A DNA stretch of 35,465 bases from Oscillospiraceae bacterium (lineage in GTDB: Bacteria; Bacillota; Clostridia; Oscillospirales; Acutalibacteraceae), in NCBI GenBank assembly GCA_015066515.1, contig SVOH01000020.1, positions 1-35,465 of the forward strand, in the 5' to 3' direction. Shown piece after piece: positions 1-35,465 of this stretch (its first letter is position 1; each line of letters starts with the position of its first letter). The position numbers were made by a program, and so were the translations under genes. The notes under the pieces were generated by a model, which was not told the origin of the DNA, searched no databases, and was given only the letters and a program-made list of their open reading frames with translations.

Positions 1-77
1 ACGGTCATATTGGCAATAGCCGCTGCCTCGTCAGTTTTATCGGTCGGCACCTTCGCCGTAATTTCGGTCCAGTCCAT
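1..77 (-). CDS. prmA: N-terminus of probable ribosomal protein L11 methyltransferase (partial)
   Basis: Only the first 25 or so codons lie in the window; the gene runs off the left edge. The reading frame starts MDWTEITAKVPTDK and continues with AAAIANMTV. This resembles the opening of PrmA proteins from Clostridia, which methylate ribosomal protein L11. The ATG at 77-75 is preceded by a GAGGTG ribosome site. It lies 36 bases after the AlaX gene on the same strand, so it may be the third gene of a murC-alaX-prmA unit. The assignment rests on a short N-terminus remembered from the family and is tentative. Confidence 0.5.
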   Translation of the reverse strand, partial: MDWTEITAKVPTDKTDEAAAIANMT

Positions 78-113
78 TTAAACACCTCAAATAGTTAGTA
101 TAACATAAAACCA

Positions 114-1253
114 TTAAAATTCAAAGAACAAATTTATATTTTCTTTTGTAGCATCCACAGTACCTTGCACCATTCCGCCTCGACCCCCGCCGCGAACAGT
201 AAACTGCGACTTGAATTTTGCAAAAATTTCTTGTAGTTCGTCGTTTTCGCCACACATCGCAAACGAGAAATTGCCAGTATTTTCAGAAAACACTGCCCTT
301 ATTCCACCGAATTTTTTATGTAGTTTGTCAGCTAATAATTGTAGACTCTTAATATCACAATCGTCCACAAAAATACAGTTATCCTCGCTTGTGGCTGACA
401 ATACCGTTATATCGGCAATTTTCTTTTTAAGCTCGGTTATTTTCTGACTAGCAGCAGTACATTTTTCATCTAACTTTTGTACTGACTCATAAGCGTTTTC
501 TTGTTTTGCTGAAAGCAATGCAGAAATTTGAGAAACATTTTGATATTTGTTTCGGTAATCTTGTAGCGCAAAATTTCCACACTTTAGTATAATACGAATA
601 CCACCGCGCATTTTTTCGGTATCAAGTAATTTTATAATACCAATTTCTCCCGTGTTTTTAACATGCGGCGCGCAACAAGCACATATATCGGTACCTGTTA
701 TTTCTACCAAACGAACAGCGCCATCTATAGCTTTTTTGCTTCGATACTCGGTTTTTTCGAGTTCTTCTTCGGTTGGAAAATATGCTTTAACAGGTAGATT
801 TTGCCATACCTTTTGATTGGCAAGATACTCAATCTTGTCAAGCTGTTCGCGAGTAAGTTCTTTATCAAAATCAATTGTTACAAGCTCTTCACCCAAATGA
901 AAACCAACATTGTTAACGCCAAATAATTTATGGGCAATTCCCGACACAATATGCTCACCCGTATGGTTTTGCATAAAGTTAAATCTACGGTCAAAGTTGA
1001 TTTTACCCACTACTTCACCACCTATTTCAAGTGGTTTAGTTGCATAATGATATATATTTTCATTCTCTATTTGTACGTCAAAAATCTCTACATCGGCTAA
1101 AACGCCTTTGTCGGCTGCTTGTCCCCCACCTTCAGGGAAAAAGGCGGTTTTATCTAAAACGATTTTATAAAAGTTATCGCTCGCTTTACACTCTAAAACC
1201 TTAGCGGTAAACTCTTTTACATACGCATTTTGCTCATAAAGCTTTTCGGTCAT
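114..1253 (-). CDS. AlaX-type alanyl-tRNA editing protein (long form with DHHA1 domain)
   Basis: Predicted free-standing editing enzyme that hydrolyses mischarged tRNA-Ala (Ser or Gly on tRNA-Ala) in the cytoplasm. An N-terminal region with an FFPEGGGQ segment near residue 38 leads into the second-additional domain. The zinc-binding residues are visible: H97 and H101 in the HTGEH motif, and a CxxxH pair at C193/H197 in CACCAPH. Residues from about 230 to 270 look like a coiled coil. The end, with the RGGGRGGMVQG stretch, is a DHHA1 domain. At 379 residues it fits the long AlaX-L class and lacks the synthetase core of AlaRS. Its ATG overlaps the murC stop in an ATGA, and a GGAG site lies inside the end of murC, so the two are translationally coupled. 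Confidence 0.88.
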   Translation of the reverse strand: MTEKLYEQNAYVKEFTAKVLECKASDNFYKIVLDKTAFFPEGGGQAADKGVLADVEIFDVQIENENIYHYATKPLEIGGEVVGKINFDRRFNFMQNHTGEHIVSGIAHKLFGVNNVGFHLGEELVTIDFDKELTREQLDKIEYLANQKVWQNLPVKAYFPTEEELEKTEYRSKKAIDGAVRLVEITGTDICACCAPHVKNTGEIGIIKLLDTEKMRGGIRIILKCGNFALQDYRNKYQNVSQISALLSAKQENAYESVQKLDEKCTAASQKITELKKKIADITVLSATSEDNCIFVDDCDIKSLQLLADKLHKKFGGIRAVFSENTGNFSFAMCGENDELQEIFAKFKSQFTVRGGGRGGMVQGTVDATKENINLFFEF

Positions 1254-2623
1254 CCCAATTTCTCCAATATAATGTGTGCAACCTTGTAAATATCGCCTGC
1301 ACCCATTGTTATTATTAAATCGCCATCATTTGCCGCTTCAATCATTTTATCAGCTAATTCATTATAGTCGGCAACAACCTGTGCGTCCGGCAAAGCGTCG
1401 GTTACATTTTCTGATTTTACACCGTAAACATTTTCTTCACGCGCCGCTACAATAGGCGTCATAAACACCTTGTCGGCAACAGACAAAGCCTGTATCATTC
1501 CGTCACGAAGTAGTGCCACACGAGAATAGGTATAAGGCTGAAAAACAACAATAACCTTTTTATAATCAAGCGTTTTAGCGGCCTGCAGTGTTGCCATCAT
1601 TTCAGTAGGGTGGTGAGCGTAATCGTCAACCACCGTAACACCTTTAGACTCACCTATAAACTCAAATCGCCTGCCTGCACCGGTGAATTTTGACAAAGCA
1701 TCAGCAATTCCGCTTGCCGTTACACCCATATCATAACAAACTGCAAATGAAACAAGTCCGTTATAAATATTATGCTTACCGGGGGCGTGCATTTCAAGGC
1801 TACCTACAACCTCACCATCTTTTACAACGTCAAAGCAATAACCGTATTTACCTGGCTTTATATTTTGAGGGTGATAGTCATTTGTTTCGTCAAAACCATA
1901 GGTTATAACCCTTGAATCAAGTGTTGATATAACGTCTTTTACATCGGCATCATCGCCATTCGCATAGCAGATTTTACCCATTGCCACAAACTTTTTAAAC
2001 GAATTTTTAAGATTATCCATAGTCTTAAAATAATCCATATGGTCGTCATCTATATTAAGCAATATGGTAATATCAGGTGAAAACTGCAAAAAGCTGTCAA
2101 CAAACTCGCAAGATTCACAAACCAATGTTTCTGACTCACCCACCACGCAGGACGAATTAGCCATTGGCAGCTTGCCGCCTATAACCGCATTAGGATTTTG
2201 CTTGTTAATTAAAAGAATTTGTGTTATCATAGAGCTAACGGTGGTTTTGCCGTGTGTTCCGCTAACACCTATTACATTATCATAACAACGCGTAATAGCG
2301 CCCAATAATTCCGAACGCTCCATTTTAGGTATATTATTTTCACTGGCTGCCAGCATTTCGGGATTGCTTTCGGGCACAGCAGCAGAATACGCCACTAAAT
2401 CGGCGCCGCCTATATTGCTTGCAGTATGCTCACCATATACCGTAATTCCCAAAGATTTAAGGCGTTTTACATTTGCATTATCGTTTCGGTCAGAGCCTGT
2501 AACCTTATAACCTCGAGACAGCAAAAGCTCGGCAATCGGGCACATACCGCTACCGCCGATGCCTATCATATGAATATGACGAGCATCTAAAAACACCTTA
2601 TCAGCACTATGTTGTTTTTTCAT
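1250..2623 (-). CDS. murC: UDP-N-acetylmuramate--L-alanine ligase
   Basis: Cytoplasmic ATP-dependent ligase that adds L-Ala to UDP-MurNAc, the first amino acid of the peptidoglycan stem peptide. The 457 residues match the usual MurC length. A Rossmann-like glycine motif GIGGSGM is at 21-27, the Mur-ligase P-loop GTHGKTT at 122-128, and the C-terminal domain carries GRRFEF and DDYAHHPTE, both typical of MurC. The ATG follows a GAGGTG site. The gene heads a minus-strand unit with the AlaX gene overlapping its end by four bases. Upstream it diverges from cca across 84 bases that contain a TATAAT box on the minus strand (2653-2658) without a good -35. Confidence 0.97.
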   Translation of the reverse strand: MKKQHSADKVFLDARHIHMIGIGGSGMCPIAELLLSRGYKVTGSDRNDNANVKRLKSLGITVYGEHTASNIGGADLVAYSAAVPESNPEMLAASENNIPKMERSELLGAITRCYDNVIGVSGTHGKTTVSSMITQILLINKQNPNAVIGGKLPMANSSCVVGESETLVCESCEFVDSFLQFSPDITILLNIDDDHMDYFKTMDNLKNSFKKFVAMGKICYANGDDADVKDVISTLDSRVITYGFDETNDYHPQNIKPGKYGYCFDVVKDGEVVGSLEMHAPGKHNIYNGLVSFAVCYDMGVTASGIADALSKFTGAGRRFEFIGESKGVTVVDDYAHHPTEMMATLQAAKTLDYKKVIVVFQPYTYSRVALLRDGMIQALSVADKVFMTPIVAAREENVYGVKSENVTDALPDAQVVADYNELADKMIEAANDGDLIITMGAGDIYKVAHIILEKLG

Positions 2624-2707
2624 AAAAACACCTCAAACACATAATCATTTATATTATACTATTTTTCACATAAAAAATAAACCCCCATTTTTAGAAAGGC
2701 AAATAAA

Positions 2708-3868
2708 ATGAATTTCCATTTACCTAAAAAAATTGAATATGTGCTTGATACCTTGATAAGCAACGGGCACAAGGCCTATATTGTAGGCGGATGTGTGCGT
2801 GATTTGTTGTGCGGAAAAGAGCCTCACGACTATGATATTACCACGTCCGCAACGCCAAATGAAACGCAGAGCCTTTTTAAAAAAACAATTGCTACGGGTA
2901 TAAAACACGGTACAATTACGGTAATTATTGACGGCGAACAAATTGAAGTTACAACCTTTAGAACCGAAAGCTCATATAACGACAATCGTCACCCCGAAAG
3001 CGTTAGTTTTGTGCGTGATGTGAGCGAGGACCTTGCTCGCCGTGACTTCACTGTAAACGCTATGTGCTATAACAATTGCGAGGGCGTGATTGATTTGTTT
3101 GGCGGTCAAAGCGACATAAAAAACAAGACGTTAAAGGCTGTGGGCGATGCAAAAACAAGGTTTTGCGAAGATGCGCTTCGTATCTTGCGACTTTTTCGAT
3201 TTGCCTCAACACTTGAATTTAAGATAGAAAAAAACACATTTGACGCAGCTATAGAATGCGCGCCGCTGCTTAAAAATATAAGTGCCGAGCGAATTTTTAC
3301 CGAGCTTACCAAGACAGCTTGCGGCAACAATATTTCGGTTATATCTCCCCTTCTTGACACAAATGCTTTATTAGATTTTTCTCTTGAAAGCACCGATTTA
3401 ACCGTGCTTCAAAAACTACAAAACAAAGAGGACTTGCGTGTGTTTGCGCTGCTTTATCTTACAAGCACAAACCTACAAAACACCCTTAATGCCCTTAAAT
3501 GCAGCAACACTTTTAAAGACTATTGTACAAAGCTGTCACACCTGATTAAAAACGGAATAAAGGCAGATAAAACAGGTATTAAAAAAGCACTGTGCACAAC
3601 CAATTACGACATAGTTTGTGATTATTTTGAATACTTGAAATCCATTTTAAAGCTTGATACTACAGGCCACAAGTCATTACTTAAAGAAATAATAAATTCT
3701 AACGAGCCATATAAAATATCACACCTTGACATTACGGGAAACGATATTATGTCGCTTGGTTTTAACGGTAAGCAAGTTGGTGAAAAATTAGAATTTTTGC
3801 TAAACGAGGTTATAAAAAATCCCGCCCTTAACACCCGTGAAAAACTTTTAAATTTAATATGTAACTAA
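2708..3868 (+). CDS. cca: CCA tRNA nucleotidyltransferase (class II)
   Basis: Adds or repairs the 3'-terminal CCA of tRNAs using CTP and ATP. The bacterial class II layout is clear: the GG motif in YIVGGCVRDLL (about 24-34), the catalytic acidic pair in HDYD at 40-43, the RRDFTVNAM segment near 118, and the nucleotide-selecting EDALRILRLFRFA helix near 155. There is no obvious HD domain in the C-terminal half, which is divergent and Lys/Asn-rich. The start has an AGAAAGG site nine bases upstream. It is divergent from murC and precedes the dipicolinate synthase genes on the same strand, separated by a terminator-like hairpin at 3879-3913. Confidence 0.93.
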   Translation: MNFHLPKKIEYVLDTLISNGHKAYIVGGCVRDLLCGKEPHDYDITTSATPNETQSLFKKTIATGIKHGTITVIIDGEQIEVTTFRTESSYNDNRHPESVSFVRDVSEDLARRDFTVNAMCYNNCEGVIDLFGGQSDIKNKTLKAVGDAKTRFCEDALRILRLFRFASTLEFKIEKNTFDAAIECAPLLKNISAERIFTELTKTACGNNISVISPLLDTNALLDFSLESTDLTVLQKLQNKEDLRVFALLYLTSTNLQNTLNALKCSNTFKDYCTKLSHLIKNGIKADKTGIKKALCTTNYDIVCDYFEYLKSILKLDTTGHKSLLKEIINSNEPYKISHLDITGNDIMSLGFNGKQVGEKLEFLLNEVIKNPALNTREKLLNLICN

Positions 3869-3878
3869 ACTACAAACA

Positions 3879-3913
3879 GCACCATAAAATGTATTGAATT
3901 ACATTTATGGTGC
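3879..3913 (+). terminator. Stem-loop between cca and dpaA
   Basis: A GCACCATAA arm and its complement near 3905-3913 form a stem of about 14 pairs with one bulged A and a TTGAAT loop. The following bases are only moderately T-rich (TTATTAT), so this is a weak intrinsic terminator or attenuator separating cca from the sporulation genes. A CATAAAAT box resembling a sigma-K -10 lies in the left arm at about 3882-3889, but its partner element is weak. Confidence 0.55.
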
Positions 3914-3932
3914 TTATTATCTAGGTGGTTAT

Positions 3933-4730
3933 ATGAACATTTTAATTATAGGCGGCGATTTACGTATGAATATCGCCTTTGACGAGTTAAAAAGCCAGGG
4001 ATACATAGTAAATAGCTTAGGACTAAAAAAGGACGACAATGGCAAAATCGAGGATGCCGACGTTGTGTTACTGCCCGTGCCCACAACACGTGACGGTAAA
4101 AATATTTTTTGCCCACAAAGCGATAAAATAATACCGCTTGAATATGTAAAAAAGGCAAACAAAAATGCTCTTATTTTAAGCTGTGGTTACGAGTTTAAAG
4201 ATTTAAATTGCATTGATTATCTAAAACTCGATTCCTTTTGTTATTTAAATGCCGTTCCAACAGCTGAGGGTGCTATCGCAAAGGCAATAAACGATACGCC
4301 CTTTTGCTTATGGAAAACAAAAGCACTTGTTATCGGTAACGGGCGCATAGCAAAAATACTTGCAGATAGACTAAAAGCGCTTAAATGCGATATTACTGTA
4401 TCGGCTCGTAAAACACGCGATTTTGCGTACCTTGATGCCTTGGGTATAAAATACATTCACACAAACGAAGTTGCTAAAAAGGTAAAGGATTTTAATATAA
4501 TTTTCAACACAATAGATGTTAAACTTTTCGATGAATTAAACTGCCTTAAAAACTGCTATCTATATGACCTTTCTACTAAAGGCTGCCTGGATTTTGAAAA
4601 AGCAAAAGAAAAAAATATAAAAGCGCAAAAACTACCCGGCATTCCCGGTAAAATTGCACCGCTTACCGCCGGAAAAATAATAGCGCAAACAACACACCAA
4701 CTTATAGGAGAATGGGTATGCAAAATATAA
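3933..4730 (+). CDS. dpaA: Dipicolinate synthase subunit A
   Basis: One of two subunits that oxidise dihydrodipicolinate to dipicolinic acid in the mother cell; this calcium chelator protects the spore core. The frame is open upstream to 3894, but the ATG at 3933 follows a CTAGGTGG ribosome site and gives the expected N-terminus MNILIIGGDLR. A dinucleotide-binding motif follows in the second half (ALVIGNGRIAKILADRLKAL), and the end, PGIPGKIAPLTAGKII, is typical of SpoVFA. Length is 265 residues. It overlaps dpaB by 13 bases. In Bacillus the pair is followed by aspartate-pathway genes; here it stands alone behind cca. Its presence indicates a spore-former. Confidence 0.93.
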   Translation: MNILIIGGDLRMNIAFDELKSQGYIVNSLGLKKDDNGKIEDADVVLLPVPTTRDGKNIFCPQSDKIIPLEYVKKANKNALILSCGYEFKDLNCIDYLKLDSFCYLNAVPTAEGAIAKAINDTPFCLWKTKALVIGNGRIAKILADRLKALKCDITVSARKTRDFAYLDALGIKYIHTNEVAKKVKDFNIIFNTIDVKLFDELNCLKNCYLYDLSTKGCLDFEKAKEKNIKAQKLPGIPGKIAPLTAGKIIAQTTHQLIGEWVCKI

Positions 4731-5290
4731 AACTTGGTTATGCGTTTTGCGGTTCTTTTTGCACCATCAATAAATCTCTTGAAACGCTAAAAGAGCTTGC
4801 AAAACTTAATATAGATATTACCCCGATTATGTCGGAAATTACTTACAGCACAAGCACACGATTTGCTAATGCAGATGAATTTAATAAAACGGTTGAAGAA
4901 CTATGCGGTAAAAAGATTATACACACCGTGCCTGCCGCCGAACCGATTGGACCTAAAAATTTGCTTGACGTAATAGTAGTAGCCCCCTGCACAGGTAATA
5001 CAATTTCTAAAATAGCACTCGGCATCACCGATACGTCGGTTACAATGGCAGTTAAAGCGCATTTACGAAATAATAAGCCTGTAATACTTGGTATTGCCAC
5101 AAACGATGCATTAGGCGCTACGGCCAAAAATATTGGACTACTGCACAACACCAAAAACATCTACTTTGTCCCCTACGGTCAGGATGACCCCGTGGGTAAA
5201 AACAATTCACTAATTTGCGATTTTACAAAAATACCACAAACTATTGAAGCCGTGCTTGACAGTAAGCAAATTCAGCCCGTAATATTTTAA
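4718..5290 (+). CDS. dpaB: Dipicolinate synthase subunit B (flavoprotein family)
   Basis: Partner of the A subunit in making dipicolinic acid for spores. It belongs to the flavoprotein/decarboxylase fold family: GYAFCGSFCTI at the N-terminus, VVAPCTGNTISKIA near residue 90, and NPVILGIATNDALG-like residues after 115. Two ATGs are possible. The one at 4712 sits almost on top of the GGAG at 4707-4710, while the one at 4718 is seven bases away, so 4718 is chosen (190 residues). The start lies inside the end of dpaA, indicating translational coupling. A strong hairpin follows its stop. Confidence 0.93.
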   Translation: MQNIKLGYAFCGSFCTINKSLETLKELAKLNIDITPIMSEITYSTSTRFANADEFNKTVEELCGKKIIHTVPAAEPIGPKNLLDVIVVAPCTGNTISKIALGITDTSVTMAVKAHLRNNKPVILGIATNDALGATAKNIGLLHNTKNIYFVPYGQDDPVGKNNSLICDFTKIPQTIEAVLDSKQIQPVIF

Positions 5291-5295
5291 TATTA

Positions 5296-5328
5296 AAAGC
5301 CTTCACGCCAATAGCACGTGAAGGCTTT
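5296..5328. terminator. Bidirectional terminator between dpaB and pyk
   Basis: A perfect 12-bp stem, AAAGCCTTCACG at 5296-5307 pairing with 5317-5328, closes a nine-base loop. It lies between two converging genes, five bases past the dpaB stop and three bases past the pyk stop, and ends in A/T runs on both sides. Confidence 0.8.
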
Positions 5329-5331
5329 ACA

Positions 5332-6744
5332 TTATATGTTTTCGATTTTTATAAGACTCGTATTACCCGACGTACCATTTGTATCGCCACCGGTAATGAT
5401 GATTTTATCGCCCTTTTGGAGCATTAAATCCTGCTCAGCAATCTTTTTTGCCGTATAGAAAAGAACATCTGTCGAACTAAATCTTTCGCACATAGCAGGT
5501 ATAACACCCCAAGACAGTGCTAGTCTTCGCCAGGTGCGCTCTTCGGTAGTAAGGCCAAGAATAGGTACCGACGGTCTGAAACGAGATACCATTCGTGCGG
5601 TCATACCCGAAAGTGAGCAGGCAATAATTGCCTTTGCATCAAGGTCTATTGCCATTCCGCACGTAGAGTGAGAAATGGCGTCAACCGAGCTTCTTATCTT
5701 AAATTCTGAATTATAAAAGCGCTTGTTGTAATGAATATTATTTTCAGTGGTTTCGGCAATTTCTGCCATTGTTTTTAACGCTTCAATCGGGTACTTACCC
5801 GCTGCAGTTTCACCGGAAAGCATTATTGCGCTTGTTCCGTCATAGACTGCATTTGCAACGTCAGAAATCTCGGCTCTTGTAGGGCGAGGATTACTTATCA
5901 TAGACTCTAGCATCTCGGTAGCTGTAATAACCCTTTTGCCAAGCAAGCGGCATTTAGTTATAAGCTTTTTTTGTATTGCAGGGAGCATTTTAAACGGAAT
6001 TTCAACGCCCATATCGCCACGCGCAATCATTATGCCGTCACACTCTTCACAAATTTCTTCAATATTGTCAAATCCAGACTGATTTTCAATCTTTGCAATA
6101 AGCTCAATATCATCGGCATTAAGCTCTTTAAGATAATTATGAACATCTATTAGATCTTGCTTTCTAGAAACAAAAGAACACGCAATATAATCCACATCGT
6201 TTTGAACGCCGAAAGCAATATCTTTTTTATCCTGTTCAGAAAGATATTCCTGCTTCATTACCTTGCCCGGAAAGCTCATACTCTTGCGGTCAGAAAGCTC
6301 ACCGCCGATAACAACGTCACACTCAATCTCTGTATCGGTGGTCTTTGTTACCTTAAAGGTTAAAAGTCCATTATTAAGTAAAATAGTGTCACCAATAGAA
6401 AGCTCGTGTGGTAAATTAGAATAACTTACAGCAACACGTGTTTCATCGCCAATAATATTTTCGGTGGTAAATGTGAATTTATCACCGTCATTAAGGTTAA
6501 TCTTTTTATTTTTAAAGGTCTTTATTCTATATTCTGGACCTTTGGTATCAAGCATAATTGCTATTGGCATCTTAAGCTTGGAACGAACCTTTTTAATAGT
6601 ATCTATTCTCTTTTGATGCTCATCATAGGTGCTATGAGAAAAGTTAAGCCTTGCAACGTTCATGCCCGCTTTGCAAAGGCCAATCATTATTTCTTCGGTC
6701 TCGCTTGCAGGACCTATTGTACATACTATTTTTGTCTTACGCAT
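5332..6744 (-). CDS. pyk: Pyruvate kinase
   Basis: Last step of glycolysis: phosphoenolpyruvate plus ADP to pyruvate plus ATP. The sequence begins RKTKIVCTIGPAS. It has the substrate-binding DTKGPEYR near residue 66, the signature segment IMIARGDMGVEIPF with catalytic acidic residues near 240, and the TATEMLESM helix near 275. At 470 residues it is the standard form without the extra C-terminal PEP-utiliser domain seen in some Bacillus enzymes. The start has a GGGAGG site. It lies 28 bases downstream of the Ca/Na antiporter on the same strand with no visible terminator between, so it may be the last gene of that series. Confidence 0.97.
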   Translation of the reverse strand: MRKTKIVCTIGPASETEEIMIGLCKAGMNVARLNFSHSTYDEHQKRIDTIKKVRSKLKMPIAIMLDTKGPEYRIKTFKNKKINLNDGDKFTFTTENIIGDETRVAVSYSNLPHELSIGDTILLNNGLLTFKVTKTTDTEIECDVVIGGELSDRKSMSFPGKVMKQEYLSEQDKKDIAFGVQNDVDYIACSFVSRKQDLIDVHNYLKELNADDIELIAKIENQSGFDNIEEICEECDGIMIARGDMGVEIPFKMLPAIQKKLITKCRLLGKRVITATEMLESMISNPRPTRAEISDVANAVYDGTSAIMLSGETAAGKYPIEALKTMAEIAETTENNIHYNKRFYNSEFKIRSSVDAISHSTCGMAIDLDAKAIIACSLSGMTARMVSRFRPSVPILGLTTEERTWRRLALSWGVIPAMCERFSSTDVLFYTAKKIAEQDLMLQKGDKIIITGGDTNGTSGNTSLIKIENI

Positions 6745-6772
6745 TTTAACCTCCCACAGTGTCCAATAACGA

Positions 6773-7708
6773 TTATTTTAAAAGCAAATATCCAAAATAA
6801 GCAGCATAACAAGCCAGCATAATTATACCGTCAACACGTGTAAGCTTTTTCTTACGGAATACACACAACCACAGTATAACGCCGGCGGCTACGGCCACAA
6901 GACAGTCAACAACAAAGCTCATTTCAAATACAACCGGAATAATAAGCGCTGATGTACCTATAACAAATAAAATGTTAAAAATATTGCTTCCAACAATATT
7001 TCCTATTGCAATGTCCGCTTTACCTTTTCTTGCTGCTATTACAGATGTAAACAATTCAGGAAGCGATGTGCCAAGCGCTACAACAGTAAGACCGATGAAT
7101 TTTTCGCTCAAACCGATCATTTTTGCAATCTCGGTAGCCGCATCAACAGTAAAGTCGCTGCCTAAAATAATGAGTGCCAGTCCAACTACGCCAGCAAGAA
7201 GCATTTTCCAAACAGGTTTGTCAACATTCTCTAACTCTTCGGCTTGCATTTCGCCTTTTTTTACCATAACAAACATATAAAGTAAATACAGTGCAAAGCA
7301 AAGTAATAAAACTATGCCTTCCCATAAGCAAATTGTACCACCCATAGCACCAAAAGTCAACAAAAGGAAGGTTATTATCAGCATTATCGGTATTTCGTAA
7401 CGTATAGTAGTTTTGGCAACAGCAATAGATGTTATAACCGAAGAAACACCTAATATAATCAATATATTAAGAATATTACTTCCCACGACATTGCCTACGG
7501 CAATATCTGCATTGCCTTTTAGTGCGGCTGTTATACTTACTGCAGTTTCCGGCGCACTGGTTCCCATAGCGACGATAGTAAGGCCTATAACCAACTGTGG
7601 TATGCCGAATTTATCGGCTATTCCCGACGCACCCTCAACAAACCAATCTGCACCCTTTACAAGCAAGAAAAAGCCAAGTGCTAATAATAATAACTCTAAA
7701 AACAACAT
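6773..7708 (-). CDS. Calcium/sodium antiporter (CaCA family, YrbG-like)
   Basis: Inner-membrane cation exchanger. It is 311 residues long and almost entirely hydrophobic, with about ten membrane helices. The two alpha repeats that form the ion pathway are visible: GTSAPE followed by GNVVGSNILNIL in the first half, and GTSLPE followed by GNIVGSNIFNIL in the second half. A short charged loop (KKGEMQAEELENVDK) separates the halves. A GGAGG ribosome site precedes the ATG. It follows the Na/phosphate cotransporter gene by 27 bases, suggesting co-transcription of two sodium-linked transporters. Confidence 0.92.
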   Translation of the reverse strand: MLFLELLLLALGFFLLVKGADWFVEGASGIADKFGIPQLVIGLTIVAMGTSAPETAVSITAALKGNADIAVGNVVGSNILNILIILGVSSVITSIAVAKTTIRYEIPIMLIITFLLLTFGAMGGTICLWEGIVLLLCFALYLLYMFVMVKKGEMQAEELENVDKPVWKMLLAGVVGLALIILGSDFTVDAATEIAKMIGLSEKFIGLTVVALGTSLPELFTSVIAARKGKADIAIGNIVGSNIFNILFVIGTSALIIPVVFEMSFVVDCLVAVAAGVILWLCVFRKKKLTRVDGIIMLACYAAYFGYLLLK

Positions 7709-7735
7709 TTCGTTTTTCCTCCAAAAATATATCTA

Positions 7736-9415
7736 TTATTGTTTTTGCGAACCTATCGGGTTTACAATACTATATCCAATATTAACAAGATGGTCGGCAA
7801 CACGCTCAAGACCTACTACTGTAGAAGAATAATAAGGACTTACGTCCATACTGCAATTTCCTTCAGCAAGACGGGCAAAATGGCTTGCCGTAAGCTGCTT
7901 TTTCATTTGGTCGATTTCCTCTTCCAATAAAGTCAGCATTGACAATTCTTCTCGGTTAAGGTTATCAAAAGCATCCTTTGAAATCACCAGCATCTGCATA
8001 ACCTTGTCGCACATTTTCTTAATATCTTTTGCCCCATTTTCTGAAAACGCTATGTTTTTAGCCGACATTTCGGCCGCTATCTCATAAAAGTTTTCAGCAT
8101 GGTCACCGACGCGTTCAAGGTCGTTAAGCACGTGAAAATAAGAGCCAATAACCAATTCGTCACTTTGTTCTACGGTAGGAGAAAGCTTTATAAGAAATTT
8201 AGTTAGTGCGCCGTTAGTAAAGTCAATAATAGCTTCGTTGGCTATGATTTTATCACTGTTTTTCAAATTATTATTTTCCGACGTATCAAACGAAAGCGAT
8301 ATGTTTTCTTCTACCAAGCTAAACATATAGTCAATTTCCTTTTTAACCTGCATAAGCGCTACGGGTGGCATGGTTAAAAGTCTATCGTCAACGTATTTAA
8401 GGGAATGCACAACCTCATCACTTTTTTTATCCTTAATCACTTTACAAGAATATTTAACCAATTGCGAAACAAACGGCAAAAGCACACAGGTTGTTGTTAC
8501 GTTAAATATAACGTGAAAGAATGACACCCTCATCTGCAAGGACATCGCATCACTTCCTGGAAAGAAGGATACTAAAAGGTTTATTATAGGCTGTTTGAAT
8601 ATCCATACAATCGCTGTAAAAATTACAGTGCCTATTACGTTAAATGTAAAGTGTATTAATGCCACGCGCTTTGAATTTGCATTAGCCCCAACAGATGCTA
8701 AAAGCGCCGTAACACAAGTACCAATATTTGCACCAAGCACAATAAACAATGCCGCATCAAGTGAAAGCACACCCGTGCCGACCATTGTAATAACAACACC
8801 TGTAGCAGCCGATGAGCTTTGTATAAGCGCTGTAAAAATTACACCCACCAATATAAGCAGTAGTGGAAAATCTATAACGCTGAAAACATTTTGGAACATT
8901 GATTTTACAAGCGTATTTCCGAACGCCTGCTTGCTACTCATTATATTCAGTCCCACAAAAATAAGTCCCAATCCACTACATAAAAGGCCTGCAATTTTTA
9001 TCTTTTCTTTTTTGAAAAAGCCCATCATAACACCTGCAAAGGCCAAAAGATACATAAGCATATTAAAATAATCGTTCTTTAGTGCCACCAAAGCACCGGT
9101 TATTGTTGTACCTATATTAGCACCCATAATAATTGGAGTTGCTTGCATAAGTGTCATAACACCTGCGTTTACAAGACCAATTACCATAACGCTTGTCGCA
9201 GAAGAGCTTTGTATGATTGCGGTAACACCCGCACCGATACCAACACCTGAAAAACGGTTGTTGCTTATTCGGCCAAGCATTTTTTTCATTCCTTCGCCGG
9301 CACTTTTTTCGAGCGCCTCGCTCATAAAGTTCATACCAACAATAAAAATGCCCACACCCGCAAGTAGCCATATAAGGCTACCAATAAGTTGCATAATTTC
9401 TGCTGATGATAACAT
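7736..9415 (-). CDS. Na/Pi cotransporter family protein with PhoU-like tail
   Basis: Predicted sodium-dependent phosphate transporter of the NptA/PNaS family. The two repeated Na/Pi motifs are clear: GVTAIIQSSSATSVMV near residue 60 and FTALIQSSSAATGVVI near 195, each inside a set of membrane helices. From about residue 340 to the end the protein is soluble, charged and helical like PhoU, including the LNDLERVGDHAENFYEIA and GLERVADHLVNIGYSI segments that repeat the PhoU (E)xxxDH pattern. This domain probably regulates transport. The ATG has a GGAGG site. It is the first gene of a minus-strand series leading to the antiporter and pyruvate kinase. Confidence 0.92.
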   Translation of the reverse strand: MLSSAEIMQLIGSLIWLLAGVGIFIVGMNFMSEALEKSAGEGMKKMLGRISNNRFSGVGIGAGVTAIIQSSSATSVMVIGLVNAGVMTLMQATPIIMGANIGTTITGALVALKNDYFNMLMYLLAFAGVMMGFFKKEKIKIAGLLCSGLGLIFVGLNIMSSKQAFGNTLVKSMFQNVFSVIDFPLLLILVGVIFTALIQSSSAATGVVITMVGTGVLSLDAALFIVLGANIGTCVTALLASVGANANSKRVALIHFTFNVIGTVIFTAIVWIFKQPIINLLVSFFPGSDAMSLQMRVSFFHVIFNVTTTCVLLPFVSQLVKYSCKVIKDKKSDEVVHSLKYVDDRLLTMPPVALMQVKKEIDYMFSLVEENISLSFDTSENNNLKNSDKIIANEAIIDFTNGALTKFLIKLSPTVEQSDELVIGSYFHVLNDLERVGDHAENFYEIAAEMSAKNIAFSENGAKDIKKMCDKVMQMLVISKDAFDNLNREELSMLTLLEEEIDQMKKQLTASHFARLAEGNCSMDVSPYYSSTVVGLERVADHLVNIGYSIVNPIGSQKQ

Positions 9416-9503
9416 ATAATTCCTCCGATTAATAAAAATTCAACTTTATTTTCATCATTCGGCAGTATAACATTTATTTGGTAAAGAATCAGTAAATAAT
9501 AAA

Positions 9504-9535
9504 GACAGCATCAAACAATTATGCTCGATGCTGCC
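9504..9535 (-). terminator. Intrinsic terminator of the KdpD/KdpE-like operon
   Basis: CAGCATC at 9506-9512 pairs with GATGCTG at 9527-9533, plus an outer G-C pair. On the minus strand a T-rich tract (CTTTATTATTT) follows. It begins five bases after the stop of the response regulator. Confidence 0.7.
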
Positions 9536-9539
9536 TCTA

Positions 9540-10244
9540 TTATTCATTTAGTCTATATCCTACGCCTAACTCATTTGCGATATAATTGGTTTCTCCCGGT
9601 TTGTCACCAAATTTTTTTCTAATATTTGCCATATTTACCTGTAGCTTTTTAACGCTGCCATCTTCGGCCAATCCGCCCCAAATAGCCTTTATAATAGTAG
9701 CATAGGTCATCATTTTTCCACAGTTTTCCGAAAGAAGTGCCACAATGTTATATTCGGTCTGTGTTAGGTGTATTTCCTCACCCTTTATGAACACCCGTCT
9801 GGCATCATAATCTATTTCTAACTCTTTAAGAGTAAATCTACCACCAGGCAGTCTTCCCTGCTCTGCGCTAAAGCGATTATTACGAAGCGCGGCCCTTACA
9901 CGCGCAAGTAGCTCGCCCGAGCCGAAGGGTTTGGTTATATAGTCGTTAGCTCCCTTGTCTAAGGCGTCAATTTTATCAGACTCATTGGTTCTAGCTGATA
10001 AAACTATAATTGGAACAAGCGAATCCTTGCGAACAAACTCAAGTAAATTTATACCGTCCATATCCGGAAGACCTAAATCTAAAATAATAAGGTCAGGAAG
10101 ATATGATGCAAATAAGGTTTTTGCCACCGAGCATGTATCTGCCATAATTGTTTGATACCCTGAAGTTTCTAATACTGTTGAAACAAGATTTCGAATATTA
10201 GATTCATCTTCTACAAGAAGAATTTTATATTTATTTTGTATCAT
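9540..10244 (-). CDS. KdpE-like OmpR-family response regulator
   Basis: DNA-binding response regulator, 234 residues. The receiver domain shows E12/D13, the phospho-acceptor D56 (IILDLGLPDMDG) and K105 (TKPF). A winged-helix OmpR-type domain follows, ending in the KdpE-like TNYIANELGVGYRLNE. The frame is open to 10271, but the ATG at 10244 gives the normal MIQNKYKILLVEDE start and sits behind a GGAAGAAG site within the end of the kinase gene (14-base overlap). It works with that kinase. No kdpFABC potassium ATPase genes are in the window, so its targets are unknown. Confidence 0.9.
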   Translation of the reverse strand: MIQNKYKILLVEDESNIRNLVSTVLETSGYQTIMADTCSVAKTLFASYLPDLIILDLGLPDMDGINLLEFVRKDSLVPIIVLSARTNESDKIDALDKGANDYITKPFGSGELLARVRAALRNNRFSAEQGRLPGGRFTLKELEIDYDARRVFIKGEEIHLTQTEYNIVALLSENCGKMMTYATIIKAIWGGLAEDGSVKKLQVNMANIRKKFGDKPGETNYIANELGVGYRLNE

Positions 10245-11304
10245 TGTCTGCTTCTTCCGTATCCAATGCAAAGCGGAATATTACACCTCCAGTTTTAACG
10301 TTTTGAGCCTCAATATTTCCTCCGTGCGCTTTAACAATGGTAGCGCATACCGAAAGCCCTATTCCTGCATTTTTCTTTTGACTGTCTATAACCTCATTGT
10401 CAGATATATAATACCCACTAAACAACGTTTCAAGATGCTTATCATCAATGCCGCATCCATTATCCTGTATTTCAAAAACTGCGTGCTTGCCCTGTACAAA
10501 CACACGTAATTCAAGTCGCGTCATTCCCTTTGCGTGCTGAACGGCATTTTCAAGAATATTAACTATTACTTGTTCGATCAAAATGGCATCCATTGGAATA
10601 ATTACCATTTCTTCGGGAAGATCAATCTCAACCTTTTGTTCGGCGTAACGCTTTTTGAATTTTAACATTACCGAGTCAATAAGCTCGTCAAGCACGGTAG
10701 GAGATTTTATAATTTGAACCTGTCCACTATCTATACGTGTAACCGAAAGCAGATTTTCAACCATACGAACAAGCCACTCTGAATCCTCTTTTATGCCTTT
10801 TATAATTTGTTTCCTTTGAACATCGGTCATAGCATCTCCGTTTTCAAGAAGCGTTGTGCTTGAACCGTAAATGGTAGTAAGTGGTGTTCTAAGATCGTGA
10901 GAAACCGCTCTTAACAAATTAGCTCGCATGCGCTCTTTCTCGCTTTCAGCCTTGGTTGCCTCGTGTTGCTTTAATTTGGTTGTAAGAGCACTTGTAAGAA
11001 CAGCAATAGCAATCAAAATTACACCCGAAATAAGATTTACAGGAGTAGTAAAATCAAACGCAAAATACGGAAATGCAAATGCATAATTTACCGCAATAGT
11101 ACCTATAAAAGCCGCTAATACACCGTACAAATAACCCTTTGTGAAAAAAGAAATTAAAAACACCGCAAAAACAAAAATTGTGGTAACGTGTTCGCTTACG
11201 CCAAATTTGTTTTGAAAAAGCAGGCTCAACCCAAAGGCTAAGCAAAGAAAAAATACAGTTATAATTAAGTCTTTTATGTAACCTTTTCCGTTTTTCACCG
11301 CCAT
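10231..11304 (-). CDS. Membrane sensor histidine kinase, short KdpD-like (DUF4118)
   Basis: Sensor kinase partner of the adjacent KdpE-like regulator. Four membrane helices at about residues 11-110 resemble the DUF4118 membrane part of KdpD. Then come a HisKA domain with the phospho-acceptor H136 in SHDLRTPL, an N-box (NILENAVQHA), and G-boxes (DNGCGI, GIGLSVC). At 357 residues it lacks the large N-terminal KdpD and universal-stress domains found in full KdpD (about 900 residues). The ATG touches an AGGGGGG run with no spacing, so the GTG two codons later may be the real start. Whether it still senses potassium is unknown. Confidence 0.9.
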   Translation of the reverse strand: MAVKNGKGYIKDLIITVFFLCLAFGLSLLFQNKFGVSEHVTTIFVFAVFLISFFTKGYLYGVLAAFIGTIAVNYAFAFPYFAFDFTTPVNLISGVILIAIAVLTSALTTKLKQHEATKAESEKERMRANLLRAVSHDLRTPLTTIYGSSTTLLENGDAMTDVQRKQIIKGIKEDSEWLVRMVENLLSVTRIDSGQVQIIKSPTVLDELIDSVMLKFKKRYAEQKVEIDLPEEMVIIPMDAILIEQVIVNILENAVQHAKGMTRLELRVFVQGKHAVFEIQDNGCGIDDKHLETLFSGYYISDNEVIDSQKKNAGIGLSVCATIVKAHGGNIEAQNVKTGGVIFRFALDTEEADNDTK

Positions 11305-11358
11305 CCCCCCTATTTTATTTATTATATATTCTTTGCGGCTAAGAATCAGTTAAAACAA

Positions 11359-11386
11359 ACGGCAGAGAGTATAAAATCTCTGCCGT
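11359..11386 (-). terminator. Intrinsic terminator after uxaC
   Basis: A perfect 10-bp stem, ACGGCAGAGA at 11359-11368 against 11377-11386, closes an eight-base loop. On the minus strand it is followed by TTTGTTTTAA. It lies 17 bases after the uxaC stop and also separates uxaC from the kinase gene downstream. Confidence 0.85.
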
Positions 11387-11402
11387 CAAGTCGTTGTGAT
11401 TT

Positions 11403-12803
11403 TTATTCAATACCAAAATATCTTGCTGCGTTGTTGTAGCAGATGTCTTCTACTATTTGTCCAAGTGTTTCCATATCTGCGGGGTATTCGCCGTTTTCTA
11501 CCCAAGTGCCAAGCACGTTACAAAGTATACGTCTAAAGTACTCGTGACGGGTGTAGGAGAGGAAACTACGCGAGTCGGTAAGCATACCAACAAAGTTGCC
11601 AAGCAGTGACAAATTAGCAAGAGATTTTAGTTGTGTTTCCATACCTGATTTTGTATCACTAAACCACCAAGCAGAGCCGTGCTGAATTTTGCCTGCGGCT
11701 TCAGTGCCTTGGAATGCACCTATAACGGTATCTATCATCTCATTGTCGTGAGGATTAAGTGAATATATAATGGTCTTTGGTAACAAATCGTCAATTGCGA
11801 GCGCATTAAGCAGTGCAGTAAGTGCCTCGCTGCAAGGACGGTTTGAAATGGTGTCAAAGCCTGTGTCAGCGCCAATTTTAGCAAACATTGCCTTATTTGT
11901 ATTACGCTGAACGCTGTAGTGAATTTGCATTACAATACCGCGCTTTGCATATTCTTTTCCAAGACATACAAGTATAGCGGTTTTATACATATCGGCTTGT
12001 TTTGCGGTGATTGACTTACCTTTCATAACTGTCTTAAATGCGGCATCAATTTCCTTTTCGGTGCCGATTTCAAACGGAATATAGTCAAGACCGTGGTCGG
12101 TAGCCTTACAACCCATTTCGCAGAAGAAATCGAGGCGTTTAATAAGTGCTGCTTTTACGTCTTCAACACAGTTAATAGGCATATCAGCAGCCTTTTCAAG
12201 TGCTTTTATGTAGTCAACAAAACCGTCTTTGTCAATGTTAACAGCCTTGTCAGGACGGTATGACGGCAACACTTGTGCTGTGCATACACCCTCATCCTTA
12301 ATCTTTTTGTGCCATCCGAGTGTATCAATTGGGTCATCGGTAGTACCAATCATTTTAACGTTTGATTTTTTTATAATACTACAAGCCGACATATCGTCGC
12401 TCTGTAGTTTTTCGTTACAAAGGTTCCAAACCTCTTGGGCGGTCTTTGCGCTTAAAATTCCGTCATAGTCAAAGTATCGCTTAAGCTCAAGATGATTCCA
12501 ATGATACATTGGGTTACCTATTGCACGTGGTAACATTTCGGCAAAGCGTAAAAACTTGGTATAATCGTCAGCGTCACCTGTAATCTCGTTTTCATGGGTA
12601 CCGTTACTACGGATTAAGCGCCACTTATAGTGGTCGCCGCCAAGCCAAATTTCAGTAATATTTTTAAACTTTTTATTTTCATAAATCTCTTTTGGATTTA
12701 TGTGGCAGTGGTAATCGATAATCGGCATCTTTTCAGCATAATCGTGATAAAGCTTTTTAGCCGTTTCATTGGTCAAAATAAAATCATCGTTAATAAAGCT
12801 CAT
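11403..12803 (-). CDS. uxaC: Glucuronate isomerase (uronate isomerase)
   Basis: Converts D-glucuronate to D-fructuronate, or D-galacturonate to D-tagaturonate, at the head of uronate catabolism. It is a metal-dependent TIM-barrel enzyme of the amidohydrolase superfamily. The metal-binding HxH is seen as H32/H34 in DYHCHINP. The segments GGDHYKWR near residue 55, GTTDDPIDTLGWH near 155 and the end FRRILCNVLGTWVENGEYP are typical of UxaC. Length 466 is standard. The ATG follows AAGGAGATA. It has its own terminator, and a TATAAT box precedes it at 12823-12828. No other uronate-pathway gene is nearby. Confidence 0.95.
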   Translation of the reverse strand: MSFINDDFILTNETAKKLYHDYAEKMPIIDYHCHINPKEIYENKKFKNITEIWLGGDHYKWRLIRSNGTHENEITGDADDYTKFLRFAEMLPRAIGNPMYHWNHLELKRYFDYDGILSAKTAQEVWNLCNEKLQSDDMSACSIIKKSNVKMIGTTDDPIDTLGWHKKIKDEGVCTAQVLPSYRPDKAVNIDKDGFVDYIKALEKAADMPINCVEDVKAALIKRLDFFCEMGCKATDHGLDYIPFEIGTEKEIDAAFKTVMKGKSITAKQADMYKTAILVCLGKEYAKRGIVMQIHYSVQRNTNKAMFAKIGADTGFDTISNRPCSEALTALLNALAIDDLLPKTIIYSLNPHDNEMIDTVIGAFQGTEAAGKIQHGSAWWFSDTKSGMETQLKSLANLSLLGNFVGMLTDSRSFLSYTRHEYFRRILCNVLGTWVENGEYPADMETLGQIVEDICYNNAARYFGIE

Positions 12804-12858
12804 AGCAATATCTCCTTAAAGTATGTTATACACATTATACATTTTAATTTGCAAAAAA

Positions 12859-12890
12859 ACAAGACCCTACTTTATAAAGTAGAGCCTTGT
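12859..12890 (-). terminator. Intrinsic terminator after rfbA
   Basis: Twelve pairs, two of them G-U, are formed between 12879-12890 and 12859-12870, with a TTTATAAA loop. On the minus strand the stem runs directly into TTTTTTT. Between it and the rfbA stop lies a short run of TGCATTG-type repeats (12904-12930). Confidence 0.85.
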
Positions 12891-12929
12891 TTAACATTTA
12901 ATTATGCATTGTGCATTGTGAATTTTGCA

Positions 12930-13808
12930 TTAGTAAAGTATTTTACCCTCAGCAACCTTTTTAAGATGCTCGCCGTAAGGTGATTTGCCGTATTTTTCAG
13001 CCGATTCAATAAGCTTTTCGCGGCTTATCCAACCGTTTTTGTATGCGATTTCTTCAACTGCAGAAATCTGAATACCCTGACGGCTTTCGATAACCTTTAC
13101 AAATTCGGTAGCTTCAGCCAATGCGTCCATTGTACCGGTGTCAAGCCAAGCGTAGCCGCGACCGAGGGTCACAACATTGAGGGTATCGTCCTCAAGATAA
13201 AGCTTGTTAAGGTCGGTGATTTCCAATTCGCCGCGAGCAGAGGGTTTAACCTTTTTAGCCATTTCAACAACGCGGTTATCATAGAAGTAAAGACCTGTTA
13301 CACAGTAGTTTGACTTAGGATTCTTTGGCTTTTCTTCTAGCGATATTGCTTTACCGTTTTCGTCAAATTCTACTATACCAAAACGCTCTGGGTCGTCAAC
13401 ATAATAGCCAAATACAGTAGCACCTGTCTCACGGGCAGCTGCTTCACGAAGATGCTTCTTTAATCCGCTACCATAGAAGATATTATCACCCAAAACCATT
13501 GCGCAGCTATCGCCCGCAATAAACTCTTCACCAATAAGGAACGCCTGTGCAAGACCGTCCGGTGACGGCTGTACAGCATAAGAAAGATTAATGCCATAGC
13601 GTGAGCCATCGCCCAAAAGACGCTCAAAGTTTGGCAAGTCTGTAGGTGTCGAGATAATAAGAATATCACGAATGCCTGCGAGCATAAGAGTTGACAATGG
13701 ATAATAAATCATCGGCTTGTCATATACGGGAAGAAGCTGTTTTGAAGTTACCATAGTAAGCGGATAAAGACGTGTTCCGCTACCGCCTGCAAGAATAATA
13801 CCTTTCAT
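12930..13808 (-). CDS. rfbA: Glucose-1-phosphate thymidylyltransferase
   Basis: Makes dTDP-glucose from dTTP and glucose-1-phosphate, the first step towards dTDP-L-rhamnose and related cell-surface sugars. The nucleotidyltransferase signature [11 protein letters not shown] spans 8-18 and is followed by [25 protein letters not shown]. Substrate-site segments VLGDNIFYG near 110 and [20 protein letters not shown] near 160 are present. Length 292 is normal. An AGGAG site precedes the ATG. It lies 15 bases behind the cyclophilin gene and is probably co-transcribed with it. The other rhamnose genes (rfbB, rfbC, rfbD) are not in the window, but a rhamnosidase-like gene diverges just beyond the cyclophilin. 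Confidence 0.96.
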
Positions 13809-13823
13809 TTTAAAAACTCCTTT

Positions 13824-14423
13824 TTATTTAACAATTATATCAATGCCAAGAATCACAACATCATTTACGGGTTTGTCATTGGCGCCTACCGCTACATTTG
13901 CAATAGCATCAACTACGTCCATACCGTTTATTACCTGACCAAAAACTGTGTGACGAAAATCAAGCCACGGTGTGCCACCAAGGCGAGCATAAGCCTCGGT
14001 AATCTCGGGTGGAAAGCCGTTGTCGGCAAGGTCTTTCATTTGGCTCAGCATATTAGCGGGAACTTCATTTGCCTGAACAATAAAGAACTGACTGCCATTG
14101 GTGTTGGGACCTGCGTTCGCCATACAAAGCGCACCACGAAGGTTGTGAAGCTCGGGTGTAAACTCGTCTTGGAAACTGCGTCCCCAAATAGACTCACCAC
14201 CCATACCTGTGCCTGTTGGGTCGCCGCCCTGTATCATAAAATCTTTTATTACACGGTGAAAAATTATACCGTTGTAATAATCATTTTTTGCATGTGTAGT
14301 AAAGTTTTCTACCGTTTTGGGTGCGTACTCGGGAAACAGCTTAATCTCGATATCACCCATATTGGTGTGCATTACTGCAACTTTATCACCGCTTTTTACG
14401 GCTTCAAGCTGTAAACAAGACAT
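13824..14423 (-). CDS. Peptidyl-prolyl cis-trans isomerase (cyclophilin type)
   Basis: Cytoplasmic prolyl isomerase assisting protein folding. The cyclophilin core is complete: the catalytic region [19 protein letters not shown] with R57 and Q65, the [21 protein letters not shown] segment near 110 and the [17 protein letters not shown] segment near 160. The protein is 199 residues with a short N-terminal extension and no signal peptide. An AGAGG site precedes the ATG. Its promoter (TTGAAA-17-TAAAAT) faces away from the rhamnosidase promoter, and rfbA follows 15 bases downstream. Confidence 0.95.
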
Positions 14424-14453
14424 AAAATTACCTCTTTCGCTAAGTTTATTTAT

Positions 14454-14482
14454 ATTTTAACAGTAAATTACCAAAGTTTCAA
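14454..14482 (-). promoter_or_regulatory. Sigma-A-type promoter for the cyclophilin-rfbA unit
   Basis: On the minus strand TTGAAA (14482-14477) is followed after 17 bases by TAAAAT (14459-14454). It lies about 30 bases before the cyclophilin start. Confidence 0.7.
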
Positions 14483-14507
14483 TAGTTATTTTTCTATAAA
14501 GGTTTTA

Positions 14508-14536
14508 TTGATATTTTAATTAGTTTGTGATATATT
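14508..14536 (+). promoter_or_regulatory. Sigma-A-type promoter for the rhamnosidase-like gene
   Basis: TTGATA at 14508-14513 is followed after 17 bases by TATATT at 14531-14536, about 31 bases before the chosen ATG. Confidence 0.65.
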
Positions 14537-14567
14537 TATTTTACACTAAATTATGGCAGGTGTTTTT

Positions 14568-16703
14568 ATGAATAATACACTTAAAAACTGCGTTTGGGTA
14601 GGTGCTGACAGTAGTATTGTCTCACCCATTATTATGCGCAAATTTAATACACCGGATGTACAAAAGGCTACTTTAATTATAACTGGTCTTGGGTATTTTG
14701 AGGCCAAAATAAACGAAAAGCCAGTTACCGAATATAAGTTTTTACCGGTTGTTACCGACTATCAACCTCGCGACCTTACGCTTTGCGCACACAAAAACAC
14801 AGTTGGTACTACAACAAATCGGATATACTATTACAATTTTGATGTTACGGACCTATTAAACAATGGCGAAAACCTACTTTCAGTCCAGCTTGGCAATGGA
14901 TTTTACCGTCAAGAAGAGCGTACTGCCGAAGGTAAAATGTATTTTGGAGATATTTTAAAATGCATTTACAAAATAGTTTTAGAAACCCAAAGTGGTGTGA
15001 TAGAACTTTGTTCTGACGGCAGCGAAACATTCACCGACAGCGCCATACGCTTTAGTAATTTATATCTTGGCGAAATTATTGATTATAGCATTAAGTTGCA
15101 AGAGGAAAGAAAAGTCAACATTTTTCCTTCGCCCAATACTATTTTAAATGAGGCAATTGGCACACCCGATAAGGTTATTCGAACAATAAAGCCTAAAAAA
15201 ATAGCCGACATAGACGGCAAACAAATTTTTGATGCGGGCGAAAACATTACCGGTATGGTTTCTATAAAAACAAGCGCCGATTTTGGTCACACGCTTACCA
15301 TGCGCTTTGCCGAAAACATCAACCAAGATAAATCGCTTAATTTTTCTTCAACCATAAGCTCTTATGAAGCAACACGTACCGGTGAGATACAAATTATGAA
15401 GAATACCTTTATAACCGATGGTACGCCACGTATGTTAAAATCAAAATTTGTGTGGTATGCTTTTCGCTACTTTGAAATAGAAGGCGATTTTGACGAAATT
15501 TGGGTAGAGGTTATTCATGCCGACACACCTGTCACCTCAACGTTCACCTCAAACCATGAGGGTATGAACTTTTTATATGATGCATTTTTACGCACCCAGC
15601 TCGACAATATGCACGGCAGTATTCCATCCGACTGTCCTCACCGCGAACGTCTTGGCTACACAGGCGATGGTCAAATTTGTGCGCCAACAGTTATGATGCT
15701 GCTTGATGCGCAAGAGTTTTACAAAAAGTGGATTCAGGATATTCTCGACTGCCAAGACACCGATGGTCACGTCCGCCATACAGCGCCGTTTATGGGCGGC
15801 GGTGGCGGTCCAGGCGGTTGGGGCAGCGCGATAGTTATCGTTCCCTACACCTACTATAAGCAATATGGCGACATCAATATTATAAAAGATTGCTACGACA
15901 GTATGAAGCTGTGGATTAACTATCTGATCTCTCACTCTGAAAACGGACTTGTAACTAGTGAGGATCCTGGCGGTTGGTGTCTTGGCGACTGGGCGTCTTT
16001 TGATGAAATGAAGATACCCGAGCCTTATGTAAATAGCTGTTATTTTGTTAAAAATCTTTTGCTTTTAGAAGAAATGGCAACCCTGATTGACAAAAAAGAG
16101 GATATTCCCTATTATCAATCGCTTCGAAAAGATACCGAAAAAGCTATTGTAGATACTTATTTCGATGCTGCTACAGGCCACTTTGCAGGCGGTATTCAAG
16201 GCTGCGACGCATTTGCCGTATGGTGCGGTCTTGCAGGCAAAGAAACTGTAAAGCTGTTAGCCGAAAAATATACCGAGCTCGGCTACTTTGACACAGGATT
16301 TTTATGCACCGATATTTTATGCGAGGTTCTTTGTAATTACGGCTATACCGATGTTTTCTTATCTCTATTAAAGAGTGAAAAATACGGCACATTCCTTTAT
16401 ATGAAACGACAAGGTGCTACAACAATTTGGGAATACTTTAATGGTAGATGCTCACACAACCACCCAATGTTTGGCGCTTGTACTCGTCAGCTTTTCCAAA
16501 GTGTTTTAGGCATTCGCCAGCGCAAAGGCACTGCAGGATATACCGATGTAATTATAGACCCCGTAAAAACCAAACGTGGTCTTACAGTTTCGGGCAGTAT
16601 AGACACTCCAAACGGTGTAATAGCAGTATCGCTTGACACCACAGGCGAAAAACCTATTGTACAAGTCGATGCACCCGATAACATTAAAATAGAAATTATG
16701 TAA
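14568..16703 (+). CDS. Alpha-L-rhamnosidase-like glycoside hydrolase (GH78-type)
   Basis: Predicted enzyme removing terminal alpha-L-rhamnose from glycans or glycosides. The N-terminal third is beta-rich with GGxFxxD-like jelly-roll features; the (alpha/alpha)6 catalytic barrel starts near residue 330. The rhamnosidase hallmark SDCPHRERLGYTGDGQ is at 354-369, with the likely catalytic E360. The conserved TIWEYF near 619-624 supplies a second acidic residue, E622. No signal peptide is visible, so it is probably cytoplasmic and acts on imported oligosaccharides. The frame opens at 14553, but the ATG at 14568 has an AGGTG site and gives 711 residues. The exact sugar specificity is inferred only from family motifs. 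Confidence 0.85.
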   Translation: MNNTLKNCVWVGADSSIVSPIIMRKFNTPDVQKATLIITGLGYFEAKINEKPVTEYKFLPVVTDYQPRDLTLCAHKNTVGTTTNRIYYYNFDVTDLLNNGENLLSVQLGNGFYRQEERTAEGKMYFGDILKCIYKIVLETQSGVIELCSDGSETFTDSAIRFSNLYLGEIIDYSIKLQEERKVNIFPSPNTILNEAIGTPDKVIRTIKPKKIADIDGKQIFDAGENITGMVSIKTSADFGHTLTMRFAENINQDKSLNFSSTISSYEATRTGEIQIMKNTFITDGTPRMLKSKFVWYAFRYFEIEGDFDEIWVEVIHADTPVTSTFTSNHEGMNFLYDAFLRTQLDNMHGSIPSDCPHRERLGYTGDGQICAPTVMMLLDAQEFYKKWIQDILDCQDTDGHVRHTAPFMGGGGGPGGWGSAIVIVPYTYYKQYGDINIIKDCYDSMKLWINYLISHSENGLVTSEDPGGWCLGDWASFDEMKIPEPYVNSCYFVKNLLLLEEMATLIDKKEDIPYYQSLRKDTEKAIVDTYFDAATGHFAGGIQGCDAFAVWCGLAGKETVKLLAEKYTELGYFDTGFLCTDILCEVLCNYGYTDVFLSLLKSEKYGTFLYMKRQGATTIWEYFNGRCSHNHPMFGACTRQLFQSVLGIRQRKGTAGYTDVIIDPVKTKRGLTVSGSIDTPNGVIAVSLDTTGEKPIVQVDAPDNIKIEIM

Positions 16704-16714
16704 TTCCTCTTATG

Positions 16715-16759
16715 CCTCCCTTGCCTAAAGGGAGGGAGACCGCTTTAGCGGTGGAGGGA
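16715..16759. repeat. Two-hairpin intergenic repeat element
   Basis: CCTCCCTT (16715-16722) pairs with AAGGGAGG (16728-16735), and ACCGC (16739-16743) pairs with GCGGT (16748-16752), followed by GGAGGGA. This composite resembles a short repeat found between genes in many gut Clostridia. It lies between the rhamnosidase stop and the next gene. Its role is not known; the hairpins could affect transcript stability. Confidence 0.6.
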
Positions 16760-16784
16760 TACTCCTATGCGAAAGAGGTTAAAA

Positions 16785-17438
16785 ATGACTTATATTTATC
16801 TTGTTCGTCACTGCGAGGCTATGGGCAATCACAAACGACTTTTCCAAGGCTCTACCGATTGTGACGTAAGTGAAATTGGCTCTAAACAATTAGAATATTT
16901 AAAAGATCGTTTTCTAAACATAAAGCTTGATGCCGTTTATTCAAGCCCACTTTTACGTGCACAAAAAACAGCCGCGGTTATTGCCTATGGCAAAGGTCTT
17001 GACATTATAGTGCGAAAAAACTTAGCCGAGCTTGACGGTGGTGTTGTAGAAGGCCGACCTTTTCAAGAAGCGTTTAACGCTATACCCGGTCTTGCAGATG
17101 CGTGGAACCATCATCCGCAAGACTTTGCACCCGAAGGTGGCGAGGCTATGCGCGATGCTTATGTTCGTATTTACGATGAGGTTATGGCACTTGCTCGCAC
17201 AAACCGCGGTAAAACTATCACGGCGGCTTCGCACGGAGGTGTACTTCGCTGTCTTACCTGTCGTATTCTTTATAACGATATTACTCGCCTTAAAGATGTT
17301 CCTTGGCACGAAAACACAGCCGTTACACTCTTAAAAATTGATGATAACGATAAAATTAGCATTGAATTTTTCAATGACCATAGTCATGTACCTGCCAAAT
17401 ATATGCCCAAACGAAACCGCATTGTAGGAAAGGTCTAA
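16785..17438 (+). CDS. Histidine phosphatase family protein (phosphoglycerate mutase-like)
   Basis: Cytoplasmic member of the branch-1 histidine phosphatases (PhoE/CobC/Gpm group). The catalytic motif is LVRHCEA with H9 as the phospho-acceptor; it has Cys where RHGE/RHGQ is usual. The LAELDGGVVEGRP segment and the second catalytic histidine in AASHGGVLRC (near residue 152) are present. Length 217 suits a general phosphatase rather than a glycolytic mutase. The ATG at 16785 has an AGAGG site six bases away and fits the family alignment; an earlier in-frame ATG at 16767 would start inside the repeat element. The substrate cannot be told from sequence. ruvX follows nine bases later. Confidence 0.88.
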   Translation: MTYIYLVRHCEAMGNHKRLFQGSTDCDVSEIGSKQLEYLKDRFLNIKLDAVYSSPLLRAQKTAAVIAYGKGLDIIVRKNLAELDGGVVEGRPFQEAFNAIPGLADAWNHHPQDFAPEGGEAMRDAYVRIYDEVMALARTNRGKTITAASHGGVLRCLTCRILYNDITRLKDVPWHENTAVTLLKIDDNDKISIEFFNDHSHVPAKYMPKRNRIVGKV

Positions 17439-17447
17439 GGTGATATA

Positions 17448-17855
17448 ATGATAATAATGTCAGTCGATTTAGGAAAGGCAAGAACGGGCATTGCTGTGTC
17501 TGACCCGAGCGGTCAATTTGCTTTTCCCAAAGACGTTATAACCGAGTATAATACCGACCGCCTTGTTGATAAAGTGTGCGAAAAAGCCAAGGAATATACG
17601 GCCGAGCGTATTGTAGTAGGCTATCCTAAAAATATGGACGGCACTTTGGGTGAGCGTGCACAGGAATGTGCTAATATAGCCGAACAAATAAAGGTAACAA
17701 GTGGGCTCGAAACAGTACTGTGGGACGAGCGTTGCACCACTGTTACCGCGCATAATTATTTAAGTATGAACAATGTGCGTGGAAAAAAACGCAAGCAAAC
17801 GGTAGACGCTGTCGCAGCAGTTATAATTTTAGAGGATTATTTACGTAGCTTATAA
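17448..17855 (+). CDS. ruvX: Holliday junction resolvase-like protein YqgF/RuvX
   Basis: RNase H-fold nuclease of the YqgF family, tied to pre-16S rRNA processing and to Holliday-junction resolution in different bacteria. The first acidic catalytic residue lies in SVDLGKARTGIAVSD, the second in the ERIVVGYPKNMDGTLGERA segment, and the third in the VDAVAAVIILEDYL helix at the end. Length 135 is normal. AAGGTGAT precedes the ATG at 17448; the ATG three codons later is a possible alternative. It is nine bases from the phosphatase gene and followed by a strong terminator. Confidence 0.93.
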   Translation: MIIMSVDLGKARTGIAVSDPSGQFAFPKDVITEYNTDRLVDKVCEKAKEYTAERIVVGYPKNMDGTLGERAQECANIAEQIKVTSGLETVLWDERCTTVTAHNYLSMNNVRGKKRKQTVDAVAAVIILEDYLRSL

Positions 17856-17865
17856 CAAAAATTAA

Positions 17866-17910
17866 AAACACCAAAATACTCCAAATTAAAGGGGTATTTG
17901 GTGTTTTTTT
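17866..17910. terminator. Bidirectional terminator between ruvX and the retron RT gene
   Basis: AACACCAAAATACTCC on the left pairs with GGGGTATTTGGTGTT on the right, with one bulged A. Seven T follow on the plus strand and TTTTTAATTTTTG on the minus strand. It overlaps the end of the reverse transcriptase gene and closes both converging units. Confidence 0.9.
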
Positions 17911-18979
17911 ATATTTGTGCCAATATTTTACCTGTTCTTAATTCACGTATAGCCTCGCAAAAATAATTGTTATTAGGTTCTATTTGTAAAACATAGCTTA
18001 CCCTTCCTAAAAGATTGTGGTAATATGCGGCTGTATCGGGTGCGTTGTTTTTGACAAAATCGGTTTTGTCCCCGTGCATAATGCTTTCTGCAAGTCCAAA
18101 TTTAAGAGCAAAATATACTTCTTGTCTCAATGCACGTTTATAGTCTTTAGAAACCGAAACCTTTCGATTTACGGTAAGACCTGTAACACTTTGTCTTGAG
18201 TTGGAGGTTATAAAATGAGTCTTTTTATCATTCAGTTCAAAACCCATATCCTCAAGCACTTTCTTTACTTTAACATACATATTATATAGCGGTTTATTAG
18301 ATGAAAATGTCATATCGTCACAGTACCGCGTATATGAAATACCGCGCCCTTTACACCAATCACCTATATAATCATCAAACCGCTTCATAACAATATTCGA
18401 AAGTGCGGGCGATGTTGGTGCCCCTTGCGGTAAAACATCTTTACGGCAGCAAAGCGATGTCAGCATATAGCCAATCTGCTTTGGAAAAAGAGTGGTATTA
18501 AAGGCACTGTTATAAATTTTATCAAAATGAATGCTTCCAAAAAAATCTGAAATATCCATCTTTAAAACATATTTTTTATTTGTATGCAATTTTGCATTAT
18601 CCGATAAAGTTTTTCCTTTTATATATGCCGTAGCGTACTTTGATACAGGCATATTATTTAAAAACTTTTTAAGTACATTGTGTTGAATTGCCTTGAGCCT
18701 ACTATTAGGAGAACATAGCTGTCGTGTGCCACCGTTTCTTTTAGGCACGAAACAAACTTTATACATATCATCAACGTGTTTTACAATAGGCCATAAACAT
18801 TTAGGATTTTCGCCAAGATAAACACTAAGCTGCCAAACGTCGTATACAAAAGGAATATTGTGTGTTGACGAAAAATCAAGCACCATATTAGCCGCTTCAA
18901 TAAGGCCAAATTTTTTTACAAAATTTTTATCGCATGCGTCAAATCGCACGGTGCCGTCCTTTATATACAACGTTTTCAC
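17909..18979 (-). CDS. Retron-type reverse transcriptase
   Basis: Predicted to reverse-transcribe the msr-msd RNA encoded just upstream into msDNA. RT motifs in order: a fingers segment with PKRNGGTRQL near 79-88; the retron hallmark NAKLH (NAxxH) at 128-132; motif A MDISDFF with D142; PQGAPTSPALSN at 184-195; the active-site box YCDD at 219-222, with Cys where Ala is common; and the second retron hallmark VTG at 265-267, followed by a basic thumb. At 356 residues it is retron-sized, with no fused effector and no intron maturase or endonuclease domain. The longest frame starts at a GTG (18979) fused to an AGAG site. A TTG at 18970 sits eight bases from AAAGAGG and may be the true start. No known effector gene is adjacent. 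Confidence 0.93.
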   Translation of the reverse strand: MKTLYIKDGTVRFDACDKNFVKKFGLIEAANMVLDFSSTHNIPFVYDVWQLSVYLGENPKCLWPIVKHVDDMYKVCFVPKRNGGTRQLCSPNSRLKAIQHNVLKKFLNNMPVSKYATAYIKGKTLSDNAKLHTNKKYVLKMDISDFFGSIHFDKIYNSAFNTTLFPKQIGYMLTSLCCRKDVLPQGAPTSPALSNIVMKRFDDYIGDWCKGRGISYTRYCDDMTFSSNKPLYNMYVKVKKVLEDMGFELNDKKTHFITSNSRQSVTGLTVNRKVSVSKDYKRALRQEVYFALKFGLAESIMHGDKTDFVKNNAPDTAAYYHNLLGRVSYVLQIEPNNNYFCEAIRELRTGKILAQI

Positions 18980-18996
18980 CTCTTTTTAAAGATAAT

Positions 18997-19012
18997 ATTA
19001 CCCCTTGCAGTA
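18997..19012 (-). repeat. Retron a2 arm
   Basis: Sixteen bases, TACTGCAAGGGGTAAT on the minus strand, exactly complementary to a1. It ends 18 bases before the GTG of the reverse transcriptase gene, the usual position for a2. Confidence 0.88.
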
Positions 19013-19019
19013 CAAAATT

Positions 19020-19089
19020 CCTGATAAGTAAGCGGCGGCGAATGGTTTTGTCACGCAGTGACATTAAATTCGACAAAGCGTTTATCAGG
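19020..19089 (-). other. msd hairpin (template of the msDNA)
   Basis: CCTGATAA (19089-19082) pairs with TTATCAGG (19027-19020). Inside, CGAAT pairs with ATTCG (19072-19068 with 19043-19039), and TGTCAC pairs with GTGACA around a TGC loop (19063-19058 with 19054-19049). The expected msDNA would therefore be a mostly hairpin single strand of about 75-100 bases, depending on whether the 9-bp hairpin at 19093-19113 is copied. Confidence 0.7.
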
Positions 19090-19181
19090 TGGCTGCAAGA
19101 CGTAGTCTTGCAGTTATCCCTTTTTAAAAAATCCAGACGGCGACTCGCCGCCCCGCTTAAATTTGCATTTAAGATGTACGC

Positions 19182-19197
19182 TACTGCAAGGGGTAAT
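19182..19197 (-). repeat. Retron a1 arm
   Basis: Sixteen bases, ATTACCCCTTGCAGTA on the minus strand, exactly complementary to a2 at 18997-19012. The pair would hold the two ends of the retron RNA together. The first base after a1 is the candidate branching G. Confidence 0.88.
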
Positions 19198-19211
19198 TGG
19201 TTTGTATAAAA

Positions 19212-19240
19212 TTTATACCATAACTTAATATAAAAATCAA
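19212..19240 (-). promoter_or_regulatory. Promoter of the retron
   Basis: TTGATT (19240-19235) and TATAAA (19217-19212) are spaced by exactly 17 bases on the minus strand. The start of transcription would fall near 19205, eight bases before a1. The promoter lies just after the stop of the upstream GNAT gene (19254), so the retron can be transcribed on its own. Confidence 0.8.
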
Positions 19241-19253
19241 CTATTTTACGGTG

Positions 19254-19718
19254 CTATATAATTGTTTCCATACCTATTTTTTGTGGTTTTAAACCAAGTG
19301 ACTCATAAAAACGCATAGCCGATTGATTGCAGCTCCACACATTTAAGGTAAGGTTATAGCAACCGTTTTCTTTGGCGAGCTTCAATGCCGCGTCATACAG
19401 CTGTCGGCCTATATGCTTGCCGCGTAATTTTTCATCAACACATAAATCGTCAATATACAGAGTTTTAATATCTGTTAAAACCGAATTATTTACATGTTGC
19501 TCAAAAACGCAAAAGCAATATCCCATAACGCTGTCGTTCTCATCAACCGCTACTAGTATTGGACGCTCTTTGTCAGCTAGTAGCACCTTTAGCTCATCGG
19601 ACGAATATTTAGTACCTATTTTAAAAATGTCTGGTCTGCCGTTATGATGCACTAAATCAACTTGAGAGAGCAAATCCATAATCTTTGGAATATCTTTTTC
19701 TGTTGCAAATCTTATCAT
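19254..19718 (-). CDS. GNAT family N-acetyltransferase
   Basis: Predicted acetyl-CoA-dependent acetyltransferase of 154 residues. The central strand IKTLYIDDLCVDEKLRG leads into the acetyl-CoA loop RGKHIGRQLYDAA, and the end WSCNQSAMRFYESLGLKPQ is the usual GNAT C-terminus. The ATG has an AGGAG site located in the 10-base gap after the GH20-like gene, so the two genes are probably co-transcribed. It lies directly upstream of the retron promoter on the same strand, but nothing in its sequence links it to the retron. The substrate is unknown. Confidence 0.88.
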   Translation of the reverse strand: MIRFATEKDIPKIMDLLSQVDLVHHNGRPDIFKIGTKYSSDELKVLLADKERPILVAVDENDSVMGYCFCVFEQHVNNSVLTDIKTLYIDDLCVDEKLRGKHIGRQLYDAALKLAKENGCYNLTLNVWSCNQSAMRFYESLGLKPQKIGMETII

Positions 19719-19728
19719 TTTATGTCTC

Positions 19729-21348
19729 CTAATGCGATATTACATTTACCGTAGCATACTGCTTGTAACACTCGATATATGTTGGTTTGTTGTCATATAA
19801 CGGAAGTAACTTTTCATCGTACTCGGGTATTGTATCTACCCTACCTGCAACGTAATCTAAAATTCTTCTGCGACATGCATCGGTACGGTGTATCATACCA
19901 CCTATGCGATGATCCTGAATATCAAAGCCTTGCGGTTTATTTTCTTTATACCACTGTTTTTCAAAGGCAAGACTAAACTTTTTCATATTGCGGGCAAGAT
20001 TTACATAATCGTTTTTAGCAAGTCTTTTTAGTTCTTCCTTGTCTCCGTTTTCGTAAGCGGTACGAGTCTTTTTGCCTATATCGTACTTATACTGCATAAC
20101 CTCGCATAGCTTTGCCGCCGTATCAAAAAGATAGCCGTATTTTCGTGTCTTTTTAGCAACTGTATAAAGCTCTTTGGCTAAATTACTATAATACTCATAA
20201 GCATTAATTCCGTCACGAACAGTCACATCTAAAAAGTCGCTCATATAATCTGAATAAAACATATATTTTACAGGGTTTGGCGGGAACCACGCCGTTGTTT
20301 CCATATCTACTTGATTAAGTCTGTCAAGTAACATAAAGTCGTCGTAGCTAACACCTGTTAAACGCTTGAATTTTAGCTTGATTTTTTCTTCGTCGGTGTT
20401 GCCCTTTAAATACTCAGCAATATAAAAAAGTGATGGAAGCATAGCAAAATGCGGGCATTCTCCGCCATCATCGCCCCACATTGTAATAAATATGTTTTTT
20501 ATTTTATTCTTTTTACAAGCCTTAATCGCAGGAACAGAATTTGTTATCGAGTACTCATTAAATGGCATAAAGCCCTGCCAACCCCAAACTGCACCTGCAA
20601 ACCAAGTTTTTTGTTTAAAGGCTTTATGGTTGTAGAACATATCATCATAATGTTCTTCCTTGTCGCTATAATAATCCCAGTAAACAGGGATAACGTCAGG
20701 GTTAATAGCGTCTTTAAATCACTTTGGCATTTCACGCCTACCCTTCATCATGCAATACACACCGTCATTCCACGGTCTAAAGAACATATCTGACCAGATA
20801 AGCGGAACAAAATCATATTTTTTTGCAAGCTCGCAAACCTTATCAAGATGACGTTTGAGTATACTGAAGGTTTCTTCATAGCCGTGAATGTCCATATACT
20901 TACCGCGGCCTACCATGTGCGCTTCATCCATACCGATATGTATATACGGTGATTTAAAGCACTTTTTAAGTGTCTTAAACATACGGTCAATAAGGTCATA
21001 AACACGCTCGTCGTCAGTTAGCATAATGTCATCGCAGTCAACCGGTATTGTACCCCAACGAAGCGCTTGATTTAAGTGAGCCAGTGTTTGAATACAAGGA
21101 ATAAGCTCAACACCTATGTTGTTAGCAAATTCGTCCAGCTCCTTCATTTCGGCTACCGAGTATCTGCCACGCATATAACCAAAAAACGGCTCGCCCTCTA
21201 CCTCGTAGGTATCTTCGGTATAAAGCATAACCGAGTTATAGCCCATCTTTTTAAGTAAAACAAAATACTCCTTTAGTGCCGCAACACTCATAACAGCGTT
21301 ACGTGACATATCAATCATAACACCAAGTCTTTGATAATTTTTAGGCAT
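19729..21348 (-). pseudogene. GH20 beta-N-acetylhexosaminidase-like gene interrupted by one TGA
   Basis: Both halves are one frame: from the ATG at 21348 (AAAGGTGG site) to 20722, then a TGA at 20721-20719, then on without any shift to 19729. The whole would be 539 residues. The first half matches GcnA-like GH20 enzymes, with LYTEDTYEVEG near residue 45, FFGYMRGRYS, LIPCIQTLAHLNQALRW, and the catalytic Asp-Glu pair in IHIGMDEAHM. The second half continues with PVYWDYYSD and WFAGAVWGWQGFMPFNE, so the sequence beyond the stop looks preserved. The TGA reads as a former TGG (Trp). It could be a recent nonsense mutation or a sequencing error. Without readthrough the product would stop at 209 residues, shortly after the catalytic pair. 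Confidence 0.85.
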
Positions 21349-21371
21349 AAAACCGCCACCTTTCACCAAAA

Positions 21372-21399
21372 AGTATAACATCTTTAAAAACAAAGTCAA
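21372..21399 (-). promoter_or_regulatory. Sigma-A-type promoter of the GH20-GNAT unit
   Basis: On the minus strand TTGACT (21399-21394) and TATACT (21377-21372) are 16 bases apart. The ATG of the GH20-like gene is 23 bases further on. Confidence 0.7.
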
Positions 21400-21427
21400 T
21401 AATAAAAAAATATGAAAATATAAGATT

Positions 21428-21453
21428 ATATTCCCCTTTTAAAAGGGGAATAT
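21428..21453. repeat. Perfect 26-base palindrome
   Basis: Thirteen-base arms centred between 21440 and 21441, with the core CCCCTTTTAAAAGGGG, and no unpaired centre. It lies between the XRE regulator stop and the GH20 promoter. No T-run follows on the minus strand, so it is not a clear terminator; it could be a protein-binding site. Confidence 0.7.
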
Positions 21454-21500
21454 TAGATTCTAAATAGTTATTATAAATAATTAAAATACAACTTTTTATA

Positions 21501-21531
21501 ATAAAAGCGATGGATTTTCCACCGCTTTTAT
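21501..21531 (-). terminator. Stem-loop at the end of the XRE regulator gene
   Basis: ATAAAAGCG (21501-21509) pairs with 21523-21531, followed after one mismatch by TGGA/TCCA with a TTT loop. It overlaps the last base of the regulator's stop codon. On the minus strand a T-containing but imperfect tract (CTTTTATTATAAAAAG) follows. Confidence 0.6.
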
Positions 21532-21785
21532 CAAAACCTAATTTCATCAAAATTTAAAATATCATTAGGTGTTACCTTCAAGCATTTGCAAATACACGCA
21601 AGCTCATAATCTGTTACCTGTCGCTTATTCATTTCAATTTTACTAATCATTTGTTGGTCGATATTAACGTTCATTGTCTGCAATTTTGCAGCTAAGTCAG
21701 ACTGTGATAAATTATGTCTAAGTCTAAATTCTTTAACCTGTTCCGAAATAATATTTTTATTATCATAAAAACAAATTTTCTTCAT
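21531..21785 (-). CDS. XRE-family (Cro/C1-type) transcriptional regulator
   Basis: Small DNA-binding protein, 84 residues. After about 18 lead residues, a helix-turn-helix covers roughly 20-75: VKEFRLRHNLSQSDLAAKL, then QQMISKIEMNKRQVTDYELACICKCLKVTPNDIL. No other domain is present. An AGGAGAT site precedes the ATG. It diverges from the gene at 21934 across a region with a consensus promoter and two matching 17-bp inverted repeats, so it most likely binds there and controls its neighbour, and perhaps itself. Confidence 0.9.
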   Translation of the reverse strand: MKKICFYDNKNIISEQVKEFRLRHNLSQSDLAAKLQTMNVNIDQQMISKIEMNKRQVTDYELACICKCLKVTPNDILNFDEIRF

Positions 21786-21803
21786 ATAGTTATTATCTCC
21801 TAT

Positions 21804-21820
21804 TACGTTATATTAACGTA
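21804..21820. promoter_or_regulatory. Operator O1 (inverted repeat)
   Basis: TACGTTA and TAACGTA are perfect 7-bp arms around TAT. The site ends one base before the -35 box of the plus-strand promoter and lies 19 bases in front of the regulator's ATG. It matches O2 in length and outer bases. Confidence 0.7.
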
Positions 21821-21849
21821 TTGACAATAACATATTTTTATGCTATAAT
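21821..21849 (+). promoter_or_regulatory. Consensus promoter of the 203-residue protein gene
   Basis: TTGACA at 21821-21826, 17-base spacer, TATAAT at 21844-21849: an exact sigma-A consensus at both boxes. Operator-like repeats abut both ends, so strong expression would occur only when the repressor is off. Confidence 0.85.
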
Positions 21850-21866
21850 TACGTCACATTAGCGTA
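21850..21866. promoter_or_regulatory. Operator O2 (inverted repeat)
   Basis: TACGTCACATTAGCGTA has TACG and CGTA arms and keeps the spacing of O1; 13 of its 17 positions match O1. It starts right after the -10 box and covers the expected transcription start. Confidence 0.65.
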
Positions 21867-21933
21867 ATTATAACAATTATAAAGTTCTTCGCGTGATGTG
21901 TAGCTTAAATAATTTTGAAAGGTTGTTTATATT

Positions 21934-22545
21934 ATGTTTTTTTTGATATTGGTTCTTATTGTTATTATTTGGTTTATTTATAAAAATATTTCGCCTTTTT
22001 TGCCGGAAACCGAACGTCAAAAATCTAAGCGAATAGCAGCCGAACGTGAATATGCAAATATGTTGGCTAAGAAAAATCAAAGAATATCTGAAAATCACAA
22101 AAAGAAAGAAGAATACTTTAACTGGTTAAACGAAAACTATTCAGCATCTAAGGTATTCTCCCCCTCTGAATATAAGTTTAATGTACTCGATTGGAATGAA
22201 TACGAAAAACATATTGTTTCTGTTGATGAAGAAAAAAAGGTCGTAATTATTGCAAGACGAGAAATAAATTTTAAAGATATTATTGGTTGTGAGTTGTCAT
22301 CGTCATCCACTCATATCACTACATCTTCATCAAATGATGATGACCTAATTGCCTCTAGCATAACAAATTCAGATTATTATATAAACACAAAAACATATTC
22401 TACAACAAACGGCATTGAAATACATATTGCAGATATTTCTGCTCCACGAATTTTTATAGGTTCATATTTTTTAGGACCAGGCATCATTAAAGAGATACAC
22501 TCAACTATGCTTGCTATTATTGCAATGAATAAAAATGTTTTATAG
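21934..22545 (+). CDS. Hypothetical membrane-anchored protein under XRE control
   Basis: No family could be named with certainty. The 203-residue protein has one N-terminal membrane helix (about 2-17, FFLILVLIVIIWFIYKN) without a cleavage site. A long charged, probably helical stretch follows from about 25 to 70. A beta-rich domain includes VVIIARREINFKDIIGCELSSSS, a Ser/Asp-rich loop around 122-145, and IHIADISAPRIFIGS. The last part faintly recalls small PH-like domains found in DUF4428/SHOCT-type proteins; this is only a resemblance. AAAGG precedes the ATG. It is the only visible target of the divergent XRE regulator. Confidence 0.75.
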   Translation: MFFLILVLIVIIWFIYKNISPFLPETERQKSKRIAAEREYANMLAKKNQRISENHKKKEEYFNWLNENYSASKVFSPSEYKFNVLDWNEYEKHIVSVDEEKKVVIIARREINFKDIIGCELSSSSTHITTSSSNDDDLIASSITNSDYYINTKTYSTTNGIEIHIADISAPRIFIGSYFLGPGIIKEIHSTMLAIIAMNKNVL

Positions 22546-22718
22546 AAGAGAATTTAGATAAGGTATAAAATACAGGGATAGGCAACGAAGAACACAGGGG
22601 ACGGCAACGCAAGGCAATGCCTTGCGAAGTAATAGGTAAAAGTTAAGAGGTAAAAAGTTTTTATATCCGTGCCGAAGGCACACCGAAACTCTTCACTATT
22701 CACTTTTCACTCTTCACT
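22546..22718. repeat. Gene-free patch of small palindromes and dispersed repeat fragments
   Basis: No gene is seen here. The patch holds AACACAGGGGACGG at 22591-22604 (a reverse copy of part of the tandem repeat at 30656-30695), the palindromes GCAAGGC-aat-GCCTTGC and GTGCC-gaa-GGCAC, and a run of TTCACT-type repeats near 22689-22718. Such mosaics are typical of accumulated non-coding repeat elements. Confidence 0.55.
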
Positions 22719-22749
22719 AAAAAAGACGGGGTTATTCCCCGTCTTTTTT
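22719..22749. terminator. Strong bidirectional terminator
   Basis: GACGGGG (22725-22731) pairs with CCCCGTC (22737-22743), extended by six A-T pairs to a 13-bp stem with a five-base loop. The end of the pdaB-like gene, including its stop, forms part of the stem. Confidence 0.9.
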
Positions 22750-23490
22750 GCACTGCGTTCCGTCGTGCTTGATTTCGTAGTTTTCTTTAAGAATTAAATC
22801 ACTTATAAATACAAACTCGTACCCCTCATCTTTTAAGCATTTTAGAATATTGGGGAGAGCCGCAGGTGTATGGTCGGCGTCGTTGTGGAAAAGGACTATG
22901 CTACCGTTTTTAACCTTGCTTGTAACACGCTTGCAAATGCTGTCGGGTGTAGCGTTGTCTTTCCAGTCAAGAGAGTCACAATCCCATTGTATTGTGTACA
23001 TATCAACGCTTTCTACAGTTTCTACAACGCGGTTATCATAGTCACCATACGGTGGGCGGAAAAGCGTTGGTTTTTTGCCCGTTACATTTTCTATCTTTTT
23101 ATTACAAGACTCAAGTTCGTCAATCATTTGCTCGGTTGAAAGACCGGTCATATACGGATGTGTGTTGGAATGATTTTGCACCTGATGACCCGCGTCAGAA
23201 AGCTGTTTTACCGATTCGGGATATTTGTCTACCCAAGCGCCCACTACAAAAAAGGTGGCGGGCACCTCATATTCCTTTAAAATTTCTATTAGCTGTTCGG
23301 TATCGTCGTTTCCCCAAGCCGCGTCAAAGCTGATGGCTATTTGCTTTTTCTCGGTCTCGACACAATAAATCGGTAGCTTGCGGTCACTGTCTGCAAAGGT
23401 GGCAACCGACCCTACCGCCGCAATTATAACAGCCATCAGCGCACTTATACACAGCATAATCTGTCGCTTTGTTATTATTAAATATTTCAT
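22732..23490 (-). CDS. Polysaccharide deacetylase, PdaB-like (sporulation type)
   Basis: Predicted membrane-attached or secreted deacetylase of carbohydrate esterase family 4. Residues 9-32 are a hydrophobic signal or anchor. The NodB domain begins at about 48: ISFDAAWGNDDT (motif 1, with the catalytic Asp), NHSNTHPYM with the metal-binding His pair (near 100), and RPPYGDYD (motif 3, near 143). The SFDAAWG form and the length of 252 residues fit the PdaB family, which acts on spore peptidoglycan in Bacillus and Clostridia. A possible mother-cell promoter lies upstream. The gene diverges from the metallophosphoesterase gene. Confidence 0.85.
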   Translation of the reverse strand: MKYLIITKRQIMLCISALMAVIIAAVGSVATFADSDRKLPIYCVETEKKQIAISFDAAWGNDDTEQLIEILKEYEVPATFFVVGAWVDKYPESVKQLSDAGHQVQNHSNTHPYMTGLSTEQMIDELESCNKKIENVTGKKPTLFRPPYGDYDNRVVETVESVDMYTIQWDCDSLDWKDNATPDSICKRVTSKVKNGSIVLFHNDADHTPAALPNILKCLKDEGYEFVFISDLILKENYEIKHDGTQCKKDGE

Positions 23491-23514
23491 ATTATCCCCT
23501 CTCTCATTAATATA

Positions 23515-23544
23515 AACTTATGATACTGGGCTTGTATAATATGA
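23515..23544 (-). promoter_or_regulatory. Possible sporulation (sigma-E/K-like) promoter for the pdaB-like gene
   Basis: On the minus strand TCATATT (23544-23538) fits the sigma-E -35 pattern. After 15 bases CATAAGTT (23522-23515) shares six of eight positions with the sigma-E -10 and also fits the loose sigma-K pattern CATAnnnT. It lies 25 bases before the ATG. Confidence 0.35.
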
Positions 23545-23568
23545 AAAAAGGCAGTTTAAATTTTTAAC

Positions 23569-23597
23569 TTGACATTTTTAAAAAACAGGAGTAATAT
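23569..23597 (+). promoter_or_regulatory. Sigma-A-type promoter of the metallophosphoesterase gene
   Basis: TTGACA at 23569-23574, 17-base spacer, TAATAT at 23592-23597; the chosen ATG is 27 bases downstream. Confidence 0.75.
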
Positions 23598-23623
23598 ACA
23601 TAATCTTGAAAGAAGGTGTATGT

Positions 23624-24319
23624 ATGGTATACGTTACGTCGGATTGGCACGGATATCCGCTCGAAAAAATTAAGGAACTGCTTAGTCGGGCAAACTTTTC
23701 ACAAAACGATTATTGCTTTGTCTTGGGTGATGTTATAGACCGCGGTGACGACGGCGTCAAAATACTTGAATGGCTTATGCTACAGCCAAATATACAGCTT
23801 ATATTAGGCAATCACGAAACATTTCTTCTTTCAAATTTGTTTCTTTTTAACGAAGTAAACGACGAAACGATTAATCAGTTAAATTTAGAACAGCTAAATC
23901 TGTTTCAAAATTGGATAGAAAATGGCGGCAAGGTAACGGTAGACGCACTGCGCAACTTACCAAAAGATACAAGAGCCGATATTGTCGACTATGTTATGGG
24001 AGCACCGCTTTATGAAAGCATAAGCGTTAACGGTAAGGATTTTTTACTCACTCACAGCGCTCTCGATAATTTTGAAAAGCACAAGCCCCTCACCGACTAT
24101 AGCGAGCACGATTTTTTATGGCACCGAGCAAGTCTTGAAGAAAAATTTTACGACGATGTAATTTGTGTATTTGGGCACACACCTACAGCGTTGTACGGAA
24201 GTAAATACCGCGGTAAAATTTTAAAGACTGATAGTTGGATAAATATAGACACCGGCGCATCGGGCGGATTGCCACTGGCACTACTGCGACTTGATGATAT
24301 GAAAGAATTTTATTTATAA
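23624..24319 (+). CDS. Metallophosphoesterase (PrpA/ApaH-like serine/threonine phosphatase family)
   Basis: Cytoplasmic two-metal phosphoesterase. The ATG at 23624 follows AGAAGGTG and gives MVYVTSDWHG; the frame is open further upstream only through a TTG at 23606. Motifs in order: D7xH9 in SDWHG, GDVIDRGDDG near 34, LGNHE near 66, the later HS in LLTHSALDNF, and FGHTP near 182. This order matches PPP-family phosphatases and Ap4A hydrolases. Length is 231 residues. The natural substrate, phosphoprotein or nucleotide, cannot be decided. It has its own promoter and a hairpin terminator. Confidence 0.88.
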   Translation: MVYVTSDWHGYPLEKIKELLSRANFSQNDYCFVLGDVIDRGDDGVKILEWLMLQPNIQLILGNHETFLLSNLFLFNEVNDETINQLNLEQLNLFQNWIENGGKVTVDALRNLPKDTRADIVDYVMGAPLYESISVNGKDFLLTHSALDNFEKHKPLTDYSEHDFLWHRASLEEKFYDDVICVFGHTPTALYGSKYRGKILKTDSWINIDTGASGGLPLALLRLDDMKEFYL

Positions 24320-24326
24320 GACTAAA

Positions 24327-24355
24327 AAAAAGCACAGAGAAACTCTGTGCTTTTT
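24327..24355. terminator. Bidirectional terminator between two converging genes
   Basis: AGCACAGAG (24331-24339) pairs with CTCTGTGCT (24343-24351) around AAA, with A-runs on the left and TTTTT on the right. It ends both the metallophosphoesterase and the cohesin protein transcripts. Confidence 0.9.
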
Positions 24356-24358
24356 AAA

Positions 24359-25177
24359 TTATTTATCTTTTTTTGATTTAATAATTACAACTGCAATGGC
24401 ACCAACCAGTACTACCACCGCCGCAATTACAACCCATATTAACCAATCATTTTGTGAATCGGTATTGTCGTCAATAGCGGGTGTAGTGCTTGAACTATTG
24501 TTTTCTGTCGTTTCTTTATCGGTTTGCTGAATTGATGACGAATTTAAAAACTGTTCAAGTATCTGACTGCCTGTCGTATCCTGTACATCGCTTTGGCTAT
24601 GTGTATGATTCGGCTTACTTTCGGTATTGCTTAACGTATCATCACTACCCGTCTGTGAAGATGCCGACCCGTTCTTGTCAGGATTGGAATTTATAATATC
24701 AACATATCCGCTTTGTGTAGCAAAGTCAACATTTATAAATTCGTTTGTTTTAGTAATTTCGAAAACATCATCAGGATCATACGACAAGGAAATCTCACTT
24801 TTGCCCTGAGGCGCAGTGTCAAGCACCTTAAATGTAAGTGTTGTAACAATGCCGTTTGTTTTGTTGTTTGGTTTTAGCGGTTCTATCCAGTTTGCTATAA
24901 ACGGAACATTTTCTTTTGAACCAAAAACTATGCTGTCAAACTTTCCTTTTTTGGCATCTATAAGCTGTAACGCGGTACTATCGTAATTTATAAGCAGCTT
25001 CATACTTATAATTCCGGGATTATCTTTAACCGATACCGTAATATCTACTGTGTCGCCCGCATTTGCTTTTTGGCTGCTTACAGCAAATGTCGGTTCTTTT
25101 GCCGCAGCCACACTAACCGCAGGCAACGACGCAAACAGTATGATAACTGATAAAAGTATAACTAATATTTTTTTCAT
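24359..25177 (-). CDS. Membrane-anchored cohesin-domain protein
   Basis: Surface protein predicted to bind dockerin-bearing partners. The ATG at 25177 follows AGAGGG; the longer open frame to 25237 only reads through the promoter. Layout of the 272 residues: signal peptide about 1-26 (cut near AAA-KEPTF), cohesin domain about 30-162 with AGDTVDITVSVKDNPGI, MKLLINYDSTALQL and GIVTTLTFKVLDTAPQG, a Ser/Thr/Asn-rich linker about 163-243, a membrane helix 245-266 and a KSKKDK tail. There is only one cohesin, no dockerin and no sortase motif. The role may be cellulosome-like or general adhesion; no partner is visible in the window. Confidence 0.88.
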   Translation of the reverse strand: MKKILVILLSVIILFASLPAVSVAAAKEPTFAVSSQKANAGDTVDITVSVKDNPGIISMKLLINYDSTALQLIDAKKGKFDSIVFGSKENVPFIANWIEPLKPNNKTNGIVTTLTFKVLDTAPQGKSEISLSYDPDDVFEITKTNEFINVDFATQSGYVDIINSNPDKNGSASSQTGSDDTLSNTESKPNHTHSQSDVQDTTGSQILEQFLNSSSIQQTDKETTENNSSSTTPAIDDNTDSQNDWLIWVVIAAVVVLVGAIAVVIIKSKKDK

Positions 25178-25208
25178 TTTGCTACCCTCTTTTTTATTAT
25201 ACAAACAA

Positions 25209-25237
25209 ATTATATAATAAAATTGTCTTTTAGTCAA
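25209..25237 (-). promoter_or_regulatory. Sigma-A-type promoter of the cohesin gene
   Basis: TTGACT (25237-25232) and TATAAT (25214-25209) with a 17-base spacer on the minus strand. The -35 directly follows the stop codon of the dehydrogenase gene. Confidence 0.8.
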
Positions 25238-26410
25238 TCAAGATACACACAAATTAAATATATCGTGAATTTCTTTTTGACCTAACGTTATAACGCTGTT
25301 TATTGTGCGTGTGTTACCAAATGTACAAAGCTCGGTAAGGCGGTCTATAGCGCCACTGCTAACACCAAGTTCATCTAAAGTAGTGGGCATACCTATTGAT
25401 TTAAAAAACTCCGACATCGACTCAATGCCCATTTCGGCTGCTTTTTTATCATCGACTTCGTTTACACCCCATACATTTCGGGCAAACTGTGCAAAACGAG
25501 GTATATTATATGTATATACATATTTGGCCCAGGCAGGAAACAGCACAGCAAGACCCGCGCCGTGCGCTACAAAGTCAAACTCACCGCTCAATGCGTGCTC
25601 AAGCTGATGCACCGGAAGCGAGTTAATCCTACCGCAACCCGTAAGGTTATTATGTGAAAGGCTTGATGCCCACATAATATTAGCACGTGCCTCGTAATTG
25701 TCAGGTTCTTTTATTACCACCCTTGCTGCGTTTATTACAGAACACAATATACCCTCGGCTATTTGGTCGGTAATATCCACCGGCTCACACGGTGTAAAGT
25801 AGCGTTCCATAGTATGTGCCATAATATCGGTTATTCCGCAAGCCGTTTGATAAGGGCTTACAGTATAAGTAAGTTCGGGATTGCACACGGCAAAAAGCGG
25901 TCTTATTAAATCACTTGCCAAACCGCGTTTCATATTAAGCGACAAATCAGACACTACTGCCGACCAGCTCATTTCACTACCGGCGGCCGCAATAGTAAGC
26001 ACACAGGCCACAGGCAAAGCCGATATTGGCTTTTTCTTACCCACAACGAAGTCCCATACATCACAGTCACTTACCGCGCCAAGCGCTGTATACTTTGCAG
26101 CGTCGATAACACTACCGCCACCAACAGCAAGTATTAATTCTACTCCTTCGGCTTTGGCAAGCTTTACTGCGTTACGCACAAACTCTATTTTAGGGTTAGG
26201 TTCTACTCCGCCAAGCTCTACAACTTCAATTTTGTATTGATTTAATGCGTTTATTATATCATCATAAAGTCCGTTTGCTTTAATGCTGCCTTTACCGTAT
26301 TGCAGCATTATTTTTTTATAACCATATTGAGATATAATTTTACCTACTTCTTTTTCTCGACCTTTACCAAAAAACACCTTTGTAGGAGTGTAGTACTCAA
26401 AATCAAGCAT
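25238..26410 (-). CDS. Iron-containing alcohol dehydrogenase (butanol dehydrogenase type)
   Basis: NAD(P)H-dependent dehydrogenase that reduces aldehydes to alcohols, a fermentative role. The N-terminus FEYYTPTKVFFGKGRE and the nucleotide-binding GGGSVIDAAK near residue 97 mark the BDH/YqhD group. Metal ligands are in GITDIMAHTMERYF (Asp and His, near 195) and in LPVHQLEHALSGEFDFVAHGAGLA (His residues, near 265-280). Length 390 is normal. A GAGG site precedes the ATG. It lies downstream of the ispH-S1 terminator and no clear promoter of its own was seen. Confidence 0.93.
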   Translation of the reverse strand: MLDFEYYTPTKVFFGKGREKEVGKIISQYGYKKIMLQYGKGSIKANGLYDDIINALNQYKIEVVELGGVEPNPKIEFVRNAVKLAKAEGVELILAVGGGSVIDAAKYTALGAVSDCDVWDFVVGKKKPISALPVACVLTIAAAGSEMSWSAVVSDLSLNMKRGLASDLIRPLFAVCNPELTYTVSPYQTACGITDIMAHTMERYFTPCEPVDITDQIAEGILCSVINAARVVIKEPDNYEARANIMWASSLSHNNLTGCGRINSLPVHQLEHALSGEFDFVAHGAGLAVLFPAWAKYVYTYNIPRFAQFARNVWGVNEVDDKKAAEMGIESMSEFFKSIGMPTTLDELGVSSGAIDRLTELCTFGNTRTINSVITLGQKEIHDIFNLCVS

Positions 26411-26432
26411 TTATTTTACCTCGTTTGCAAAA

Positions 26433-26461
26433 TCACGCCCAAAGACGAACTCTGGGCGTGA
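26433..26461 (-). terminator. Intrinsic terminator after ispH-S1
   Basis: TCACGCCCA and TGGGCGTGA form a 9-bp stem (26453-26461 with 26433-26441), followed on the minus strand by TTTTGC. The T-run is short, so readthrough into the dehydrogenase is possible. Confidence 0.7.
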
Positions 26462-26474
26462 AATTAAGTATAAA

Positions 26475-28520
26475 TTATTCTGCAGTTTCTTCTGCTACCT
26501 CTTCTACAGCGGCTTCAACAACTGCGTCTTCAGTAGATGCTACAACTGCATCCTCTTCAATTTCTTCTTTAACCTCAGGCTCAAGAAGAACACGAATAGA
26601 AAGGCTTACGCGCTTCTTTTCGAGGTCAACAGCAGTAATCTTTGCCTCAACCTCTTGACCTATAGTAAGCTCATCCTGTGGCTTTGCAACGTGCTTGTTT
26701 GCAATCTGTGAAATATGGATAAGACCGTCAACACCTGGGATAATTCTTGCGAATGCACCGTATGTAGTCATACTAACAATCTTAACTGTAACAACGTCAT
26801 CAACGTTGTAATTGTTCTGGAAGATTGTCCAAGGATTGTCCTCAGCCTTTTTGTAACCGAGAGAAATCTTTTTCTTATCAGCATCAAGTGCTTTAACATA
26901 TACTTCGATCTCGTCGCCTACTGCTACAACTTCTGCAGGATTCTTGATGCGATTCCAAGAAAGCTCAGAAATGTGAACCATTCCGTCAACACCGCCGATG
27001 TCAACAAATGCGCCGTAGCTTGTAAGTGATTTAACAGTACCTGTGATACGGTCACCAACAGCGATAGATGCCCATACCTTCTCCTCAGCCTCTTTACGAG
27101 CCTCACGAAGTACGCTGCGGATAGAACCGATTGCTCTACGGCCGCGGCCGATTTCAATAATTCTGAAATCAACTTCCTGACCCTTCATATCTTCAAGAGA
27201 ATCATTTCTTGAAGCAGTAGCCTGTGAAGCAGGGATAAATACGCGAACATTGTTGGTGTACACTACCACGCCGCCCTTGATTACGTCACGAACTGTGCCG
27301 TGAAGCACTTCGCCCGAATCCTTGGCTGCAACTATATTGTCCCAACCTGCAATAGCATCGTAACGACGCTTTGAAAGCATTGCGGTTCCTTCCTGATCAC
27401 TGATCTTCATAATGATAAGATTGAGCTTATCATCCACCTTAACCTCGCTTAATAAGTCAACTGGTTCTGATGAGTACTCATCTGCAGAAACGTAACCGGT
27501 AACACCGCGGCCAATATCTACAGTAATTTCGGTAGCGTTTACTGCTACTACAGTACCGCATACCTTCTGCTCGCCAGTAAGGCTGTTGAGCGAAGCTTCA
27601 AATGCTTCCTCATCTGTCATTTCTTCGAAGCTTTTTTGAGCAAGCTCTACTTGCTCTTCTACAGGTTGTAAATTTTCCGACATGGTTTTAATAACCTCCT
27701 TTATTATACCCGCAGGTGTAGATGCACCTGCGACAACGCCAACCTTATTTGCTGTAAGAAACCACTCGGGCTTTAGCTCAGCGGCAGTTTCTATCAAATG
27801 GGTATTTTGACAAAGAGCCACACACACGTCATAAAGCTTGACGGTGTTAGAACTGTGCCTTCCTCCGATTACAACCATTACATCATTGGCAGCGGCAAGC
27901 TCTTGTGCCTCGGTTTGTCTAGTCGACGTAGCGTTACATATTGTATCAAATATTTTTGCATTTGTACATACTTTTTTTAAAAAAATTTGCGCATTTTCCC
28001 ATTTTTTTGCGTTAAAAGTGGTCTGCGACACCACCGAAACGGGAATTTTCTTAATTTCGGGACGATTTTCGAGCAAATTTTCGAGTTCTTCTACCGAAGA
28101 AAAAACATAATACTGTGATGCACAATGCCCCACAATACCAATAACCTCGTGGTGTTTTTCGTCCCCTGCTATCAATATTATGTCACCGCCGGCTGATTGC
28201 TCGGCAACGATTTTATGTATCTTTGCAACAAAGGGGCAGGTTGCGTCGCAAACCTTTACCCCAGCGCTTTCGGCATCATCATACACAGTTTTTCCAACAC
28301 CGTGTGAACGTATAACCAATGTTTCTTCTTTTTGAGCCTCGTCGGGTGTGTTTACAACGCGAACTCCCTTTTTTGTCAACTCTTCGACCATCTGGCTGTT
28401 GTGAATAATAGGACCTAACGTGCAAACCCTTTCTCCGCTGTCAACCAAATCATATACCATTTGTACCGCGCGGTTTACTCCAAAGCAAAAGCCTGCGGTT
28501 TTAGCAAGTGTTATTTTCAA
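26475..28520 (-). CDS. ispH: IspH fused to ribosomal protein S1-type repeats
   Basis: One protein of 681 residues joining two functions. Residues 1 to about 285 are 4-hydroxy-3-methylbut-2-enyl diphosphate reductase, the last enzyme of the MEP isoprenoid pathway. Its iron-sulfur ligands are C12 (AGFCFG), C95 (DATCPF) and C195 (TICNAT), with H40 and H124 as substrate residues. After a Gln/Glu-rich linker, four S1 RNA-binding repeats begin near 315, 400, 487 and 573; the third and fourth carry SYGAFVDIGGVDGMVH and TYGAFARIIPGVDGLIH. The tail from about 650 is acidic. This fusion is a known clostridial arrangement. The ATG overlaps the cmk stop (ATGA). Confidence 0.96.
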   Translation of the reverse strand: MKITLAKTAGFCFGVNRAVQMVYDLVDSGERVCTLGPIIHNSQMVEELTKKGVRVVNTPDEAQKEETLVIRSHGVGKTVYDDAESAGVKVCDATCPFVAKIHKIVAEQSAGGDIILIAGDEKHHEVIGIVGHCASQYYVFSSVEELENLLENRPEIKKIPVSVVSQTTFNAKKWENAQIFLKKVCTNAKIFDTICNATSTRQTEAQELAAANDVMVVIGGRHSSNTVKLYDVCVALCQNTHLIETAAELKPEWFLTANKVGVVAGASTPAGIIKEVIKTMSENLQPVEEQVELAQKSFEEMTDEEAFEASLNSLTGEQKVCGTVVAVNATEITVDIGRGVTGYVSADEYSSEPVDLLSEVKVDDKLNLIIMKISDQEGTAMLSKRRYDAIAGWDNIVAAKDSGEVLHGTVRDVIKGGVVVYTNNVRVFIPASQATASRNDSLEDMKGQEVDFRIIEIGRGRRAIGSIRSVLREARKEAEEKVWASIAVGDRITGTVKSLTSYGAFVDIGGVDGMVHISELSWNRIKNPAEVVAVGDEIEVYVKALDADKKKISLGYKKAEDNPWTIFQNNYNVDDVVTVKIVSMTTYGAFARIIPGVDGLIHISQIANKHVAKPQDELTIGQEVEAKITAVDLEKKRVSLSIRVLLEPEVKEEIEEDAVVASTEDAVVEAAVEEVAEETAE

Positions 28521-29182
28521 TTTATTCTTTCCTTTATTGCTTTTATAAGATTATCTATAGATTCCTGCAAGGTGTTGCCTGTTGTATCAAACATAATTGA
28601 ATCCTCTGCAGGCTTAAGCGGTGCTATTTCACGGTGAGAATCATTGTAGTCGCGAGTTTCAATATCCTTGTAAACCTCTTCATAGCTTACATCCGAGCCC
28701 TTTTCTTTAAGCTCTTTATATCGACGTGTTGCACGCTCCTCGACACTTGCGGTAACAAAGAACTTGAGTGTAGCGTTTGGAAGCACCACCGTGCCAATAT
28801 CTCTGCCGTCCATAAGCACGTTGTTTTCGCGTGCGAGCTTGCGTTGCATTTCAAGCAAAAACGCGCGAACAGGTGGCTTTGCCGAAACGGCCGACGCCAT
28901 CATAGAAGCCTCGGGAGTACGGATAGCCTCTGACACATCCTCACCGTTTAAAAATACGTGCTGTGTACCGTCGATAAACTTAATATCTACCTCAATGGTT
29001 TTTAAAATAGCATCGATATGACAGTCAAGGTTAGTATCGTAACCCTCGCGTAAAAATTTTAAACCAACTGTGCGGTAAAGCGCGCCTGTGTCTACATAAA
29101 TAAAGCCAAGTGCTTTTGCGGCACCCTTTGCCACTGTGCTTTTGCCTGCGCCTGCAGGTCCGTCTAATGCAATAGAAATCAT
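28517..29182 (-). CDS. cmk: Cytidylate kinase
   Basis: Phosphorylates CMP and dCMP. The P-loop DGPAGAGKSTVAKG is at 8-21. DTGALYRTVGL near 31 and the MDGRDIGTVVLPNA segment near 120, with RDxGT, are Cmk signatures, as is the end RDYNDSHREIAPLKPA. Length 221 is normal. A GAAAGGA site lies in the end of the preceding flavoprotein gene, three bases away, and its stop overlaps the start of ispH-S1. The flavoprotein-cmk-ispH order is often seen in Clostridia. Confidence 0.96.
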   Translation of the reverse strand: MISIALDGPAGAGKSTVAKGAAKALGFIYVDTGALYRTVGLKFLREGYDTNLDCHIDAILKTIEVDIKFIDGTQHVFLNGEDVSEAIRTPEASMMASAVSAKPPVRAFLLEMQRKLARENNVLMDGRDIGTVVLPNATLKFFVTASVEERATRRYKELKEKGSDVSYEEVYKDIETRDYNDSHREIAPLKPAEDSIMFDTTGNTLQESIDNLIKAIKERIN

Positions 29183-29185
29183 AAT

Positions 29186-30442
29186 TTATATATTCCTTTC
29201 GTATTTTGCCGCGCTCTCTCCTGCTAAAAAGCCGGTTGAGAATGCTATTTGTAGATTAAATCCGCCAGTGTAGGCGTCAACGTCGATTATTTCCCCAGCG
29301 AAGAAAAGTCCGCCTATAAGCTTCGACATCATAGTAGCAGGGTCAATCTCTTTAACACTGATACCACCGCTTGTAATTATGGCTTCTTCTATTGGTCTAA
29401 AGCCCGTAACATTAAGTTTAAAATGCTTTATAGCATTTATAAGCGATAAACGCTGTTCACGGCTAATTTGATTAACCTTTGTATGAGGGTCAATGCCAGA
29501 CATATTTATTATAACCGGAATTATGCTTTTTGGTAAAAGTTTATCTAAAGAATTTGCAAAATCACGGTTAAGCGATTCTTCAAAATCACGAAGCAATCGT
29601 TTATCAAGCTGAGCGCCATCAAGAGCCGGCTTTAAATCTATTTCGACAAAGTATTTCTTTTTGTCCATATAACGCAGATGCGCCGAAGCCGAAAGTGTTA
29701 GCGGCCCCGATATGCCCGTATGGGTAAATAGCATTTCGCCCATTTCTTTATAAAGTGGTTTTTTCTTTCCCTCTTCATATGCTGATAATGTCACGTTTTT
29801 TAATGAAAGCCCTGCAAGTCGGGTGCAAAAGCCCTCGTGACAATCAAGGCCAATAAGCGATGGCGTAAGATTAGTTACCGTATGGCCTAAAGCCTTTGCT
29901 AATTTATAGCCGTCACCCGTAGAGCCTGTCGTGGGATAAGACATACCACCTGTTGCCACTATAACGCTGTCGGCATCAAGTATTCTGCCGTCAGTAAGCT
30001 TTACCGCCGTAACAAAACCGGCGGGCGCCAAAACAGCCGCAGCAGTGCCCTCGATAATATTACAGTTTTTTTGCACAGGACGAACCAGAGCATCAACAAT
30101 ATCTACCGACTTGTCCGATACGGGAAAAACGCGGTTGCCACGCTCGGTTTTAAGCGGTACACCCATACTTTCAAAATAGGTCATTGTATCCCCAGAGTTA
30201 AAATTATTAAACGCCGAATACAAGAACTTACCGTTTTTTGGGGTATTGGCAATAAGCGAATTTACGTCACAGTTATTGGTAACGTTGCATCTGCCCTTAC
30301 CTGTTATCATTACCTTGCGCGCAGGTCGGGAATTTTTTTCAACAATCGTTATGCTATACGGTGTGTTTGCCATTGCATCGGCTGCCGCGACTGCCGCCAT
30401 TAATCCTGCCGCACCGCCACCGATTATAACTATCTTTTTCAT
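29186..30442 (-). CDS. BaiN/YhiN-type FAD-dependent oxidoreductase (HI0933 family)
   Basis: Flavoprotein of 418 residues with an N-terminal dinucleotide-binding motif IIGGGAAGLMAAVAA at 5-19, KVMITGKGRCNVTNNC near 44-60, TGGMSYPTTGSTGDGY near 165-180, and the C-terminal GLFFAGEIIDVDAYTGGFNLQIAFSTG, all typical of HI0933-like proteins. The family includes BaiN, linked to bile-acid conversion in one gut species, but most members have no proven substrate, so no pathway is assigned. It leads the flavoprotein-cmk-ispH unit from its own promoter at 30500-30472. Confidence 0.92.
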   Translation of the reverse strand: MKKIVIIGGGAAGLMAAVAAADAMANTPYSITIVEKNSRPARKVMITGKGRCNVTNNCDVNSLIANTPKNGKFLYSAFNNFNSGDTMTYFESMGVPLKTERGNRVFPVSDKSVDIVDALVRPVQKNCNIIEGTAAAVLAPAGFVTAVKLTDGRILDADSVIVATGGMSYPTTGSTGDGYKLAKALGHTVTNLTPSLIGLDCHEGFCTRLAGLSLKNVTLSAYEEGKKKPLYKEMGEMLFTHTGISGPLTLSASAHLRYMDKKKYFVEIDLKPALDGAQLDKRLLRDFEESLNRDFANSLDKLLPKSIIPVIINMSGIDPHTKVNQISREQRLSLINAIKHFKLNVTGFRPIEEAIITSGGISVKEIDPATMMSKLIGGLFFAGEIIDVDAYTGGFNLQIAFSTGFLAGESAAKYERNI

Positions 30443-30471
30443 TCCCTCACCTACTTTTGCGATAATATATT

Positions 30472-30500
30472 ATTTTACAACAAAACGAGTAAAAAGTAAA
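30472..30500 (-). promoter_or_regulatory. Promoter of the flavoprotein-cmk-ispH unit
   Basis: TTTACT (30500-30495) and TAAAAT (30477-30472) with 17 bases between them on the minus strand, about 30 bases before the flavoprotein ATG. Confidence 0.6.
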
Positions 30501-30555
30501 TATTTAATAATTGTTAATTGCTAAAAGCCAACTATGAAAGTACATAATAAGCAAC

Positions 30556-30590
30556 AAACAGGTAGCGCTCAAATTGAGTGCTACCTGTTT
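30556..30590. terminator. Strong hairpin, probable terminator
   Basis: AAACAGGTAGC (30556-30566) pairs with GCTACCTGTTT (30580-30590), with an inner CTCAA/TTGAG extension. TTTTTG follows on the plus strand and TTTGTTG on the minus strand. It lies about 190 bases past the end of the membrane protein gene, before the flavoprotein promoter, and is the likely end of the DUF5685-DnaJ-membrane protein transcript. Confidence 0.65.
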
Positions 30591-30610
30591 TTGTGGTTAA
30601 TAGAACAATG

Positions 30611-30635
30611 TAAGCGGTTACAATTTAACCGTTTA
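30611..30635. repeat. Imperfect palindrome
   Basis: TAAGCGGTTA pairs with TAACCGTTTA (one G-U pair) around CAATT. It stands alone between the hairpin at 30556 and the tandem repeat, in the 335-base gene-free gap 30443-30777. No T-run follows. Confidence 0.5.
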
Positions 30636-30655
30636 AGAAGTTGTTTTGTCAATAC

Positions 30656-30695
30656 AAGGAACCGTCCCCTGTGTTAAGGAACCGTCCCCTGTGTT
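30656..30695. repeat. Two perfect tandem copies of a 20-bp repeat
   Basis: AAGGAACCGTCCCCTGTGTT occurs twice in a row without a mismatch. The last 14 bases recur in reverse orientation at 22591-22604. No gene is associated with either site here. Confidence 0.85.
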
Positions 30696-30777
30696 ATATA
30701 TGAAATTTGACAGATCACGATTTGTTTTAATGCCAGATTCAATATAACATATTCGGTATATTATGTCAATTTAAAAA

Positions 30778-31305
30778 CTATTTCATTATCCTTTTTATCT
30801 TATCGTGAAGCGTAAACATATAATATGACGCTATGCGTGATATACCTATATCATAAAGCACGAAAACGACATTGCAAAGCGCTAAAAACAGCAGTGCGCC
30901 GTACTTACCCCACTCGCCAAAATCGTCAAACGAAATGCCAAACAAAACGGTTGAAACGTAATAAAAAGCGATTGCCGCAACATTAAAGCACAAAAGCTTT
31001 ATAATCCATTCAATAAACTGCTTGTTAATTTTTTCTATCAATGATTTTAATATTGGATAATAGCCCAAAAACATTACGTAGAGTATTTTGGCTTCCATTT
31101 CACCCGTTATAAAAATTATTGCTGCGCTTGCTATATATGTGCCAAAGCCCCAATAAACACCACATTCTATAAGCGGTATCATCATAAATAGGCCCGCAAT
31201 AGCAGGTATTGCATAAGTCAAATACGGAAAATAGCTTGTAAGCATAACCACTACTGACAATGCCGCAACAAGTCCGCAAAGTGTAATCTTTTTTGTACTT
31301 TTCAT
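30778..31305 (-). CDS. Hypothetical integral membrane protein (ECF S-component-like)
   Basis: A 175-residue protein with about five or six hydrophobic helices and few charged loops. The start MKSTKKITLCGLVAALSVVVM and the small size recall substrate-binding S components of ECF vitamin transporters, but no substrate signature is seen. The ATG begins one base after the DnaJ gene stop (TGATATG), so translation is coupled. It is the last gene of the DUF5685-DnaJ unit, suggesting a related but unknown role. Confidence 0.75.
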   Translation of the reverse strand: MKSTKKITLCGLVAALSVVVMLTSYFPYLTYAIPAIAGLFMMIPLIECGVYWGFGTYIASAAIIFITGEMEAKILYVMFLGYYPILKSLIEKINKQFIEWIIKLLCFNVAAIAFYYVSTVLFGISFDDFGEWGKYGALLFLALCNVVFVLYDIGISRIASYYMFTLHDKIKRIMK

Positions 31306-31306
31306 A

Positions 31307-31921
31307 TCAGCAACAAGGTATCAGGTCGCCGCCCATACACTCACAACAGCAATCGGCACATATAAGGCTATTACAAACATCACACGTGCTACAGCCACCC
31401 GTAGTACCATAAGAACGGTACGGGTTATACTGTTGACCGCTTTGACGCTGAGCGTTGTTCATAGCATTGCGGTATTCGGGGTTTTGTGGATTCATACGAA
31501 CTGCAGTTGCAAAACTGGTATACGCTTGGTCAAACCAACCGCGGCGATATAGCACAGTTCCGTTTAAGAAATACCACTCGGCATCTCTATTTTGCGGCGG
31601 TACACCGTCGAGTATCTCTTGCGCCTGCTCAAGTCTGCCTTGATTTATGAGGCTGCGTACTTCGGGAAAATTGGTGCTACCGCTATATGAATTATTGTAT
31701 GTGTTGTTTCCTGCTTTTCTCGACGAGCCGTGTCTACGAGAATTAACTATAGCGTCATATGCCTCGTTAATCTCTTTCATCTTTTCACCCGCTAAATCCG
31801 AGAGTGGATTATCGGCATAATTATCAGGGTGATACTTGCGCGCAAGCTCACGGTAAGCGTTTTTTATTTCATCATCGGTAGCGTTTTTAGAAACGCCCAA
31901 TACTTCATACGGATCCTTCAT
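31307..31921 (-). CDS. DnaJ-domain protein with Cys-rich C-terminus
   Basis: J-domain co-chaperone of 204 residues. The J-domain is residues 1-65, with [31 protein letters not shown] and the essential HPD at 31-33. A linker and two TPR-like helix pairs follow (about 85-155, including [30 protein letters not shown]). The last 30 residues hold about ten cysteines in [19 protein letters not shown], which may bind metal. It lacks the Gly/Phe region and zinc fingers of true DnaJ. Its ATG lies inside the end of the DUF5685 gene, with AAAGGAG ahead of it. This pairing with DUF5685 recurs in Clostridia. Confidence 0.9.
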
Positions 31922-32747
31922 TGTCTAACTCCTTTAAAAAGGTTTCCTCTAACCCTAAATAAATTATATTACCAAGTATGGTTTTATATTTTTTAATATC
32001 AAGCAGTTCAAATGCTCTTGCCGCTTCGTTTACACAAAAATAAAGCTGACTTTTTATACGGTCTTTATATTCAGCGGCATCAACATTTTTAAGCACGTTA
32101 TAGCTACCGCTTTTTATATCGTCTTGCAAATCGACTGCCGCATCAAGTAAATAAACATATCTGCCAATACAATACCCTAAACGGCTAAGCACCCTTTTTT
32201 GCATATCGTCTTCACTGCAAAGCATAAGTATTTTTTCCATAACCTTGGCAGTCGGGTCAGCAGCCTCGTCAATAGAGGTACAACCCGCTTTTTCAAGTGT
32301 GTTTTGAGCCGCAATATACTCTGCAACAACGGTCTCAATATTTGGGTATTGCCTTGCCGCTTTTTTATGCGCTCTGGAAAAAATAGGCTTTAAAAACCAA
32401 TAACCCAACTTCTTAAACCCGCGTTCATCGGCTATATTATCAAGTATTTTGTAATATAGCATTATCATTGCAGCAGCGGCAGGCATATCGACAGCGTCAA
32501 GATTTTTACAATAATTACACTTCTTTAGCGGATTAAATGCACACCGTTTGCGCTCAAATCCGTCACAACCATCTTTAAGCGACATATTAAGCAGTGCCAA
32601 AAATGTAAAATCATAACTTAAAGTAAAACGCGAAAGCAGGCCGTAGCTTTTACCAAGCTTTTTACAAAGCGAGCAATAAACCGCCTTATAGGTATCGTAC
32701 TCTTTGATTTTTAGTTCAGGCTTACAAGCCTTAACATAGCCAAACAC
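31905..32747 (-). CDS. DUF5685 family protein
   Basis: Protein of unknown function, 280 residues, mostly helical. The frame opens at a GTG at 32756, but homologues are expected to start MFGYV, which fits the GTG at 32747, eight bases after GAGG. Two CxxC pairs (C25/C28 and C77/C80) could bind a metal. Two Asp-rich motifs, DNIAD at 103-107 and [15 protein letters not shown] at 202-216, resemble the metal-binding motifs of squalene/phytoene synthase-type enzymes. The gene overlaps the DnaJ gene by 17 bases. A TATAAT box on the minus strand (32783-32778) precedes it; the -35 is unclear. Confidence 0.85.
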
Positions 32748-32814
32748 CGCTTTCACCTCACCTTATATAATATCGTAATTATAACACATTTGGTGAATAA
32801 TGTGTAAATATTTG

Positions 32815-35465
32815 TTATTTTAATACTTTTTTGAGGAATTGTCCGGTGTATGATTGCTTACACTCGGCAACCTTTTCGGGTGTACCCTCGGCTACAATTG
32901 TACCGCCTCCGTTACCGCCCTCGGGACCTAAGTCTATAATATGGTCGGCAACCTTAATGACATCAAGATTATGCTCTATTACAAGCACAGTGTTACCTGC
33001 ATCGACGAGACGCTGTAAAACCTCAATAAGCCTGTGAACATCGGCAGTATGAAGCCCGGTTGTTGGCTCGTCAAGAATGTAAATTGTCTTACCCGTGCTT
33101 TTTTTAGAAAGCTCAGTAGCAAGCTTTACACGCTGCGCCTCACCACCCGAAAGTGTTGTGGCGCTTTGTCCTATCTTGATATATCCAAGACCTACATCGA
33201 AAAGTGTCTTTAATTTACGGTAAATACGCGGATGACTTTCAAAAAAGTACATTCCTTCCTCTACCGTCATTTCAAGCACATCATAAATGCTTTTTCCTTT
33301 ATATTTTACGCTTAAGGTTTCTTTGTTGTAGCGTGTTCCGCCGCAAACCTCACAAGGCACGTAAATATCAGGTAAAAAGTGCATTTCTATCTTTTTGATA
33401 CCGTCGCCCCAGCAAGCCTCACAACGACCGCCCTTTACATTAAATGAAAATCTACCGGCAGTATATCCCTTTGCCTTGGCTTCTTTGGTACTGGCGTAAA
33501 GGTCACGTATATCGGTAAATACACCCGTGTAGGTTGCGGGGTTGCTTCGTGGGGTACGACCTATTGGCGACTGGTCAATATCGATAACCTTATCAAGATA
33601 CTCAATACCCTCGATAGTTTTGTGCTTACCGGCAATGGTTTTGGCGCGGTTTAATTTATTTGCCAAAACCTTATAAACAATATCGTTTACAAGCGATGAC
33701 TTACCGCTACCCGAAACACCCGTAACACAAACAAACTCGCCAAGAGGTATTTTTACGTTTATATTTTTAAGGTTATTTTCGGCAGCACCTTTTACAAGTA
33801 AGCTGTTGCCATTACCCTTGCGACGAGAAGTCGGAACAGGTATTGCCTTTCTGCCCGAAAGATAATCGGCAGTTATAGAATTTTCATTTTTGAGAAGTTC
33901 TTCGGGTGTGCCGCTAAATACTAATTTACCGCCGTGAATACCTGCACCCGGTCCTATATCTATAATATAGTCGGCTTCGCGCATTGTGTCCTCGTCATGT
34001 TCGACAACTATTAAAGTATTTCCCAAATCACGTAGATGCTTTAGCGTTGCAAGCAATCGTTCGTTATCACGCTGATGCAAACCAATACTTGGCTCATCAA
34101 GCACATAAAGCACACCCATAAGAGATGAGCCTATTTGAGTTGCAAGTCTTATACGCTGACTCTCGCCGCCCGAAAGCGTACCCGATGAACGTGACATAGA
34201 AAGATAGTCAAGTCCCACGCTTGATAAAAAGTTTAGTCGTTCTTTTATCTCTTTTAAAATAGGCTCTGCAATCATCCCGTGCATAGCATTGAATTTTAAA
34301 TTGTTTATAAATGCAAGGGCTTCGCCGATTGACATATCACAAAGCTGCTTTATATTTATACCGCCAACCGTTACCGCCAAATACTCAGGCTTAAGTCGCG
34401 CACCCTTACAGTCGGGGCAAGCGCTCTCTGTCATATAGCTTTCATACTCGGCGCGGGCATAATCGCTTTTGGTATTTTCATAGCGGCGTTGTAGATTGTT
34501 TATAACACCCTCAAACGGAGCATAATACGTACCGCTACCATATTCCGAGCTGCGATGTAATTCTAACTTTTCATCACCCGTACCGTAAAGTACGGCATTT
34601 TTAGCTTCGTCGCTTAAGTCTTTCCAAGGGGTGCTTATATCAAAACCGTATTTTCTTGCAATGCCTTCGTAATACATAAGTGCCAACGTGCTGGCATCGG
34701 GGTTGAACCAAGAGTTAACACCCCAGCCTGCCGCTTTGATACAGCCGTCGGCAAGCGATAGAGTTTCGTCATTTATTACAAGACGCGGGTCTATTTTCAT
34801 AAAAACGCCAATACCCGTACAGGTTGGACACGCGCCCATAGGGTTGTTAAACGAAAACATTGTAGGTGTAAGCTCGGGTATGCTGATGCCGTGTTCATCA
34901 CAAGCATAGCTTTGTGAAAATTGTAGCTCCTCACCGCCAATAACGTCGGCCGCCACAAGTCCGCCCGAAAGCGATACCGCCGTTTCAATACTGTCAGCAA
35001 GGCGTGAACGAATGTCGGGCTTTATAACAAGGCGGTCAACTACAACCTCTATCATATGCTTTTTGTTTTTTTCAAGCTTGATTTCTTCCGACAAATCGTA
35101 AATGTTGCCGTCAATACGCACACGAACATAGCCCGACTTGCGAACACGGTCAAGCTCTTTTGTGTGCTCACCCTTACGGTTTTTTACTATGGGAGAAAGT
35201 ATTTGTATTTTACTGCCTTCGTCGAGTGCCATAATTGTGTCTACAATTTGGTCGGTTGTTTGCTGAGATATTTCTTTGCCGCAAACTGGACAGTGCGGAA
35301 TACCCACACGCGCATACAAAAGACGTAAATAATCATAAATTTCGGTAACGGTACCCACAGTAGAACGCGGATTTTTAGAGGTAGTCTTTTGGTCAATAGA
35401 TATTGCAGGAGAAAGTCCGTCAATGCTGTCAACGTTTGGCTTTTCCATTTGACCCAAAAACTGAC
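32815..35465 (-). CDS. uvrA: Excinuclease ABC subunit A (5' end missing)
   Basis: DNA damage-recognition ATPase of nucleotide excision repair. About 883 of the usual 940 residues are here; the first 60 or so, with the first Walker A, lie beyond the right edge. The frame continues past the ATG at 35457 ([21 protein letters not shown]), so that ATG is internal. Visible parts: HCPVCGKEI zinc motif, [11 protein letters not shown] and [10 protein letters not shown] cysteines, the first signature [17 protein letters not shown] with [13 protein letters not shown], the second Walker [13 protein letters not shown], a CEACWGDG zinc finger, and the second signature [13 protein letters not shown] with [10 protein letters not shown]. 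No uvrB is in the window. Confidence 0.97.

Follow-up and report, generated by a model that had tools for sequence, protein, structure and literature searches.

Does the minus strand between ruvX and a GNAT acetyltransferase gene in contig SVOH01000020.1 encode a complete retron and, if so, on what does its DNA product act? Defence retrons are understood as a sensor combined with an effector. The window (the whole 35,465-nt stretch of DNA that was analysed) had been proposed, in the original prediction, to contain a complete, apparently undescribed retron with an implied role in phage defence. We consider it very probable that the locus is a complete and intact two-part retron, made up of a noncoding RNA (ncRNA) and a reverse transcriptase (RT), that resembles Ec107 and whose msDNA acts alone or on an unlinked host factor. 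Judged by its sequence, the locus is a genuine retron and a further member of the Ec107-like kind, with no new mechanism. Its features are as follows.

17874..17899, plus strand: hairpin resembling a terminator, where the convergent ruvX and RT genes meet
17909..18970, minus strand: retron RT with a likely TTG start, from motifs, profiles, predicted fold and start comparison (GTG 18979 in the ORF tool)
18997..19012, minus strand: a2 arm, TACTGCAAGGGGTAAT, complementary to a1
19013..19125, minus strand: probable msd (the part expected to be reverse transcribed), about 113 nt, from the E. coli calibration and the wobble pattern
19020..19089, minus strand: main msd hairpin, 70 nt, from the fold
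19063-19049, minus strand: tip of the msd hairpin with a TGC loop (GCA in the DNA copy), from the fold
19093..19113, minus strand: hairpin 3 with a TAC loop (GTA in the DNA copy), probably part of the msd, from the fold and its depletion in G-U like the msd stems
19135..19153, minus strand: msr hairpin 2 with a GGCGAGTCGCC core common to the E. coli locus, from the fold
19156..19173, minus strand: msr hairpin 1, variable in sequence, from the RNA fold
19181, minus strand: predicted branch guanosine providing the priming 2'-OH, from its invariance and the AGC rule
19182..19197, minus strand: a1 arm, ATTACCCCTTGCAGTA, with covariation in its core pairs
19212..19240, minus strand: promoter-like site, TTGATT (19240-19235), 17 nt, TATAAA (19217-19212), its position kept in many relatives
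19254..19718, minus strand: GNAT acetyltransferase, the upstream neighbour, 56 nt from a1

The reverse transcriptase, its relatives and the promoter

The RT reading frame of the window is intact, and its translation contains the predicted NAKLH (NAxxH), YCDD and VTG motifs. The start is likely to be TTG 18970, since AGAGGTG, which is likely a ribosome site, overlaps GTG 18979 and the relatives begin at the equivalent of 18970. Among the PADLOC profiles, RT_Ec107-like scored best (394 bits), followed by RT_III-A (322 bits); RT_Ec107-like was also the best profile for all ten other RTs scanned, the E. coli RT included. The NCBIfam model retron_St85_RT (NF038233) was passed as well, at 245.8 against a cut-off of 235. 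The AlphaFold model of the window RT has a pLDDT of 92.8, and comparison of the predicted structure with the PDB returned retron RTs at all of ranks 1-18 and a group II protein at rank 19. Residues 1-45 are conserved in the close set of relatives defined below, lie largely outside the Ec107 profile and are partly covered by the III-A profile; they are predicted, mostly with confidence, to fold into a strand pair and two helices.

An RT match at an E-value of 0.001 or better was found in 37 of 394 genomes of the order, with the genome of the window counted. From a scan of one genome per species, the best 80 of 173 relatives were kept, among which 42 loci (L036-L077) form the close set. The hosts of this set are mostly metagenome-assembled Clostridia, many of them from animal guts. 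An RNA flanked by a1 and a2 was located upstream of the RT in 41 of the 42 close loci, with five of these RNA boundaries shifted by hand. L055 is exceptional in that its ncRNA lies 2.5 kb from the RT; in this region (L055:3293-6000) the two are separated by co-directional genes for an AAA ATPase and a DUF2201 metallopeptidase/VWA protein, possibly a captured partner in this one member. A second ncRNA was observed downstream of the RT in L060 (L060:7182-7334), besides the upstream one. Shortened msd variants were seen in L051, L054, L056, L060, L073, L075 and L076, in which the distance from hairpin 2 to a2 is 60-72 nt, as against 114-142 nt in the other close loci. The RT search of viral contigs yielded five distant RTs only.

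The predicted promoter was retained as a promoter-like site. It matches 9 of 12 consensus bases, and a match of at least 9/12 just before a1 recurred in 25 of 41 loci (the window and 40 of its 42 close relatives), compared with 16% of shuffles, the other 16 loci being without one. A generic promoter scan of the window found six sites against 5.4 expected by chance, and the site at 19240-19212 was not among them because the scan rule demands that the -10 element end in T. The support for this putative promoter is positional. An operator-like repeat before the promoter, GTGTCC(N2)TTTTTGGKACAC, was rejected as a general feature, since just 3 of 153 loci matched and two of these are near copies. 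Where it occurs, this inverted repeat lies near the retron promoter and may be an operator (L066:5699-5718, L068:5700-5719 and L072:5732-5751).

The RNA and the part that may work as DNA

The architecture of the RNA was largely as predicted. The a1/a2 inverted repeat is perfect over 16 bp (19197-19182 against 19012-18997, 16/16 pairs), AGC lies directly at the end of a1 (A19182-G19181-C19180), and the msd hairpin closed by CCTGATAA/TTATCAGG spans exactly 70 nt (19089-19020). The folding energy of the window RNA is -77.1, compared with a mean of -49.6 for shuffled sequences (z -6.59; 0/200 shuffles as low). An Rfam search of the window gave no match at the gathering score, with two chance-level matches at E-values up to 5. 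An ncRNA search of the window's own genome found one strong copy, together with a match to the complementary strand at that position (E 0.011) and a further match at E 0.17.

Covariation was assessed in an alignment of 33 RNAs, i.e., the window and 32 of the 41 close RNAs, after leaving out L048 (a duplicate), seven with a very short msd and the divergent L077. Changes on both sides, a check proposed in the original prediction, were found in 25 of 34 predicted pairs and in 13 of the 14 a1/a2 pairs; these counts, like the wobble and triloop counts below, come from related, non-independent sequences, with kinship ignored. For the named structure, 96.6% of cells are paired, compared with 36-47% for slid versions. 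None of 500 shuffles reached any of the five measures, and none of the six slid versions reached the observed values. Four bases flanking the predicted priming junction (A19182, G19181, G19013 and T19012) are invariant in 33/33 RNAs, consistent with the proposed priming from G19181 and a start near 19013. The third base of the AGC varies among the relatives, and is C in the window. The AGC rule for the priming guanosine is as given in PMC6868368.

Which part of this RNA would work as DNA? The pairing patterns offer a possible answer. An RNA stem tolerates G-U pairs; the DNA copy of a G-U pair is an A-C mismatch, and an RNA-sense A-C becomes a G-T wobble in DNA. By a symmetric score in the close family, the counts of G-U, A-C and Watson-Crick pairs were 64, 7 and 862 in a1/a2 and hairpins 1 and 2 together, 2, 15 and 629 in the msd stems, and 1, 3 and 288 in hairpin 3. 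An alignment-free count in 34 loci of the close set gave 17 G-U and 39 A-C in the msd, compared with 213 and 199 in shuffles; for a1/a2 and the msr the values were 76 and 14, with 81 and 33 in shuffled msr, showing that the G-U excess of the msr is partly due to composition. In the wider set (29 loci), the same count revealed no asymmetry in the msd (49 and 47; shuffles 180 and 173). Three hairpins had been predicted as msr-type, and all three are present; the third, however, has few G-U pairs, like the msd stems, and therefore probably belongs to the msd and is copied into DNA, which would bring the msDNA to near 113 nt.

Hairpin loops of the type d(C-GNA-G) are unusually stable in DNA, and a TNC loop in the RNA is copied into DNA as GNA. 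Among msd stems of at least six pairs with three-base loops, TNC triloops accounted for 34 of 47 in the close set (window and 40 of its 42 relatives), occurring in 29 of the 34 loci that have such hairpins, and for 22 of 36 in the wider set, occurring in 20 of 25 loci (29 of 39 loci usable, E. coli included). TNC was found in 76 of 1344 triloops in flanking DNA, counted on both strands, and in 1 of 11 triloops from ten other retron-type RTs, each examined over 320 nt of upstream DNA, eight of these loci having any. In a literature search, the word "triloop" was absent from the papers listed. Selection seems to act on the DNA copy of the msd, because its hairpins in the close family contain little RNA-type wobble and many have GNA ends.

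The length of the msDNA can be estimated from E. coli. The pyrE-slmA locus of this species, which we take to be Ec107 (Eco5) from the profile name and the site, has 117 nt between hairpin 2 and a2, compared with 123 nt in the window. By the naming rule, Ec107 carries 107 nt of DNA (PMC6868368). Applied to the window, this calibration gives a predicted msDNA of about 113 nt, with the msd region starting at G19013 and ending about 10 nt before hairpin 2. Together with the G-U pattern of hairpin 3, it fits better than the 75-100 bases originally proposed. In the suggested mechanism, the RT would bind the msr, prime from the 2'-OH of G19181 and copy the template from about G19013 through the main msd hairpin and hairpin 3, stopping about 10 nt short of hairpin 2 to give an msDNA of this length. 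Host RNase H would remove the template from the msDNA, and the msDNA-RT particle would either work alone or act on a host factor whose gene lies at another place.

Neighbours, spread and the effector question

Besides the retron, the ruvX-GNAT interval of the window holds, among ORFs of at least 60 aa, only opposite-strand ones that lie within the retron, with no effector candidate. In three close relatives, the DNA after ruvX is other sequence, and G018, which has no retron there, carries a GNAT homologue (77% DNA identity) beyond ruvX, separated from it by a further gene. Simple ORF calls in the window and its 42 relatives gave an upstream ORF in 40 of the 43 loci (27 on the same strand, 13 opposite); downstream ORFs were called in 41 (22 on the same strand, 19 opposite), and their products look unrelated between loci, save for near copies and a few chromosomal contexts such as L040/L062. 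Clustering of the ORFs for a shared partner returned, among the clusters listed, either generic families, with ABC ATPases and response regulators as examples, or groups that reflect synteny of the chromosome. PADLOC searches of 5 of the 22 same-strand downstream neighbours, the two L055 genes and the two neighbours of the window gave weak matches only, the best at E 0.0011. All three E. coli pyrE-slmA loci inspected show only core genes around the retron, which is alone between pyrE and slmA. A link to phosphoribosyltransferases via pyrE was considered and dropped, the retrons of Leminorella and Pragia adjoining other genes. When the locus was assessed as a tripartite system, no effector gene was found in the window interval nor, among the clusters listed, in the relatives. 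Because no effector was found at the locus, the implied role in phage defence is unsupported. A literature search on effector-less retrons returned nothing relevant, most subscription papers being outside its reach.

The RTs of the relatives are, by their substitution pattern, under purifying selection, with dN/dS of 0.047-0.242 in 15 of 17 pairs. The exceptions are one pair at 0.464, with a dS of only 0.021, and one at 0.429, which involves the broken frame of L062. The window RT shares 52% identity with the RT of G023 (same genus) and 56% with the RT of G125 (another family), whereas the RuvX of G023 is 68% identical to that of the window; this pattern fits horizontal transfer of the retron. 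In L102 and L107, the retrons are 74% identical and some of the flanking host DNA about 90%, reflecting either retron exchange or fast divergence at one site. The retrons of L058 and L059 are 96% identical, and the match between their left flanks breaks off precisely at the first a1 base. Retrotransposition, as suggested by a homology edge at a1, was nevertheless dropped, because L058/L059 alone are close enough to be informative and the rest show simple loss of conservation.

What other explanations could account for the locus? Assignment to another RT class (group II intron, DGR or DRT) would draw on weak shared RT motifs and has a negligible probability: the group II profile TIGR04416 reached 73 bits against a cut-off of 300, no DGR family appeared among the seven NCBIfam matches of the window RT, the Drt2, Drt3a and Drt4 profiles were far below cut-off, the leading PDB fold ranks are retrons, and the ncRNA is of retron type. 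Of the two clades against which the original prediction asked that the RT be checked, group II is disfavoured by both profile and fold rank, and DGR by profile only. An ordinary tripartite defence retron with its effector next door is very improbable. The most plausible candidate would be the upstream GNAT, at the position where some retrons carry a phosphoribosyltransferase gene; it is co-directional and close to a1, and two plasmid RT loci, presumably of type III-A, have an annotated phosphoribosyltransferase gene and a small gene upstream of the RT. However, the GNAT homologue of G018 stands without a retron, the upstream ORFs are of mixed strand, the neighbours among the clusters listed are generic or syntenic only, and, among the PADLOC families, the window GNAT matched none at 0.001 and a single one at E 0.0057.

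That the locus is a functionless remnant, selfish or decaying, is improbable, if slightly less so. Its presence among genomes is patchy, the RT frames of L062, L105 and L017 are broken and the match in G406 is split, but in the window both frame and RNA are intact, the relatives show the selection described above, and the same gene, which we take to be dapA-like, adjoins the retron in six wider loci. A tripartite retron whose effector is encoded elsewhere in the genome is a more serious alternative, though unlikely. According to one source, retrons typically consist of an RT, an ncRNA and a toxic effector, and Retron-Bth1 has no obvious effector (PMC12548924). Against an unlinked effector stands the same lack of a partner in the close set and in all three E. 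coli loci. With no effector found at the locus, the msDNA-RT particle most likely acts alone or targets a host factor with its gene elsewhere. Our best guess for the two-part retron is an msDNA that works in trans or independently of an effector.

A broader idea, which we put forward tentatively and with some doubt, is that Ec107-like retrons constitute a large branch without effectors, whose function is carried out by the msDNA itself. This msDNA would be a short, GNA-capped single-stranded DNA, probably nuclease-resistant and selected as DNA; it would target a host DNA-binding protein or nuclease directly and guard no toxin. The interest of the family lies in this effector-free branch and in its DNA-level signature. 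As an effector-free form in many gut Clostridia, it supplies an RNA model backed by covariation, together with predictions of the priming base and of the msDNA length. Few G-U pairs combined with GNA loops in the DNA copy may mark the part of a retron RNA that works as DNA and, if the signature survives phylogenetic correction, could help to place msd boundaries in retrons without msDNA data.

Which known retrons does the locus resemble?

That the locus is a retron is supported by the profile and the predicted fold of its RT, by covariation within its ncRNA and by the homology of this RNA to the one at the E. coli locus. It is not undescribed as a kind, because PADLOC already holds an RT_Ec107-like model that fits it. 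R1, a covariance model built from the 33 Clostridia RNAs, links the family to the E. coli ncRNA: the E. coli locus L151 was found full-length (36.5 bits, E 8e-8), as was L109 (E 8e-8), these E-values being rough. R1 matched 35 of 38 wider loci at E-values up to 1, several of these matches being partial or weak, and found no match in L079, L101 and L106 of the wider loci or in L024, L026 and L116-L120. In an RT tree, the window falls in a 40-row group (SH-aLRT 90), outside the group of 48 rows (98) to which the E. coli RT belongs; the tree was made by a quick method with no bootstrap and does not fix how the two groups join. L070, L077 and L089 lie in neither group.

Compared with St85 (NF038233), the window RT scores above the family cut-off, but this family is broad, and two of its plasmid members are adjoined by ptuA effectors. 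Type III-A (phosphoribosyltransferase and winged helix) provides the second-best RT profiles, and a long N-terminus is common to both, since the alignment pairs window residue 39 with position 36 of the profile; the window, in contrast, has neither a phosphoribosyltransferase nor a DNA-binding/winged-helix partner between ruvX and GNAT.

The closest likeness is to Ec107 (Eco5). The E. coli retron was detected in 373 of 5426 genomes, as a single copy in each, and the three loci inspected place it between pyrE and slmA. As described in two sources, Ec107 has a YCDD motif, occupies an intergenic region in place of a 34-bp palindrome and is expressed more highly under phosphate starvation and in stationary phase (PMC6868368), and the length of Eco5 DNA changes without RNase H1 (PMC8989520). 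The window differs from Ec107 in about 36 N-terminal residues of its RT beyond the Ec107 profile, in its separate group on the quick RT tree, and in its a1/a2 and msd sequences, host phylum and site, which are all other. It shares with Ec107 the best RT profile, the YCDD motif, the same RNA layout with the GGCGAGTCGCC hairpin, an ncRNA found by the Clostridia model, a TNC triloop hairpin in the msd (TTC in E. coli) and the absence of a partner gene from the loci inspected.
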